From Deltaproteobacteria bacterium (GTDB lineage Bacteria > Desulfobacterota > Desulfuromonadia > Desulfuromonadales > JAAYDE01), in the NCBI GenBank assembly GCA_016934985.1, contig JAFGRU010000004.1:1-55551 (forward strand): 55,551 nt of DNA, given 5' to 3'. Below, piece by piece: positions 1 through 55,551 of this stretch (within the stretch, counting starts at the first letter, position 1; every line of letters begins with the position of its first letter). Below the pieces are notes generated by a model. The model made no database searches. It saw nothing but the letters and a program-made list of their open reading frames with translations, and was not told the origin of the DNA. Both the position numbers and the translations under genes were made by a program.

Positions 1-86
1 AGATGAGAATCGAACTCACCGGGGACGGGATACGCCCCCCAACGGTTTTGAAGACCGCGAGCGTCACCAGACTACTAACTACTCCC
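1..86 (-). tRNA. selC: tRNA-Sec (selC), 3' end cut by the window edge
   Basis: Read on the minus strand, the sequence has a UCA anticodon in the loop CTTCAAA, closed by CGGT/ACCG. It also has a long GC-rich variable arm and a T arm with loop TTCGATT on a 5-bp stem. The 5' acceptor half is GGGAGTAG (79-86); its last two bases pair with the CT at the window edge, so it has the 8-bp acceptor geometry of tRNA-Sec, with about six acceptor bases and the discriminator lying outside. The D stem is six pairs around loop TGGT with one bulged A. This tRNA decodes UGA as selenocysteine when SelB and a SECIS hairpin are present, so the genome should encode selenoproteins. None was recognised here. Confidence 0.9.
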
Positions 87-401
87 GTGGGCTGTTGGAT
101 TAGTTTCCTTTTGAAAGTAACAAAAAACAGACCTAAGATCAAATACCCTTCCAGGAGTTTTTCAGTTTTATTTTTGTGGAAATATTCGTCCCTTTTTGAG
201 AGACTGTGGTTCCACACGGCATCCTGCCCATGTGCCTTCAGGTTGTCCAAACCGTTTGGAGTGTTTGGTTAGCCTTCATCGCCGGCTGAGAGTATTCTTT
301 TCAAGTTTTTGCTGCTGACAGCACCCTTCTGCAACGGCTTGTTTCTTTTGGCAAATGCCGATTTATTTCTGAAATTCATTTAGTTTTAAGGAGGTTTTTT
401 C
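87..401. other. Intergenic region between selC and ssb
   Basis: The 315 bases between the divergently oriented tRNA-Sec and ssb should hold both promoters. I see a strong ribosome binding site (aaggaggt, about 389-396) just before ssb. I see no convincing -35/-10 pair for either gene and no open reading frame with coding character. The selC side is only partly visible, so island insertion at this tRNA cannot be judged. Confidence 0.5.
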
Positions 402-854
402 ATGTCCGTCAACAAGGTCATTCTCGTGGGGAGATTAGGAAAGGACCCGGAGCTTCGTTACACCACATCAGGGACTCCCGTGGCCAATTTCACCCTGGCC
501 ACGTCCGAGCGTTTCAAGGATCGCAACGGCGAGCAGCAGGAAAGAACCGAGTGGCACAATATTGTGGTCTGGCGCAATCTCGCCGAGATCTGCGGCAAAT
601 ACCTGAAAAAAGGGAAGCAGATCTATGCCGAAGGGAAGATCCAGACCCGCTCCTACGATGACCGCGACGGCAACAAGCGCTATATCACCGAGATTGTCCT
701 CGACCAGATGCAGATGCTTGGCCGGGCCGGTGAGGACGATAACCAGCGCAGCTATGAGCCTCCGCTGCCAGATGAACCGCCCCAGTCCGGCGGTGGTTCC
801 TACAACGGCTCGTCCGAGCCTCCCTTCAATCCTGATGACGATATACCGTTTTAA
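402..854 (+). CDS. ssb: Single-stranded DNA-binding protein
   Basis: This 150-residue protein coats single-stranded DNA during replication, recombination and repair. Residues 1-105 form the OB fold, beginning [19 protein letters not shown] and including the family segments FTLATSERF and TEWHNIVVW. After it comes a Gly/Pro/Ser-rich flexible tail ending in the acidic tip DDDIPF, the conserved C-terminal peptide that recruits partner proteins such as PriA and RecO family members. The length is normal for bacterial SSB. The start is fixed by a strong Shine-Dalgarno sequence (aaggaggt) eight bases upstream. The gene is monocistronic here, flanked by tRNA-Sec upstream and a hairpin immediately downstream. 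Confidence 0.97.
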
Positions 855-885
855 AGAGACTTGCTTGCGTATACAAGTGCTTGGT

Positions 886-930
886 AACAACCCCTTGGAA
901 GATAAGTTTTTTCAGGGGGTTGTTGTTTCT
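886..930 (+). terminator. Hairpin terminator after ssb
   Basis: A 9-bp perfect stem, AACAACCCC (886-894) with GGGGTTGTT (916-924), encloses a T-rich loop. The T tract after it is short and interrupted (gtttct). The right arm and part of the loop, TTTTCAGGGGGTTGTTG (909-925), recur exactly at 6080-6096 in another terminator. Confidence 0.65.
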
Positions 931-949
931 GAAAGGAAAAACAGGAAAA

Positions 950-1162
950 AAAGCAAATATTATAATTATTGAAATTATCGACGAGCTTGTTGAGAGAGAT
1001 ATTTACGAACGTCGACTTTGGGACTTGAGTAAAATTGATTTTGCCTGGAGCTTCGAAAAACTCCAGGCACTTGCTGAATACGGAAAGAACGTGTTTAAAA
1101 AACCAAACAAGCTCGCATTTTACGCACCAAAAGAGCTCGCTTTTGGGGAAATGAGAATTTAA
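950..1162 (+). pseudogene. Remnant of a small STAS/SpoIIAA-like protein
   Basis: An open frame of about 70 residues reads IEIIDELVERD, then KIDFAWSFEKLQALAEYG and KLAFYAPKELAFGEMRI, and stops abruptly. The order (helix, beta strand with AFYAP, then AFGEMRI) resembles the second half of a family of about 130-residue cytosolic proteins, to which the intact gene at 24061-24501 also seems to belong. There is no credible start: the frame runs back without a start into the ssb terminator, and the C-terminal helices expected after GEMRI are missing. I therefore read it as a gene truncated at both ends. The family assignment is by eye and the fragment could instead be a short, unusual intact gene. 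Confidence 0.4.
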
Positions 1163-1199
1163 GGGTTTAGGGTAATATGAATTCACGGGGGCAAAAAAG

Positions 1200-2684
1200 A
1201 TGTTAAAAGGCATATCGGGATTCTTTCCAAAAAAAATTTTTCACGTCAAAACAATTATTTCGTTTGCCTTGTTTGCAATTCTCTTTCTTCATCTTGTTTC
1301 GTTTATCCCAAACCTGCGTAGCTCGATAAAAGATTATCAGCAAGCCAAACGTGTTTTTTTTCTGAACGATGTCAGTGATGATTTATACACCGCCGTTGGG
1401 AACTATGGCTTTGAGAGGGGCAGAGTCAACGTTGTGCTCAATGATGCCGGCCCCGTTGAAGGAATGGAAGAAAACAGACAATTCATTCTTGATCGTCGTG
1501 CCGAGGGTGATAAGGCACTAGCAAATGCTCTCGCCAAACTGAGTGAAGTCCAGCAAACTGACATCATTAGAAACGCTATTGACCAGATCAATCAGTTTGT
1601 GCCGGAAGTTGTAAAACTCAGGAAAGAAACAGCTCCAGGGCTGGAGCTCCCCAAAGCTGAGCGAAGGCAGGCATTGCCAGAGACTTGGTTTTCCATGATG
1701 ACGGCTTACATCCACCGCATTGAATCGCTTCTCGTTTCTATTTCCAACGAAATCAGTGACGCTGACGGGATCATTAGTCGATATTCCTCATTGAAGTACG
1801 AAACATTGGCCTTGCGAAATACCGCTGGACCCGAGATGTCAATCCTTTCGGCAACAATGTTGTCAGCAGTTCCGCTTAGTCCTAAATCCGCAAATAAAAT
1901 TAAAGACCTCCAAATTAGAACTGAGGGGCATTTTCGAAACCTTAGTTATCTTTGCCAACCATTGGCAGATTCACAAATCCCGCAAGCATTCGAAGCATTG
2001 AAAAAATCCTATTACGATGACTATCTCCCTTTCAGAAATATTATTTATCCTCTGGCTCTGGAAGGGGGGCCTTATCCGTATTCTCAGCCTGTGTTTCTAA
2101 ATCACGGTGTCAAAGCTCTTCTCCAGATTGCCACTTTCATGGAAAATATTGTGGCAGTCACAAAGAATTATTCGGAGAACAAATTGAGAGAAAGCCGAAG
2201 GCAAATAATCCTCCGAGTTTCTAGCAGCGCTGGGTCATTGCTTTTAATTTTGCTTATTTTTCTTTTTGTTAATTATCGTATAATTAAGCCTATTTCGCAG
2301 GTCACATCATCTATACTTCGGTTGGCTGAAAAGGATTTAAGCGTCCAGGTTCCGAAACAAGATTATCAAAACGAAATTGGTGAAATGGCGAGGGCTGTTG
2401 AGGTTTTTAAAGGAATGGCCCTCCAACTAAATGAAAATGTTGTTATTTTAGAAGAATCATCCAAAGAACGTGAGCAATTAATAGCAAAACTACAGGCAAC
2501 TCTTGATGAAATTAAGATATTAAGAGGTATTTTGCCAATCTGCTCTTATTGTAAAAAAATACGAAATGATGATGGCTACTTCGAACAAATAGAATCTTAC
2601 ATACATAGTCATTCCGGGGTCGATTTTAGTCACACAATTTGCCCATCGTGTATGAAAAAATATTACCCTGAAGAGGTTGAATAA
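1200..2684 (+). CDS. Membrane receptor with HAMP domain and C-terminal Cys4 tail, no kinase
   Basis: The 494-residue protein has a transmembrane helix at about 18-36, a periplasmic region of about 300 residues that is mostly helical, a second transmembrane helix near 343-363, a HAMP domain (from about 364, NYRIIKPISQVTSSILRLAE) and a short coiled coil. It ends in a compact tail with C448-x2-C451, H471, H478 and C481-x2-C484. Tails of this type (LPICSYCKKIR ... CPSCMKKYYPE) are common at the ends of PAS, REC and GGDEF proteins of deltaproteobacteria and look like a metal-binding knuckle. No histidine kinase, GGDEF, EAL or MCP signalling domain is present, so how the signal leaves the protein is unknown. 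Start ATG is at 1200; the ribosome binding site is weak. The gene stands alone and is less GC-rich than its neighbours. Confidence 0.75.
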   Translation: MLKGISGFFPKKIFHVKTIISFALFAILFLHLVSFIPNLRSSIKDYQQAKRVFFLNDVSDDLYTAVGNYGFERGRVNVVLNDAGPVEGMEENRQFILDRRAEGDKALANALAKLSEVQQTDIIRNAIDQINQFVPEVVKLRKETAPGLELPKAERRQALPETWFSMMTAYIHRIESLLVSISNEISDADGIISRYSSLKYETLALRNTAGPEMSILSATMLSAVPLSPKSANKIKDLQIRTEGHFRNLSYLCQPLADSQIPQAFEALKKSYYDDYLPFRNIIYPLALEGGPYPYSQPVFLNHGVKALLQIATFMENIVAVTKNYSENKLRESRRQIILRVSSSAGSLLLILLIFLFVNYRIIKPISQVTSSILRLAEKDLSVQVPKQDYQNEIGEMARAVEVFKGMALQLNENVVILEESSKEREQLIAKLQATLDEIKILRGILPICSYCKKIRNDDGYFEQIESYIHSHSGVDFSHTICPSCMKKYYPEEVE

Positions 2685-3016
2685 ATCATGAAGGGAAAAA
2701 ATAAAAAACCAATCCTTTTTTCAATGGTTTGAAGACGGGCGCCCTGACCGCCTTGCATACGGTGGGATCATATTGCATGCAACATAATAACGGTTCGGAA
2801 TTATGTTGGACCAATTTCAGCCAGAGAAACCACCAAATTTAGATGCCTCTAATTTACCTCGATGGGAAAAACTAGTCAAAAGTATTATTGTATTGGAAGT
2901 TGTTTCGGATTGTTTGAGCAGCTTTGATTTGAGGTAGATAGCAGGATTCTTACAACCCCTGAAAAACAAGTCGCTTCCAGTTCATTCTTTTCTCAAAATA
3001 CGCCAACTCAAAACTT
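2685..3016. other. Intergenic region with decayed-looking reading frames
   Basis: No supported gene. An ATG-initiated frame of 44 codons (2803-2937, + strand, beginning MLDQFQPEKPPN) has protein-like composition but no convincing ribosome binding site. Just upstream, 2717-2788 is open in another frame (FFQWFEDGRPDRLAYGG) but has no start. Together they may be the remains of a lost gene. The right end leads into the hipBA control region. Confidence 0.35.
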
Positions 3017-3091
3017 TATATCTAATAAGGAATAAAGCGGTTTATATCTTTTTAGATATATGTTGACATTATGCCTTATCAGGTATATTTT
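3017..3091 (+). promoter_or_regulatory. hipBA promoter with an inverted-repeat operator
   Basis: A perfect inverted repeat, TATATCT-TTTT-AGATATA (3043-3060), abuts a good sigma-70 promoter: TTGACA at 3063-3068 and TATTTT at 3086-3091, with a 17-bp spacer. The half-site TATATCT also occurs alone at 3017-3023, 26 bp upstream on the same strand. Related gatata motifs lie near 3109 and 3138, around the hipB start. HipB antitoxins are known to repress their own operon through inverted repeats, so I infer these are HipB operators. Confidence 0.7.
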
Positions 3092-3128
3092 GCCTTTATG
3101 TTTAATTCGATATAAAAGGGAAGTGGAA

Positions 3129-3392
3129 ATGGAGATCGATATAATGCAGAAAGTCACTTCGCAAAAAGTTCTGGGGCAAATACTGAAATCCGCCAGAAAC
3201 AAAAAAGGCCTGAATCAATATCAGGCCGGAAACCTTGTCGGGCTCACGCAGGCTATGGTTTCCCGAATCGAGAGGGGTGAATCGAATGCCCGTATTGATA
3301 CCCTGTTTCGCCTGTTGGCTGCACTGGACATGGAAATGATCGTCAGACCTCGTGAAAAAACGGCAAGCCTGACAGAAGGGGACAATTGGTAA
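3129..3392 (+). CDS. hipB: HipB-type antitoxin, XRE-family DNA-binding protein
   Basis: This small helix-turn-helix protein neutralises HipA and represses the operon. From the ATG at 3129 it has 87 residues, close to the 88 of E. coli HipB. The XRE fold covers most of it: GQILKSARNKKGLNQYQAG, then LVGLTQAMVSRIERGESNA. Upstream starts are excluded because the promoter -35/-10 elements lie at 3063-3091; gggaagtgg precedes the chosen ATG. A second ATG at 3144 is possible. The stop codon touches the hipA start with no gap, so the two are translationally coupled. Confidence 0.85.
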   Translation: MEIDIMQKVTSQKVLGQILKSARNKKGLNQYQAGNLVGLTQAMVSRIERGESNARIDTLFRLLAALDMEMIVRPREKTASLTEGDNW

Positions 3393-4700
3393 ATGGGCCG
3401 CAAACGTCAAGGGGCAGAACTGTTCGTATATATGAATGGCGAGAAGGTTGGCCTTCTTTCCCGGCGACCCAGTGGTAAGCTGAACTTTCATTATGATTCA
3501 AGCTGGCTGACCAGCAAATCGGGGCGCCCTGTTTCGCTTTCCATGCCTCTTACAGATCAAACTTACGCGGGAGATGTCGTCGAAAACTTTTTTGACAACC
3601 TTCTTCCTGACAGTCAGCCGATCAGAAACCGTATTCAAAAAGAATTTGGGGCCGGATCCACCAGAGGGTTTGATTTATTGTGGCATGTGGGAAGGGATTG
3701 CGTTGGAGCACTGCAGCTTTTTCCGGAAGATCTCCAAATCGATGTGAAAAGTATTAAAGCCGAGCCTCTCAATGATGCTGCGATAGCTGAAACGTTGAAG
3801 AATTACCGCTCCCTGCCTTTAGGCATGAGGAAGGAAAAGGAGTTCAGAATTTCAGTCGCCGGTGCACAGGAAAAGACAGCCTTTTTGAAACTGGGGGGTG
3901 CCTGGCACCTCCCGCTTGGGACAACCCCGACAAGCCATATTTTCAAACTTCCGATTGGGCACATAGAACACAGCAACATGGACCTGCGTGACAGCGTTGA
4001 AAACGAATGGCTTTGCTACGCAATTCTAAAAGCCTATGGTCTTCCCGTCGCAAAAGCGGAAATGATGTCATTCGAAGGGACCAAAGCTTTGGTCGTGGAG
4101 CGATTTGATCGACGTTGGTCAACCGACGAATCCTGGCTGATACGTCTGCCGCAGGAGGATATGTGCCAGGCGCTGAATACACCGCCAGCCCTGAAGTATG
4201 AATCGGATGGCGGTCCCGGCATTGAGCAGGTCATGGAGTTGCTGATCGGTTCCAACAAAAGCCTTGAGGACCGCAATACATTCATGGCCCAGGTGTTTCT
4301 TTTCTGGGTAATGGGGGCTATTGATGGCCACGCCAAGAACTTCAGCATATTCTTATTGCCGGGCGGGGAATTTCATCTCACCCCGGCGTATGATGTCATA
4401 TCGGCCTACCCCCTGGTCGCAAGAAAGCAATTAAACCAGAAAAGAATCAGCATGGCCATGTCGGTAAAAGGAAAAAACCGCCACTACCGTTGGGAAGAGA
4501 TCTCCCGGCGGCACTGGCTGGCAACGGCAAGAGCATGCAATTTTCCGGAAAACGCAATGAACCGGATTATTGAAAGGGTATTTGCAGACGTGGATCATGT
4601 TATCGAAAACGTAGGGGCCAATCTGCCTGAAGGGTTTCCCGAGGATGTTGCTGCACCGGTTTTTGATAGAATGCGAAGAGCCAGAGAGCGCATGGTCTAA
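3393..4700 (+). CDS. hipA: HipA-family serine/threonine kinase toxin
   Basis: At 435 residues this has the standard HipA length and layout. Established family role: it phosphorylates a translation component (glutamyl-tRNA synthetase for E. coli HipA), slowing growth until HipB restrains it. Visible elements: the N-terminal HipA domain (GEKVGLLSR ... FDNLLPDS), the loop SVAGAQEKTAF with S154 matching the autophosphorylated serine of the E. coli enzyme, the ATP-binding lysine in HIFKLP (K185), the catalytic stretch DGHAKN (D311, H313, K315, N316) and the metal-binding aspartate in AYDVIS (D334). All key residues are present, so it should be active. It follows hipB directly. A second, very different HipA lies at 25118-26446. 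Confidence 0.92.
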   Translation: MGRKRQGAELFVYMNGEKVGLLSRRPSGKLNFHYDSSWLTSKSGRPVSLSMPLTDQTYAGDVVENFFDNLLPDSQPIRNRIQKEFGAGSTRGFDLLWHVGRDCVGALQLFPEDLQIDVKSIKAEPLNDAAIAETLKNYRSLPLGMRKEKEFRISVAGAQEKTAFLKLGGAWHLPLGTTPTSHIFKLPIGHIEHSNMDLRDSVENEWLCYAILKAYGLPVAKAEMMSFEGTKALVVERFDRRWSTDESWLIRLPQEDMCQALNTPPALKYESDGGPGIEQVMELLIGSNKSLEDRNTFMAQVFLFWVMGAIDGHAKNFSIFLLPGGEFHLTPAYDVISAYPLVARKQLNQKRISMAMSVKGKNRHYRWEEISRRHWLATARACNFPENAMNRIIERVFADVDHVIENVGANLPEGFPEDVAAPVFDRMRRARERMV

Positions 4701-4901
4701 TTCCCCGGTTGGGATCCGAGGGGGGCATCATCATGATGATTACCATGGTCACGATGAGGGCGAAAAGAACGAAAAGGATAATAATCAGAGTCAATGGATG
4801 TTGATTATGATCACGTCACTTTTTTTATCCATTACGAAAATTATATGGACACCATACCCAAATTTTGAAATCTTCCTCCCGGAACTCCATCGCAATGGTC
4901 A

Positions 4902-5255
4902 CTACTTTTTTTCCACGGCCCGGGCGCAATCAATGCAGACAAGGGTGGCGGGATCGACCCGGAGGCGCGCCTCGGCGATTTCTTCCTCACATTTGACGCA
5001 ATAACCGTAATCACCTGATTCAAGGCGTTTGAGCGCCATCTGGATTCGCTCCTGTTCCAGTTCGTTACGCCGGGTGGTTGCCTGGGCCATGGCCTGTTGC
5101 TGCATGGCATCCATGCGCGAAAGGCGGCCAACCTTGCTCTGGTCAAGTTCGACCGGAGTTCCTGCCACCCGCTTCGCCTCGAGTCCCGATCGGATGGCGG
5201 AAAGGCGTTCCTCCAGACTTTTCTTGAAAAAATTCAGGTCGAGATCGTCACGCAT
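4902..5255 (-). CDS. TraR/DksA-family zinc-finger protein
   Basis: This 117-residue protein has an N-terminal helical part and a C-terminal zinc finger with CVKC and CIDC pairs (YGYCVKCEEEI ... TLVCIDCARA). The central segment DQSKVGRLSRMDAMQQQAM is characteristic of the short DksA-like group rather than DksA itself. DksA relatives bind in the secondary channel of RNA polymerase and alter initiation, usually with ppGpp; for this subgroup the role is inferred. The acidic coiled-coil tip of true DksA is not obvious. It is convergent with hipA, with 201 bases between them in which I see no gene. It is divergent from the duplicated secreted protein gene at 5608. Confidence 0.85.
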   Translation of the reverse strand: MRDDLDLNFFKKSLEERLSAIRSGLEAKRVAGTPVELDQSKVGRLSRMDAMQQQAMAQATTRRNELEQERIQMALKRLESGDYGYCVKCEEEIAEARLRVDPATLVCIDCARAVEKK

Positions 5256-5533
5256 TTTTCATCACCTCTGTTTGCCGTAGAAGTTTCAGCAGGATCCTCA
5301 GGGGTAGTATAAGACATCCCCCGGATTAATCTAGAGCAATGAGTACGGATGACTAATGATGGCAACGCCCTGATAAATAATCTCCTTCAGTACTTTATTG
5401 TTTTTGAAAAGTTTAGGGAACCAAAGCGGAAAAAGTTAATGATTATTAAATTTTTTTGTAGGGCAAAATGATTTGGCAGGGTAACATTATCGATTAACAA
5501 TGTTGTTTTTTCAAATGGGGTGAGTTGGGCGTT
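5256..5533. other. AT-rich divergent intergenic region
   Basis: Region between the DksA-like gene (minus) and the secreted-protein gene (plus). It contains an imperfect inverted repeat, AACATT ... AATGTT, near 5482-5504. No open frame with coding character was seen. The promoter of the plus-strand gene follows at 5534-5561. Confidence 0.4.
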
Positions 5534-5561
5534 TTGATAGGCGGAAAATCCGCCATAATAT
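5534..5561 (+). promoter_or_regulatory. Sigma-70 promoter with a palindrome filling its spacer
   Basis: TTGATA (5534-5539) and TAATAT (5556-5561) are separated by 16 bases. Fifteen of those bases are the perfect palindrome GGCGGA-AAA-TCCGCC (5540-5554). A repressor bound there would sit between the two polymerase contacts. MerR-type activators also bind palindromes between -35 and -10, but with 19-20 bp spacers, so repression seems likelier. The start codon of the regulated gene is 47 bases downstream of the -10. Confidence 0.6.
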
Positions 5562-5607
5562 TCCCATCCTTCAAAACGGCTCGGCATTTTCATAACAGGA
5601 GGGAGAA

Positions 5608-6039
5608 ATGTACAGATTCATATTTGCACTGGCTATGGGGCTTGTCTTTTGTCTTTCAGCCGCTCAGGCTCATGCCTGGGGATGGAAAAAGGCCACAGAC
5701 CCTGACGACGTAATGAATTTCCTGAACAGCAAGGCGCCTTATCAGCAAAAGATAAAGGAAGCTGAGATTACTGCAGTCAATAAAGGCAGCTATATCGAAT
5801 TCATTATTTTTTACCGTTCAGACAATACTGCAAAAACGGCTGGCGGATGGGGATGGAAAAAGGCCACCGATCCTGACGATGTTAAAGATTTCCTTGGAGG
5901 CCAAGGTGCTTACAATCATCCTGTCAAGGAGGCTGAAGTCGTTGCCGTAGAAAAGAAAACATATACGGAATATTATGTGTTTTACAAAAGAGGTATGGGC
6001 AACCTGGCAATACCTCCCAAATTAATAAAAAAACAGTGA
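5608..6039 (+). CDS. Secreted protein made of two copies of a ~47-residue unit
   Basis: A 143-residue exported protein with a clear signal peptide (MYRFIFALAMGLVFCLSAAQAH, cleavage probably after AHA at 23). The mature part is a tandem duplication: residues 24-70 and 81-127 both begin WGWKKATDPDDV, continue with a FL pair, an aromatic, a KEAE motif, AV-x-K, a tyrosine, and end in FY. The two copies also match closely at DNA level over the first 36 bases, so the duplication is recent or under selection. A short basic tail (PPKLIKKQ) ends it. I do not recognise the family. The start is supported by acaggaggga six to ten bases upstream. It is monocistronic: its own promoter is at 5534-5561 and a strong terminator follows at 6058. 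Confidence 0.75.
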   Translation: MYRFIFALAMGLVFCLSAAQAHAWGWKKATDPDDVMNFLNSKAPYQQKIKEAEITAVNKGSYIEFIIFYRSDNTAKTAGGWGWKKATDPDDVKDFLGGQGAYNHPVKEAEVVAVEKKTYTEYYVFYKRGMGNLAIPPKLIKKQ

Positions 6040-6057
6040 GCGCGGATTAATAATGAT

Positions 6058-6096
6058 AACAACCCCCTGAAAGGTGACCTTTTCAGGGGGTTGTTG
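6058..6096 (+). terminator. Strong hairpin terminator
   Basis: AACAACCCCCTGAAAGG (6058-6074) pairs with CCTTTTCAGGGGGTTGTT (6078-6095), with one extra base in the right arm and only a three-base loop. It is followed by gcttttg. Seventeen bases of the right arm are identical to the terminator after ssb. Confidence 0.8.
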
Positions 6097-6359
6097 CTTT
6101 TGAACTGTTTGAGGGGCCTGCTGTGAAAAAAAAGTAAATAATTCTTAAAATTTATTTTAAGATAAGATGGCTTGACAGGATTTGCCCTTTTGACCGGTAA
6201 TCTGCTTTTTGGACTTTAGGTTTTTGAAAAAATATGGGAACTATCTTTGGTTTATGGGAAAGTAACAGCGTGTGCAACAAAAACATGGAACACTTTTCAG
6301 ATTAATTATGGATATTTTTGGAAATCTTTGTAATTCCTGAGAAGACCTGGGAGGATAAA

Positions 6360-7298
6360 GTGCCAATACCCAAAATTGTTTTTTTTATCAGTGTCATGAT
6401 GCTCGTGGTTTCGGCGACAAAAATCCCTTTTGCAGAAGGAGGTTCTGCACAACTGACTGTGCAGGGAGTTGGCGAGACATCTCGGGTATCGAAAACAAAT
6501 AGTGAAACCAAGTCTTCTCTTCTGGAAATTGATACGGAGATGGTTTCGTGCCTGCAGGACTGCCAACGGCAAAACCAGATGGCTGCTGTCGGTTTTGAGG
6601 TGATCAGGGCCCAATGCCAAAAAGAGTGCCGTTTCAAAAAGGCCCTTTCGCGGGCAGGTTCGGATATTCGTGAAGAACGAACGGAGGGGATCAAGACCCT
6701 TTGTGAGCTGGCGGACCCCCGAGGGGTTCCTTTGCTTATTGAGGCCCTCAGAAGAGACATGAAGGAGCGCACCGGCCTGTGGGCATGGATCATCCCAGGA
6801 TTGGGGGCTTCCCGCGACCCCAGGGCCGTGCCCGTATTGCTGGAAACCCTGAATAAAATTGATGACGATTGGCTGGGCAGGGAAATGTCGGCCCAGGCCT
6901 TGGGCGATATTGGCGACCAATCCGCCACACCTGCTCTGCTGCGGGCTGTGTGGCGGGCCGATACCCGTGATGCGGCGATCATCGCCCTTGCCGGAATGAA
7001 TGATCCTCGTGCCATCGAAGCGCTTTTGTCCGCGCTGCAGCCCGAGGAATCGCCCGAAGCCCGGGAGGCGGCAATGGCCGGATTGCAGCGCCTTGGTACG
7101 GCGGCAGTCCCCGCCATGGTTGAAGCCTTTGCCGAATATTTCAGGGAGAGCCCACAAACGCAGAGAAGATTATGGCTCTGCCAGCTGCTGGGGACAAGCA
7201 GCGACGAGCTGGCAGTGCAGGCATTAGGGCAGAGTCTGAATGATCCGGACCCTGCGGTCAGACAGTGTGCTGCCGATCAAATGAAGAGTGGTCAGTAA
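6360..7298 (+). CDS. Exported HEAT-repeat protein with an N-terminal twin-CX3C segment
   Basis: I start this at GTG 6360, because gggagg lies six bases before it and the product then begins with a signal peptide (VPIPKIVFFISVMMLVVSA). An ATG at 6318 in the same frame would bury it. The 312-residue protein carries two CX3C pairs, C64-x3-C68 and C86-x3-C90, with 17 residues between them. About seven HEAT/PBS-lyase-type repeats follow (for example DPRGVPLLIEALRRD, DPRAVPVLLETL, DPRAIEALLSAL and NDPDPAVRQCAADQM). HEAT arrays usually act as protein-binding scaffolds, here probably in the periplasm. The substrate is unknown. The 263 bases upstream are AT-rich with no gene seen. Confidence 0.75.
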   Translation: MPIPKIVFFISVMMLVVSATKIPFAEGGSAQLTVQGVGETSRVSKTNSETKSSLLEIDTEMVSCLQDCQRQNQMAAVGFEVIRAQCQKECRFKKALSRAGSDIREERTEGIKTLCELADPRGVPLLIEALRRDMKERTGLWAWIIPGLGASRDPRAVPVLLETLNKIDDDWLGREMSAQALGDIGDQSATPALLRAVWRADTRDAAIIALAGMNDPRAIEALLSALQPEESPEAREAAMAGLQRLGTAAVPAMVEAFAEYFRESPQTQRRLWLCQLLGTSSDELAVQALGQSLNDPDPAVRQCAADQMKSGQ

Positions 7299-7364
7299 GA
7301 CACGAGGCCTTGTGCCAACAACAAGCTGAATAATTACAAAGATGTTGGGATTCTTCCGTCTGAA

Positions 7365-8642
7365 ATGGTTACTGTGACTGAGGTGAAAAATTCTATTTGG
7401 GCCAATGCGATGTCATTTTTAAAAACGAAAAATTTTTTCTGTCTTTGCAGAATGGTTTGTTTTTTTTGCTTATCTGTCACCGTTTCAGAGGTTTACGCTA
7501 ATGAACCCATCTCATTTATTTCTTTTCCCGAGCAGAATAAAATAGCTGGAGAGTATGCCAACCTGAGTTTCTACATATTAAACGAGGACAAACGGGAGAT
7601 TGATTTTCCCTTTCCCAAACAACTGGAACTGCTGGTGATGACTGAAGACGGACAAACCTTTAGTGTTGCCGCTGTCGGAACAAACAACCCGGAAACAAAG
7701 ATTATCGCCCCCAAAGCTTTTGCAAAACAAGACTATGTTTTCAAAATTCCCGAAATCCAAGGCGGCAAACTTGAGGTCTCCCTGGTTGGATATGAGGGGG
7801 CAAAAAACGTTTTAACGGTTCGCCTGCCTGAGAAAAACGACGATGATTCTCCTGTCGCGGAAAGCACGGAACCTCCGGAGAAATATCCAACCCTTGAGAA
7901 TCTTTTCACTCTTTATCAACCCTATGTTGCCAACATCTCTGCTTACGAGCCCATTTATTTTCTTGTCGGCACTGAACCTGAGAAAAGCAAATTTCAGTTA
8001 AGCTTTAAATATCGTCCTTTTAATCCCAAAGGAACGTTGTCAAAAAAATATTCCTGGCTCCAGGGGATTCACCTCGGCTACACACAAACTTCTTTTTGGG
8101 ATCTGGAGTCCGATTCGGCTCCTTTTGAAGATACCAGTTACAAGCCGGAAATATTCTTTTTGTCGAAGAATTTCAAAAGTCGTCCAGACTGGTTGAAAGG
8201 GCTTTTCCTCCAGGCGGGGCTCCAGCATGAATCCAACGGGCGGGGGATGGAGTTTTCCCGCAGCACTAATTACGGTTATTTGAAGCCGTATTTTATCTAT
8301 TATAATCCCCATAGTAGGCTCGGTTTTCAATTCAGCCCGAAACTCTCGTTCTACTTTAACAATGACGATGAAACCAACGCGGATTTCCCGGATTACCGGG
8401 GTTATCTTGAACTTGAAACCAAGTTTGGCAAGGCGGAAAGCTTCCTTTTGACCAGCAGTATCCGCCCTGCGGAAGAAGGCCTTTCGTTTCAAGTCGACCT
8501 GAGCTATCCGATTTCAAATTTTGTTAACGATAATTTCGATCTTTATCTGCAAATCCAATACAGCAACGCCCTGGCGGAAAGTCTGCTCAATTATCAGGAG
8601 CGAACGGAGGCCCTGCGGATCGGATTTTCCATTGTCCGATGA
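7365..8642 (+). CDS. pldA: Outer-membrane phospholipase A with an extra N-terminal domain
   Basis: The C-terminal 240 residues form the 12-strand barrel of OMPLA, which hydrolyses phospholipids that reach the outer leaflet. Family segments are YEPIYFLVG, LGYTQTSFWDL and the active-site stretch LQHESNGRG, giving H288 and S290, with N302 in SRSTNYGYL completing the His-Ser-Asn triad. At 425 residues it is much longer than E. coli PldA (289). Residues 47-150 form a beta-rich domain (PEQNKIAGEYANLSFYILN onward) between the signal peptide and the barrel. Similar N-terminal additions occur in some proteobacterial homologues. The start is uncertain: ATG 7365 or ATG 7410 (MSFLKTKNFF); neither has a good ribosome binding site, and the hydrophobic signal lies at 23-42. 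Confidence 0.85.
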   Translation: MVTVTEVKNSIWANAMSFLKTKNFFCLCRMVCFFCLSVTVSEVYANEPISFISFPEQNKIAGEYANLSFYILNEDKREIDFPFPKQLELLVMTEDGQTFSVAAVGTNNPETKIIAPKAFAKQDYVFKIPEIQGGKLEVSLVGYEGAKNVLTVRLPEKNDDDSPVAESTEPPEKYPTLENLFTLYQPYVANISAYEPIYFLVGTEPEKSKFQLSFKYRPFNPKGTLSKKYSWLQGIHLGYTQTSFWDLESDSAPFEDTSYKPEIFFLSKNFKSRPDWLKGLFLQAGLQHESNGRGMEFSRSTNYGYLKPYFIYYNPHSRLGFQFSPKLSFYFNNDDETNADFPDYRGYLELETKFGKAESFLLTSSIRPAEEGLSFQVDLSYPISNFVNDNFDLYLQIQYSNALAESLLNYQERTEALRIGFSIVR

Positions 8643-8780
8643 TAGCTGAGCGAAAAAACCCGTGAAGCCGGAGCATTCCTCTTCAATCCAGCAATGGGTT
8701 TGGTTTCCATTGTTGACCACCAAAAAACATCTAAACAAGACCTGGCCCTTGATTATCCCTGAACGCTATTAGGGGAAAAT

Positions 8781-9497
8781 ATGGAAAACTGGTTTTATGA
8801 TGAGTTCAAGCATTGCGGTGTTGATTACTCCCAGGTTCGGGAGGCTGAAAAGTATGACGACCGTCATCAGAAATTTCGCGACTTTGAAAAGGAGTTTCGG
8901 GGCATGCTGGAATTTCTTGAACTTGGGAAGACGGAGGAAAAGACCGTAATTGATCTCGGATGCGGCACCGGTGCCATGACGGTCCTTGCGGCAGACCTGT
9001 TCAAGACGGTTTACGCGGTCGACATTTCACCTGTCATGCTTGAAAAAGCGAAAAAGAAACTCGATGAAAATGTTCACAACATCGTATTTGCCAACGCCGG
9101 TTTTCTGACCTATGAACATGATGGCGAGGCGGTGGATCTGGTCATGACCAAGGTCGCCTTCCATCATCTGCCCGATTTCTGGAAACAGGTTGCCTTGTTG
9201 AGAATCAATCGGATGGTGAAAATGGGAGGGTTGCTGTATATCCATGACATTGTGTTTCAGTTTGATCCTGGAGACTATGCCGCCAAGATTGACGCATGGG
9301 TTGAGGGGTTTGAAAAGGTCGCGGGGGAAAAATTCAGGGCCGATGTCGAAAATCATATTCGCAATGAGTACAGCACCTTTGGCTGGATATTGACGGGGAT
9401 GCTGGAGCGGGCAGGATTCGCCGTGGAAAAATATCGTTGCGAGGATGACTTTTCGACCGAATATGCCTGCCGCAAAGTCAAGGATCTGAATGGCTGA
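8781..9497 (+). CDS. Class I SAM-dependent methyltransferase
   Basis: A 238-residue cytosolic methyltransferase. The SAM-binding glycine motif is VIDLGCGTGAMTVL, followed by VYAVDISPVMLEKAKKKL, a post-I acidic residue typical of small-molecule methyltransferases, and TKVAFHHLPDFWKQVALL. The substrate cannot be told from sequence. The start ATG follows aggggaa. The gene lies tail to tail with the large histidine kinase; 57 bases separate the stop codons. Confidence 0.85.
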   Translation: MENWFYDEFKHCGVDYSQVREAEKYDDRHQKFRDFEKEFRGMLEFLELGKTEEKTVIDLGCGTGAMTVLAADLFKTVYAVDISPVMLEKAKKKLDENVHNIVFANAGFLTYEHDGEAVDLVMTKVAFHHLPDFWKQVALLRINRMVKMGGLLYIHDIVFQFDPGDYAAKIDAWVEGFEKVAGEKFRADVENHIRNEYSTFGWILTGMLERAGFAVEKYRCEDDFSTEYACRKVKDLNG

Positions 9498-9554
9498 AGG
9501 ACGGGATAATTTGTGCCTCTTCGGGACTGTTTCCTGAACCTGAATGAGTGATGT

Positions 9555-12500
9555 CTACTGGGGCAGCCATTTTTCCATCATGGCCGCAAAGTCCTGAAAG
9601 TCGACGGGTTTTGAAAGATAATCATTCATGCCTGCCGCCAGGCATTTTCCCTGGTCTTCCTGCAATGCGTGGGCGGTCATGGCAATAATGGGAATGTCAG
9701 GGTTGTGGATTGCTGACTGTGGATCGCGAATTATCTTTGTTGCCTCCAATCCATCTATCTCAGGCATATTTACATCCATGAGAATCAGATCGTAGGACGT
9801 TATTTCGCACGCTTTGAGCACTTCATTGCCATTGTTGACGGCATCCGCTTTTAAGCCCAGTTTCCCAAGAATGCCGAGAGCTACCTGCTGATTGACGGGG
9901 TTGTCTTCGGCCAGCAGAATATGCAGTTTGTCCCTTCGAGATTCCCGCACGGAGTGACGGGTCACGATCTTCGGGTTATCTTTTGCTCCATTTGCCAGGA
10001 TGGCTGACAGGCTGTCAAAAAGATCCTCCTGCCGAACCGGCTTAATGAGGTAGCCTGAAAAGCCGATTTCCTCCAATCGATTGGCGTCGCCCCGCTGTCC
10101 CCAGGAAGTCATCATCACCAGGTTTGTCCCCGCAAGAGCGGGATCGGCCTTGATGATTTTTCCAAGTTGTTCTCCGGAAATATCCGCCATTTGCATGTCG
10201 AGAAGGGCCGCCCTGTAAGGGTCGTTATTCCTGCGGGCCTCATAAAGCATTTGTAAGGCTCTATTGGCGTTCGCGGCGGCAGACACCCGGACACCCCATT
10301 TTTTTAGCATGGCAAGGTAGATTTCGCGATTGGTGGCATTGTCATCCACATAAAGAATGTGCGCCCCTGTCAGATCGGCCTGAGGCAGGATTTTGCTCTG
10401 TTCGGGTTGTTTGAGGAAACGGGCGGTAAACCAGAACTCAGAACCTTGGCCCGCTGTGGAGTTGAGGCCGATTTCCCCTCCCATCATTTCAGCCAGTTGT
10501 TTGGAAATGGCCAGCCCCAGACCTGTGCCGCCAAATTTGCGGGTTACTGAAGAGTCAACCTGGCTGAATTTCTGGAACAGAACCTTTTGCTTGTCTTCCG
10601 GGACGCCGATTCCGGTATCCCGAACGGAAAAGCGGAGCAGGACATCTTCAGCGTTTTCCGATTCCATGCTGACATGAATGCTGACCTGACCATGGTCGGT
10701 GAACTTGACGGCGTTACCTGCCAGGTTGGTGAGTATCTGGCGTAGACGGCTCGGGTCGCCCTGTAGAAGTATGGGCACCTCGGGGGCCGGCTTGGAAAAA
10801 AATTCCAGACCTTTTTCTTTTACTTTGAAAGATATTATTTCACCAACTTCATTCAGGAGAGCGCCCAGGTCGAAGTCGATAGTTTCAAAATCGAGTCTCC
10901 CCGCTTCAATCTTTGAAAAGTCGAGAATATCGTTGAGAAGGGTGAGGAGGGATTCGCCGCAGCTACGGACGGTTTCGGCATAATGGCGCTGTTTCTGGGT
11001 CATTTCCGTGTCCAGTAAAAACCGGCTCATGCCGATGATGCCGTTCATGGGAGTACGGATTTCGTGGCTCATGTTGGCCAGAAATTCACTTTTGGCGGAG
11101 TTGGCCGCTTCCGCTTTGGCCGCCATCTTTTCGACAATAAGGTTTTTTTGTTCCAGCTGCTCATTTATTTCGAGGAGTTTGACTTCTGTGCGCTTGCGGC
11201 TGGTGATATCCCGGACAAACTGGATCACGCTTTCAACTTCACCGGTTTCCCGGTTTTTCATCGGGTAGGTGAAAAGCTCAAGCCATTCAATAGGGGAATC
11301 GGCCGGTCCCGGGATAATCTTTGTTTCCGTTTCACCGCTCTCAAAACAGTGTTGGACCGGGCAGTGATCACATGGTTTCTCTTCTGAGGAACATTCGAAG
11401 CATCTTTTGCCGGCAAAAGGGATTTTCTCCCCGAATATCTTTTTGACAACACTGTTGGCGCGGATGAGCCTGAGCTCCGGGCTCAGAACCATCACGCCAT
11501 CCTGGATACTCTCGAGAACGTTTTCGAGAAAATTCAGACTTTTGCTGAGATTCCTTTCAGCCTGTTTGCGTTCGGTGAAATCGAGGAGTGTGCCGATGAC
11601 GCCGATGATGGAACCCTGGGTATCAATTATGGTGGCTTTATGGAAGATGATATCATGGAGGCGTCCTGAAGCGTCCGGGAACTGTGATTCGTAGATTCTG
11701 ACACCGGGTTTTTCCAGCAACTCTAAATCTGCGTCGTGATAGACATTGGCCAGTCCAGGCGGGCTGATATCAAAAACCGATTTCCCGATAAGCTTTTCTT
11801 TGCTTTGCCCCAGGATATCGGCAAAATTTTTGTTCATGCCCATGTAGCGGCCGTCCGTGCCTTTGTAAAAAACGGGAATGGGGATGGTATCCAGCAGGGT
11901 GCTGAGAAAAGCCTCGCTTTTTTGCAAAGCTTCCTCGGCCTTTTTAAGGGAAATAATCTGCCAGGCAACATCGGCAAGAAAATGGACTCTTTTCGCATCT
12001 TTTTCATTGTAGCTTGTCGCTTTGTTTCCGACCCCCAGGATACCTACAATCTTATCTTTCCGCATGATGGGAACCACCAGTTTGCGAATAATGGGAGCAT
12101 GACCTTTTGGCAGGCCCCTTTTCCCGGGAAGGGACTGGTAATCGTTCTGGATGACGGTTTTTCTTTCTCTGAGGCAATCGGCCCAAATCCCCGCTTGTTC
12201 CAGGGGGGCGTGTGAGCCCACGCCTTCGATCCGGCAGAATTCATCAAGGGTGCGGGTTGACCATTTCTGGAGCGAGAGGGATTTCTGATCGTTTTCCACG
12301 AAATGGAGAAAAGCGACCGGGCTGTCGGCCAATGCGCTTATTTCGTCGAGAGCTTTGGTCAACAGCTCATCAAGGGTGTGATTGGGGGCATATTCGATAA
12401 GGGTCAGGCGGGTTTCCGTCATCTGGTTGGCGAGGTGTTCATCGGTAACATCGCGGAAGACGGAAACGCTTCCAATGACATTGCCTGCCGGCTGGCGAAT

Positions 12501-14054
12501 GGGGGCGAGGCTTACGGAGATGTGATGCCGTCTGCCGCTGCGGGCGTTCAGCAAGCCATTCCTGTTCAAGGCGGCTACCTCTCCAGTGGCCAGGCAATCC
12601 TGGTGCAGATTTTCCAAAGGCTCGCCGGTCTGTTCGTCGACGAGACAAAAAACCTTGTCCAGGGGCTTGCCCCGGGCCGCATCGAGGCTCCATCCGGTAA
12701 GGGTTTCGGCCATGGCATTGAGGTTGGTTATTTTGCCATGGATATCACAGGAGATGACCCCGTCACCGATGGAACGGAGGGTCGCGGCCAGATGCTCCTC
12801 ATTGGAGTCAAGGGCGTAGGATATTTTTCTTATCTTGCGAATAAGGCGGGCCAGATAGATTCCGAAGGCCAGGGAAGATCCCAGCAAAATAGCGAATCCG
12901 GTTATCCAGGGCCAGTATTTTTTCAGCACCTGGCGGAGGGTTACCTGGCCAAACTTTTCGAAAGGCGGAAGATTCAGGTCTTGAAGCAGGGCGTAAACGC
13001 TTGCGTAATCCTCGGGGATGGCCCAACCTGCTCCGTGTACGGCTTGAGCTGCCGGCGCCTTTTCATCCATTTTGAATAGTGCAACCGAGATGTGTTTGCT
13101 CAGGTTCGTATCTTCGCCTGACAGAGCGGCAAAGGGCCATTCGGGATAAAGGTTGGTGGATAAGAAATAGGGATAATCGGGAAAATTTTCAGCACGGCTG
13201 TGGATAACCTTAATCTGTTTTAAAAGGAGGCGGCCTTCCGCTGCCATCCGCTCCAACTGCGTACTGCGCACCGTGCCGGCGTCGGCAGCACCGGACAATA
13301 CGGTGTTGACTACAGCGTCGTGAGTCCCTTTGAACAGCAATGCCGCGAAATGCTTGTCGGGGTCAATTCCGGCGGCTTGAATTTCTCTTAAGGCCGCATG
13401 CCAGCCGCCGAGGGATTTACTGTCTACGGCGGCAAAGCGTGTGTTTTCAAGATCTTGAATGTTCGAAATGCCATCTCTGTCCGAGCGGGTGAAAATCACC
13501 CCGCCGAAAAGGGATTGGGGCGCCTTTTTGCCGGCCACCTGCAGGGTCGCGATGCGCCGGACGAGACCGTGATACTCCAAAAAGGCGTAGTAGGAGGGGT
13601 TGGCAACGATAAAATTAATGCTGTGATCTTTGGTGGTGCTGAGGACTTCGTCAAAATCGAGGGGCACGATCTCGAATTGCAAAGGTGCCAACTGGGCTGC
13701 CAGATATTGGGCGGTGGGAACCCATTCCTCCAGGCAAACCTTGTCGCCCCGGTTGGCCAGGACGCCAATCTTTATAGGGTCGTGGATTTTTGCTAATTCC
13801 TGAAGTGTGTCAGAATGGAAAAGGATGTTTGTTTTAGCGGTATTATTTGAAAAACTTCCGGAGTCTGATGCTGTTGATGGAGCCTCGGGATAATTCGCGA
13901 GGGCAGGTGGCGGAATGGCAAGCCAGGCCAAAGACATCTGGGCAGTGAAAAGAGCCAGCAAGAGTATTGCGCCAAACCAATCGCGATTCCACGTCGTTTT
14001 TTTGTCTTTAGGGAGGCTGTCCCGGGATGGGTTTCTGATCACCTTGGTTATCAA
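9555..14054 (-). CDS. Hybrid histidine kinase with PhnD-like sensor, PAS/GAF domains and two receivers
   Basis: Approximate layout, numbered from the upstream TTG at 14084: transmembrane helix 37-58; periplasmic binding-protein-like domain 100-370 of the PhnD/phosphonate type ([20 protein letters not shown]); second helix 390-414; PAS 430-545; GAF 560-715; PAS 720-840; a Cys-rich PAS 850-965 (C895, C898, C905, C908, C913); HisKA with H1007 in [15 protein letters not shown]; ATPase domain 1080-1225; receiver 1 with D1296; receiver 2 near the end with the acceptor in [10 protein letters not shown]. The fused binding domain suggests it senses a small periplasmic ligand directly. No separate response regulator is adjacent. 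I prefer TTG 14054 as start (aaggaa upstream) over TTG 14084, which lacks a binding site. Confidence 0.9.
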
Positions 14055-14838
14055 AACGTTTCCTTGCGGTTCTGGCGACGGCAAAAGCTTGAATTATCAG
14101 CTGGAAGTAATTTTTTCAGACTGAAAAGAGTATATCGGCATGGTTGTTTGCAGGATATGAGCCCATTTTGGGGCCGGGGCGGGTTAAGAATCGGTTCAGT
14201 GGAAAGAATGAATTTCTTGCCGGGTTTTTTGTTTTTCTGGTAATCTGTCCGGCATCGGATTTTGGTCTTTGCAATGAATTTTGTAATTATCAGATTATCG
14301 GCACCATGCCTCGCATCACCCCTTCCCAAGGCCGTATAAGTAAAGTTTAAAATTGAAAGTGTTAAGTTTTAAGTATTATCCCCTTGTACCGCAGCCGGGG
14401 CGGAAGAGACATTTTGAGAAAGAGATGGGCAGTTGAGGGGTTTTTGCGAATTCTGACAGTCCTCAAAACGTCTCTAAAGCGCAGGGAACCCGAAGGGCAA
14501 GGTACGGGGCGTCCTTTTCTTTGTTTCTTTCTTTTTGACGTAAAAAGAAAGAAGGCGTCGTCCGGGGACGCAACCCCGGTCCTGGAAATCTTATTTAACG
14601 GCAGATGCCCTTTCCTTGATTTTCCGGCCTTGGCAATCCCCCAAGAAACATTCATAATTCAGCCGTTTCCGCTCGGGAGGTTGAATTAACCGGGCAGACC
14701 TTAAAAGTCATACCTGGTGTTATCATTTGCTGCTTCCCTTTAAGGAAGGGTCGTTTTCAATTTCCCGTTTGAAGGGGGACCAACCTCTTCCGACCCGATA
14801 TTGTTGATTCATATTTCATGGAACAGGAAGATCATTCA
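14055..14838. other. Long intergenic region holding a dispersed palindromic element
   Basis: Almost 800 bases between the divergent kinase and efflux genes. The left part is AT-rich and should contain the kinase promoter. The middle (about 14380-14620) holds a repeat element described separately. Open frames here, such as a 97-codon minus-strand one at 14362-14655, run straight through the palindromes, are rich in Lys/Arg/Ser, and are not believed. Confidence 0.5.
14525..14579. repeat. Two adjacent palindromes of a REP-like dispersed element
   Basis: TTCTTTCTTTTT (14525-14536) and AAAAAGAAAGAA (14542-14553) form a perfect 12-bp inverted repeat around GACGT. Nine bases later CCGGGG (14562-14567) and CCCCGG (14574-14579) form a second hairpin around ACGCAA. 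A long pyrimidine palindrome followed by a ccggggacgcaaccccgg hairpin is a combination I associate with dispersed intergenic repeats in proteobacteria. Only one copy lies in this window, so repetition itself is not shown here. Confidence 0.55.
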
Positions 14839-16005
14839 ATGGCACGCATCACCCTCCTTATCGCCTTGCTGGCGGCGTTTCCGCCTCTTTCCACCGACAT
14901 GTATCTGCCGGCCATTCCGCAACTTCAGGCCGACTGGCATCAGCCGCTGATGGTTGTCAACCTGACCTTGATCTGTTTCTTTGTGACCTATTGCCTGTTC
15001 ATGTTGATATACGGTCCGGTTTCCGACCGTTATGGTCGGCGCCGTCCACTGATGGTAGGCATTTGCATCTATGTTGCCGGTTGCTTGACATGTGCACTGG
15101 CGGGCAATGTCTACGCTCTGATTGCCGCCCGTATTTTCCAGGCCTCGGGGGCGGCCGCGGCGTCAACTTTAAGTCTGGCCATGTCCAAGGATCTGTTCGA
15201 GGCCAGAAAGAGGGAACAGGTTCTGGCTCACATTGCCATCATCATGGCTCTTGCCCCCATGGCGGCGCCGGTCATCGGCGGCTGGATCATGCACTATTTC
15301 AGTTGGCGCTGGATTTTTGTTGTGCAGGCGCTCATGGGGGTCTTCGCCTGGGTCGGCGTATATTCCATTGAAGAGCCGCTGCAGCATTTCCAGCGCATAT
15401 CGCCGGCGGCTGCGGCCAAGGTTTATTTCCGCCTGTTTCGCAACCGTCGCTTTGTCGGCCTGACCTTGGCCTTGTCTATCCTGATGCTGCCTCTTTTTGG
15501 TTTTATCGCAGGCGCTCCGGATATCTACATGTCGCACTTCGGCATGAATGAACAGCAGTTCGGCTACTTTTTCGGCTTCAATGCTTTTGCCGCCATGATT
15601 GGTGCTCTTTTGTTTACCCGATTGTCGCGGCGGGTTTCTTCCAAGGTGATCATAACAGCCTGTTTTTCAGGTATTTTGGTGTCAGGTTGCCTGATGTTGA
15701 TCCTGCCGCACCACAGCCCCTGGGGGTTGGCTCTGCCCATGTGGGTGCTGACCCTTTTTCTCGGCATCAGCCGGCCGCCGAGCAACAATCTGATGCTTGA
15801 ACAGGTTGAGGATGACGTGGGCGCCGCTTCGTCCCTGATCGTTTTTACCTTTATGACCGTTGGTGCCTTCAGCATGGGGCTTATCTCCCTCGCCTGGGCA
15901 GATAAGATTACCGTGTTGGGAACCATGGCCGTCATTGTCGGGAGTGCGACGCTGATGTTCTGGCTCAAATTCCGGCAATGTTTTTTTGCCGCTTCCGGCA
16001 GCTAG
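14839..16005 (+). CDS. Bcr/CflA-family drug efflux transporter (MFS)
   Basis: A 12-helix major facilitator protein that should export drugs such as bicyclomycin or chloramphenicol by proton antiport. It opens with the subfamily signature PPLSTDMYLPAIPQLQ, then has the loop 2-3 motif GPVSDRYGRRRPL and the antiporter motif MAAPVIGGWIMHYFSWRWIF. From ATG 14839 it has 388 residues, normal for the family. I chose this start because aggaag lies eight bases upstream; the in-frame ATG at 14818 has no ribosome binding site. It stands alone and shares a terminator with the convergent acyl-CoA synthetase gene. The substrate cannot be told from sequence. Confidence 0.9.
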   Translation: MARITLLIALLAAFPPLSTDMYLPAIPQLQADWHQPLMVVNLTLICFFVTYCLFMLIYGPVSDRYGRRRPLMVGICIYVAGCLTCALAGNVYALIAARIFQASGAAAASTLSLAMSKDLFEARKREQVLAHIAIIMALAPMAAPVIGGWIMHYFSWRWIFVVQALMGVFAWVGVYSIEEPLQHFQRISPAAAAKVYFRLFRNRRFVGLTLALSILMLPLFGFIAGAPDIYMSHFGMNEQQFGYFFGFNAFAAMIGALLFTRLSRRVSSKVIITACFSGILVSGCLMLILPHHSPWGLALPMWVLTLFLGISRPPSNNLMLEQVEDDVGAASSLIVFTFMTVGAFSMGLISLAWADKITVLGTMAVIVGSATLMFWLKFRQCFFAASGS

Positions 16006-16045
16006 GCTGCTGCAGTCTAAAGGGAAAAACGAAGGTTTCTTTTGG

Positions 16046-16091
16046 GGGAATAAAAGCCCGGCAGGGAGATGACTGCCGGGCTTTTATTCCC
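16046..16091. terminator. Bidirectional terminator, 19-bp perfect stem
   Basis: GGGAATAAAAGCCCGGCAG (16046-16064) pairs perfectly with 16073-16091 around an 8-base loop. It has A/T runs inside both arms and lies between convergent genes, so it can end transcription from both sides. Confidence 0.9.
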
Positions 16092-16172
16092 GCAGGTCCG
16101 ACAATCTCCTTGAGAAAAATATCCGCAGATATCATGGCAAAAGGCCGCTGAGCCAAGGGGCTGAAGTGGTTG

Positions 16173-17840
16173 TCAGTCCCGGCTGTCCGGGTGTTTGCCG
16201 GCGGCCATGGCACGCAACACGTTGCGCCGGATTTTGCCGGAGTGCGTTTTGGGGAGCTTTTCGAGAAACTCGACGGAGCGCGGGTATTTGTAGGGGGCGG
16301 TGATCTCCTTCACGTGCTTTTGGATTTCCAGGCCCATCTGATCCGAAGGTTTGAGGCCGGGTTTCAGGACGATATAGCCCTTGACGATAATGCCCCTGAT
16401 CGGGTCCGGAGCGCCGACCACTGCGGCTTCCTTGACCGCCGGATGGGTGAGGATGGCGCTTTCCACTTCAAATGGGCTGATGCGGTAACCTGAGCTCTTG
16501 ATGACATCGTCGTCGCGGCCGACGAACCAGAAGTAGCCGTCTTCGTCCCGGTAGGCCTTGTCGCCGGTATAATAGAAGCCATTGACAAAAGCCTTGTGGT
16601 TCGCTTTTTCCTCCCCGAGGTATTCCTGAAGCAGGCCGACCGGCCGCGGTTCGAGCTTGACCGCGATGCGCCCGGGTTCGTGGCTATCGACCAACTGGCC
16701 ATGCTCGTCATGCAGTTCGATGAACCATCCGGGCGAAGGTTTGCCCATGGAGCCGGGCTTGATGCGGTTGCAGGGGAAATTGGCCACCATGCAGCAGGTC
16801 TCGGTCTGGCCGTAGCCCTCATGGATGTCGAGGCCGGTCCCCTCCTTCCAGATTCGGATGGTTTCTGGATTGAGCGGTTCGCCGGCCGAACAGCAGTGGC
16901 GGAGTTCCCGCAGGTCGAATTTCTTGAGGTCGGCCAGAACCAGCATGCGGTAGATGGTGGGCGGGGCACAGAAGACGGTGACCTCGTATTTTTCCAGCAG
17001 GGGGAGGAGTTCGGTGGCGACGAATTTGCCGCGAATGTCGTAGACGAACAGGCAGGCCCCCTCGATCCACTGGCCGAAGATCTTTCCCCAGGCGCATTTG
17101 GCCCAGCCGGTGTCAGTAACGGAAAAATGGAGGTCGTTGGCGCGCGTGTCCTGCCAGAAACGGGCGGTCACCTCGTGGCCGAGGGGGTAGCCGTAGTTGT
17201 GCAGGGCCATTTTGGGCTCGCTGGTGGTACCGGAGGTGAAGTAGATCAGCATCGGATCTTCGGCCCGTGTCATCACCTTTTCGGCCGTGGAAACCGTATA
17301 GTGGGAAACGGGGGCCGGGAAGAGCAGTTCCTTCTGAAAGTTGAACCATCCCCTGCGCTGGCCCGACACCAGGCAGTGGACGCTGAGGGCCGGGCATTCG
17401 TCCGCCACCTCGTCAACCTTGGCGGCATTCTCCTCATCGGTGATGACCATCTTGAAATGCCCCGCCTTGAGGCGGAAGAGGATGTCCTTGGCAGTCAGGA
17501 GGGTCGGGGCCGGACAGACCACTGCTCCCAGCTTGAGAAGGGCGAGCACGAAGGTCCACCATTCCGGAATCCGATGCAGCATGATGAAGACCCGGTCGCC
17601 CTGCTGAACGCCGTATTTGAGGAAAATGTTGGCCGCCTCGTTGGAGGCGTTGCGAAAATCGCGGAAGGTCAGTTTTCTCTCATCACCCTCCTGATCAACC
17701 CAGATCATGGCCAGTTTGTTGCGGTCGCGTTCGGCCCACTGGTCCACCACGTCATAGGCGAAATTGAAATATTCCGGTACTTCAATGGCAAAGGTGGCGC
17801 AAGCTTTGTCATAATCCTTGAGGTTGTGTTTTTTTGGCAT
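16173..17840 (-). CDS. Acyl-CoA synthetase (AMP-forming), medium-chain/aryl type
   Basis: A 555-residue member of the ANL superfamily that activates a carboxylic acid with ATP and joins it to coenzyme A. Visible motifs: P-loop-like LIYFTSGTTSEPKMALH, EGYGQTETCCMV, the hinge GYFWFVGRDDDVIKSSGYRI and the C-terminal catalytic lysine region KTHSGKIRR. The overall pattern (KAGHFKMVITDEENA, NEWxF-type N-terminus) fits medium-chain or aromatic acid synthetases (ACSM-like) better than acetyl-CoA synthetase. Start ATG 17840 follows aagggga; an upstream in-frame start at 17879 has none. It lies downstream of the ectoine operon on the same strand but 234 bases away, behind an inverted repeat, so it is probably a separate unit. 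Confidence 0.87.
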   Translation of the reverse strand: MPKKHNLKDYDKACATFAIEVPEYFNFAYDVVDQWAERDRNKLAMIWVDQEGDERKLTFRDFRNASNEAANIFLKYGVQQGDRVFIMLHRIPEWWTFVLALLKLGAVVCPAPTLLTAKDILFRLKAGHFKMVITDEENAAKVDEVADECPALSVHCLVSGQRRGWFNFQKELLFPAPVSHYTVSTAEKVMTRAEDPMLIYFTSGTTSEPKMALHNYGYPLGHEVTARFWQDTRANDLHFSVTDTGWAKCAWGKIFGQWIEGACLFVYDIRGKFVATELLPLLEKYEVTVFCAPPTIYRMLVLADLKKFDLRELRHCCSAGEPLNPETIRIWKEGTGLDIHEGYGQTETCCMVANFPCNRIKPGSMGKPSPGWFIELHDEHGQLVDSHEPGRIAVKLEPRPVGLLQEYLGEEKANHKAFVNGFYYTGDKAYRDEDGYFWFVGRDDDVIKSSGYRISPFEVESAILTHPAVKEAAVVGAPDPIRGIIVKGYIVLKPGLKPSDQMGLEIQKHVKEITAPYKYPRSVEFLEKLPKTHSGKIRRNVLRAMAAGKHPDSRD

Positions 17841-17885
17841 AGCCCATCCCCTTGTGGTTATTAGTGCGGGATAATTCAAATCCGT

Positions 17886-17957
17886 CCCCTAACAGCCATC
17901 ATGTTGAACAGACTCCCCATTTTTCAGTTTTTTTGTTGCGGGCATGGTGGTTAGGGG
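17886..17957. promoter_or_regulatory. Long inverted repeat upstream of the acyl-CoA synthetase gene
   Basis: CCCCTAAC (17886-17893) and GTTAGGGG (17950-17957) are exact inverted repeats, and the inner segments CCATCATG and CATGGTGG match with one mismatch. The loop is about 40 bases and contains a T7 run. It could be an operator for a dimeric regulator or an RNA stem ending the ectoine transcript. Confidence 0.4.
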
Positions 17958-18073
17958 GGCGGGAAGCGTTTTTAAATGGGAGCCGACTATAATTATATTA
18001 TTTTTAATAAACTGGCAAATGGATTAATGGGGGCAGGGGCAGACAGGGGCTTTTTCTGCCCAAGGACGGGCCT

Positions 18074-19450
18074 TTAGGTTTTTCCATTGAGAAGATGGTC
18101 GTGCAGAATCTTTATCGCCTCATCGGCGACAGCCTGTTGTAAACCGATGTGGAAGCATATCTGGGATGGGCTTTGGTCGATCATCTCAATTGGGATATGG
18201 TGTTCACCAAGAACGGAAATTGCTTCCATTACCGTGAAAGAGTCACCTTTCAAGCCGAGCCCTACAGCGGTGATGACCGCTTGATTGTAAACCACATTCA
18301 TGTAGTCGGGGTTCAATTTTTTTTCGATATCCCGTCGAAGATCATTGATGATACCCACCAGATCGTCCTGGTTGACCAGCACCGCTATGTCATCCTTATC
18401 GGTAGGGTAATGATAGGTATTGATATTGTACTCCTGGAAGATTTTCAGCAGTTCCGCTGTGAAGCCGATCATTTCCCCCAGCAGATCCTTTTCAAGGTAG
18501 ACGTAAGCCATGTTGTCGAGTTTGGCTATGCCTACGACCCCCTCTTCGGGGACTCGTTCGTTGAGGATGAGAGTTCCCTTCTCATCCGGACGATTGGTGT
18601 TGCGTATGTTGATTGGGATCTTGTTTTTTTTGCAGCTGATCATGGCGTCGAAGTGGAAAACATTGAATCCCCGGCAGGAGAGCAAACGGATCTCCTTGAA
18701 AGTCAACCTTGGAATTACGCGGGCCCCCGGAATGAAACGGGGATCCGCCTCATACACCCCGTTGGTATCGGTCCAGTTTTCATACTTTTCCGCATTGACG
18801 GCAAAGGCGACTTCGCCTGCCGTCAGGTCAGAGCCTCCGCGGGAGAGGATGGCGATTTCCCCGTCCTCCGTGATGCCGTAAAAGCCGGGAATAATGTTTA
18901 TAGACGTCTCGTCCTGGATCTTAAGGATGTTGTCATGGCTCTCGGGCTGGACTTTCCCATCAAGGGCATTGCCGTTGAGGATAAACCCGAAATCTTCCGG
19001 CAGGCAGGCCCTGGCGTTCATCCCTTTGGATGCAAAATAGCTGGTGATAAGCATGGCGTTGTAGCGTTCTCCACGAGAGGCATAAAATGCGGTCTTCTGA
19101 TGCAGGTTTTTTATTTCATGTCCTTTTTCCAGGTCATCGCGCAGCTCTTCGAGAGGGAAGGCGTCTTGCACGGCAAGATCCTTCATGAGGGAACGGAATT
19201 TTCCGAGTACCGCCTCGCGGCTTTGCGCAACGGTGGGTACCTTTCTGGTGTTACGGAAATGGTCCCCGTCAGTGGCGATATTGATGAGATGGTCGGTGAT
19301 CTTTTCCCTATAAAGAGGGTCCTTGCCCGGGGCCGAAACGACGATGTTCCGGCGGTTGGGGTTACTGGCCACGATATTTCTGACTTTTTCTATCTGGCCG
19401 GCATCGGCGACCGAGCTGCCTCCGAACTTACTTACGATGGAACGTGACAT
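18074..19450 (-). CDS. ask_ect: Ectoine-specific aspartate kinase
   Basis: This 458-residue enzyme phosphorylates L-aspartate, the first step towards aspartate semialdehyde and hence ectoine. The N-terminal kinase domain starts with SKFGGSSVADAGQIEKV, and the substrate region has ILSRGGSDLTAGEVAFAV. Two C-terminal ACT domains follow (NMAYVYLEKDLLGEM and AVITAVGLGLKGDSFTVME). Ask paralogues in ectoine operons are thought to escape the feedback inhibition of the main aspartate kinase. It starts nine bases after ectC, with a strong ribosome binding site (aaggggggaaa). As last gene of ectABC-ask it shares the osmoregulated promoter that must lie upstream of ectA. Confidence 0.93.
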   Translation of the reverse strand: MSRSIVSKFGGSSVADAGQIEKVRNIVASNPNRRNIVVSAPGKDPLYREKITDHLINIATDGDHFRNTRKVPTVAQSREAVLGKFRSLMKDLAVQDAFPLEELRDDLEKGHEIKNLHQKTAFYASRGERYNAMLITSYFASKGMNARACLPEDFGFILNGNALDGKVQPESHDNILKIQDETSINIIPGFYGITEDGEIAILSRGGSDLTAGEVAFAVNAEKYENWTDTNGVYEADPRFIPGARVIPRLTFKEIRLLSCRGFNVFHFDAMISCKKNKIPINIRNTNRPDEKGTLILNERVPEEGVVGIAKLDNMAYVYLEKDLLGEMIGFTAELLKIFQEYNINTYHYPTDKDDIAVLVNQDDLVGIINDLRRDIEKKLNPDYMNVVYNQAVITAVGLGLKGDSFTVMEAISVLGEHHIPIEMIDQSPSQICFHIGLQQAVADEAIKILHDHLLNGKT

Positions 19451-19459
19451 TTTCCCCCC

Positions 19460-19858
19460 TTAATCCTCTGTGACAAGGGGATAGACACCGTTCTCGTCAT
19501 GCACTTCTTTGCCGGTGAGAGGCGGATTGAACACACAGATCAGGCGCATATCCTCGCTGCCACCGTGGAGGAAGTGCTCATCATGCTGATTAAGGGCGTA
19601 CATCATCCCGTCGCTGATTTCGTGAACTTTTCCGTTTGGCAGCTCCTCGATGCGGCCGTTCCCCGCGACGCAGTAGACGGCTTCAAAGTGGTTCTGGTAA
19701 TGAATGTGGGTTTTGGTCCCGGCTTTAATAATGGTTTCATGGAAGGAAAATCCCATGCCGTCGTTTTTTAGCAGCATTCGGCGACTGATCCACTGCTCGC
19801 CGGGGGCATGGACTTCCCGATCGGTTTCCCGGATATCATCGATATTGCGTACTATCAT
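19460..19858 (-). CDS. ectC: L-ectoine synthase
   Basis: EctC closes N-gamma-acetyl-diaminobutyrate to ectoine by losing water. From ATG 19858 it has 132 residues, the usual size. It is a single cupin domain: MIVRNIDDI, SFHETIIKAGTKTHIHYQNH, EAVYCVAGNGRIEEL and the final EVHDENGVYPL are all typical, including the residues around the metal site (E, Y and H in the HYQNHFEAVYCVAGNG region). A longer frame reaches 19957, but that part overlaps ectB and is not coding. The start lies one base after the ectB stop, with gaggc inside the end of ectB as ribosome binding site, indicating translational coupling. Confidence 0.96.
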   Translation of the reverse strand: MIVRNIDDIRETDREVHAPGEQWISRRMLLKNDGMGFSFHETIIKAGTKTHIHYQNHFEAVYCVAGNGRIEELPNGKVHEISDGMMYALNQHDEHFLHGGSEDMRLICVFNPPLTGKEVHDENGVYPLVTED

Positions 19859-19859
19859 T

Positions 19860-21134
19860 TTAAAATGCCTCGTGAAGACGATTTTCTTTCTCCTGGACCA
19901 GTTCTTTGACCGCCTCTTCAAAGATGTCCAGTCCCTCCAGCAACTCTTCCTCTGCAATAGTCAGAGGCGGAAGAAACTTTACTACCTGGTCATCTGCCCC
20001 GGCCAACTCGATAACCAGCCCCTTCTCAAAGCATTTCATTGAAATTTCGGAGGCAAAACCCGGTTCACAGAATTCCAGCCCGTAGATCATGCCGCGGCCC
20101 CGCACGTCTGTGCTGTAACCTGCCGTTTCCAATGAGATTTTTTCAAGCCGATCTTTAAGAATCTTGGATTTGTATTTGACCGCCTTGCTGAGATCGTCGT
20201 TTTCCCAGTAGGAAAGCGCCTGGGTGGAAGCAACAAATGCCAGGTTGTTGCCGCGGAAAGTGCCGGTGTGTTCCCCCGGCTTCCACTGATCCAGTTCCGG
20301 ACGGAAGAGGAGTATGGCCAGAGGCAGGCCCCCGCCGATACTTTTACTGAGAGTCACCATGTCGGGAGTAATTCCGGCCTCTTCAAAGCTGAAGAAGTCC
20401 CCTGTTCGGCCGTTGCCGACCTGAATGTCGTCGATGATGAGCAACATATCAAATTCCCGGCAGATTTCTTCAAGGCCCTTGAGCCACTCAGGAGAAGCCG
20501 CATGAATACCTCCCTCGGCCTGAACGGTTTCAACAATGACTGCTGCCGATGAATCCAGGCCGGAACTTGGATCTTCGAGGTGCTTTCGAAAAATCTTGAG
20601 GGTGTCGATATCATTACCATAGTAGTTCTCAAATGGCATGAAGGAGACATTGCAGCGGCTGATGTGCGCTTCATCGCGATAAAATGAATTACCGGTGACC
20701 CCCAGGGATCCCATGGTCAAGCCGTGATAGGCGTTGGTAAAGGCTACGATGTTGGAACGCCCTTTAATCATGCGGGCCAGTTTCAGTGCGGTTTCGACCG
20801 AATTGGTTCCGGTCGGCCCGGTGAACTGCATTTTGTATTCAAGGTTTCTCGGCTCGAGAATGACATCCTTGAATTTCTGCATAAATTCAGTTTTGGCGAG
20901 GGTGGCCATATCCAGACCATGGACAATGCCGTCGTTTTGCAGGTATTCGATCAATGCCTTGCTGATTTTTTCGTTGTTGTGCCCGTAATTCAGTGTGCCT
21001 GCACCGGCAAAAAAATCGAGATATTCTGTGCCGGAAGCATCGGTAAGCTGTGCTCCTTTCGCTGATTTAAAAACTGCGGGAAAGCTTCTAACATATCCCC
21101 GAACGTTAGATTCCATTGCTTCGATAATTCGCAT
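19860..21134 (-). CDS. ectB: L-2,4-diaminobutyrate transaminase
   Basis: EctB is a pyridoxal-phosphate aminotransferase that makes L-2,4-diaminobutyrate from aspartate semialdehyde using glutamate. The 424-residue length is normal. Visible family segments: FPAVFKSAKGAQLTDASG, the phosphate-binding GPTGTNSVETALKLAR, FTNAYHGLTMGSLGVTGN, the aspartate of LLIIDDIQVGNGRTG that contacts the cofactor nitrogen, and the Schiff-base lysine in VTLSKSIGGGLP. It is second in the operon, 49 bases after ectA and one base before ectC. Confidence 0.96.
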   Translation of the reverse strand: MRIIEAMESNVRGYVRSFPAVFKSAKGAQLTDASGTEYLDFFAGAGTLNYGHNNEKISKALIEYLQNDGIVHGLDMATLAKTEFMQKFKDVILEPRNLEYKMQFTGPTGTNSVETALKLARMIKGRSNIVAFTNAYHGLTMGSLGVTGNSFYRDEAHISRCNVSFMPFENYYGNDIDTLKIFRKHLEDPSSGLDSSAAVIVETVQAEGGIHAASPEWLKGLEEICREFDMLLIIDDIQVGNGRTGDFFSFEEAGITPDMVTLSKSIGGGLPLAILLFRPELDQWKPGEHTGTFRGNNLAFVASTQALSYWENDDLSKAVKYKSKILKDRLEKISLETAGYSTDVRGRGMIYGLEFCEPGFASEISMKCFEKGLVIELAGADDQVVKFLPPLTIAEEELLEGLDIFEEAVKELVQEKENRLHEAF

Positions 21135-21183
21135 GGTACTCCTCTGTTTTTTGATTAAAGTATTGGGTTAAATTCAAGCTGTT

Positions 21184-21693
21184 TTAGATGAAATGAAAGG
21201 GCCCGATTTTATAAAGCATTTCTGCTTCGTGGGCATCTCCGCCGAACAAAGCTGACTCAAAACCCATTTCTTCAGTGAAACTGGCCTTCAGGTGCCGAGC
21301 CAGACTTTCAAAGAGCTTCAGAGAGGCGGTGTTGGAGGGGGTAACGGTGGTCATGATTTGCTTTATGCTTTTGAGTGCGGGGCGCTGCAGCAACTCCAGC
21401 ATCATCTTTTTTGCCACGCCTTTCCCCCTGGCGCTGGAGCTGACCGCAACCTGCCAGATAAAGAGCGACTCGGGATTTTCCGGGAGCCGATAACCTGATA
21501 TAAACCCGGCTATCTGGGAGGGGGCTTCGCCATTTTCAGGGGTTAGTTCGGCGACAATGCAGGTGTCTCGAAAATGGGTCGCTTGCAACATGTAAAGATA
21601 GCGAGAGTTCAAGTCCAACGGCGGTGAGTTCTGAATCAGTTCATAAATTTTGGGGCTGTCTTCAAGCTTTGGAAATCGTGTTTTTACCGGCAT
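21184..21693 (-). CDS. ectA: L-2,4-diaminobutyrate N-gamma-acetyltransferase
   Basis: EctA transfers an acetyl group from acetyl-CoA to diaminobutyrate. The 169-residue protein is a GNAT fold: FPKLEDSPKIYELIQNSPPLDLNS at the N-terminus (typical EctA), ESLFIWQVAVSSSARGKGVAKKM with the acetyl-CoA-binding RGKGVA, and TVTPSNTASLKLFESLA. It is the first gene of ectABC-ask on the minus strand. The ribosome binding site is a weak purine run (aaaaaaagagaaaa). No ectR regulator gene and no ectD hydroxylase are nearby, so the end product is probably ectoine rather than hydroxyectoine unless ectD is elsewhere. Confidence 0.95.
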   Translation of the reverse strand: MPVKTRFPKLEDSPKIYELIQNSPPLDLNSRYLYMLQATHFRDTCIVAELTPENGEAPSQIAGFISGYRLPENPESLFIWQVAVSSSARGKGVAKKMMLELLQRPALKSIKQIMTTVTPSNTASLKLFESLARHLKASFTEEMGFESALFGGDAHEAEMLYKIGPFHFI

Positions 21694-22334
21694 TGATTTT
21701 CTCTTTTTTTGGATCAGGGTGTAGAACTATTGTAATGTCGTTTCTCTATAAAAAATGGTTTTTAAAATAAATTTATAATGCAAAAAAGAAAGAAATATAA
21801 AATGGGCAAATTTCAGCAAATTTAAAAAACAATGAATTCATTATTCATATGTTTAAAAAATTATGAATGTATTTGTAAAATATTTAAAAATAAATTAAAA
21901 ATCAGAATGGAAATAAAATAATGGAATAGTATATTTTGGCAGATAGCATGAAAAATAAATTAAAAATCAAAAAATAAAATTGAAATAATTATTTAAATCG
22001 AGAGCTATCATAAAAAAAATTTAGGTTTAAGTCAAGGGGGAGAGCCAATTTTTTGACTGAATTCACTTTGTTAATTTGCACGAAGATAAAATTAATGTCA
22101 AAAATATGTATAATTACGATGTGTTATAAAATTTTTTTATATAATTAAGATATAAATATCAAGAGGTTTTTTAGGAAATATTGATGAAATGAAAAAAAAT
22201 TTAAATTTTATTTTTTTCGAGCAATAAAAACCTTTTTTGATGGTCGAAAGATGGGTTGGTCGATCCCCCCAGGGGGGAATTTTGTTTTATGATTATGAAA
22301 TGAAAGTGTGAATCAAGGCAGAATATAATTTTTG
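21694..22334 (-). promoter_or_regulatory. Very AT-rich upstream region of the ectoine operon
   Basis: About 640 bases without a gene. From 21720 to 22250 the DNA is extremely AT-rich with many A/T tracts, unlike anything else in the window. Near 22265-22278 there is a short GC palindrome (cccccc-a-gggggg) just behind the aldo/keto reductase terminator. AT-rich tracts favour intrinsic curvature and silencing by nucleoid proteins. I cannot name a definite -35/-10 pair because too many candidates exist. Confidence 0.5.
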
Positions 22335-22376
22335 ATCAAAGCGCCCAAACTGAAAAATGAGGTTGGGCGCTTTGAT
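22335..22376 (-). terminator. Terminator of the aldo/keto reductase gene
   Basis: ATCAAAGCGCCCAA (22335-22348) and TTGGGCGCTTTGAT (22363-22376) form a 14-bp perfect stem. In the minus direction it is followed by an A/T-rich run (caaaaattat). Confidence 0.88.
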
Positions 22377-22387
22377 TTTTCTGTGTT

Positions 22388-23401
22388 TTACGCGACTTGG
22401 GAATTCCTGGCAGGCGGGGCCATGAATTCCGGGCCGATAGGCTTGGGGATATTTTTTTGCAGAATGCCGTCGATATCCTTGAAGTCCTGCTCCGTCAGCG
22501 ACCACCCGAAAACCCGGCTGACCGTTTCGAGCTGGTCAGGACGGCGGGCTCCCCAGAGGGCAATGGCGCCCCGGTCGATAACCCAGCGGACTGCCAGCTC
22601 CAGAACCCCCCGGCCGTGCCTCTGTTGCGCCAGTTCATCCAGTTCAGAGACGGCGGCCAGATATTGGGGAAAACGGAGCTTGCGGAACTTGGGGTCGAAC
22701 TGGCGCAGGTCGTCCCCTTCAAATCGGGTATCCGGTTTCATGCGGCCGGACAGAAGGCCCCGGCAGATGGATCCGTATGCGAGTACGGCAATGCCATGTT
22801 TTTTTGCGTAGGGCAGCAAGGCTTCTTCAATTTGGCGCTCGAAAAGGTTGTAGGGCGGTTGAACCGAGTGCAGGGGGGCGGCCCGGCGAAAGGCCTCCAT
22901 CTGTTCGGTGCTGTAGTTGCTGACCCCGACGGCGCGTATTTTCCCTTCATTCAGCAGTGTGGCCATGACTGCTGCGGTCTCCTCAACCGGCACAAGCGGG
23001 TCGGGCCAGTGGACCTGGTAAAGGTCGATATAATCGGTTTGCAGCCGACGCAGGGAATCTTTAATTTCCTGATGAATACGCTCCGGGGTCGAATTCCGGA
23101 AGACCTTGCCCTTGTCATCCCATTCAAGTCCTGCTTTAGTGGCGATTACCACCTGGTCGCGCGGCACATGGTCTTTGAGGGCTTTGCCGACAATCTCCTC
23201 GGAACGGCCGAAGCCGTAGACCGGCGCCGTGTCGATGAAATTCACTCCCGAAGCGAGGGCCGTCCGGATGGTGCGGATGGATTCATCTTCTTGAGTGCCG
23301 CCCCACATCCAGCCGCCGATTGCCCAGGTCCCCAGGCAGATTTTGCTGACGGAGATTCCGCTATCACCCAATGGTTCATATTCGATATTTTCGGTGGTCA
23401 T
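22388..23401 (-). CDS. Aldo/keto reductase
   Basis: A 337-residue NADPH-dependent oxidoreductase with a TIM-barrel fold. Visible: the start GDSGISVSKICLGTWAIGG, GVNFIDTAPVYGFGRSEEIVGKAL with the catalytic Asp and Tyr, the lysine in VVIATKAGL, the histidine in YIDLYQVHWPDP, VGVSNYSTEQM, and the cofactor-binding end (VIDRGAIALWGARRPDQLE). This is the AKR11/12-like group that reduces sugars or small aldehydes; the substrate cannot be predicted. It is monocistronic, with its own terminator at 22335. Confidence 0.92.
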   Translation of the reverse strand: MTTENIEYEPLGDSGISVSKICLGTWAIGGWMWGGTQEDESIRTIRTALASGVNFIDTAPVYGFGRSEEIVGKALKDHVPRDQVVIATKAGLEWDDKGKVFRNSTPERIHQEIKDSLRRLQTDYIDLYQVHWPDPLVPVEETAAVMATLLNEGKIRAVGVSNYSTEQMEAFRRAAPLHSVQPPYNLFERQIEEALLPYAKKHGIAVLAYGSICRGLLSGRMKPDTRFEGDDLRQFDPKFRKLRFPQYLAAVSELDELAQQRHGRGVLELAVRWVIDRGAIALWGARRPDQLETVSRVFGWSLTEQDFKDIDGILQKNIPKPIGPEFMAPPARNSQVA

Positions 23402-23587
23402 CTTAACCTCTTTTTTGGTGGCGTTGAAAGGATGGCCGCCTAATGCATCGGCCTGACTTTGGGATTTGGATTTTTCCCTTGATTCCGTTTACCAAGATCA
23501 GGAACTTTGTCAAGACCGGCAATGTTTTTTGCAGTAGATAGGAAGGGGCAGTAAAAAACTTGCCAGCCTGTTCTTTGGGTAACATAA

Positions 23588-23884
23588 TTGGGTTATGTTT
23601 GGATTCAAATATTGAGGAGGATCGAGAATAATAATTCCCTGCCTCGTGAAGAAGCTGCTCTCTGGTTAGAGAATGCGGTCAGAGGGCTGGATAACCCTGC
23701 CCAGGTTTTTGTCGAAAAGGAAATGGAATTCTTCGTGGTTGAGGATGGTGCTCTCTCCGTTCATCACTTCATCCTGGATCGGGAAAATAAAACGACAGGC
23801 CAGGTTTTCAAACGTCGCTTATATTACAAACTGAAGCATGCCGATCACGATGACCTTGAAATTTGCGAGTTTCTCTATCCCTGA
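23588..23884 (+). CDS. Small conserved-looking protein of unknown function, start unclear
   Basis: An open frame of up to 98 residues, with protein-like sequence from about LPREEAALWLENAVRGLDN to the stop (EICEFLYP). It is soluble and acidic, with no signal or membrane segment. I do not recognise it. A good Shine-Dalgarno aggagg lies at 23615-23620, but the frame has no ATG, GTG or TTG at the right distance after it. The only in-frame starts are TTG 23588 and TTG 23612, both before that site. The true start may therefore be non-standard, or the gene may have lost it. Confidence 0.45.
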   Translation: MGYVWIQILRRIENNNSLPREEAALWLENAVRGLDNPAQVFVEKEMEFFVVEDGALSVHHFILDRENKTTGQVFKRRLYYKLKHADHDDLEICEFLYP

Positions 23885-24060
23885 AAGCGCCTCTGGGTCG
23901 CCAGGAGCTGATCGCGTTCAGGGTTTTTCAAGATGACCATGGGTGCGGCCGGAAAAATCAAAACTGACTTTTTTGTAATACATGGTATACAATATGGAAA
24001 TGTTTTTTTGATTTTCACAACAACCGAAGTGAAATAGCTTTTCACCTGATCGGCTTTTTT

Positions 24061-24501
24061 ATGGCTTATTCAATCGAGTACATTCAAGAGGAAGGTGGGC
24101 TGATCGTTCACTGGCATGGTGCCGTGGAGGGCAAAGAAGTGATTCGTTCCTACTATGAGCGCTATTCCCCTTTAGAGCGGTTGCAGAGCCTTCGATATAT
24201 TATCACCGATTATTCCGATGTGACCCATTTCAATATGAACCCGGAAGATGTCCGTACTATAGCGGAAATTGCCCGGCAGGCCGCGAAACATAACCATAAC
24301 ATTTTTGGGGTGGCGGCCATGCCAGCGGCTTTGGCTTATGGAATAGCGAGAATGTGGCAGGGTTATGCCTCTGACGAAGAGACGGGATGGCGTACCAGGG
24401 TCGTCAAAACAAGAAAAGAGGCCGAGGATTGGTTGCTTGCTAACCTGGATAAAAACTTAAGCTTCCGGTGTGCCCAAAAAAATACAGCCCGAAATCTTTA
24501 G
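24061..24501 (+). CDS. STAS/SpoIIAA-like small cytosolic protein
   Basis: A 146-residue protein with the alternating strand/helix pattern of STAS-like SpoIIAA family proteins: YSIEYIQEEGGLIVHWHGAVEG, LRYIITDYSDVTHFNM, EIARQAAKHNHNIFGVAAMP, YGIARMWQGYAS. The function of this group is not established; some relatives bind lipids or regulate sigma factors. A possible promoter lies upstream: CTGACT (23964-23969) and TACAAT (23988... 23993) with an 18-base spacer, overlapped by the imperfect repeat TTGTA ... TACAA. A second, truncated member of the same group appears to lie at 950-1162. A terminator follows at 24558. Confidence 0.6.
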   Translation: MAYSIEYIQEEGGLIVHWHGAVEGKEVIRSYYERYSPLERLQSLRYIITDYSDVTHFNMNPEDVRTIAEIARQAAKHNHNIFGVAAMPAALAYGIARMWQGYASDEETGWRTRVVKTRKEAEDWLLANLDKNLSFRCAQKNTARNL

Positions 24502-24557
24502 CATGCTTGGGGCTGGGGATCGTGCAACAGGCGGTTTTGTCCCTTAATCCTTTCATT

Positions 24558-24599
24558 ATCAAAAGGCCCGTTCCTGCTTGCAGGTCGGGCTTTTTGATA
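24558..24599. terminator. Hairpin terminator after the STAS-like gene
   Basis: ATCAAAAGGCCCG pairs with CGGGCTTTTTGAT across a second inner pair cctgc/gcagg, with one or two mismatches. T runs are in the right arm. It can act in both directions. Confidence 0.8.
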
Positions 24600-24635
24600 T
24601 CCGGGGCAGAGACTTTTTTGAATGATTTAATAGAC

Positions 24636-24732
24636 TAATAAAAGGTCTTTGTTGTCAAAATAAAAAATAATAGCCTCAAAAAGGCCTTTTATTAAAAAAA
24701 CGACTTTACGCCTTGAATTTTTTATTTATAAT
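24636..24732 (+). promoter_or_regulatory. Promoter and operator region of the second hipBA-like operon
   Basis: TAATAAAAGG (24636-24645) and CCTTTTATTA (24685-24694) are exact inverted repeats 39 bases apart. Within this lie the perfect 12-bp palindrome AAAAGGCCTTTT (24679-24690) and its near copy AAAAGGTCTTTG (24640-24651). A third related half-site AAAAGGCTGT (24781-24790 area) sits at the ribosome binding position. TATAAT at 24727-24732 is a good -10; the -35 (TTTACG, 16 bases upstream) is weak, suggesting either low or activated expression. These are probable antitoxin binding sites. Confidence 0.55.
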
Positions 24733-24791
24733 GGCCATTAAATAACTTATTAAGAAAAAATAGCTTAATTTTAGATTTTAAAAAGGCTGTT

Positions 24792-25124
24792 ATGAATTTT
24801 TACTCAATGACCGATAAGGGGATTGAGGCCGAGCTGGGCGGGCGCATCAGGTCCCTGCGTTTGAGGAGAAACCTGACTCAGCAGGAAGTGGCGGAGGCCG
24901 CGGCACTGTCCCTCAATACCATCAAGGCCCTCGAAGCGGGAAAGGGCAAGCTCTCCTCCCTTATTGCCGTGTTGCGGGAACTGGAAGCCTTAGATGAACT
25001 CGACAATCTGATTCCGGAAACTCTCATAAGTCCTCTACAGTTGGCAAAACAGCAGGGCAAGGTACGGAAGAGGGCCTCAGGGAAAAGAGTTAAAGAAAGC
25101 AAACAGGAAGAAGCCGAATGGTGA
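24792..25124 (+). CDS. XRE-family antitoxin partner of a HipA-like kinase
   Basis: A 110-residue protein with a helix-turn-helix domain at 10-65 (GGRIRSLRLRRNLTQQEVAE, then LSLNTIKALEAGKGKLSSL) and a basic, charged C-terminal tail (KQQGKVRKRASGKRVKESK) that is probably disordered. It should bind the repeats at 24636-24732 and restrain the kinase encoded next. Its last seven bases overlap the start of that gene, so the two are translationally coupled. It shares no clear similarity with the HipB at 3129 beyond the general fold. Confidence 0.85.
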   Translation: MNFYSMTDKGIEAELGGRIRSLRLRRNLTQQEVAEAAALSLNTIKALEAGKGKLSSLIAVLRELEALDELDNLIPETLISPLQLAKQQGKVRKRASGKRVKESKQEEAEW

Positions 25125-26446
25125 AGAAGGTCGATACGGCGGTCGTCAAGCTTTGGGGGGAGGAGGTAGGTGCGGTCTCCTGGATGGAGGAGCGCGGCTA
25201 CGCTGTTTTCGAGTTTGCGCCTGCTTTTCTCGATAAGGGGCTCGATATTTCCCCTCTTCACATGAGCCTGGATGATGCCAGGCGGGGAGACGGCATTTTT
25301 TTCTTCCCGGCTTTGAGCCGTGAAACCTTTCTCGGGCTTCCCGGTTTGCTGGCCGATGCGTTGCCCGATAAATTCGGCAACAGTATCATCGACGCCTGGC
25401 TGGCCCGCCAGGGCCGGGATGCCGCCGGTTTCAGTCCGGTGGAGCGCCTCTGCTATACCGGACGCCGGGGTATGGGGGCGATGGAGTTTGCTCCTCCGGT
25501 AGACCGGCGGTTTGAGCAAGCCGTAGCGGTGGAGGTCGCCGAACTGGTCTCGTTGGCTCAGCAGATAACGGCCCGCCGTCAGCAGCTTGATACCGGTTTT
25601 GACGGATCGGACCAAGGCAATGCCGAGGCGATCCTCGATATCCTCCGGGTCGGGACCTCGGCGGGAGGGGCTCGGCCCAAGGCAGTAATCGCCGTGAACA
25701 GCGAGGGCAAAGTGATTTCCGGTCAGGCCGAGGTTCCTGCGGGCTATGACTTCTGGATTCTCAAATTCGATGGGGTGACAGATATTGAACTGGGCGAGCC
25801 GCAGGGTTACGGCCGCATCGAATACGCCTATTATCTCATGGCCCTGGCCGCCGGTATCGAGATGAGCGAGTGCCGTCTCTTGGAGGAGGACGGGCGGGCT
25901 CATTTTCTGACCCGGCGCTTTGACCGTCGCAACGGCCATAAGATTCACCTGCAGTCTTTGTGCGGTTTGGCTCATTTCGATTTCAACCAGGCCGGAGCTT
26001 ATGGCTATGAGCAGGTTTTCGCGGCCATGCGCCGCCTGCGGTTGAGCAAAGCTGAAGCCGTTCAGCAGTACCGGCGCATGGTTTTCAATGTCATTGCCCG
26101 CAATCAGGACGATCACACCAAGAATATCGCTTTTGTAATGAACTCTAAAGGGCGCTGGGCCTTGTCGCCTGCTTTCGATCTCACCTACTCTCACAATCCG
26201 GCCGGCAGATGGACTAATCTCCACCAGATGAGCGTCAACGGCAAGCGTGATAACTTTCTCCTCTCCGACCTGGTTGCCGTGGGGGATTCCATCAGCATTC
26301 CCAAGCCTAAGGAGATTATCGGCGAGGTTCGGGAATCGGTGGCTCGTTGGCCGGAATTCGCTCATCGTGCTGGCGTACCGGAAAACAAGGTAGAGCATAT
26401 CGCCCGTAATCACCGCTTGTATCTCACACGAAACCCTCCGCTGTAA
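25118..26446 (+). CDS. HipA-family kinase toxin, divergent type
   Basis: A 442-residue HipA-family protein. The N-terminal domain has the FLGLPGLLADALPDKFGN segment and the middle a glycine-rich loop VGTSAGGARPK, where S181 takes the place of the autophosphorylated serine (E. coli HipA has GAQEKT there). K216 in FWILKFDG should bind ATP; the catalytic stretch DDHTKN (D332, H333, K335, N336) and metal-binding D354 in SPAFDLTYS are intact, so it should be an active kinase. It differs so much from the HipA at 3393-4700 that the two probably have different targets. It belongs with the preceding XRE gene in an operon with its own operator region. The 268 bases after it hold no gene I can support. 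Confidence 0.9.
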   Translation: MVKKVDTAVVKLWGEEVGAVSWMEERGYAVFEFAPAFLDKGLDISPLHMSLDDARRGDGIFFFPALSRETFLGLPGLLADALPDKFGNSIIDAWLARQGRDAAGFSPVERLCYTGRRGMGAMEFAPPVDRRFEQAVAVEVAELVSLAQQITARRQQLDTGFDGSDQGNAEAILDILRVGTSAGGARPKAVIAVNSEGKVISGQAEVPAGYDFWILKFDGVTDIELGEPQGYGRIEYAYYLMALAAGIEMSECRLLEEDGRAHFLTRRFDRRNGHKIHLQSLCGLAHFDFNQAGAYGYEQVFAAMRRLRLSKAEAVQQYRRMVFNVIARNQDDHTKNIAFVMNSKGRWALSPAFDLTYSHNPAGRWTNLHQMSVNGKRDNFLLSDLVAVGDSISIPKPKEIIGEVRESVARWPEFAHRAGVPENKVEHIARNHRLYLTRNPPL

Positions 26447-26714
26447 GTAATTCATTTCGGACAATGCTCTGTCCGCCGCAAAAGCCAAGTCCCGACGGGA
26501 ATTTTCAATCGCGCAACGGGCCGCATAAAGAGTTGTTTTTTTGGTTGTCGGGAGGTTGCCTCAAGAACTGGCCATAGCGGGTTGCACTCTCCCCCGGTTT
26601 CCAGGTATGAGATGAGTCCACAACGGGAAATAACGGCGTCAAAAGGCCTTCCGGGGTTGTAACTTCAAGCCGGGATGCTGACGTAGCGGAAGAAGGGAGT
26701 GCTGCGGAAAAAGC

Positions 26715-27458
26715 TCAATCCCAGAATTCAGCGGGAAAAACGGGACGGTATTCCTTGAGCCACCGGATGCGGGTTTTGTAATCCGGAATCAGGTTGGCAA
26801 CCAGCCCCCAGAACTGAGGAGAGTGGTTGAGATGTCTGAGGTGGCAGAGTTCGTGGACAACCACATATTCGAGAATGGGCTGGGGCACGAAAACCAGGTG
26901 CCAGTTGAGGTTGATGCTGCCCTTGGAACTGCAGCTCCCCCAGCGGGTTTTCTGCCTGCGAAAACGGATTTTTGCCGGCCGGGCCTGGAGAATTCGTGAG
27001 TAATGCTCGCTGATCTTTTCGACTTCGATACGTAGATGTTCAAGAAACCAGGCCTTAAGAGCCTTTTTTACGGTGGCCTCTTTCCCCGCCGTCGTTGTTC
27101 CCCTCGGCAACGTCACCAGAATGTCTTGCTCATGCCTCACCTGAGGAGTTTTTTCCTTCCCCTCTTCAAAAACGGTCAGGCCGATAAGGGTGCCCCGGAA
27201 AGGTATCTTCGTTCCGCTGATCAGGGGAATGACATGGGGAAGAGGCCTGTTGCGGACCTTTTCGTCCAACTCGGTCTTTTTTTTCTCGATCCAGCGGCGG
27301 TTCTGATGGACAAAAGTCTCGATTACTGATCGCTGGGTTTTGAGGGGGGCCACCACCTCGACCCTTTCCGGCTGCACTTTGATGTGCAACCGTTTGGCCT
27401 TGGTGCTGTACCTCAATTTAAAAGGGATTTTTGTTTTACCGAACAACAGGAAAGACAT
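26715..27458 (-). CDS. YgjP/DUF45-type zinc metallopeptidase
   Basis: A 247-residue protein with the SprT/YgjP-like layout: a beta-rich N-terminus (KLRYSTKAKRLHIKVQPERVEV) followed by a helical metallopeptidase domain with RRQKTRWGSCSSKGSINLNW and the zinc motif VVHELCHLRHLNHSPQFW. The two histidines and glutamate of HELCH plus the downstream histidine fit a zincin site. Proteins of this family accompany type I restriction systems in some genomes, but none is adjacent here. The natural substrate is unknown. It lies tail to tail with the HipA gene. Confidence 0.88.
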   Translation of the reverse strand: MSFLLFGKTKIPFKLRYSTKAKRLHIKVQPERVEVVAPLKTQRSVIETFVHQNRRWIEKKKTELDEKVRNRPLPHVIPLISGTKIPFRGTLIGLTVFEEGKEKTPQVRHEQDILVTLPRGTTTAGKEATVKKALKAWFLEHLRIEVEKISEHYSRILQARPAKIRFRRQKTRWGSCSSKGSINLNWHLVFVPQPILEYVVVHELCHLRHLNHSPQFWGLVANLIPDYKTRIRWLKEYRPVFPAEFWD

Positions 27459-27707
27459 CGGAGATCAGTTTCACCCTGACTAACAGGTTATTGAAGAGCA
27501 TCCTTAATTTAGACCAGCATCCGAGAGTTATGACCGGGCAAGAGCGCAAATCATTGACCTGCTTAGGCAGTCCAAAAGTCACTGGCGAACCTACGGGTGC
27601 GCCTCAGGTTTTTGAAACACTTATTCAGGCCAAGCACTGACACGCTTTTCCCGCCCCAACCTGTTTTTTTAATAAAATCAGATTCTTCGGCACGCCATAA
27701 TGCCGGT

Positions 27708-28280
27708 TCATCGTTCCTTGACCAGAGCTGAAACCGCCCTGAATTCCGGAGCTTTTGAGTCTTTGAGCATCTGGAAAAGGGCCATTTCCACGGTGGTCAG
27801 GGTTGCCCCCGCCTGGTTGGCGTTGGCGACGGCGATCTGGTGGTCTTTTTTGTAACGGGCGCCAATGGCATCTGTGGCAAGGTGGACGGGGTAGCCTCTG
27901 TGAAGAAGGGCAAGGGTGGTCTGATAAATACAAACATGGCTTTCCATGCCGACCATCAGAACCTGCCGGGCATTTTTCTCTTTGAGCCTGTCGAGAAACG
28001 CTTCTTCCCTGCAGCAATTAAAACTGGTTTTCGCAATCGTATTATCGCACCAGGGCCCCTGGAGGTCCTGCACCAGGTGACCAAGCCCTTCAGGATACTG
28101 TTCAGTAACGATAATGGGAATCTTCATGATTTGGGAAGCTTCGAGAAGAATCCGGATATTTTTCCGGACTTCCCGCCAGATCGGGGGTGGCGTAGCCAGA
28201 ACGATGCGTTCCTGAACATCGACGAGAACCAGGACGGTTCCTTCCCGCTGAAGCAGCAGGCGATTGGGTCCATCGAACAT
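27708..28280 (-). CDS. Isochorismatase-like cysteine hydrolase
   Basis: A 190-residue member of the cysteine hydrolase family that includes YcaC. The triad is visible: Asp in VLVLVDVQERI, Lys in NTIAKTSFNC, and Cys in MVGMESHVCIYQTTLALL. The cis-peptide loop before the cysteine has the family form. The substrate is unknown; family members hydrolyse amides, ureas or enol ethers. It is monocistronic. The 249 bases between it and the metallopeptidase upstream in the window contain only a short plus-strand frame (27431-27640) that I do not believe. Confidence 0.88.
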   Translation of the reverse strand: MFDGPNRLLLQREGTVLVLVDVQERIVLATPPPIWREVRKNIRILLEASQIMKIPIIVTEQYPEGLGHLVQDLQGPWCDNTIAKTSFNCCREEAFLDRLKEKNARQVLMVGMESHVCIYQTTLALLHRGYPVHLATDAIGARYKKDHQIAVANANQAGATLTTVEMALFQMLKDSKAPEFRAVSALVKER

Positions 28281-28530
28281 TAAACATCCTCCTTTGTCGA
28301 GGTAATTGATGACTTTTGGGTTTTTGAATTGTTCCTGAACTGAAATTTAAACGAGGGCTTTAGGATACCAAGTGCTCCGGTTTTTTCAAGCATTATGATC
28401 CCATGCCAGGATGGTTTTCCGATTGTTTCATGTTATCCTAAATAATCTGTAATCGCATCCAAAAGGTTTTGTTTTAAAATGAGAATAAAATATCAGGCGG
28501 CTTAAAAAAATTCGTAGTTGAGGGGGGAGT

Positions 28531-29157
28531 GTGATACTGGGTATAACCGGAGGTGTCGCGGTCGGCAAATCGACGGCGGCACGTTTTTTTGAAAAACTTG
28601 GGGCGGTCACGGTTAGTGCCGATCAACTGGCGCGAGATGTCGTGGCCCCCGGTTCCGCCACCTTGAAAAAATTGGTCGAGTATTTCGGGGCGCGGATCCT
28701 GCTGGCGGACGGCAGTCTTGACCGCAAGGTTCTCGGTGACATTATCTTTAACGATCCCGGAGCCCGGCGTTTTCTCAATGAAACGACCCACAGGGAAGTG
28801 GGCCTGCTGGCCGTCCAGAGGTTGAAAGAACTGAAGGAAAAAGAGGTGCCTCTTATCATTTATGAGTCGCCTCTGTTGTTTGAGGCGGGTGCCGAGGATC
28901 GTGTTGATGCGGTTCTGGTGATAACTACTCAACGGAAAAATCAGCTTGAGAGGCTTCTCAAAAGGCCGGGAATGACCCGGGCCAAAGCGGAGGCCATGAT
29001 TGACAGCCACATGAGTCAAGAGGAGAAAGCGGCCCGGGCGGATTATGTTATCGACTCCAACGGCACAAGGGCTGAACTGGAAAGCAAAATCCGCGCTCTG
29101 TTTGGACGATTGACCGGGTCGCAAGAAGTTGACCACCAAAAGAGGGGGAAGAAATAA
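28531..29157 (+). CDS. coaE: Dephospho-CoA kinase
   Basis: This enzyme phosphorylates the 3'-hydroxyl of the ribose of dephospho-CoA, the last step of coenzyme A synthesis. The 208 residues include the P-loop LGITGGVAVGKSTAARFF, the segment SADQLARDVVAPGS, HREV-type ETTHREVGLLAV, VPLIIYESPLLFEAG and ITTQRKNQLERLLKR. It starts with GTG at 28531 behind the strong site gaggggggag. The P-loop differs slightly from the common GIASGKS form but keeps all required residues. It is convergent with the IclR gene, with a shared terminator. Confidence 0.95.
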   Translation: MILGITGGVAVGKSTAARFFEKLGAVTVSADQLARDVVAPGSATLKKLVEYFGARILLADGSLDRKVLGDIIFNDPGARRFLNETTHREVGLLAVQRLKELKEKEVPLIIYESPLLFEAGAEDRVDAVLVITTQRKNQLERLLKRPGMTRAKAEAMIDSHMSQEEKAARADYVIDSNGTRAELESKIRALFGRLTGSQEVDHQKRGKK

Positions 29158-29158
29158 A

Positions 29159-29190
29159 AAAAGGGAAATCCGTCTTCGATTTCCCTTTTT
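29159..29190. terminator. Bidirectional terminator between coaE and the IclR gene
   Basis: AAAGGGAAATC (29159... 29170) pairs with GATTTCCCTTT (29178-29188) around cgtcttc, with T runs on one side and A runs on the other. Confidence 0.85.
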
Positions 29191-29221
29191 GGGAGAAGTT
29201 GAATTTTTTGTCTGACAGAAC

Positions 29222-30016
29222 TCAGGCCTCTTTGTCCGTGGGATACCCCAGGCGGGTGGAGAGGTCTTTCCCCTCGCGCACGACAATGGGTACCAGCTCT
29301 TTTTCCATACGCTCATCAGTGAAGCGCATGGATGGGCCGGAGAGGCTGACTGCGCCGACAACTCTGCGGGTGTAGTCCCGGATGGGGGCCGCGACGCAAC
29401 GTACTCCGATATCGTACTCCTCGTTGTCGATAGCAAAGCCGTTTTTTCTGATTTCTTCCAGCTCTGTTTTCAGGGCATTGAGGTCGGAGAGGGTGTTTGA
29501 AGTAAAAGAGAGGAGCTTGGTTTTTGCGTAAAGCTTGTCCAGTTCTTCTTCCCTGAGAAAGGCGAGATGGACCTTGCCGGCGGCTGTACAATAGGCCGGC
29601 AGGCGGATGCCGATGCGGGGCACGACGCGAACCGTCATGGTGGTTTCTTCGATTTCCAGGTAGACGATGAAGCCATCCTTGAAAATGGAGATGTAGGAGG
29701 TTTCGTTGCACTCCTCCACCATTTTTTCGAGGACCGGCTGAGCCTGGCGAAGAAGCCCCATCTGCTTGATGAAGGTCTGCCCCAACTCCAGAGACTTTAG
29801 GCCAAGGCGGTAGTTCTCCGTCGCCCTGTTCTGCTCCACATAGCCCCGTGATTCAAGGGTAGCCAGAAGCCGGAAGACATTGTTTTTATGGAGCTTGAGG
29901 CGCTTGCTTAACTCCGTCACACCGAGTTCGTCGTCCTCCCCTTGAAATTGCTCCAGCAGATCCAGGGCGTGAGAAACCGCCTGGATGATATATTCTGATT
30001 TTTCTTTTCTTGCCAT
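29222..30016 (-). CDS. IclR-family transcriptional regulator
   Basis: A 264-residue regulator. Residues about 10-70 are the winged helix (ALDLLEQFQGEDDELGVTELSKRLKLHKNNVFRLLATLESRGYVEQ), here quoted by its ends only: ALDLLEQF to RGYVEQ. Residues 90-250 are the effector-binding GAF-like domain, with YCTAAGKVHLAFL, YDIGVRCVAAPIRD and AVSLSGPSMRF. IclR proteins usually control uptake or breakdown of carboxylic or aromatic acids and often their own gene. No catabolic genes adjoin it. Upstream, about 155 bases from the start, lies the inverted repeat at 30173-30194. Confidence 0.9.
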   Translation of the reverse strand: MARKEKSEYIIQAVSHALDLLEQFQGEDDELGVTELSKRLKLHKNNVFRLLATLESRGYVEQNRATENYRLGLKSLELGQTFIKQMGLLRQAQPVLEKMVEECNETSYISIFKDGFIVYLEIEETTMTVRVVPRIGIRLPAYCTAAGKVHLAFLREEELDKLYAKTKLLSFTSNTLSDLNALKTELEEIRKNGFAIDNEEYDIGVRCVAAPIRDYTRRVVGAVSLSGPSMRFTDERMEKELVPIVVREGKDLSTRLGYPTDKEA

Positions 30017-30172
30017 TCCCCTCTTCCTTTTTTAGAGTTTAGCTTCTGTTTGCTGATTTTTCATGGCCAAGTGGAAACTCCGCGGGGGAAGCGGGGTTGC
30101 GCTGGTCTGGAAATCGCTGGGCATTTTCCTGGAAATTTTCTCTCAGGGCAACCCAAAAAAGTCAATAAGACG

Positions 30173-30194
30173 CTGTTTTTTAAGTTTAAAACAG
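30173..30194. promoter_or_regulatory. Inverted repeat upstream of the IclR gene
   Basis: CTGTTTT (30173-30179) and AAAACAG (30188-30194) flank an 8-base centre. It lies in an otherwise featureless region of about 300 bases between the IclR start and truD and is a candidate autoregulatory operator. Confidence 0.4.
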
Positions 30195-30314
30195 TATTTT
30201 ATTTTTAACAAAGTCCCCTTGTGGTGTCAATCTTGTTGAAAAAGAAAATGGTTTTTGTCAAACAACAGTTTGCCGGAAGGCTCGCTGTTGATCAAAAAAC
30301 CTCTCATTCAACGC

Positions 30315-31538
30315 TCAGGAACTGGTCTCCTCAGGGCATTCCACCCGGGTTTTCATGATCTCGTCTGTAACATTGGTGGCGTAGCTTCCGGCCGGCAGGA
30401 CAAAGGAGGCAACCAGGTCCTCGCCTTCCTGCTCCACTGCGGTTTCGGTCAGAGGGGCTCGCAGGGGCCGACGGTCTCCTTCCATTTTTAGACCTCCACC
30501 GAGGCGGAAGTCTTCCAACCGCAAATTTTCCTGCTGCAAAAGGGTGCTTTCCATCTCACCGGCCCGGCCTTGGGCCGGGCTCGATTTGTAGCCGAAAAGA
30601 GGGGCTGAGGGGCTGATTTCCAGGGCATCCGCTCGCGGTTGTTCTTTGCCTGCGTCCTCAACCAGAAAAAAAGCGCCGTTGCTGTGTTTAACCGCCAAGT
30701 CTCCGTTCCAAAGGGTGCCCAGGTCCTGCATGCGTTCCGCCACCAGGGTATCGAAGAGTTCTGACTGAAAAGCGGAAAGGTAGAGGCGCAGCAGGCGTCT
30801 CGGCATTTCCAGGACTGCTTTGCGCACCGGTTTCCCTTGGATAATTTTTTCAACCAGCTGTCGTTCCTCCCGCAAACGGTAGGGCAGTTCCGCCAAGGCT
30901 CCGGCGAGATCGCCCTGGATGAAATTTTCTGCGCCGCTTCGCCATGCCGGGTCCTGAATCTGCTCAGGGCGGCCGATGATCTCTTGGGCGGCTTTGTCGA
31001 AATTTCCTTTGAGGATGGCCCGCCCGATATGGTGGGAGTTGCCCATGACCCCGAAACGCTGGCTGCCGTAACTGTTGGGGACACCCCTTTTTCCCAACTC
31101 GGCCAGGGTGGCCTGGGCCAGGGAAAGCGCGTTGGGACCGGTTTCGCGGATACGGATGCGGAAACGGTTGCCGCTCAGGTGGCCGAGGCGCAGTTTGTTG
31201 CGATGCCTGGCTTTGGCGAGAATGGTGAAGCCCCCCTCGCCGGACGTAATTTCCTGACTGCAGGCAGCAGCCGGAAGGGATATCCACTGACGGGTAATTC
31301 CCCGGGCATCCTTCAAACCCGCGTAACCGATGTCGCGCTCCTTAAGCCCGGCCAATCGTGCCACTTTTTTTAATAGGTCGAGGGTCGTGAGCCCTTGCTT
31401 TTCAATGAAAAGATAAAGGTGCTCTCCCTCGCCGCATGGCAGGTAGAGAGGGATTTCCTCTACCTGGAAGTCGGCAAAGGACGCTTTTATGAAGCCCCCG
31501 GTTCCGGGTAGGTTCTCAGTCAGGTAGTTTCTGCCCAT
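30315..31538 (-). CDS. truD: tRNA pseudouridine(13) synthase
   Basis: TruD converts uridine 13 of several tRNAs, such as tRNA-Glu, to pseudouridine. The 407-residue protein begins with FIKASFADFQVEEIPLYLPCG, has the catalytic aspartate in IGYAGLKDARGITRQW, and then the TruD-specific segments LGHLSGNRFRIRIRETG, VPNSYGSQRFG and LYLSAFQSELFD. A slightly extended C-terminus carries GSYATNVTDEIMK. Its start overlaps the end of trmB by 19 bases, forming a tRNA-modification operon trmB-truD. The length is somewhat above the E. coli enzyme (349), mainly from loops. Confidence 0.93.
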   Translation of the reverse strand: MGRNYLTENLPGTGGFIKASFADFQVEEIPLYLPCGEGEHLYLFIEKQGLTTLDLLKKVARLAGLKERDIGYAGLKDARGITRQWISLPAAACSQEITSGEGGFTILAKARHRNKLRLGHLSGNRFRIRIRETGPNALSLAQATLAELGKRGVPNSYGSQRFGVMGNSHHIGRAILKGNFDKAAQEIIGRPEQIQDPAWRSGAENFIQGDLAGALAELPYRLREERQLVEKIIQGKPVRKAVLEMPRRLLRLYLSAFQSELFDTLVAERMQDLGTLWNGDLAVKHSNGAFFLVEDAGKEQPRADALEISPSAPLFGYKSSPAQGRAGEMESTLLQQENLRLEDFRLGGGLKMEGDRRPLRAPLTETAVEQEGEDLVASFVLPAGSYATNVTDEIMKTRVECPEETSS

Positions 31539-32230
31539 ATTCCCCTTTGTTCTGCCGGTTTGCGAAAAGGCGACGGCACCGGCGGCGGCTCAAGATATTC
31601 CAGACGATATTCCCGGTCTTTGGACTGGACCATGAAATAGAGGGGCAGATCTTCACGGCGAAAACGCTCCATGTATTTGGATGAAGGATAGCCCTCAAGG
31701 TGGTTGACAAAAGGTTCGGGTAACTGGTTACGGAAGCCCTGGCAGGGGAAAAGCTCGGCCACCCCCTGGGCGTAGTCGGCGAAATCGGTACAGAAATAAA
31801 ACCGACCGCCGGGGCTCAGGCAATAGAGGAGCAATTGGAGAAAATCGCTGTTGATGAGGCGTCTGCGGCGGTGGCGTTTTTTCGGCCAGGGATCAGGGCA
31901 GTTGATGTAAACAGCTTGCAGGCTTTCCCGCCGGATATGGTTGCTGAGCAAATGACGCGCTTCCATGCGTACGACGCGGATATTCTGTACGCCGGCCAGG
32001 TCCGCCTTGCGGCATGTTTTGTAGCAGCCTTTGTTATAGATATCGGTGCCGAGAAAATTTACCTCCGGGTGCAGGCGGGCCATTTGGAGGAGAAAATCCC
32101 CGGTGCCGCAGCCAATTTCCAGCGCCAGGGGACCCTGGCGGTCAAAAATGCTGGTAACATCTTCCCCATCTTTGAGGCGCTCCTCTCGTACGAAGAGCGG
32201 GGAGTCGATGTGGATCATTCGCTGTGTCAT
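31520..32230 (-). CDS. trmB: tRNA (guanine(46)-N7)-methyltransferase
   Basis: TrmB makes 7-methylguanosine at position 46 of tRNA using SAM. Visible: LALEIGCGTGDFLLQMARLHP, FLGTDIYNKG, and the substrate-binding INCPDPWPKKRHRRRRLI. I take ATG 32230 (MTQRMIHIDSPLFVREE), giving 236 residues, close to the family. The frame continues upstream to a GTG at 32338 and would add 36 residues with no family counterpart; neither start has a strong ribosome binding site. The 3' end overlaps truD by 19 bases. The tail after the methyltransferase fold (PPPVPSPFRKPAEQRGIWAE) is specific to this branch. Confidence 0.92.
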   Translation of the reverse strand: MTQRMIHIDSPLFVREERLKDGEDVTSIFDRQGPLALEIGCGTGDFLLQMARLHPEVNFLGTDIYNKGCYKTCRKADLAGVQNIRVVRMEARHLLSNHIRRESLQAVYINCPDPWPKKRHRRRRLINSDFLQLLLYCLSPGGRFYFCTDFADYAQGVAELFPCQGFRNQLPEPFVNHLEGYPSSKYMERFRREDLPLYFMVQSKDREYRLEYLEPPPVPSPFRKPAEQRGIWAETT

Positions 32231-32612
32231 GGCCAGAGAGTTTCCCGTGTTTCCTGCGATTGGCCTGTCGAGCACTTTCGAATAAATTTTACTGATGTCA
32301 AAGCGAGGCAAACGCTTCGCAGGTTTAAGCTCAATCACGCACGATCAAAAGGGTAGTTCTTTAAAAAACCGGTTCTTCGGACAGGATTTACCGCACGGGA
32401 CACTATCATATGAGATAGGTTTTTGCAATACAGCTATTCAGCGCAAATCCCTCCAAATGAATGTTTCATTAATACTTTTCAGCATAATGGACCTGTAACC
32501 GTCCCGGAAAGGACCTCTGGCGCCAGGGGGGTGCCGGTTGAACGGTAAATTTGACCTTTATAATGAATGGTTTGAGGCCTTCAATGAGCCATTTCGATAA
32601 GAGATATTGTAT
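32231..32612. other. Intergenic region between trmB and the cytochrome c gene
   Basis: About 380 bases if trmB starts at 32230. The left third could instead be a trmB N-terminal extension. A 10-bp palindrome CTGGCGCCAG lies at 32517-32526. I see no gene, and no T-rich terminator behind a stable stem for the cytochrome transcript arriving from the right. Confidence 0.4.
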
Positions 32613-32924
32613 TCATTTGTAACTTTCCAGATAGTTGACGAGGGCTTTTATCTCGGTTTCCCTGAGATGTGAATAGGAGGGCATGTAACGGCCGTCGTCA
32701 TTTCTGATCCCTTTCAGGAGCAATTCCCGCATCTTTTGCCCGCTTTTGTGGCGGCCGACCTCTTCCAGGGGTTTGGCGTAATCGCCCCCTTCATTTTCGA
32801 GTTGATGGCAGGCCTTGCAACCCTGGGAATTAACCAGTTTTCGGGCTTGGGAAAAAGGGGCTCCAGGGTCGGCAGCGAGAGCTGGTAAAGCCGTAAATAA
32901 AAGAATAAAAATAATTTTTTTCAA
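32613..32924 (-). CDS. Small periplasmic monoheme cytochrome c
   Basis: A 103-residue class I c-type cytochrome. It has a signal peptide (MKKIIFILLFTALPALA), one heme-binding motif CKACH (C36, C39, H40) and a probable distal ligand M81 in GRYMPSYSHL, followed by the last helix EIKALVNYLE. Such proteins shuttle electrons in the periplasm between inner-membrane and terminal complexes. No reductase or oxidase genes are next to it. It is divergent from the DAHP synthase gene. Confidence 0.92.
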   Translation of the reverse strand: MKKIIFILLFTALPALAADPGAPFSQARKLVNSQGCKACHQLENEGGDYAKPLEEVGRHKSGQKMRELLLKGIRNDDGRYMPSYSHLRETEIKALVNYLESYK

Positions 32925-33119
32925 GGGTCACCCTCTGGATTTTTGGTTGTTATGATCCGTAAAGGTTAATTTGTCATTGGCAGGTTACCCAAATATGTTG
33001 ACGAATAGCCACGATAGCATAAATTTGAGGCCACGAAAAATCTTGAATTCATTCCTTTTAGCCGCTAACCTGAAAACCGAATTTGATCATTTTCCGGTTT
33101 TGGGGTGAGGAGACCTGTC

Positions 33120-34133
33120 GTGTTAATTGTTATGGAACACAATGCCTGCGATGAAGATATTCAAGAAGTCAAAGAAGCTGTTGAATCCATGGGGCTCAGG
33201 GCGGAATTAATTCCCGGGAGCGAACGTACGGCCATTGGCGTACTCGGCAACGAGGGCTACGTGGACGAGGGGAGGATTCGCGATCTGCCCGGCATTCGCG
33301 ATGTCATTCATGTCAGCAAGCCGTATAAGCTTGTTTCCCGTGATTTCCATCCCCTATCTACGGTGGTCGACATCAAGGGCGTCCGGGTAGGCCTGGGCGA
33401 AAAACCGGTGGTCATGGCCGGTCCCTGCGCCGTTGAGAGTGAGGAGCAGGTTCTGGCCGCGGCTCGCGGCGTCAAAGCGGCCGGAGCTTCGATACTGCGC
33501 GGCGGTGCTTTCAAGCCGAGGACCGGTCCTCATACCTTTCAGGGGCTGGGCATCGAAGGGTTGAAGTATCTTCGTCGTGCCGGTGACGAGGTCGGCCTGC
33601 CGGTCATTACCGAGGTCATGCGCATTGAGCAGCTGGAGAAGGTCTGCCGCTATGCGGACATCCTTCAGATAGGCGCCCGCAACATGCAGAATTTCGATCT
33701 CCTCAAGGAGGTCGGGCGGACCAACCACCCGGTCCTGCTCAAGCGTGGCATGTGTGCTTCCCTGGAGGAGTTTCTCGCCGCTGGCGAGTACATTCTCGCC
33801 GAGGGTAATCCCAACCTGATTCTTTGCGAGCGGGGTATCCGCTCTTTTGAAAGAGCCACCCGCAATACCCTCGACCTGTCTGTGGTTCCTCTTATTCAGG
33901 AGATGAGCCACCTCCCCATTATTGTCGATCCGAGCCATGCCACGGGCAAGCGCTCCCTTGTGCCGGTTATGAGCAAGGCCGCTCTGGTGGCCGGTGCCCA
34001 GGGACTGATGATCGAGGTCCATCCGGACCCGGCCAGGGCCCGCTGCGACGGTGCCCAGAGCTTGACCTGCCCCGGGTTTGAGGAATTGATGGGCGAGTTG
34101 GAGAAGCTCATGACTTTTCTGGGTTTTGCCTGA
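33120..34133 (+). CDS. aroF: 3-deoxy-7-phosphoheptulonate (DAHP) synthase, AroA-beta type
   Basis: This enzyme joins phosphoenolpyruvate and erythrose 4-phosphate, the entry to aromatic amino acid synthesis. It has a short N-terminal ferredoxin-like regulatory domain (VLIVMEHNACDEDIQEV, about 1-70) and the catalytic barrel: PVVMAGPCAVESEEQVL, LRGGAFKPRTGPHTFQG, GARNMQNFDLLKE, VLLKRGM, CERGIRSFE and IIVDPSHATGKRSLV. I use GTG 33120 as start because gaggag sits seven bases before it; an in-frame GTG at 33105 would lie inside that site. The length, 337 residues, fits bacterial and archaeal homologues with this domain. Confidence 0.93.
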   Translation: MLIVMEHNACDEDIQEVKEAVESMGLRAELIPGSERTAIGVLGNEGYVDEGRIRDLPGIRDVIHVSKPYKLVSRDFHPLSTVVDIKGVRVGLGEKPVVMAGPCAVESEEQVLAAARGVKAAGASILRGGAFKPRTGPHTFQGLGIEGLKYLRRAGDEVGLPVITEVMRIEQLEKVCRYADILQIGARNMQNFDLLKEVGRTNHPVLLKRGMCASLEEFLAAGEYILAEGNPNLILCERGIRSFERATRNTLDLSVVPLIQEMSHLPIIVDPSHATGKRSLVPVMSKAALVAGAQGLMIEVHPDPARARCDGAQSLTCPGFEELMGELEKLMTFLGFA

Positions 34134-34196
34134 AGCCTTATGTTGAGATGATTCGCATCGGAATTTCCACCCCAACGGAATACTGGCGGAGGTTGT

Positions 34197-36386
34197 TTGA
34201 CAGAGTCGTTTGTTGCCCAGGTTGCCGTTGCCGCTCCCCTCGATAAAATACTTTCCTATGTAGTTCCTGCCGCCTTGGTGGCGACGGTGCGGCCGGGGTG
34301 TCTCCTGAAGGTTCCCCTGGGGCGTCGCATTGTTTACGGCTATCTCCTGTCCCAGGCCCTCGGTTGCGGCGAAGGGCTCAAGGAGGTTGCCGAAGTGGTT
34401 GACGAGGCCCCTCTTTTCCCCTCTGGAATGACGGCGTTTTTTGAACGCATGGCCCAGTACTATCATTATCCCCTTGGCGAGGTAATTGCCACCGGTGTGC
34501 CGGTCGGTCTTTTCGGCCATGCCGGCAATCCCGAGTCGGTTGGAGACCGGTATTATGTGCCCACGGCATTAGCCGGATTACCCCGGGGTGCCCGCCAGCA
34601 GGAGCTTCTGAAATGGCTGCGGGACCATGGCGGCGCCTCTCGCAGGGAGCTTAACACGCTTTTTCCCGGGTCTTCGCAGGTTTTCAAACGTCTTGTAGAG
34701 TGCGGCTATCTTTTAATGGAGGAAGGGCCCGGCCGTGAATTTAGGCCCTTGGCGAATTCTGACGGACGGCGTCCGGAACTTTCCGCCGAGCAGGGGAAGG
34801 CGTTCTCGACCATAGTGACAGCTCTGGAGCGTGGTTTGTTTGCGACCTTTCTGCTTCATGGCGTAACCGGCAGCGGCAAAACTGAAGTTTATATGCGGGC
34901 CGTTGAGGAGACTCACCGCCGTGGTCACAAAGCCCTGGTTCTGGTGCCTGAAATCGCCCTGACCCCGCAGTTGGTTGGCCGCTTCCAGGAGCGTTTCTCC
35001 CTTTCTGGCTTATCCATGGCGGTTTTGCATTCCGGCCTGTCACGTGCTGAACGCAAGAAAGCCTGGAGGGGGATTTGCGCTGGCAGTATCGATGTGGCCA
35101 TCGGGGCCCGCTCTGCGGTTTTCGCCCCGTTTGAACGCCTCGGCCTGATCGTTGTCGACGAGGAACACGATGCCAGTTACAAGCAGAGTGAGGGGTTTCG
35201 CTATAATGCCCGCGATATGGCTATTTTGCGGGCGCAGATGGATGGCGCGACAGTTGTCCTTGGCAGTGCTACGCCGTCATTGCCGGCTTTTCAGCATGCC
35301 AGAGAGGGGCGTATTGTTTATCTCGGCCTAAAGGAACGGGCCCTGTCCCGTCCCCTCCCGGAGGTGAAACTGGTCGACCTCACCCGCTCCCAGCGCAAAG
35401 GGGTCCTGTCCCAGGAACTGGGAGTAGCCCTCAGGGAAACGCTTGAGCGCAAGGAACAGTCCCTGCTTCTTCTCAATCGTCGAGGTTTTGCCCCTTTCCT
35501 TCTTTGTCATTCCTGCGGAACGGCGATTCGTTGTCCCAATTGCGAGATAACCCTGACCTATTATCAAAAGAAGAATCTCCTGCGCTGTCACTATTGCGAC
35601 CATATGATCGAGCCTCTTCAGACCTGCCCCCACTGCTCGGGGGGGGATGTCCGGCCCTATGGCAGCGGCACCGAGAGGCTGGAAGACGATCTGAAACGTC
35701 TTTTTCCCGAGGCCAGGGTGGCCCGCATGGACAGCGACAGCATGGGGCGCAAGGGCGCTTATCAGGAATTGGTGTCGCGCATGGCCAAAAAAGATATCGA
35801 TATCCTGGTCGGCACCCAGATGATTTCAAAGGGCCATGACTTTGAAAATGTCACCTTGGTGGGTGTCGTCAACGCCGATAGTGCTCTTTTCCTCCCGGAT
35901 TATCGGGCCGCGGAGCGGACCTTTTCTCTCCTCACCCAGGTTTCCGGCCGTGCCGGGAGGGGCGCGCTTCCGGGGCGGGTTTTTATTCAAACCCATAATC
36001 CTGACCATTATGTTTTTAAGAGTGTTGTTGGCCATGACTACGAGACTTTTTTCGAGGAAGAAATTCGCTTCCGCCGGGAGGCCGCCTACCCGCCATTCGG
36101 ATTTCTCGCCAATCTCGTGCTGGCGGGGGAAAATCCGGAAAAAACCGAGGAGGCTGCCGCAGCTCTGGCCAGCTGTCTGCGCCGCCAGGCGGATCAGGTT
36201 GAGATTCTGGGCCCCGCGGCCTGCCTGTTAAGTCGGATCAGGAAGAAGTTTCGCTATCAGGTGGTCCTGAAGTCGCAGCGACGCTTTCCACTGCACAGGC
36301 TTTTGAAGGATGCCCTGGTTTTTCAAAAAAATCTGCCGGGAAATGTTAAAATGGTTCTTGATATCGATCCTCTCGACATGTTTTGA
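34197..36386 (+). CDS. priA: Primosomal replication restart helicase PriA
   Basis: PriA recognises stalled or repaired forks and reloads the replisome. The 729-residue protein has an N-terminal fork-binding domain (VAVAAPLDKILSYVVP, PGCLLKVPLGRR), the helicase P-loop LLHGVTGSGKTEVYMR, the DEEH box in LIVVDEEHDASYKQ, and eight zinc-binding cysteines between CHSCGTAIRCPNC and CHYCDHMIEPLQTCPHC. The second helicase lobe has VLVGTQMISKGHDF (as ILVGTQMISKGHDF) and SGRAGRG. The start is TTG 34197, with ggagg four bases upstream. It follows DAHP synthase by 63 bases on the same strand and may be cotranscribed. Confidence 0.96.
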   Translation: MTESFVAQVAVAAPLDKILSYVVPAALVATVRPGCLLKVPLGRRIVYGYLLSQALGCGEGLKEVAEVVDEAPLFPSGMTAFFERMAQYYHYPLGEVIATGVPVGLFGHAGNPESVGDRYYVPTALAGLPRGARQQELLKWLRDHGGASRRELNTLFPGSSQVFKRLVECGYLLMEEGPGREFRPLANSDGRRPELSAEQGKAFSTIVTALERGLFATFLLHGVTGSGKTEVYMRAVEETHRRGHKALVLVPEIALTPQLVGRFQERFSLSGLSMAVLHSGLSRAERKKAWRGICAGSIDVAIGARSAVFAPFERLGLIVVDEEHDASYKQSEGFRYNARDMAILRAQMDGATVVLGSATPSLPAFQHAREGRIVYLGLKERALSRPLPEVKLVDLTRSQRKGVLSQELGVALRETLERKEQSLLLLNRRGFAPFLLCHSCGTAIRCPNCEITLTYYQKKNLLRCHYCDHMIEPLQTCPHCSGGDVRPYGSGTERLEDDLKRLFPEARVARMDSDSMGRKGAYQELVSRMAKKDIDILVGTQMISKGHDFENVTLVGVVNADSALFLPDYRAAERTFSLLTQVSGRAGRGALPGRVFIQTHNPDHYVFKSVVGHDYETFFEEEIRFRREAAYPPFGFLANLVLAGENPEKTEEAAAALASCLRRQADQVEILGPAACLLSRIRKKFRYQVVLKSQRRFPLHRLLKDALVFQKNLPGNVKMVLDIDPLDMF

Positions 36387-36502
36387 GCAAATCAGGTTCG
36401 AAACTTTACAGTGTCACCGCAGCTGCCCAGGGAAGCTTGTGTGAGGCCGGCAAACAGCAGGGTGAAGAGGGTTCATTGTTTTTATAGCCAAGGAGGGCTT
36501 TT

Positions 36503-37657
36503 GTGTATCGTCGTCTGAACATTGTTCTTCTGACAGTACTTTTCGTCTTTTCAGCTTTATTTACCGCCTGTGTGAAGAAGCCGGAGAAAATTCCGCCACC
36601 AGTAGTGGAGGTCCCTCCTCTGAAGGAGGTGGAATGGCAGGACCTTGACGGTTGGGCCGCTCAGGATTTTCTCAAGGTATTCGACTCGTTTCGTAAGAGC
36701 TGCCGGGTATTGCAGCGGCAAAACCGCTGGCAGGATGTCTGCCGGGAGGAGGTGCTGTCCCGCATTACTTCAAGCTCTGAAGCGGAAGAATTTTTCCGAT
36801 CCCGGTTTCAACCCTATCAGGTCCGCAATCCCGACGGTTCGACGGTCGGTCTTCTTACCGGCTACTATGTTCCTGACCTGGAGGGAAGCCGAACCCCTTC
36901 TAAACATTTTTCCTATCCCCTCTACCGTGATCCGGATGATCTTCTGACGGTCGATTTAACAGGCGTATACCCCGAACTCAAAGGCTTTCGCCTGAAAGGC
37001 CGGGTGGTAGGGAAAAAGGTCGTACCCTACTGGAGCAGGGAAGAGATTGACGGGCCGGGGCAGCCGCTGGAAGGCGAGGAAATATTTTGGGTTAATGACC
37101 CTGTAGATCTTTTTTTCCTTCATATTCAGGGTTCCGGACGCATCAATCTTCCCAATGGGGAAGAGGTGCTGGTAGGTTATGCCAATCAGAATGGCTTCCC
37201 TTATCGATCCATCGGCAAACTGCTGCTGGAAAGCGGCGCCATGACCCGCGATCAGATGTCCATGCAGAACATTCGTTCCTGGGCGCAAAACAACCCGGAT
37301 AAAGTGGCAAAGCTGCTCAATGAAAATCCCAGCTACATCTTTTTTACCGAGCTTTCTCCCGATTGGAAGGTGCCCCCGGGGTCTTTGGGCATTCCCCTCA
37401 CGCCCCGTTACAGCCTGGCCGTGGATCCGGCGATCATCCCTCTTGGCAGTCCGGTGTTTGTGACCACCACCTGGCCGGGGACCGATTATCCCCTCAAGCG
37501 TCTCATGCTGGCCCAGGACACGGGCGGGGCAATAAAGGGGGCGGTGCGGGGCGACTTCTTTTGGGGGATCGGGCGGACTGCCGGAAATTTTGCCGGACGT
37601 ATGAAGCAGGATGTCCATTTCTGGGTTTTGCTGCCCGCCAAGGACCGGGATAGTTGA
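36503..37657 (+). CDS. mltA: Membrane-bound lytic murein transglycosylase A (lipoprotein)
   Basis: MltA cleaves peptidoglycan strands between MurNAc and GlcNAc with formation of 1,6-anhydroMurNAc. The 384-residue precursor has a lipoprotein signal with the lipobox cysteine in SALFTACVKK (residue 22 or so), so it is anchored in a membrane, usually the outer one. The MltA domain includes GLLTGYYVPDLEGSR, FFLHIQGSGRINLPNGEE, GYANQNGFPYRSIG and the 3D domain at the end with the catalytic aspartate in QDTGGAIKGAVRGDFFWG. Start GTG 36503 follows aaggaggg. The gene is followed by an HDOD gene 128 bases away on the same strand. Confidence 0.94.
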   Translation: MYRRLNIVLLTVLFVFSALFTACVKKPEKIPPPVVEVPPLKEVEWQDLDGWAAQDFLKVFDSFRKSCRVLQRQNRWQDVCREEVLSRITSSSEAEEFFRSRFQPYQVRNPDGSTVGLLTGYYVPDLEGSRTPSKHFSYPLYRDPDDLLTVDLTGVYPELKGFRLKGRVVGKKVVPYWSREEIDGPGQPLEGEEIFWVNDPVDLFFLHIQGSGRINLPNGEEVLVGYANQNGFPYRSIGKLLLESGAMTRDQMSMQNIRSWAQNNPDKVAKLLNENPSYIFFTELSPDWKVPPGSLGIPLTPRYSLAVDPAIIPLGSPVFVTTTWPGTDYPLKRLMLAQDTGGAIKGAVRGDFFWGIGRTAGNFAGRMKQDVHFWVLLPAKDRDS

Positions 37658-37785
37658 AAATACAAGATATTTCTCAAAATTATTTGTGTTTTTCAATCTT
37701 GGAAGGCGGGCCTGAAATTTTGGTGCTAAATTTGCTATGTTCTTCAGAGACCAAAAACCGGAAAGTTCTATGAAGGGGATTATAT

Positions 37786-38637
37786 ATGTTGACAGATTTA
37801 GCTGAAGTTGCTCACAAAGTAAAAGAAATTCCACCGATGCCGGTTGTGGCCGTCAAGGTCATCGAACTTCTTGGCGATCCGAAAATGACCTTTAAGAAAC
37901 TGAGTGAAGTGATTGCCAAAGACCAGGCGGTTTCAGCACGGATTTTGAAAATGTCCAATTCAAGCTTTTATGCTCCCGTGCGCAAAATCAACTCTCTTGA
38001 TCAGGCCATTGTCCTGCTTGGTGAAAATACCCTGAAAAGTCTGGTCCTGGCTTTCAGCCTCAAAGGGATCAGCCGCAAATTCGGGCTCGTTGAAAAAATG
38101 CAGTGGGAAGATTCCATGGGCTGTGCCATTGGTGCCCGCCTGGTGGCCAAATGGTACAAAAGCGCCGACCCCGAGGAAGCTTTCATGGCCGGCCTGTTTC
38201 GCCACATCGGCAGGGTGGTGATGAACAATATTGATTCCGAGAAGTATCAGATGGTGATTGAGGGTGTTTATAACGGAGAAGGTACGGTTTCCGAGTTGGA
38301 ACAGAGCTATTTCCCGTTCAGCCACGGTGAGATCGGCGCCGCCGTTCTGGCGGAGTGGAACTTTCCTGAGATGCTTATTGAGGTGGTTCGCAACCACGAG
38401 GAATTTACCGGCGAGGAGTCGGAGGAACCTGAATATATGAGAATGGCAGCCACCGTGAATCTGGCCGACCAGATGTGCCAGCGCCTGGGGATCGGAAGCC
38501 GTCTGCCTGATCACGCTGTTGAGATTGGCGAATGTCCAGGTTCCAGGGTTCTGGGCGTTGATGCCGAACAGGCGGAGCAGCTTCTGGAAGAGTTCAACAG
38601 CCTGTTCGAAAGGGACCGGGATGCCTTTTTCGGTTGA
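37786..38637 (+). CDS. HDOD-domain signalling protein
   Basis: A 283-residue protein consisting of one HDOD domain (about 10-210): KEIPPMPVVAVKVIELLGDP, VIAKDQAVSARILKMSNSSFY, INSLDQAIVLLGENTLKSLV, FMAGLFRHIGRVV, FPFSHGEIGAAVLAEWNFPE. HDOD domains are related to HD phosphohydrolases but lack catalytic metal residues; they occur in proteins governing motility, development or second-messenger responses, and the mechanism is poorly known. It is cytosolic. Start ATG 37786 is preceded by aagggg. A terminator follows at 38679. Confidence 0.88.
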   Translation: MLTDLAEVAHKVKEIPPMPVVAVKVIELLGDPKMTFKKLSEVIAKDQAVSARILKMSNSSFYAPVRKINSLDQAIVLLGENTLKSLVLAFSLKGISRKFGLVEKMQWEDSMGCAIGARLVAKWYKSADPEEAFMAGLFRHIGRVVMNNIDSEKYQMVIEGVYNGEGTVSELEQSYFPFSHGEIGAAVLAEWNFPEMLIEVVRNHEEFTGEESEEPEYMRMAATVNLADQMCQRLGIGSRLPDHAVEIGECPGSRVLGVDAEQAEQLLEEFNSLFERDRDAFFG

Positions 38638-38678
38638 AACCGGTTTCTGCCAATATTTTGACACAACATGTTTTTTTG

Positions 38679-38717
38679 AAAAGATGGATGTTATTTGATG
38701 ATGTCCATCTTTTTTTG
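38679..38717 (+). terminator. Terminator between the HDOD gene and the fadL-like gene
   Basis: AAAAGATGGA (38679-38688) pairs with TCCATCTTTT (38704-38713), followed by a run of seven T. It lies 31 bases before the next start codon, so any readthrough would also transcribe that gene. Confidence 0.8.
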
Positions 38718-38747
38718 ATTTGCCGTTTCGGGGGAGGAGACAGGTCA

Positions 38748-40007
38748 ATGACAAAAAAATCAAGCGCTTGGAGCATTGTTTGGGGATTGTGGTTTTTCTT
38801 CGCCACAATTCTGTCGTGGAACTGTCAGGTGCAGGCATCCGGTTTTGGTGTCTTCACCCAGGGGGCTTCCGCCTTGGGCCAGGCCGCTGCTGTTACCGCC
38901 CATACCAACGGCCCTTCCACCATTTTTTACAATCCCGCCCTGCTCAACGATCTCGAGGGGACCCAGCTGGAAGCCGGGACCACGCTGTTTGTTTTCAATC
39001 GTGAATTCCATAGCGATGATGACGGCGACACCCACGAAATGGAAGATAAATTAAAATTTCCGAGCACCTTTTATCTCTCCCATGTCATTAATGACAAGCT
39101 GGCGGCTGGCATCGGTCTGTTTTTCCCTTTTGGTCTGGCCACCGACTGGAAGGATGACTGGGAGGGACGATATATTTCCACCAAAGCGGAGATGGTGACT
39201 TACACACTCAACCCGGTGGTTTCCTACCGTATTCATCCCCGAGTTTCTCTGGCAGCAGGTCTTGACATTGTTTATCTGGATGCTTCCCTGGCAAACAAAC
39301 TCGATTTTTCTGTTTTGAGTGCTGATGATGGCAGTCAAAAGTTTACAGGGGATGATTGGGGTTTGGGCTACAATCTTGGTATGGCCATCCAACTTACCGA
39401 CAAGGCCAGGCTTGGTATTTCTTATCGTAGTGCAGTCGATTTGACCATTGAAGGAAACGCGAAATTTTCCGATATCCCGTCAGGCTATGAATCCAATTTC
39501 CCCAGCACAGGAGGAGAAGCCGACCTGACCCTGCCACAGCAGCTGACTTTCGGCCTGGCTTATCAAGTCAGCGAGCCGCTGATTGTGGAGGTCGGAGCCC
39601 GTTGGGAAGATTGGTCTTCCTTCGACGAGTTGGTCATCAAACTGGATCAGTCTGTGGGGCTTCCACCTCCTGGTGTTTCCGAGCAGGCCACTCGGCGCGA
39701 GTGGAGTGATACATGGTCCTTCAATGTAGGTGCCCAGTATCGGGTCAACGAAAACCTGGCTCTGTCGGCCGGGTATCTGTACGGTGACAATCCCGTACCC
39801 GACTCTTCTTTCGACCCGTCCATTCCCGACTCAGACACCCATCTTTTCACCTTGGGCGCGGACATCGATGTTGGCAATGCGACGATTTCTTTAGGTTATG
39901 GTTTTCAAAAACAGAAAGACAGGGATAAGGACTATGGTGATGCTATGGGCACCTATTCGACCGAAGCCCACCTGTTTGCTCTCAGCATCGGTTACAGGTT
40001 TATGTGA
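38748..40007 (+). CDS. FadL/OmpP1-family outer-membrane transporter
   Basis: An outer-membrane barrel for long-chain fatty acids or other hydrophobic compounds. From ATG 38748 the precursor has 419 residues: a signal peptide (WGLWFFFATILSWNCQVQAS) and the family N-terminus GFGVFTQGASALGQAAAVTA followed by the NPA motif in TIFYNPALLNDL, which plugs the barrel. The end is ALSIGYRFM, a normal final strand. The chosen start has gggggaggag nine bases upstream; a longer frame from 38634 would run through the preceding terminator. With the acyl-CoA synthetase at 16173 the cell has at least the outer parts of a fatty or aromatic acid uptake route. Confidence 0.92.
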   Translation: MTKKSSAWSIVWGLWFFFATILSWNCQVQASGFGVFTQGASALGQAAAVTAHTNGPSTIFYNPALLNDLEGTQLEAGTTLFVFNREFHSDDDGDTHEMEDKLKFPSTFYLSHVINDKLAAGIGLFFPFGLATDWKDDWEGRYISTKAEMVTYTLNPVVSYRIHPRVSLAAGLDIVYLDASLANKLDFSVLSADDGSQKFTGDDWGLGYNLGMAIQLTDKARLGISYRSAVDLTIEGNAKFSDIPSGYESNFPSTGGEADLTLPQQLTFGLAYQVSEPLIVEVGARWEDWSSFDELVIKLDQSVGLPPPGVSEQATRREWSDTWSFNVGAQYRVNENLALSAGYLYGDNPVPDSSFDPSIPDSDTHLFTLGADIDVGNATISLGYGFQKQKDRDKDYGDAMGTYSTEAHLFALSIGYRFM

Positions 40008-40061
40008 GATCTGAATGAAGTTGAGGAAGCTGTTCCCAAAACAATATCATCGGGGGAAAAC

Positions 40062-40874
40062 ATGTTTACGTACCTGATGGAAAACCAGGATGAGGCCCTT
40101 CGCCTTACCGTCAAGACCGACAAAAGCGCTCTGATCCGCCAAGCGGTCTGGGCAGGTATCCGACCCGGCATGAGGGTTGCGGATATCGGCTGTGGTGCTG
40201 GGGTGACCAGTTCTTATTTATATGATCTGGTGTGGCCGGGAGGCTCAGTAACAGGTGTGGATGCTTCACAGGAAAGAATTGAGCATGCCCGCGGGAACTA
40301 CGAAAAAGAGGGCCTGGATTTTGTCTGTCATGATTTTCACCGGGACCTGAAGGGCTTGGGGGCCTTCGATTTCATCTGGGTCCGGTTTGTTCTCGAATAC
40401 AACCGCTCCGAAAGCTTTGGTATTGTCCGGAACTTGGCCGAAATTTTAAAACCGGGCGGCATTCTCTGTCTCATTGACTTGGACTACAATTGCCTTTCTC
40501 ATTTCGGCCTTTCGCAGAGGCTCGAAAAAAATGTTCAGGGCGTGATTAAAACCCTGGAAGAAAAAGCGGATTTTGACCCCTACGTAGGGCGCAAGCTCTA
40601 TTCCTTCCTTTATGACCTGGGTTTTGAGGATATCGATGTTCAGATAAAACCCCATCACCTCTTTTTCGGTCATGTGAGCGAAAAAGACCGCTTCAATTGG
40701 ATGAAAAAATTGGAAGTGGCGGCGCGTAATTCAGGCTGGGCCTTTGAAGATTATGAAGATGGCTTTGATGGTTTTCACCAGGAGTTTGAGACTTTTTTTG
40801 CCGATCCCCGGCGCTTTACCTACACTCCTATGATTTCCTGTCGCGGCTGTCGGCCAAAAATCGAGAGACCCTGA
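40062..40874 (+). CDS. SAM-dependent methyltransferase
   Basis: A 270-residue class I methyltransferase: VADIGCGAGVTSSYLYDLVWPG (glycine motif plus following helix), VTGVDASQERIEHARGNYE, and FDFIWVRFVLEYNRS with KPGGILCLIDLDY. The C-terminal third (QIKPHHLFFGHVSEKDRFNW) resembles small-molecule or lipid methyltransferases of the UbiE-like type. The substrate is unknown. It follows the fadL-like gene by 54 bases and may be in its transcript. The 249 bases after it, up to the convergent HD-GYP gene, hold nothing I can support. Confidence 0.85.
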   Translation: MFTYLMENQDEALRLTVKTDKSALIRQAVWAGIRPGMRVADIGCGAGVTSSYLYDLVWPGGSVTGVDASQERIEHARGNYEKEGLDFVCHDFHRDLKGLGAFDFIWVRFVLEYNRSESFGIVRNLAEILKPGGILCLIDLDYNCLSHFGLSQRLEKNVQGVIKTLEEKADFDPYVGRKLYSFLYDLGFEDIDVQIKPHHLFFGHVSEKDRFNWMKKLEVAARNSGWAFEDYEDGFDGFHQEFETFFADPRRFTYTPMISCRGCRPKIERP

Positions 40875-41123
40875 ACCAGTCGCTTCTGTCTCGACTTTGT
40901 TACTATTCAGGACAAGGACTCGGGTTGCCCATGAAAAGGGCATCTGCCGCCCGGATGGCGGCAGTTAAGCCCCCATGGATGGGTTCACGCGGCGCTTGGA
41001 ATGGGTGATGCGAGGCATTGTGCCGATAATCCGAATAATTCTTCGACTGTTTCCTCGGCCCGGTTGCCACTTTTACTGGCAGCATCGACCATCCCAACGG
41101 ATCATGCTTTTCGGGTTTTAATT

Positions 41124-43193
41124 CTAGCTCTTGCCGGTCGGGGACTTGCCAAATAACCTGACATTGTTCTTGTGCGAATCTGTTTTGCCCTCCCCATTAT
41201 GGGCATCCTTAGCTGATCCTGAAGACCGGTCCAGTTCCCGACATGCCTTTTCAATGGCGTTGCCTGAAATTTTGTCGTAATAACTCATCAAAGCCCGGAC
41301 GATTTTTTCGTCAAAATGAACACCGCTCTCTGCTCTCAGGAGCCGGACGGCATCAACCAGGGGCATGGGGTCCCGGTAATGCCTCTCTGCCGTAATGGCT
41401 TCAAAAAAATCGGCTGCGGCGATGATTTTTGCCCCTAAGGGAATTTCGTCCCCTTTCAACCCGTCCGGGTAACCGCTGCCATCCAATTTTTCGTGATGAG
41501 AACCGGCCACTACGGGAACCTGTCGATAGATTCCTTCGAAATTGATCTGCTCAAGAATCTCTTTGGTTTTTGCCGAATGGGTTTTGACAATTTCGTATTC
41601 ATCCTTGTTGAGGCGCCCCTGCTTTTTCAGAATGGAATCCGGGACACCGATTTTACCGTAATCGTGGAGCAGAGAGGCAACTTTGACCATATCCCTGAAG
41701 TCATCCGAAAGCCCCAGTTCACTGCAGATTCCCAACGCGTATTCGGTGACTTTTTCAGAGTGCCCTGCGGTAAACGGGTCACGGCTTTCAATGCTGGCAC
41801 CCAGCACCCGGATGGTTGAGTTGAACTGTTTGGCGGTGTTTTCCAGGCGTTCGGCGTTGCGAATACTGACCCCGATTACGGGCGTGATCCCAAGGAGGAG
41901 ATTGAGATCGTTCTGTACCAGGGGACGTTTGGTCTTGAGATTGTCGACAAGAAGAACGCCAATGGACTCATCCTCGCAGATAATGGGACAGCAGATGCAG
42001 GATTGGACGCCCAATTTTTTTAAAAACAGAAAGCCGCGGTCAATATCCTGTTCTTCGATATTGTCTATATCGTTGATAAGGAAGGGCTTCTGTTCGTTAA
42101 AAGCACGAGAGAAAATACCTTTGCTGCTGTTTTTGTGCAGATAGAAAGGAATATTCCTGAGCAGATCCAGTTGGTTCTGGTTGTAGCCGAAGCCCGCGTG
42201 GAGGACCAGCTCCTCTTTGTCTTTGTCGGCGAGCAGCAGCAGGCCGCGGTCAAAGTCGAGACGTTTCTGGAGAATTTGGACAAGGCTGTTGAGGATGCTG
42301 TTTATGTCGGTCTGTTTGCTGATGACATGGCCGATTTCATTGGACAGCAGAACATTGTTGTAATTGATATTGATCTGATTGAGTAACTCTTCAGTGGAAA
42401 TACGAATATTCTGGAGGCTTGGCTTCACCTCTTTCTTGTGAGAAATTTCGGTTGCCAGAGCGAGGGATAGAAGGCCGATAATGCTGATGGGCAGGTAGTA
42501 GGCCAGGGTGTCATGAAGGTTGAAAAACAGCAAGATGGGAAGAAAGAGAAAGACCAGGACCGAAGTGATATTTCTGATTCTTTTCCACAAGGCGGAATAG
42601 GTTTTGGGATAGGAAATAACGTATCGGCAGCTTTCTCCCCCTTTAAACATGCATTCCGTGTGTTCGATATGCGGAATGCTATTGTTCAGCAGTTCGCCGA
42701 CGGCCTCGAAAAACCCGAGGCGATTTTCACATTGAAAGGGTTCTTCCTGGACGTCCGCTAAAGGGGTTACGTTGATTTCAACCTTGTTAGGGGCCAGTTT
42801 TTTGGATTCGTAGGAAGTCGATTTGGTGAAATGAGGTGTCGCCCGCTTGATCATGTAATAGGCGGTTGAAATGTCGAGCATGCCAAGAACGAAGTTCCTG
42901 ACCAGGCCTCTTGAGTCTGGCGATGCGCCATAGCGGCCCGCTTCACGGGCGATGTTGGGGTTGCCGGTCAGCTGAACGAGGCGCTCGTAAAAACGATTGA
43001 CCTGACTCTGGGTGAACCAGTGACTGTCGTCTCTTGCCTCGTAGGGTTTCATCCCTGCGAATGCTAGCAACTCATTGACATTGATATAACTATAACGGCT
43101 GCGGATCAGGTTGAGGTAAAGGCCGATTATCCGGCTGTTGTAGAGAGGCTTTTCAGTCGAGGCCTCCTGTTTTTGGTAGTCAGTCTTCTCCAT
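41124..43193 (-). CDS. Membrane HD-GYP cyclic-di-GMP phosphodiesterase with V4R-like and GAF sensor domains
   Basis: A 689-residue protein that should hydrolyse cyclic di-GMP. Layout: N-terminal cytosolic sensor 18-195 ending in HTECMFKGGESCRYVISY, which looks like the V4R/heme-NO-binding-related domains; two transmembrane helices 208-224 and 231-248; a linker; GAF 285-450; HD-GYP 465-645. The HD pair is H510-D511 in SLLHDYGKIGVP, the HHE is at 566-568, and GYP is 574-576 in HHEKLDGSGYPDGL. All metal and GYP residues are present, so it should be active. The C-terminal 45 residues are polar and disordered. It follows the PilZ gene by eight bases on the same strand, so the two form an operon. 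Confidence 0.9.
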   Translation of the reverse strand: MEKTDYQKQEASTEKPLYNSRIIGLYLNLIRSRYSYINVNELLAFAGMKPYEARDDSHWFTQSQVNRFYERLVQLTGNPNIAREAGRYGASPDSRGLVRNFVLGMLDISTAYYMIKRATPHFTKSTSYESKKLAPNKVEINVTPLADVQEEPFQCENRLGFFEAVGELLNNSIPHIEHTECMFKGGESCRYVISYPKTYSALWKRIRNITSVLVFLFLPILLFFNLHDTLAYYLPISIIGLLSLALATEISHKKEVKPSLQNIRISTEELLNQININYNNVLLSNEIGHVISKQTDINSILNSLVQILQKRLDFDRGLLLLADKDKEELVLHAGFGYNQNQLDLLRNIPFYLHKNSSKGIFSRAFNEQKPFLINDIDNIEEQDIDRGFLFLKKLGVQSCICCPIICEDESIGVLLVDNLKTKRPLVQNDLNLLLGITPVIGVSIRNAERLENTAKQFNSTIRVLGASIESRDPFTAGHSEKVTEYALGICSELGLSDDFRDMVKVASLLHDYGKIGVPDSILKKQGRLNKDEYEIVKTHSAKTKEILEQINFEGIYRQVPVVAGSHHEKLDGSGYPDGLKGDEIPLGAKIIAAADFFEAITAERHYRDPMPLVDAVRLLRAESGVHFDEKIVRALMSYYDKISGNAIEKACRELDRSSGSAKDAHNGEGKTDSHKNNVRLFGKSPTGKS

Positions 43194-43201
43194 ACATTCT
43201 T

Positions 43202-45250
43202 TCAGTGTTGAAAACCCCGGAAAAGCCGTTTCAGAAAACGGAAATAGTCATCCATGTAGATGAGATTCAAAACCCAAAGGGAATAAATTTTTTCAAAAGG
43301 AATTTCCTCTTCCTCGGCGTAGGACGAAGGGAAAAGAAGAATCGGCAATTCCTTACGGTTAAAACGTGTCAACAGTTCGGACAAGGTAGCATACACGACT
43401 TCCTTTGGAAAATCGTCCGGATGGATGGCAAAAACGTGCATGCAGTTGGTAAGGTCCGAGAGATTGAGGCCCAGATCCGTCAAGTTCAAGAGGATGACGG
43501 CCACCAGATTGCCATCCTTTTTCAGGGAAAAAAGATGTTTGCTTTTGGAAAAGCCGCTTTTCTCGTATTCCTGCTGGAGATCGTCAAGAAAGGCCGTCTC
43601 CAACTCCAGGTCGAGGGCGTTGATCAGCAGTCCGCCTGACTCGTTCTCATAAAACCAGGCCAACTGAGTCAAATCCTCTTTTCCCGTCGGTTCCAGGTCA
43701 TAGTTATTCAAGGCATGCTCACTTCGTGATTCCTCTTTGTTGAAATGGAAATAAGCGAAGTCATCCAGGGAGCTTTTATTAAGATTATTGAGATGGCGGG
43801 CAACACCACCGAAAATTTTATTGGGGAACTTATTCGCCGGGCGGAAATAGCAGATGGCGAACTTCATATGACTGGAAAAAAGATTTCTGGAGTCGTTAAC
43901 GAAACGGCCCATTTGGTTAAGAACCACAATTCCGGCCCGGGTGGCATTTTTTTTCGAGGCGGCATGGTGATGAAAAAGCCAGGTGCTTTCGTAAAAGCGC
44001 AGGGTGGACATATGACCGAGAATGGTGCTGCCTCGCTGATAAATAAAGTGACGGGCAATGTTCGGATGTTGGGTGTAAAGCTTATGGTAGGTTTCTCTGA
44101 GCTCCTCTTTCCGGGTTTGGATTGAAGCATATTTTTGAGGATAAATAAAGCCGGTTTCAAAGAAAAAATTCCAGAGACTGTCCATATCCACGGGGTTGAA
44201 GCAAAAAGTATTTTTGTCGCTGGCCTGCTGGAGAATACTCTCCAGCCTGACGTGGTTGGCAATATCCATGTCAAGAAGCGCAATTCCGAACCGGTATTTT
44301 TTCCCGTCGTCGGTTTCTTCCTCTGTCCGGTTAACGACCTGAGCCCGGCATTTGAAGCTGAATGTGTTGGCGAGAGAAACCTCGGCAGAATGAAGCATCA
44401 ATCCGGGAAGCAGGGCCGAGTTTTTTTCATCCTCCTCAACGGAGAAGCCGGCTCCTGAAATTTCGATGATACTGAGATGAATTTTCTTCCCGGTCAGAGG
44501 ATGGGTGAAAACCACCTCGGGTGTAGGCGTCAGGTTCAGGCGCGTACTGCGGAACTCTTTGGAGGGAAAGCGCCTGCTGAAGTGGGGTATAAGCTTGAAA
44601 ACAAAGGTTCGGTTTTTTTCCCCGCGGGTTTGCCGCACAACGGTGCATTCAGAAGAAAATGGAACTGTTTCGTTTTTGAACATGACCAGGTACCCGGGGG
44701 AGGCGGTATCGATCCAGGCAAAAGTTTGTGGTGCCTCGATGGTCAATTTAACCTTGCAGAAATAGGGGCTGAACTCGATCAGCTCACCTTGGAAGCGGGC
44801 ACTGTTCTGAAAAAACTCCACCCGTATGTTCTGGCAGGCATGACGCCGAAACGATCGAGATCTGATTTCGAGGCTTTCCTCGGGAAGACGAAGAAGTAGA
44901 CCCTGGGCATTTATTTCCTCGATTTCCGCTTCAACCCGGATGAGCTTGAGTCCGTCATCCAGGAGAATGTGATCGAACTCAAAGCTTTGCAGTTTGCCGG
45001 GCATGCCGGCGGGGTTCTCCCAGGCGATGAGTGCTTTGCCATCAAAACATGGAGCTGGCTTTCCTACCAGGGACAGGGTGCGTTTGAACTGGCGATGTTT
45101 GAAATTCAAAAGGACGGTGGCATCCTGAAAATTGATGTAATTCAGCTTGTTGACTAAATCCTGCCGCAAAACCTTTTTGGCCTTCTGGGCCAGGTTTTTG
45201 GGGGAAGATTGAACAAGTTTTGGAAGGGTTTGAGTATTACGCATTTCCAA
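43202..45250 (-). CDS. PilZ-domain protein fused to an acyltransferase-like C-terminal domain
   Basis: A 682-residue cytosolic protein. Residues 130-215 look like a degenerate PilZ/YcgR-type barrel (SFRRHACQNIRVEFF). Residues 228-340 are a clearer PilZ domain: KEFRSTRLNL, then IIEISGAGFSV, where glutamate E263 replaces the usual Asp/Asn of the (D/N)-x-S-x-x-G motif, and FGIALLDMD at the end. Residues 350-682 resemble a GNAT/FemX-like acyltransferase by pattern only (for example KDGNLVAVILLNLTDLG and CMHVFAIHPDDFPKEVVYATL). If PilZ binds cyclic di-GMP, the second messenger would switch an acyl transfer. It is upstream of, and in an operon with, the HD-GYP enzyme. The domain call for the C-terminus is tentative. 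Confidence 0.75.
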   Translation of the reverse strand: MEMRNTQTLPKLVQSSPKNLAQKAKKVLRQDLVNKLNYINFQDATVLLNFKHRQFKRTLSLVGKPAPCFDGKALIAWENPAGMPGKLQSFEFDHILLDDGLKLIRVEAEIEEINAQGLLLRLPEESLEIRSRSFRRHACQNIRVEFFQNSARFQGELIEFSPYFCKVKLTIEAPQTFAWIDTASPGYLVMFKNETVPFSSECTVVRQTRGEKNRTFVFKLIPHFSRRFPSKEFRSTRLNLTPTPEVVFTHPLTGKKIHLSIIEISGAGFSVEEDEKNSALLPGLMLHSAEVSLANTFSFKCRAQVVNRTEEETDDGKKYRFGIALLDMDIANHVRLESILQQASDKNTFCFNPVDMDSLWNFFFETGFIYPQKYASIQTRKEELRETYHKLYTQHPNIARHFIYQRGSTILGHMSTLRFYESTWLFHHHAASKKNATRAGIVVLNQMGRFVNDSRNLFSSHMKFAICYFRPANKFPNKIFGGVARHLNNLNKSSLDDFAYFHFNKEESRSEHALNNYDLEPTGKEDLTQLAWFYENESGGLLINALDLELETAFLDDLQQEYEKSGFSKSKHLFSLKKDGNLVAVILLNLTDLGLNLSDLTNCMHVFAIHPDDFPKEVVYATLSELLTRFNRKELPILLFPSSYAEEEEIPFEKIYSLWVLNLIYMDDYFRFLKRLFRGFQH

Positions 45251-45648
45251 CCTCGGAGTTTGTTGACAAAAACTTTAATAATCCGGACCGGCGAGAATTC
45301 CTTTAACGCACTGAACCAATGAAACTTTTCAGGGCGACCGGATATCTATAAACATCAAATCCCCCTGGTAGGTTCTGGCACAAAGTGTGCCCATACAGCC
45401 TTGACAGATAAGTCCTATTAGAAAAAAAGGGTATCTTTATAATATCATGATGTTTAATGGATTCCAGGGTTTATGGCCAAGTGCCGGCCGTTTCCCGTAC
45501 TATGTTTTCAGCAAATTGAAGCGGTTTTTCCCATGAAAAGTCGCAAAAAAAATCCTCATTGACAAAGTTTGCACCTGAGGGAGTGCTCCCGCATACAGGC
45601 ACAACCGCTGTCTTGGGCTGTTTGGCTTTAGGTGATTTGGCCAAAAGT
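45251..45648. other. Intergenic region upstream of the PilZ gene
   Basis: About 400 bases between the divergently placed PilZ gene (start 45250) and the end of rarA (45649). A perfect inverted repeat GGCACA-AAG-TGTGCC lies at 45377-45391, 127 bases upstream of the PilZ start. On the minus strand it also has the GG-N10-GC spacing of a sigma-54 promoter, but the -12 element is poor. An open minus-strand frame (45471-45728) overlapping the rarA 3' end is noted under findings. Confidence 0.4.
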
Positions 45649-46971
45649 CTATTTGTCGGTGGCAGTTTCTTTCCCGGCTTGGTTGTTCCAGAAGGCCATT
45701 CTTTCGCCAATGGTTTTCTCATAACCACGCTCCGTCGGTCGGTAGTATTCCCGGTTTTTCAATCCTTTGGGAAGGGCTTCCTGCTCGACAAAACCCCCTT
45801 CGAAATCGTGTGCGTACCGGTAGCCTTTGCCATACCCCATTTCTTTCATGAGTTGGGTCGGTGCGTTACACAGATGCGCCGGGACAGGCAGGGCTCCCGA
45901 ATTTCGAACTTCGGCCTGGGCTTCGTTGATGCCGAGGTAGGATGCGTTGCTTTTGGGAGCAGTGGCGAGATAGGTGGCTGCCTGGGCGAGGTTGATGCGC
46001 CCTTCCGGAAGGCCGACGAAGTGGACAGCCTGCATTGCGGCAACAGCAACCTGCAGGGCGCGCGGGTCGGCGTTGCCTACGTCTTCGGAAGCGAGGATGA
46101 CCATGCGCCGGGCAATAAAGAGCGGGTCTTCGCCGGCTTCAATGAGGCGGGCCAGCCAATAAAGAGCGGCCGACGGTGAGGAACCGCGCAGGCTTTTTAT
46201 GAACGCGGAAATGACGTTGTAATGCTCCTCACCTTTTTTATCATAAAGGAGGAGTTTTTCCTGGAGAGCTTCCTCCACTTCTTTGCGGGTGATTCTTCCT
46301 TGCCTGGCCAACTGGGCCGAAAGCTCCAGGGTGTTGAGGGCAATGCGCGCATCGCCCCTGGCATAGCGGGCCAGAACCTCCCGGGCTTCGGGTTCCAGGG
46401 TTAATTGCAGAGGGGCAAGGCCGCGTTCGTCGCTCATGGCACGGTCGAGAATGACGGCGATCTCTCCTTCTTCCAGCGGATTGAGGACGAAGACGCGGGA
46501 GCGCGAGAGGAGGGCGTTGTTGATCTCAAAGGAGGGATTTTCCGTGGTGGCGCCGATGAGGATGATGTCTCCGGTTTCGACGCCGTGCAACAGAGCATCC
46601 TGCTGGTTTTTTGCCAGGCGATGTATTTCATCCAGGAAAAGAATGGTTTTGCGCTGGTAATAATTTTTTTCTTCGCGGGCTTTGAGGATCGCTTCGCGGA
46701 TATCTTTGACCCCCTGGAAAACGGCTGAAAAAGGGACAAAGCGGCTGTCGGTCGCTTCTGCCACCACACGTCCGAGGGTAGTCTTGCCAGTGCCAGGAGG
46801 GCCAAAGAGGATAAGAGAGGAAATCTGATCCTTTTCGATGAGTTTGCGTAAAATGCCCTGGCTGCCGATGAGATGTTGTTGACCGGCCATCTCATCCAGG
46901 TTGCGGGGCCTCATCCGCTCCGCGAGAGGAGTCAGGCCGCTTTTCTGGTTTCCCTGATCGAATAGATCCAT
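45649..46971 (-). CDS. rarA: Replication-associated recombination protein RarA (MgsA family AAA+ ATPase)
   Basis: RarA acts at stalled or collapsed forks, related to clamp loaders and RuvB. The 440 residues start with LAERMRPRNLDEMAGQQHL, then Walker A LFGPPGTGKTTLGRVV, Walker B TILFLDEIHRLAKNQQD, sensor 1 ILIGATTENPSFEINNAL and the arginine finger in LLSRSRVFVL. The tetramerising C-terminal domain includes IKSLRGSSPSAALYWLARL and ASEDVGNADPRAL. Length and order are normal for the family. It is divergent from nadK, separated by 183 bases. Confidence 0.96.
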   Translation of the reverse strand: MDLFDQGNQKSGLTPLAERMRPRNLDEMAGQQHLIGSQGILRKLIEKDQISSLILFGPPGTGKTTLGRVVAEATDSRFVPFSAVFQGVKDIREAILKAREEKNYYQRKTILFLDEIHRLAKNQQDALLHGVETGDIILIGATTENPSFEINNALLSRSRVFVLNPLEEGEIAVILDRAMSDERGLAPLQLTLEPEAREVLARYARGDARIALNTLELSAQLARQGRITRKEVEEALQEKLLLYDKKGEEHYNVISAFIKSLRGSSPSAALYWLARLIEAGEDPLFIARRMVILASEDVGNADPRALQVAVAAMQAVHFVGLPEGRINLAQAATYLATAPKSNASYLGINEAQAEVRNSGALPVPAHLCNAPTQLMKEMGYGKGYRYAHDFEGGFVEQEALPKGLKNREYYRPTERGYEKTIGERMAFWNNQAGKETATDK

Positions 46972-47154
46972 TGCTTGTCCTCAAACATCGATTTTAAAAA
47001 ATGAAAATAATTATCCTGATCGGCAGGTGAAAATGAAAAAAAGATTATGTCTGCCCAAGAATTTTTCCCCGGTTTCCTTTTCTCCTTATTGTAAGAGATG
47101 GACTTGAACCAAGTGAAGTGATAAAATTTGCCAATTTTGTCAGGGAAATGATCC

Positions 47155-48009
47155 ATGAACAATATTGGTATCTACGCCAAACGAAAACATCCGCATGCCG
47201 TGAATGTCGCCCGCGAGCTAACGGCCTGGCTGGAAAAACGTGGTTTCCACATCTGGCATGAGGCTTCTCTTGCTGGTGATCTTGGCATTGTGGAAGGGTA
47301 TCCGGCCAATGTCATTCCAGCTGAAGTGGACCTGATCATTGTTCTTGGTGGTGACGGCACCTTGATTTCAGTCGCCCGTGAGGTGGATGAAGAGCGGGTT
47401 CCGATTCTTGGGGTCAATCTGGGGCGTCTGGGCTTTCTCACTGAAATTGCCCTGAAGGATCTTTATAAGGTCCTGGAAAAAGTTATCAAAGGGAGGTACA
47501 CCGTTTCGAGGCGCATGCGGCTGGAGGCGGTTGTGCGCAGGAATGGCCGGGACATTGGTTGCTACCGGGTTCTTAACGATGTCGTCATCAACAAGGGAGC
47601 CCTGGCCCGTATTATCGACATGGAGGCCTGGGTCGATGATGCCTACCTGACAACCTTCCGGGCGGACGGCTTGATTGTTTCCACCCCAACCGGTTCGACG
47701 GCCTACAACCTGGCCGCAGGGGGACCCATCGTTTCTCCTGATCTTCATTGTCTGGTCATCGCTCCCATCTGCCCGCACATGCTCACCAACCGGCCCCTCA
47801 TCGTTTCCGATGAAAATGTCATCAAAATCGAGGTAAAATTCCATGATGCCGATGTGGCATTCACTGCCGATGGTCAGGTCGGGATGCCTCTTCATGGCGG
47901 AGACATAGTCGAAATTCGCAAGGCTGAGACCGGCACCCTCCTGGTGGAAAGCCCTTCAAAAGAGTATTTCGAAGTCTTGCGGGAAAAACTCCTCTGGGGT
48001 GAAATGTAG
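47155..48009 (+). CDS. nadK: NAD kinase
   Basis: NAD kinase makes NADP from NAD and ATP or polyphosphate. The 284-residue enzyme has the GGDGT motif in IVLGGDGTLISVARE, NLGRLGFLTE, the NE/D-type adenine-binding stretch in NDVVINKGALARI, TPTGSTAYNLAAGGP and the C-terminal beta domain. All positions required for catalysis are present. It is the first of a likely nadK-recN operon; recN begins 42 bases downstream, an arrangement found in many bacteria. Confidence 0.97.
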   Translation: MNNIGIYAKRKHPHAVNVARELTAWLEKRGFHIWHEASLAGDLGIVEGYPANVIPAEVDLIIVLGGDGTLISVAREVDEERVPILGVNLGRLGFLTEIALKDLYKVLEKVIKGRYTVSRRMRLEAVVRRNGRDIGCYRVLNDVVINKGALARIIDMEAWVDDAYLTTFRADGLIVSTPTGSTAYNLAAGGPIVSPDLHCLVIAPICPHMLTNRPLIVSDENVIKIEVKFHDADVAFTADGQVGMPLHGGDIVEIRKAETGTLLVESPSKEYFEVLREKLLWGEM

Positions 48010-48051
48010 CAGATTGTGGGGGAAATAATAATTTGAGGAACTGCCGGACTC

Positions 48052-49725
48052 ATGCTGGTTGAATTGCAAATCCGAAATGTGGCGATTATCGAGGAACTTC
48101 ATCTTCGCTTTGAGGCGGGCCTGAATGTTCTGACCGGAGAAACCGGCGCCGGGAAATCGATTATTATTGATGCCGTCAGCTTGCTGATGGGCGGCAGGGC
48201 CAATTCCGATCTCATTCGCACCGGTGCCGATGAAGCCGTGGTGGAAGCCATCCTCGATGTTTCCGAATTTTCCCCCATCCATGAGGAGCTTGTTGAGGCA
48301 GGTTTTGATGGAGGCCCTGAGCTTTTTGTCAAACGAATTGTTTCCCGCTCCGGTAAAAACCGGATTTTTATTAACGGCTCTCTGGCCAGGGTTCAGCAGC
48401 TTCAACAGGTCATGGGAGACCTTATCTCCATTTATGGACAACATGAGCACCAGAATCTTCAGCGGACCGACAGCCACCTTGATCTGCTTGACCGCTTCGC
48501 AGGCTTGGTTTCTGAACGGGACGCTTATCAGCGCCTCTATCAAAGCATGAATGAGGTGTCGGCTGAACTGGCCCGTCTGGAGGAGGCCGAAAAAAACCGC
48601 CAGAACCGCCTCGATCTGCTGTCTTATCAGCGGCGAGAGCTGGCCGAGGCGGACATTCACATCAGCGAAGATCAGGAACTGGAAGCTGAACGGCTCCTTC
48701 TCCAAAATGCCGAAAAGTTGGCGAAAGGCGCGCAGGAAGGCTATGAAACCCTTTATGGCGGCGATCGGGCCGTCGTCGCCGAGCTTGACCGGTTGGCAGC
48801 AAGGCTGGAAGGTTTGCTGAAAGCGGATCCTTCTTTTCAGCCCCACGTGGAAACCCTGCGGAATGCTCTTTTTTCCCTGGAAGACGTGGCCAATCAGCTG
48901 CGGGATTATGCGTCGGGGCTTTCCCTGGATGAAGCCCGTTTGAATCTGGTCGAAGAGCGTTTGCGTCAACTTGCCGATCTGAAAAGGAAATATGCACCTT
49001 CCCTGGAAGGTATCCTGAACCTTGTTGAGGATATGGACAGAGAAATCGAAGAGCTGACAAATCTTGAGGTTCAGGGTGAAGCCCTGCGAAAAAAGCTTGC
49101 GGATAATCGCAGCAAGCTTCTTGATGCCGGTCAGGCGCTTTCCTCCAAAAGGGTGTCGGGGGCTACAGAGTTGAAGCAAAAGGTGGAAAAAGAACTGGCT
49201 GATCTGGCCATGCCCAAAGCCTCTTTTGAAATCCGCTTTTCAGCTTTGCCCCAACCTGGCTTAAGGGGCCTGGAAAAGGCCGAGTTTTTTCTCTCCGCCA
49301 ATCCCGGTGAAGAGCCTAAGCCTTTGGTTGCCATTGCTTCGGGGGGCGAGTTGTCGCGGATCATGCTGGCTTTGAAACGGGCTGCTCCGGAAAGGGATGC
49401 TGCCCTGGCGATGATTTTTGACGAAGTGGATGCCGGCATCGGAGGTGCCGCCGGAACCGCGGTCGGTGAAAAACTTTTCCATGTCGCCCGAGGGGGGCAG
49501 GTCCTCTGCATTACCCATCTGCCCCAGGTGGCCGCTTTTGCGGACACCCATTTTCTGATTGCCAAAAAGGAAGATGGCGGGAGGACCTTTGTCGAGGCCG
49601 GGCGCCTTGACGGCGAGGCGCGTATTGGTGAGATGGCGCGTATGCTTGGCGGCAGCAGGGTGACCCAAAGTACCCTGGAAAGCGCTCGGGAATTGCTGCG
49701 TCACTCAAAACCGGTAGCATCCTAA
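48052..49725 (+). CDS. recN: DNA repair protein RecN
   Basis: RecN is an SMC-like ATPase that holds broken DNA together during recombinational repair. The 557-residue protein has Walker A at VLTGETGAGKSIIIDAV, the Q-loop-bearing head (SIYGQHEHQNL), two coiled-coil arms of about 200 residues (rich in E, L, R, K), the ABC signature in IASGGELSRIMLALK and Walker B in AMIFDEVDAGIGG, followed by the histidine switch region VLCITHLPQVAAFAD. Length and order are standard. It is cotranscribed with nadK. A SOS box is not obvious upstream, and its start lies inside the operon. Confidence 0.97.
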   Translation: MLVELQIRNVAIIEELHLRFEAGLNVLTGETGAGKSIIIDAVSLLMGGRANSDLIRTGADEAVVEAILDVSEFSPIHEELVEAGFDGGPELFVKRIVSRSGKNRIFINGSLARVQQLQQVMGDLISIYGQHEHQNLQRTDSHLDLLDRFAGLVSERDAYQRLYQSMNEVSAELARLEEAEKNRQNRLDLLSYQRRELAEADIHISEDQELEAERLLLQNAEKLAKGAQEGYETLYGGDRAVVAELDRLAARLEGLLKADPSFQPHVETLRNALFSLEDVANQLRDYASGLSLDEARLNLVEERLRQLADLKRKYAPSLEGILNLVEDMDREIEELTNLEVQGEALRKKLADNRSKLLDAGQALSSKRVSGATELKQKVEKELADLAMPKASFEIRFSALPQPGLRGLEKAEFFLSANPGEEPKPLVAIASGGELSRIMLALKRAAPERDAALAMIFDEVDAGIGGAAGTAVGEKLFHVARGGQVLCITHLPQVAAFADTHFLIAKKEDGGRTFVEAGRLDGEARIGEMARMLGGSRVTQSTLESARELLRHSKPVAS

Positions 49726-49801
49726 CGGTTGTGCGGGTGACTTTTTTTCTCTTTTTTTTGGTTAAATAACTTGTTCTCTGGGAACGTAAGCAGGTTTTGC
49801 C

Positions 49802-50257
49802 ATGGTTATAGTGCGCGATGCTTTGATGACGGACGCCGGTCAGATCCATCAACTGTTACTGCAGTATACGAAAGAGGGATTGGTTTTGCCCCGCGCTTTG
49901 ACGGAGATTTATCAGGATATCCGGGAGTTCGTGGTGACCGAGGATGATGGTTTGCTGACGGGGGTTTGCAGCCTTCACATCTGGTGGCAGGACCTTGCCG
50001 AGGTGCGCTCCCTGGCTGTCCGTAAGGGTATGGAAAAGCAAGGTCTCGGGAAAAAGCTGGTCGAGGCCTGCCTGGAGGAGGCCCGCTCCCTTGGTCTGAC
50101 AAAGATTTTTGCCCTTACTTATCGCCCGGATTTTTTCGCACGCCTTGGTTTTGTCGTGATTGACAAGTCAGAATTGCCCCAGAAAATCTGGGGCGATTGC
50201 GTCAAATGCCCGAAATTTCCGGAATGTGATGAAACAGCCGTACGTATTGAAATATAA
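49802..50257 (+). CDS. Amino-acid N-acetyltransferase, ArgA-type short form
   Basis: A 151-residue GNAT protein of the group that makes N-acetylglutamate in bacteria without a long ArgA: IVRDALMTDAGQIHQLLLQY, the acetyl-CoA loop VRKGMEKQGLGKKLVEACL, FALTYRPDFFARLGF and the cysteine-containing CVKCPKFPECDE near the end. It therefore probably feeds arginine synthesis, although GNAT substrates are hard to fix by sequence. Start ATG 49802 is preceded by a modest site. It follows recN by 76 bases on the same strand. The 237 bases after it contain only a weak hairpin. Confidence 0.82.
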   Translation: MVIVRDALMTDAGQIHQLLLQYTKEGLVLPRALTEIYQDIREFVVTEDDGLLTGVCSLHIWWQDLAEVRSLAVRKGMEKQGLGKKLVEACLEEARSLGLTKIFALTYRPDFFARLGFVVIDKSELPQKIWGDCVKCPKFPECDETAVRIEI

Positions 50258-50494
50258 GAAATGGCAAACCACGTTTTGGTTGGTTTCGGGTGCTCACCAT
50301 CAAACCTATAGGCACTATGCTCCCATGAATGGCACTGGACGGGGGAAATTTTTCGCAAGGGGGTTGAAAACGCTGTTTTGAATGTTGGCAAAGAGTTGGC
50401 ATTAGTTTTGCCTCAATAGCCAGTGACCGTCTTTAAAAAGGCCCGGACAGCTGAAAGCTGATTTGGTGAATTATTAAGTGGCAGGGAGAACGGA

Positions 50495-51361
50495 TTGTCT
50501 TCCAAAAAATTGAAAATTCTGGTTTTCCCGGAAGGAACTAACCGGGTGCGGCACCTTAACCTCAATTTTGCGGTGTTGCGAGTCTTTCTTTATTTTTTTC
50601 TGGCAGCTATCGTGGCAGTCGGTTTCCTTCTTTTTGATTACTGGCGCATTCGCAGTGATCTTCCCGAGCTTTCTCAACTGCGTGTGGAACGCCGTCTTTA
50701 TGAGCAGAAAGTTCGACAATTGTCTGCTGAAATGGACATTCTGCGGCGGGATATGGTTGTGCTTGCTCAAAACGACGCCCAGGTGCGTACAATGCACGAG
50801 TTACCGGTTGGGGCAATTGAAAAACCGGTTGGGGTGGGCGGACCCGCGGAGGATACGCCAAATCGTATTTCCAGGATCCAAGAAGAAATCGATCAGCTGC
50901 GGGTGGCAATCGACCTGAGACGGCAGAGTCAGGAAGAAATTCGGGGGCTGTTCAACGATCAGCGTTCCCTTTTTTCAGCCAAACCGACGGGATGGCCGGT
51001 CAAAGGCTGGCTGACATCCCTTTTCGGTATGCGCAAATCGCCTTTTTCCGGCAAACGCGTTTTCCATGAGGGGATTGACATCGCTTGCCGCACCGGCACC
51101 CCCATTCATGCAAGTGCCGATGGTATTGTCAGCCGTGCCGGCATCAGGTCCGGTTATGGGAAACTGGTCGTCATTGATCACGGTTACGGTTATCAGACCT
51201 ATTATGGCCACAATTCCAAAATATTCGTGAAGGTCGGGCAGCGGGTCAAGCGAGGCGAAAAGATCGCAGCTGTCGGTAATACCGGTCGCTCAACCGGTTC
51301 TCACCTTCATTATGAAGTGCGTGTTAACGGCGCCCCAGTCAACCCCAGGAAATATCTCTAA
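50495..51361 (+). CDS. Membrane-anchored M23 (LytM) peptidase
   Basis: A 288-residue envelope protein. A transmembrane helix at 26-46 (VLRVFLYFFLAAIVAVGFLLF) anchors it in the inner membrane, a coiled coil follows (about 55-150), and the LytM domain occupies 165-288. The zinc site is complete: HEGIDIA and GSHLHYEV supply two histidines and aspartate, with a further histidine in TYYGHNSKI. Such enzymes cut peptide cross-bridges, or activate amidases when degenerate; here it should be active. Start is TTG 50495 with cagggag eleven bases upstream. It is followed by a terminator. Confidence 0.9.
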   Translation: MSSKKLKILVFPEGTNRVRHLNLNFAVLRVFLYFFLAAIVAVGFLLFDYWRIRSDLPELSQLRVERRLYEQKVRQLSAEMDILRRDMVVLAQNDAQVRTMHELPVGAIEKPVGVGGPAEDTPNRISRIQEEIDQLRVAIDLRRQSQEEIRGLFNDQRSLFSAKPTGWPVKGWLTSLFGMRKSPFSGKRVFHEGIDIACRTGTPIHASADGIVSRAGIRSGYGKLVVIDHGYGYQTYYGHNSKIFVKVGQRVKRGEKIAAVGNTGRSTGSHLHYEVRVNGAPVNPRKYL

Positions 51362-51372
51362 CGATTCGCAAG

Positions 51373-51409
51373 AAAAAGGGCGCTTGCCGAAAGACGGCAG
51401 GCGCTTTTT
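51373..51409 (+). terminator. Terminator after the M23 peptidase gene
   Basis: AAAAAGGGCGCTTGCCG pairs with CGGCAGGCGCTTTTT around AAAGA, with one bulged base, ending in a T run. It lies between convergent genes, so it may also serve the DUF1847 gene. Confidence 0.85.
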
Positions 51410-51450
51410 CAGTTGATTTTCCCAACCTTTCCCATTTTTTCCTTCTTTTT

Positions 51451-52119
51451 TCACTTTTTCAGATAACCATAATATGAATCGAGGTTGTAGACGGCAGCCA
51501 GGGGATTGTGCCCCAGAAGGCGGTCTTTTGCAGCCAGAACCGTGCAGGGTGCCTCTGCGTGTTTGAAAAGCAGGGAGTCATGGCCTACGCACAGGCCAAG
51601 AACGATGTTGAATTCGCTTTTGCCGTCGTTCAGGATCATGGCCTGGAAGATCGGGTTACACATGGGTTCAAAATTATCGGGCCGGACTTTCTGGTCAGAC
51701 CTGAGGCCTAATTCCTCTTTGGCGACTTTCCCGGCTTTGCAGGCGGCACTGATAACCGTGAAGCCTTTGTCTGTAAGAATTTTGCCGATGGCTTTACCCT
51801 CTTCGAAAAGGCCCGAACAGAAGGCCAGCCCCAGGCGCTGGTACTTCATTTTGCCGGCAAATTCGATGATTTCCAAGAGACGGGGCTTGACAGGCACCGG
51901 CACGCCGTTGTCCAGCTGGTAGCCTTCCTTTTCCTGAATGGCGGCCTGGATGGCGAACTCCCTGGTTTTTGGATCATCGAGTTTTTCCAATGCTTTCTGG
52001 AGAATTTCGGGACGGTTTTGGGTCGGGCAGAATGAGGGTGTTTGTCCGTCTTCATTCTGACAGTATCTTTCCGCTCTTTCAAAAGGACAACGCGCGCAGG
52101 TCATGAGTTCTTTGGTCAT
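51451..52119 (-). CDS. DUF1847-family cysteine-rich metal-binding protein
   Basis: A 222-residue protein with an N-terminal cysteine cluster (MTCARCPFERAERYC, then FCPT) and further conserved cysteines in LAFCSGLFEEGKAIGK, ISAACKAGKVAKEE, FEPMCNPIFQAMIL, VLGLCVGHDSLLFKHA and APCTVLAAKDRLLGHNPLAAV. The order and the LCVGHDSLF segment are those of DUF1847 proteins, found mostly in anaerobes, whose function is not established; the cysteines suggest an iron-sulfur cluster or metal site. It is cytosolic and monocistronic, lying behind the terminator at 52289 on the minus strand. Confidence 0.85.
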   Translation of the reverse strand: MTKELMTCARCPFERAERYCQNEDGQTPSFCPTQNRPEILQKALEKLDDPKTREFAIQAAIQEKEGYQLDNGVPVPVKPRLLEIIEFAGKMKYQRLGLAFCSGLFEEGKAIGKILTDKGFTVISAACKAGKVAKEELGLRSDQKVRPDNFEPMCNPIFQAMILNDGKSEFNIVLGLCVGHDSLLFKHAEAPCTVLAAKDRLLGHNPLAAVYNLDSYYGYLKK

Positions 52120-52535
52120 GAAAACTTCTTTCGGTTAAATGGTGAAAAGTCCTGAGCCCAGATTCTGATAAAATTAGGAAGCTCATGTCAAGAAAATTGC
52201 GGGCGTTGATTTTTCCATGTCAACCTGCGTTTCTCTTGAACTGGGGAGTCTGTCTTAAGACCCCTTTCAGCAGGACTTTGGCTTACAGAAAAAAAGCACC
52301 CGGATTTTTCACCCGGGTGCTTTTCCACTGTTGCCAAACCAATGCAAGATCAATTTTGCAATCGGCAACTATTAAAGTGCCAATCGCTGGCTGAATTTCT
52401 TTGGAGAGAGCCGTAAGTTGCTGCTATCGTTTCCACACCCGGTAAATCGGAGATGCCTCAACGATCGTGTTTCAGGATCGTTTTTCTCCTTTCAGCAAAC
52501 CGTGGCAGGAATGCCAATTCCTCATTTACCTTCGT
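52120..52535. other. Intergenic region behind the Nramp-like gene
   Basis: About 415 bases. It contains the terminator at 52289-52324 and, between that and the Nramp-like stop codon, some 210 bases with no reading frame. A hairpin AACGATC ... GATCGTT followed by TTTTC lies at about 52460-52487 and would act as a terminator only for plus-strand RNA, for which no gene is visible. A small RNA on the plus strand is possible but unproved. Confidence 0.4.
52289..52324 (-). terminator. Terminator for minus-strand transcription
   Basis: GCACCCGG (52296-52303) pairs with CCGGGTGC (52313-52320) around a T-rich loop. In the minus direction a run of seven T follows; in the plus direction there is a shorter T run. 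Confidence 0.87.
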
Positions 52536-54044
52536 TTACCCGAAGAGCTTAATATTAAATACTCTGGCGGCAATCATGACCCCGGTCATGAGAGCGAAGA
52601 CGATACAGCTGATCCAGCCGAACCATGTTGCAAAGGTGCTGGGATAAAAATGCTTGTCGTTTTTGTCGATGACGGTAAAGCAGTACCAGAGATTGAGGAA
52701 GAAGATCACCGGCGCGATAAAATAGGCCAGCGCCGAGGCGACAAGCACCAGGTAAACCGGTTTGGGCAGACCGATGATGATGGCACTGCTCATGACAAGA
52801 GACCACATCATGGTCATGCGGTAGATGTTGTATTCGGAATACCAGGTCTTTCTTTTCTCCGGGGTGAGGTCGTCCCTGTCGATACCTTGAAGAGCATTGG
52901 TGCCCTTGAAAATATTGCGGCAACAGGCGCCGACCACCCGGGGCCAACCATCATAGTAGTTGAATGCCGTTGAGAAACAGGCGGCAAAGGCTCCGAGGAT
53001 GAAGACCCACATCATCCAGTCGCCGATGCTTTCGGTGAAAATTTTACCGATTTCGCCCATGACGGCCGTACCCTTTACTTCGCTGGGATAAATCCAGACT
53101 GCAGCCAGAAGGAGATAGATCGCGGCAACCACCGCCGAGATCCAATGGCCGAAAGCGAAGTCCCAGGTGCCGATACGGAACCAGCGGCGGCAATATTCCT
53201 GAGTTTTGGCCGGCAGAATGTTCATGTTGAAGGCCAGGTCTTTCTTGTTGGATTTAAATGCGTCAAACTTGGCAATGCGGCCTTTTTCCTCCAGTACGGT
53301 ACGAACATATCCCAGACCTTTTTTCTTGGCTTTGCCCCATTCGCTGGCCTGCAGTGAGACGTCGATCCCTGTTGGAAGGAGCCCGAAAAAGCCGGCGACG
53401 ATCAGCCAGGAGCCTTTCGGCATGTCGAAAATAAAAAAGTATTGCAGTTTGTCCATCGGGGCGGGTGCGTAAACATAAGCAAAGATGGCTGAAAAGACGA
53501 GGGCGCCGGCGCAGATTTTAGTAACCTTTTCAACGGCGGCGTAGTTGCCGTAGAGGATGAGATAGCAGGAAAAAATCGCTATGGCGACACCGTAGGACCA
53601 CAGAGGCAACGGCAGGCCCATATGAACCGTAAACAGGTAGTACATAACGGCCGCGGCGGCAATTGTACGTCCGGCGGAGCCGACAGCGCATTGAACCAGG
53701 GTTATGACCATGGTGTACCAGAGCGGCCATTTCCCGGGGGCGGTGCCGTAGGCGTCCATCATGCTTTTGCCGGTGGCGTTGGTAAAGCGAAAGGCCATTT
53801 CGAAGCCGTAGTATTTGAAGAGATAACAGAAGGGGATGGTCCAGAGGAGGGCGTAGGCGAAGCGACCGCCCGCAGTAGGGGCCGTGACAAGATGACTGGT
53901 TCCGATGCCGGTCATCATGAGGATCAGGCCCGGCCCGAAATGTTTCAGCAGTGAGCCGACATCCATTGACGGGGGTTCCAGCCTGTCCAGCTCTTCAATG
54001 TTCAAAAGAGCGTCTTTTTTCAATTGGCTATTTTCTTCTTTCAT
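52536..54044 (-). CDS. Nramp-related transporter lacking the canonical metal-binding motifs
   Basis: An inner-membrane protein of about 502 residues with eleven or so hydrophobic helices. It aligns by eye with the Nramp family (divalent metal/proton symporters): helix 1 is GPGLILMMTGIGTSHLVTAP followed by AGGRFAYALLW. The family motif DPGN of helix 1 is replaced by GTSH, and the MPH motif of helix 6 by PTGIDVSLQASEW, so the residues that bind Mn2+ or Fe2+ in true Nramps are absent. The substrate is therefore open. Two starts are possible, ATG 54044 and TTG 54056; I use the ATG. A long structured leader precedes it. The gene is monocistronic, with a terminator at 52289. Confidence 0.8.
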   Translation of the reverse strand: MKEENSQLKKDALLNIEELDRLEPPSMDVGSLLKHFGPGLILMMTGIGTSHLVTAPTAGGRFAYALLWTIPFCYLFKYYGFEMAFRFTNATGKSMMDAYGTAPGKWPLWYTMVITLVQCAVGSAGRTIAAAAVMYYLFTVHMGLPLPLWSYGVAIAIFSCYLILYGNYAAVEKVTKICAGALVFSAIFAYVYAPAPMDKLQYFFIFDMPKGSWLIVAGFFGLLPTGIDVSLQASEWGKAKKKGLGYVRTVLEEKGRIAKFDAFKSNKKDLAFNMNILPAKTQEYCRRWFRIGTWDFAFGHWISAVVAAIYLLLAAVWIYPSEVKGTAVMGEIGKIFTESIGDWMMWVFILGAFAACFSTAFNYYDGWPRVVGACCRNIFKGTNALQGIDRDDLTPEKRKTWYSEYNIYRMTMMWSLVMSSAIIIGLPKPVYLVLVASALAYFIAPVIFFLNLWYCFTVIDKNDKHFYPSTFATWFGWISCIVFALMTGVMIAARVFNIKLFG

Positions 54045-54056
54045 AACAACACCCAA

Positions 54057-54345
54057 GTGTCCTTTCTTAAAAAAATTATTTTTTATAAAAAGGTGCCATT
54101 AATTTGAAACTCAGAAGAAAATTTAAGTATCGACTATCATCCTGTCGCCTGGTTTTATCCAGCGTTCATCACCTCCTTAATTGTTTGTGTGGCGACAAGC
54201 TTACTCACCTCCTTCGGACTAGATGCAGGGCTAATCCCCCCGTAAAAACTTACGACCTTTCAAGAGAAAATTTTTACACGAAGGTTTTAAAAAAACAGCC
54301 AGATATCGCTATGCGTCTATCTACATGCCACTAGATGTCTGGATA
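54057..54345 (-). promoter_or_regulatory. Structured leader of the Nramp-like gene, candidate riboswitch or attenuator
   Basis: Read in minus direction, the leader has four paired regions: CCAGA/TCTGG (54338-54342 with 54299-54303) enclosing ATCTA/TAGAT; GTAAAAA/TTTTTAC (54271-54277 with 54242-54248); GTCGCC/GGCGAC (54191-54196 with 54144-54149); and inside the last, CTGG/CCAG (54059... at 54162-54149 region). Two exact copies of AAGGAGGTGA lie 36 bases apart at 54205-54214 and 54169-54178; the second is inside the GTCGCC stem and directly precedes a tiny frame (ATG AAC GCT GGA TAA). I match it to no known riboswitch class from memory. Confidence 0.5.
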
Positions 54346-54490
54346 ACCCACTGGTAACAAAAAGTTTTTTTAATTTACAGGAAAAAGGCGGGATGCTGAA
54401 AAGGCGTCAATTTCTGCGAAAAAAACCCGGCTCGACTTCGTTCAAAAGTGCGGATATGTCCTCAGATTCAAGGCCCTATTCATCGGGCAC

Positions 54491-54528
54491 AAAAAGACCC
54501 AACATCGGATTCGGAGTTGGGCCTTTTT
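54491..54528 (-). terminator. Terminator after the 128-residue protein gene
   Basis: In the minus direction GGCCCAAC pairs with GTTGGGTC around a 15-base loop, followed by TTTTT. It separates the small protein gene at 54635 from the Nramp-like leader. Confidence 0.82.
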
Positions 54529-54634
54529 CTCTTGAGAGTATTTTAGAGTGCAAACCTTATATGCTTGAATCTGCCCTTAAAGATTAAAGAGCATTTCACA
54601 TTTGCCGGGCAAGTCTTTCAAGGTCAACATTGAG

Positions 54635-55021
54635 TTAAACAAATTCAGCTTTTTCCGTAGCCCCTGTTATGACAAAAATCCGGACATTATTGCTGCTTTG
54701 ATCGCAGGGAGAGACAAAAAATCCAGGCCGGTTAGGAGCGTAGCCCTGCGTATAGCCGTACTGGACTTCTCCGTCTCTGAATTGGACCTTGATCTTTCTG
54801 CCAAACCCCGGTCGCTCTTTGTCTGAACTCTCGTTGAATTGGGGATCTCCTTCGAATTTTTCCACGAAATAAACGGCTTTTAGGTCCTGGATGTTGATCT
54901 GTTTCATTTCACCGGAGTTTTTTTCACGTAAGTGAAAAACATTTTTGTTGGGAAAAAAATCTTCAGTTTTCCCTTTAAGGATATCCCCGCTTAAAAAATG
55001 GACCACCACCTGATTGCTCAT
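54635..55021 (-). CDS. Conserved small beta-rich protein (DUF6982-like)
   Basis: A 128-residue cytosolic protein in two similar beta-rich halves: VVVHFLSGDILKGKTEDFFPN with HLREKNSGEMKQINI, and IKVQFRDGEVQYGYTQGYAP with RPGFFVSPCDQSSNNVRIFV. The motif (F-x-D/S-G-x-x-x-G-x-T) repeats in each half. Proteins like this occur in deltaproteobacteria, sometimes together with PilZ or sensor domains, and are annotated as domains of unknown function; the name DUF6982 is my best recollection and was not checked. It is preceded by a weak ribosome binding site (gggaag) and followed by a terminator. Confidence 0.7.
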   Translation of the reverse strand: MSNQVVVHFLSGDILKGKTEDFFPNKNVFHLREKNSGEMKQINIQDLKAVYFVEKFEGDPQFNESSDKERPGFGRKIKVQFRDGEVQYGYTQGYAPNRPGFFVSPCDQSSNNVRIFVITGATEKAEFV

Positions 55022-55441
55022 TTGAATACTTCCCCTTTTGACTTAATTTTAGAAAAAAAGATTTAGAAAGAACCCAGGAATTCCCATGGGGTTAAAGAAA
55101 TTGCTATTAATTAATTATAATAAAGCAAGCTGTGTGCCAAATGAAAAACCTGGGGCCAAGTTCATGTGGGTGTTTTTATATGTGAGGGTTATAAGACCTT
55201 TGATGAAGAAGGCCCAAGCGCCTCAAGACGGGATGTCACAATTCCTGAAACTTCTTTTTGAGGTTGTTCTTGAGGCTATCAGCGGCAGAAACAAAGGGGG
55301 CTTGCGGATACATCCGCAAGCTCCCTTCATGGGTTGAGGGCAGACATTGGTTAGCCTGCCTCCGTACAGTTGTTAAACATTGGTAAGCGTCAAATGGTAT
55401 TTGATGATTGCAGAGTTTTCGCTGAGATAATCACTCTTTTG
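55022..55441. other. Intergenic region with terminator and no supported gene
   Basis: About 420 bases. Near 55293-55327 lies a terminator for the gene entering from the right. On the minus strand two very short frames (ATG to stop of 6 and 9 codons, near 55330-55378) have no support. The stretch 55022-55292 should contain the promoter of the 128-residue protein gene but shows no clear -35/-10 pair. Confidence 0.4.
55293..55327 (-). terminator. Terminator after the partial gene at the right edge
   Basis: AAGGGAGCTTGCGGATGTATC pairs with its mirror half around a 4-6 base loop: in plus coordinates AAAGGGGGCTTGCGGA (55293-55308) and TCCGCAAGCTCCCTT (55313-55327). Minus-strand RNA ends with CCTTTGTTTC. 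One mismatch lies in the G run. Confidence 0.82.
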
Positions 55442-55551
55442 TCAGCAATCATTGCGCTCTTTACGCCGTGCCGCCATAACGTTTTTGCAGAATTTGCCGA
55501 AATTCCGCTCACGACGGCGTCTCTCGGCAATGGTTTCGGCGTTGCGCTCCT
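55442..55551 (-). CDS. 3' end of a gene continuing beyond the window
   Basis: On the minus strand one frame is open from the window edge to a TGA stop at 55442. Its 35 residues read ...AETIAERRRRERNFGKF, then CKNVMAARRKERNDC. The strongly basic, helical C-terminus has gene-like composition, and the terminator 114 bases downstream fits a transcript ending here. I do not recognise the protein. It could be a short RNA-binding protein or the tail of a longer one. Confidence 0.6.
   Translation of the reverse strand, partial: ERNAETIAERRRRERNFGKFCKNVMAARRKERNDC

Follow-up and report, generated by a model that had tools for sequence, protein, structure and literature searches.

The locus analysed here raises the question of whether cyclic di-GMP (c-di-GMP) directly gates an acylation reaction and whether a neighbouring phosphodiesterase resets the signal, as the original prediction proposed for a PilZ protein with an acyltransferase-like half encoded beside an HD-GYP enzyme. 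It lies in a stretch of 55,551 nucleotides from a Deltaproteobacteria bacterium (contig JAFGRU010000004.1), hereafter called the window. The 682-codon frame on which the proposal was based is present on the minus strand (43202..45250, counted from a TTG); the start in database relatives is the ATG at 45244, two codons inside the TTG frame, which is the likely start and from which the residues of this PilZ-GNAT protein are numbered. After a spacer of 8 bases (43194-43201), the frame of the membrane HD-GYP protein begins (41124..43193, minus strand), and thus the reported spacing was confirmed.

The predicted structure of the PilZ-GNAT protein (pLDDT 89, pTM 0.83) comprises a YcgR-N-like domain (residues 22-125; 44870..45181), a first PilZ-type barrel (residues 126-222; 44579..44869), a second PilZ barrel (residues 225-343; 44216..44572) and a tandem GNAT acyltransferase fold (residues 344-680; 43205..44215), all on the minus strand. 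In the model, the barrels show the PilZ beta-barrel fold and the C-terminal half shows the GNAT fold; the YcgR-N-like domain ahead of both barrels is an addition to the earlier description. The model matched YcgR, VCA0042 and MrkH in the YcgR-N-like domain and/or the PilZ barrels, but those chains have just 219-247 residues and lack a transferase half. In sequence searches, Pfam PilZ matched residues 244-339 with 22.8 bits, barely above the gathering score of 22.5, and was found in 24 of 31 aligned relatives (E ≤ 1), each other listed family matching one member. Pfam gave no credible match on the last 340 residues, no NCBIfam model matched the protein at E ≤ 1, and the best chain found by its profile among the PDB sequences reached only E 1.3.

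The motifs of PilZ-type c-di-GMP receptors were inspected in an alignment of 73 rows. The first barrel carries RxxxR (R130 and R134) in 73/73 rows; the barrel foreseen before the main PilZ domain is present in the model, but its description as degenerate does not fit these invariant arginines. The second, main barrel carries RxxR instead of RxxxR (RSTR, residues 232-235), with R232 and R235 in all 73 rows, followed by EISGAG (residues 261-266). Position 261 of its DxSxxG motif is D in 59, N in 4 and E in 4 rows, the window having E261 where 63 of the 73 have D/N, just as had been noticed; S263 is kept in 70 rows and G266 in 73. This barrel, to which a "clear" motif set had been assigned, therefore retains DxSxxG in most relatives and has only RxxR.

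For the transferase half, the fold matches listed include histidine acetyltransferase, VipF, N-myristoyltransferase and other tandem GNATs, as well as glucosamine-acyltransferases. The GNAT part of the proposed GNAT/FemX resemblance agrees with the model, whereas the FemX reading finds no support among the 50 matches listed by each of two fold searches, in which FemX is absent. The usual CoA pyrophosphate loop pattern is Q/RxxGxG/A. In columns 430-440 of the alignment, G438 is found in 72/73 rows, but there is neither a second G/A two places later nor a constant Q/R three places ahead; judged from these columns, the CoA loop at residues 435-440 is degenerate.

The PilZ-GNAT family is large, well above any chance level (1934 proteins at E ≤ 1e-3, from 7993 candidates scored), and carries no specific name. 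Homologs occur in 24 of 58 nearby genomes, the own genome counted, and 374 stretches encoding relatives were confirmed in one-per-species genomes. A separate stand-alone family for the transferase half was not recognised: among 120 listed of 158 proteins at E ≤ 0.01, many matches sit on short contigs and resemble fragments of the long protein, while some shorter ones sit on long contigs (P0184, P0219, P0179, P0237 and P0211). The same genome has a second PilZ-GNAT copy (G000:C23:2044-4050; L107 2020-4071), 41% identical, in which the RxxR ahead of the second barrel is lost (FSGAY). No HD-GYP, methyltransferase or FadL match was found within the 14 kb read around this copy, which is possibly a c-di-GMP-blind or decaying paralog.

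The HD-GYP protein (689 a.a.) consists of a sensor domain (residues 15-203; 42585..43151), hydrophobic segments at about residues 205-250, a GAF domain (41865..42308; PF01590, 46 bits) and an HD-GYP phosphodiesterase domain (41301..41798; PF13487, 140 bits), all encoded on the minus strand. The last has both signatures of an HD-GYP phosphodiesterase, HDxGK (HDYGK) and HHExxDGxGYP (HHEKLDGSGYP), and the residues H, D, G, K and HHE..DG.GYP are invariant in 33/33 aligned sequences, including that of the window. Some HD-GYP proteins of related loci bear an extra C-terminal PilZ domain (L052:11952-14336 and L105:7627-9909), and for this reason the eraser itself may be under c-di-GMP feedback control. 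In L105 (7627-9909) and L100 (2422-4704), the PilZ-GNAT gene is flanked by HD-GYP genes on both sides, since another member of this HD-GYP family is encoded upstream of it.

The sensor domain is predicted to adopt an H-NOX/V4R fold. Its model shows the H-NOX fold and also matches the MopR/DmpR aromatic sensors and Bet3, ranked below the H-NOX matches. The proximal heme histidine of H-NOX proteins would be expected near residue 102. Across columns 88-117, His is never found in more than three of the 36 sequences at any one column, and His107 of the window is shared with two others; a heme gas sensor, which the fold would suit, was thus rejected since the conserved histidine is absent. Three cysteines, C155, C181 and C189, are present in 36/36 sequences, and their spacing of 26 and 8 is that of the V4R zinc-site cysteines C151, C177 and C185 of DmpR; Glu172, the fourth zinc ligand of DmpR, has no match in spacing at His178 of the sensor. 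Pfam V4R scored 16.9 bits on the window sensor, under its gathering score of 31, and appeared among the matches at E ≤ 1 in 16 of the 36 sensors (best E 0.00053). Because of the predicted fold, the V4R-spaced cysteines and the lack of a conserved heme histidine, the sensor ligand is likely to be hydrophobic, as the modelled fold and the neighbourhood suggest. Besides the missing histidine, the sensor differs from those of DmpR, MopR and H-NOX proteins in its outputs, which are HD-GYP or histidine kinase. In L031, L056, L061, L079, L083 and L106, frames with the same sensor stand in place of the HD-GYP protein or alongside it. A diguanylate cyclase partner with this sensor, for which GGDEF proteins had been expected behind the partial sensor matches, was rejected: by eye these frames are histidine kinases, which Pfam confirms for L083 and L106, plus L094.

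Two further genes of the window lie on the plus strand. A SAM-dependent methyltransferase (40062..40874; 270 a.a.) is convergent with the HD-GYP gene; it matches Pfam methyltransferase families and resembles small-molecule and lipid methyltransferase models, with scores far under their cut-offs. A FadL-type outer-membrane channel (38634..40007) is encoded ahead of it, 54 bases separating the two genes; it matches NF007988 with 103 bits against a cut-off of 585, and its PDB matches are FadL-family chains, CymD, TbuX and TodX among them. The gene beside it (37786-38637) is of the HDOD type by eye, NCBIfam giving a sub-threshold HDIG match only, and was matched in 2/80 loci.

The survey of whether the gene pair stays together was made on the best-scoring 80 of the 374 stretches, which are no random sample; going by record titles, they belong to Geobacter, Geomonas, numerous Desulfobacterales, Candidatus Brocadia (in one case a complete genome), Nitrospira and further bacteria, although many are metagenome bins whose assignment may be wrong. 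The pairing is conserved: the sensor/HD-GYP match lies directly downstream in 48/80 loci, an HD-GYP match lies elsewhere in the locus in 7 and a sensor homolog with another output only is found in 5, so that an HD-GYP protein or histidine kinase with the same sensor occurs in 60/80. No sensor match was found in the other 20, with about 10 kb downstream covered in 9 of these; searching by the sensor domain on its own brought up just one contig-end piece, the start of a sensor, in L041. The methyltransferase is still more frequent (69/80). Six of the 11 loci that lack it end within 2.1 kb downstream (L036, L040, L041, L058, L075 and L089), and it is missing despite longer downstream sequence in L050, L055, L059, L063 and L090. 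FadL homologs occur in 27/80 loci: in three Brocadia loci (L053, L062 and L065) the FadL gene precedes the PilZ-GNAT gene by about 40 bases, both being on one strand; it lies 62 bases downstream of that gene in L080, and 27-531 bases from the methyltransferase, measured between match ends, in the other 23. When all frames were clustered, the next independent family occurred in 12 loci; clusters with intermediate counts overlap the cassette genes by their representatives' coordinates and were taken as shadow frames. Radical SAM-type genes of one family (by eye) lie close to the cassette in L066, L068, L091, L114 and L115, doubled and beside an epimerase-like gene in L115; as a core member this gene was rejected, with strong matches in no more than 3/80 loci plus the two distant ones.

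Over the 45 loci with the PilZ-GNAT, HD-GYP and methyltransferase proteins all present, the distance-matrix correlation was 0.895 for the transferase and the HD-GYP protein, 0.769 for the transferase and the methyltransferase, and 0.775 for the HD-GYP protein and the methyltransferase, the highest permuted value being 0.169. Co-occurrence was assessed in 197 genomes drawn once from the phylum, each with a completeness of at least 90% and the own genome counted; 21 have the PilZ-GNAT protein. The 16 genomes with the methyltransferase at E ≤ 1e-40 all fall within these 21; at the looser limit of 1e-15 it is found in 18 of the 21 (at least 101.9 bits; missing from G009, G174 and G195) and in 3 of the 176 others (at most 69.3 bits). 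Since this separation of 101.9 vs 69.3 bits persists at 1e-15, the cut at 1e-40 is not decisive, and strong matches occur in 18/21 vs 0/176 genomes. The sensor protein (E ≤ 1e-90) is found in 17 genomes, 14 of the 21 with PilZ-GNAT and 3 of the 176 without (G007, G132 and G170). The Fisher values (1.5e-19 for the methyltransferase and 7e-14 for the sensor protein), like the permutation values, overstate independence, as loci and genomes share ancestry. Even G058 and G095, whose PilZ-GNAT homologs are only distant (frames of 785 and 966 residues at 24-25% identity), still carry the methyltransferase at 32% identity; in one of them the sensor is weakly matched (21%, E 6e-6) inside a long frame, and both hold radical SAM-type genes by eye. 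The region 38634-45250 contains a gene cassette that recurs in distantly related bacteria, and the conserved unit is larger than the PilZ-GNAT/HD-GYP pair: the methyltransferase and, in part, FadL belong to it. The proposal that c-di-GMP gates acylation and the neighbour resets the signal is partly supported.

The simplest account using every frequent part is a gated acyltransferase with a methyltransferase and a sensor with HD-GYP reset. c-di-GMP would bind the PilZ domains and likely switch on the predicted tandem-GNAT acyltransferase, which may make a small, probably fatty, hydrophobic product, its acceptor being presumably a small molecule rather than a protein. The neighbouring methyltransferase would methylate this product, in an order relative to acylation that we infer, and the product would probably cross the outer membrane via FadL, where FadL is present. 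The predicted H-NOX/V4R-fold domain of the HD-GYP enzyme would likely sense the product, a reading drawn from the fold and the neighbourhood. The ligand-bound enzyme would then lower c-di-GMP and turn the circuit off, and where a histidine kinase takes the place of the HD-GYP output, the same ligand would elicit a two-component response. This whole reading, in which c-di-GMP gates a small-molecule acyltransferase and sensing of the methylated product resets c-di-GMP, is the one we tentatively prefer, plausible though short of probable. Several observations weigh against it: the RxxR of the main barrel and E261 opening its second motif in the window; the degenerate CoA loop; the 20/80 loci without a sensor match, including the 9 well-covered ones; the restriction of FadL to 27/80; the 3/21 PilZ-GNAT genomes without the methyltransferase and the 3/176 negatives with the sensor protein; the other PilZ-GNAT copy of this genome, which lacks the partners in the 14 kb read; and the lack of a counterpart to the DmpR zinc ligand Glu172 at His178.

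Alternatively, c-di-GMP may control acylation of a lipid, exopolysaccharide or cell-wall precursor, with the methyltransferase acting on the same polymer or lipid and the sensor reporting an envelope or membrane lipid. Such envelope modification has been proposed for HfsK (CC3689) of Caulobacter crescentus, a tandem GNAT protein that binds c-di-GMP and affects holdfast cohesion according to excerpts of its paper (PMC5362036), and the N-myristoyl- and glucosamine-acyltransferases among the fold matches and the radical SAM-type genes near some copies are in line with it. In these excerpts, HfsK is inactivated at high c-di-GMP, a control opposite in sign to the activation proposed here, and binding involves a short C-terminal extension with no PilZ domain described, unlike the two PilZ-type barrels of the window protein. 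As no polysaccharide or cell-wall synthesis family was seen by eye among the widely shared neighbours of the 80 loci, the constant partners being the methyltransferase and the sensor, we consider envelope modification possible, if on the unlikely side.

Another candidate is protein acetylation, in which the transferase would acetylate a motility regulator and the HD-GYP protein would tune c-di-GMP, as is possible for PixB (MXAN_2604) of Myxococcus xanthus. According to excerpts of its paper (PMC8316039), PixB carries a GNAT domain after a pair of PilZ domains, binds c-di-GMP in vitro, acts in motility and development, and needs its transferase half in the cell; a rise in transferase activity on c-di-GMP binding is a speculation of the authors. 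By description, rather than by sequence comparison, the window protein shares the two PilZ domains and the GNAT part; a search with a distant homolog yielded 33 proteins, of which the single named one was not from Myxococcus. The tested RXXXR arginines of PixB, R121 and R331, are 210 residues apart in the excerpts, vs about 100 in the window protein, and the same text mentions no HD-GYP, methyltransferase or FadL partner, leaving two downstream genes, possibly in one operon, unnamed. A protein acetylase would not be expected to need a methyltransferase or FadL, but the most constant companion here is a methyltransferase of small-molecule/lipid type, albeit by matches far under cut-offs, and FadL occurs in 27/80 loci, which makes acetylation distinctly unlikely.

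Less probable again is a response to outside hydrophobic compounds, in which an environmental hydrocarbon or fatty acid would enter through FadL, be recognised by the V4R-fold sensor and be detoxified or tagged by the two transferases of the cassette, the acyl- and the methyltransferase; the sensor matches to MopR/DmpR and Bet3, below those to H-NOX, and the FadL matches to CymD, TbuX and TodX fit this, but it leaves the PilZ domains on the enzyme unexplained and FadL is found in 27/80 loci only. That the HD-GYP gene is a bystander to a transferase-methyltransferase unit is very improbable, because, although 16 of the 20 loci without a sensor match retain the methyltransferase, the HD-GYP gene lies directly downstream in 48/80, the distance correlation reaches 0.895 over 45 loci, and the sensor protein occurs in 14/21 PilZ-GNAT genomes vs 3/176 others.

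The gated acyltransferase with sensed product, which we prefer, resembles the DSF system in outline. That system is laid out as RpfF/RpfC/RpfG, with the crotonase-type enzyme RpfF and the HD-GYP output RpfG, which carries a receiver domain. The HD-GYP output is shared with the window; in contrast, the window enzyme part is a predicted GNAT, itself bearing c-di-GMP receptor-type domains, and the HD-GYP domain is fused to a ligand-type sensor, a receiver domain being absent among the Pfam matches of the HD-GYP protein. Because the enzyme fold and the receiver arrangement differ, the cassette is DSF-like but no member of that system, whose fatty signal and membrane sensor kinase (PMC5391125) would likewise have counterparts in the proposed circuit. 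A rather unlikely extension is that the cassette serves cell-to-cell signalling of a kind so far undescribed: a c-di-GMP-gated synthase would make the signal, the methyltransferase would tailor it and FadL would transport it, while the V4R-fold receptor would be part of either a histidine kinase or the HD-GYP enzyme that erases the gating messenger.

The original prediction knew of no named system with this pairing. The PilZ-GNAT fusion is already known; since PixB is PilZ-PilZ-GNAT and binds c-di-GMP, the fusion is not new and the cassette is the new part, no description of it having been found in a literature search of open-licence PMC papers. The acyltransferase-type c-di-GMP receptors found in that search were PixB and HfsK, and excerpts of both papers leave the substrate open (PMC8316039, PMC5362036). 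Here, the near-constant methyltransferase, the candidate transporter and the sensor-eraser hint at the chemistry and open a route to the product, and the cassette is carried by named Geomonas and Geobacter isolates, which are culturable. If the product indeed feeds the sensor, the cassette would constitute a messenger-gated signal loop in Desulfobacterota-type bacteria, Candidatus Brocadia and Nitrospira, as named by the record titles.
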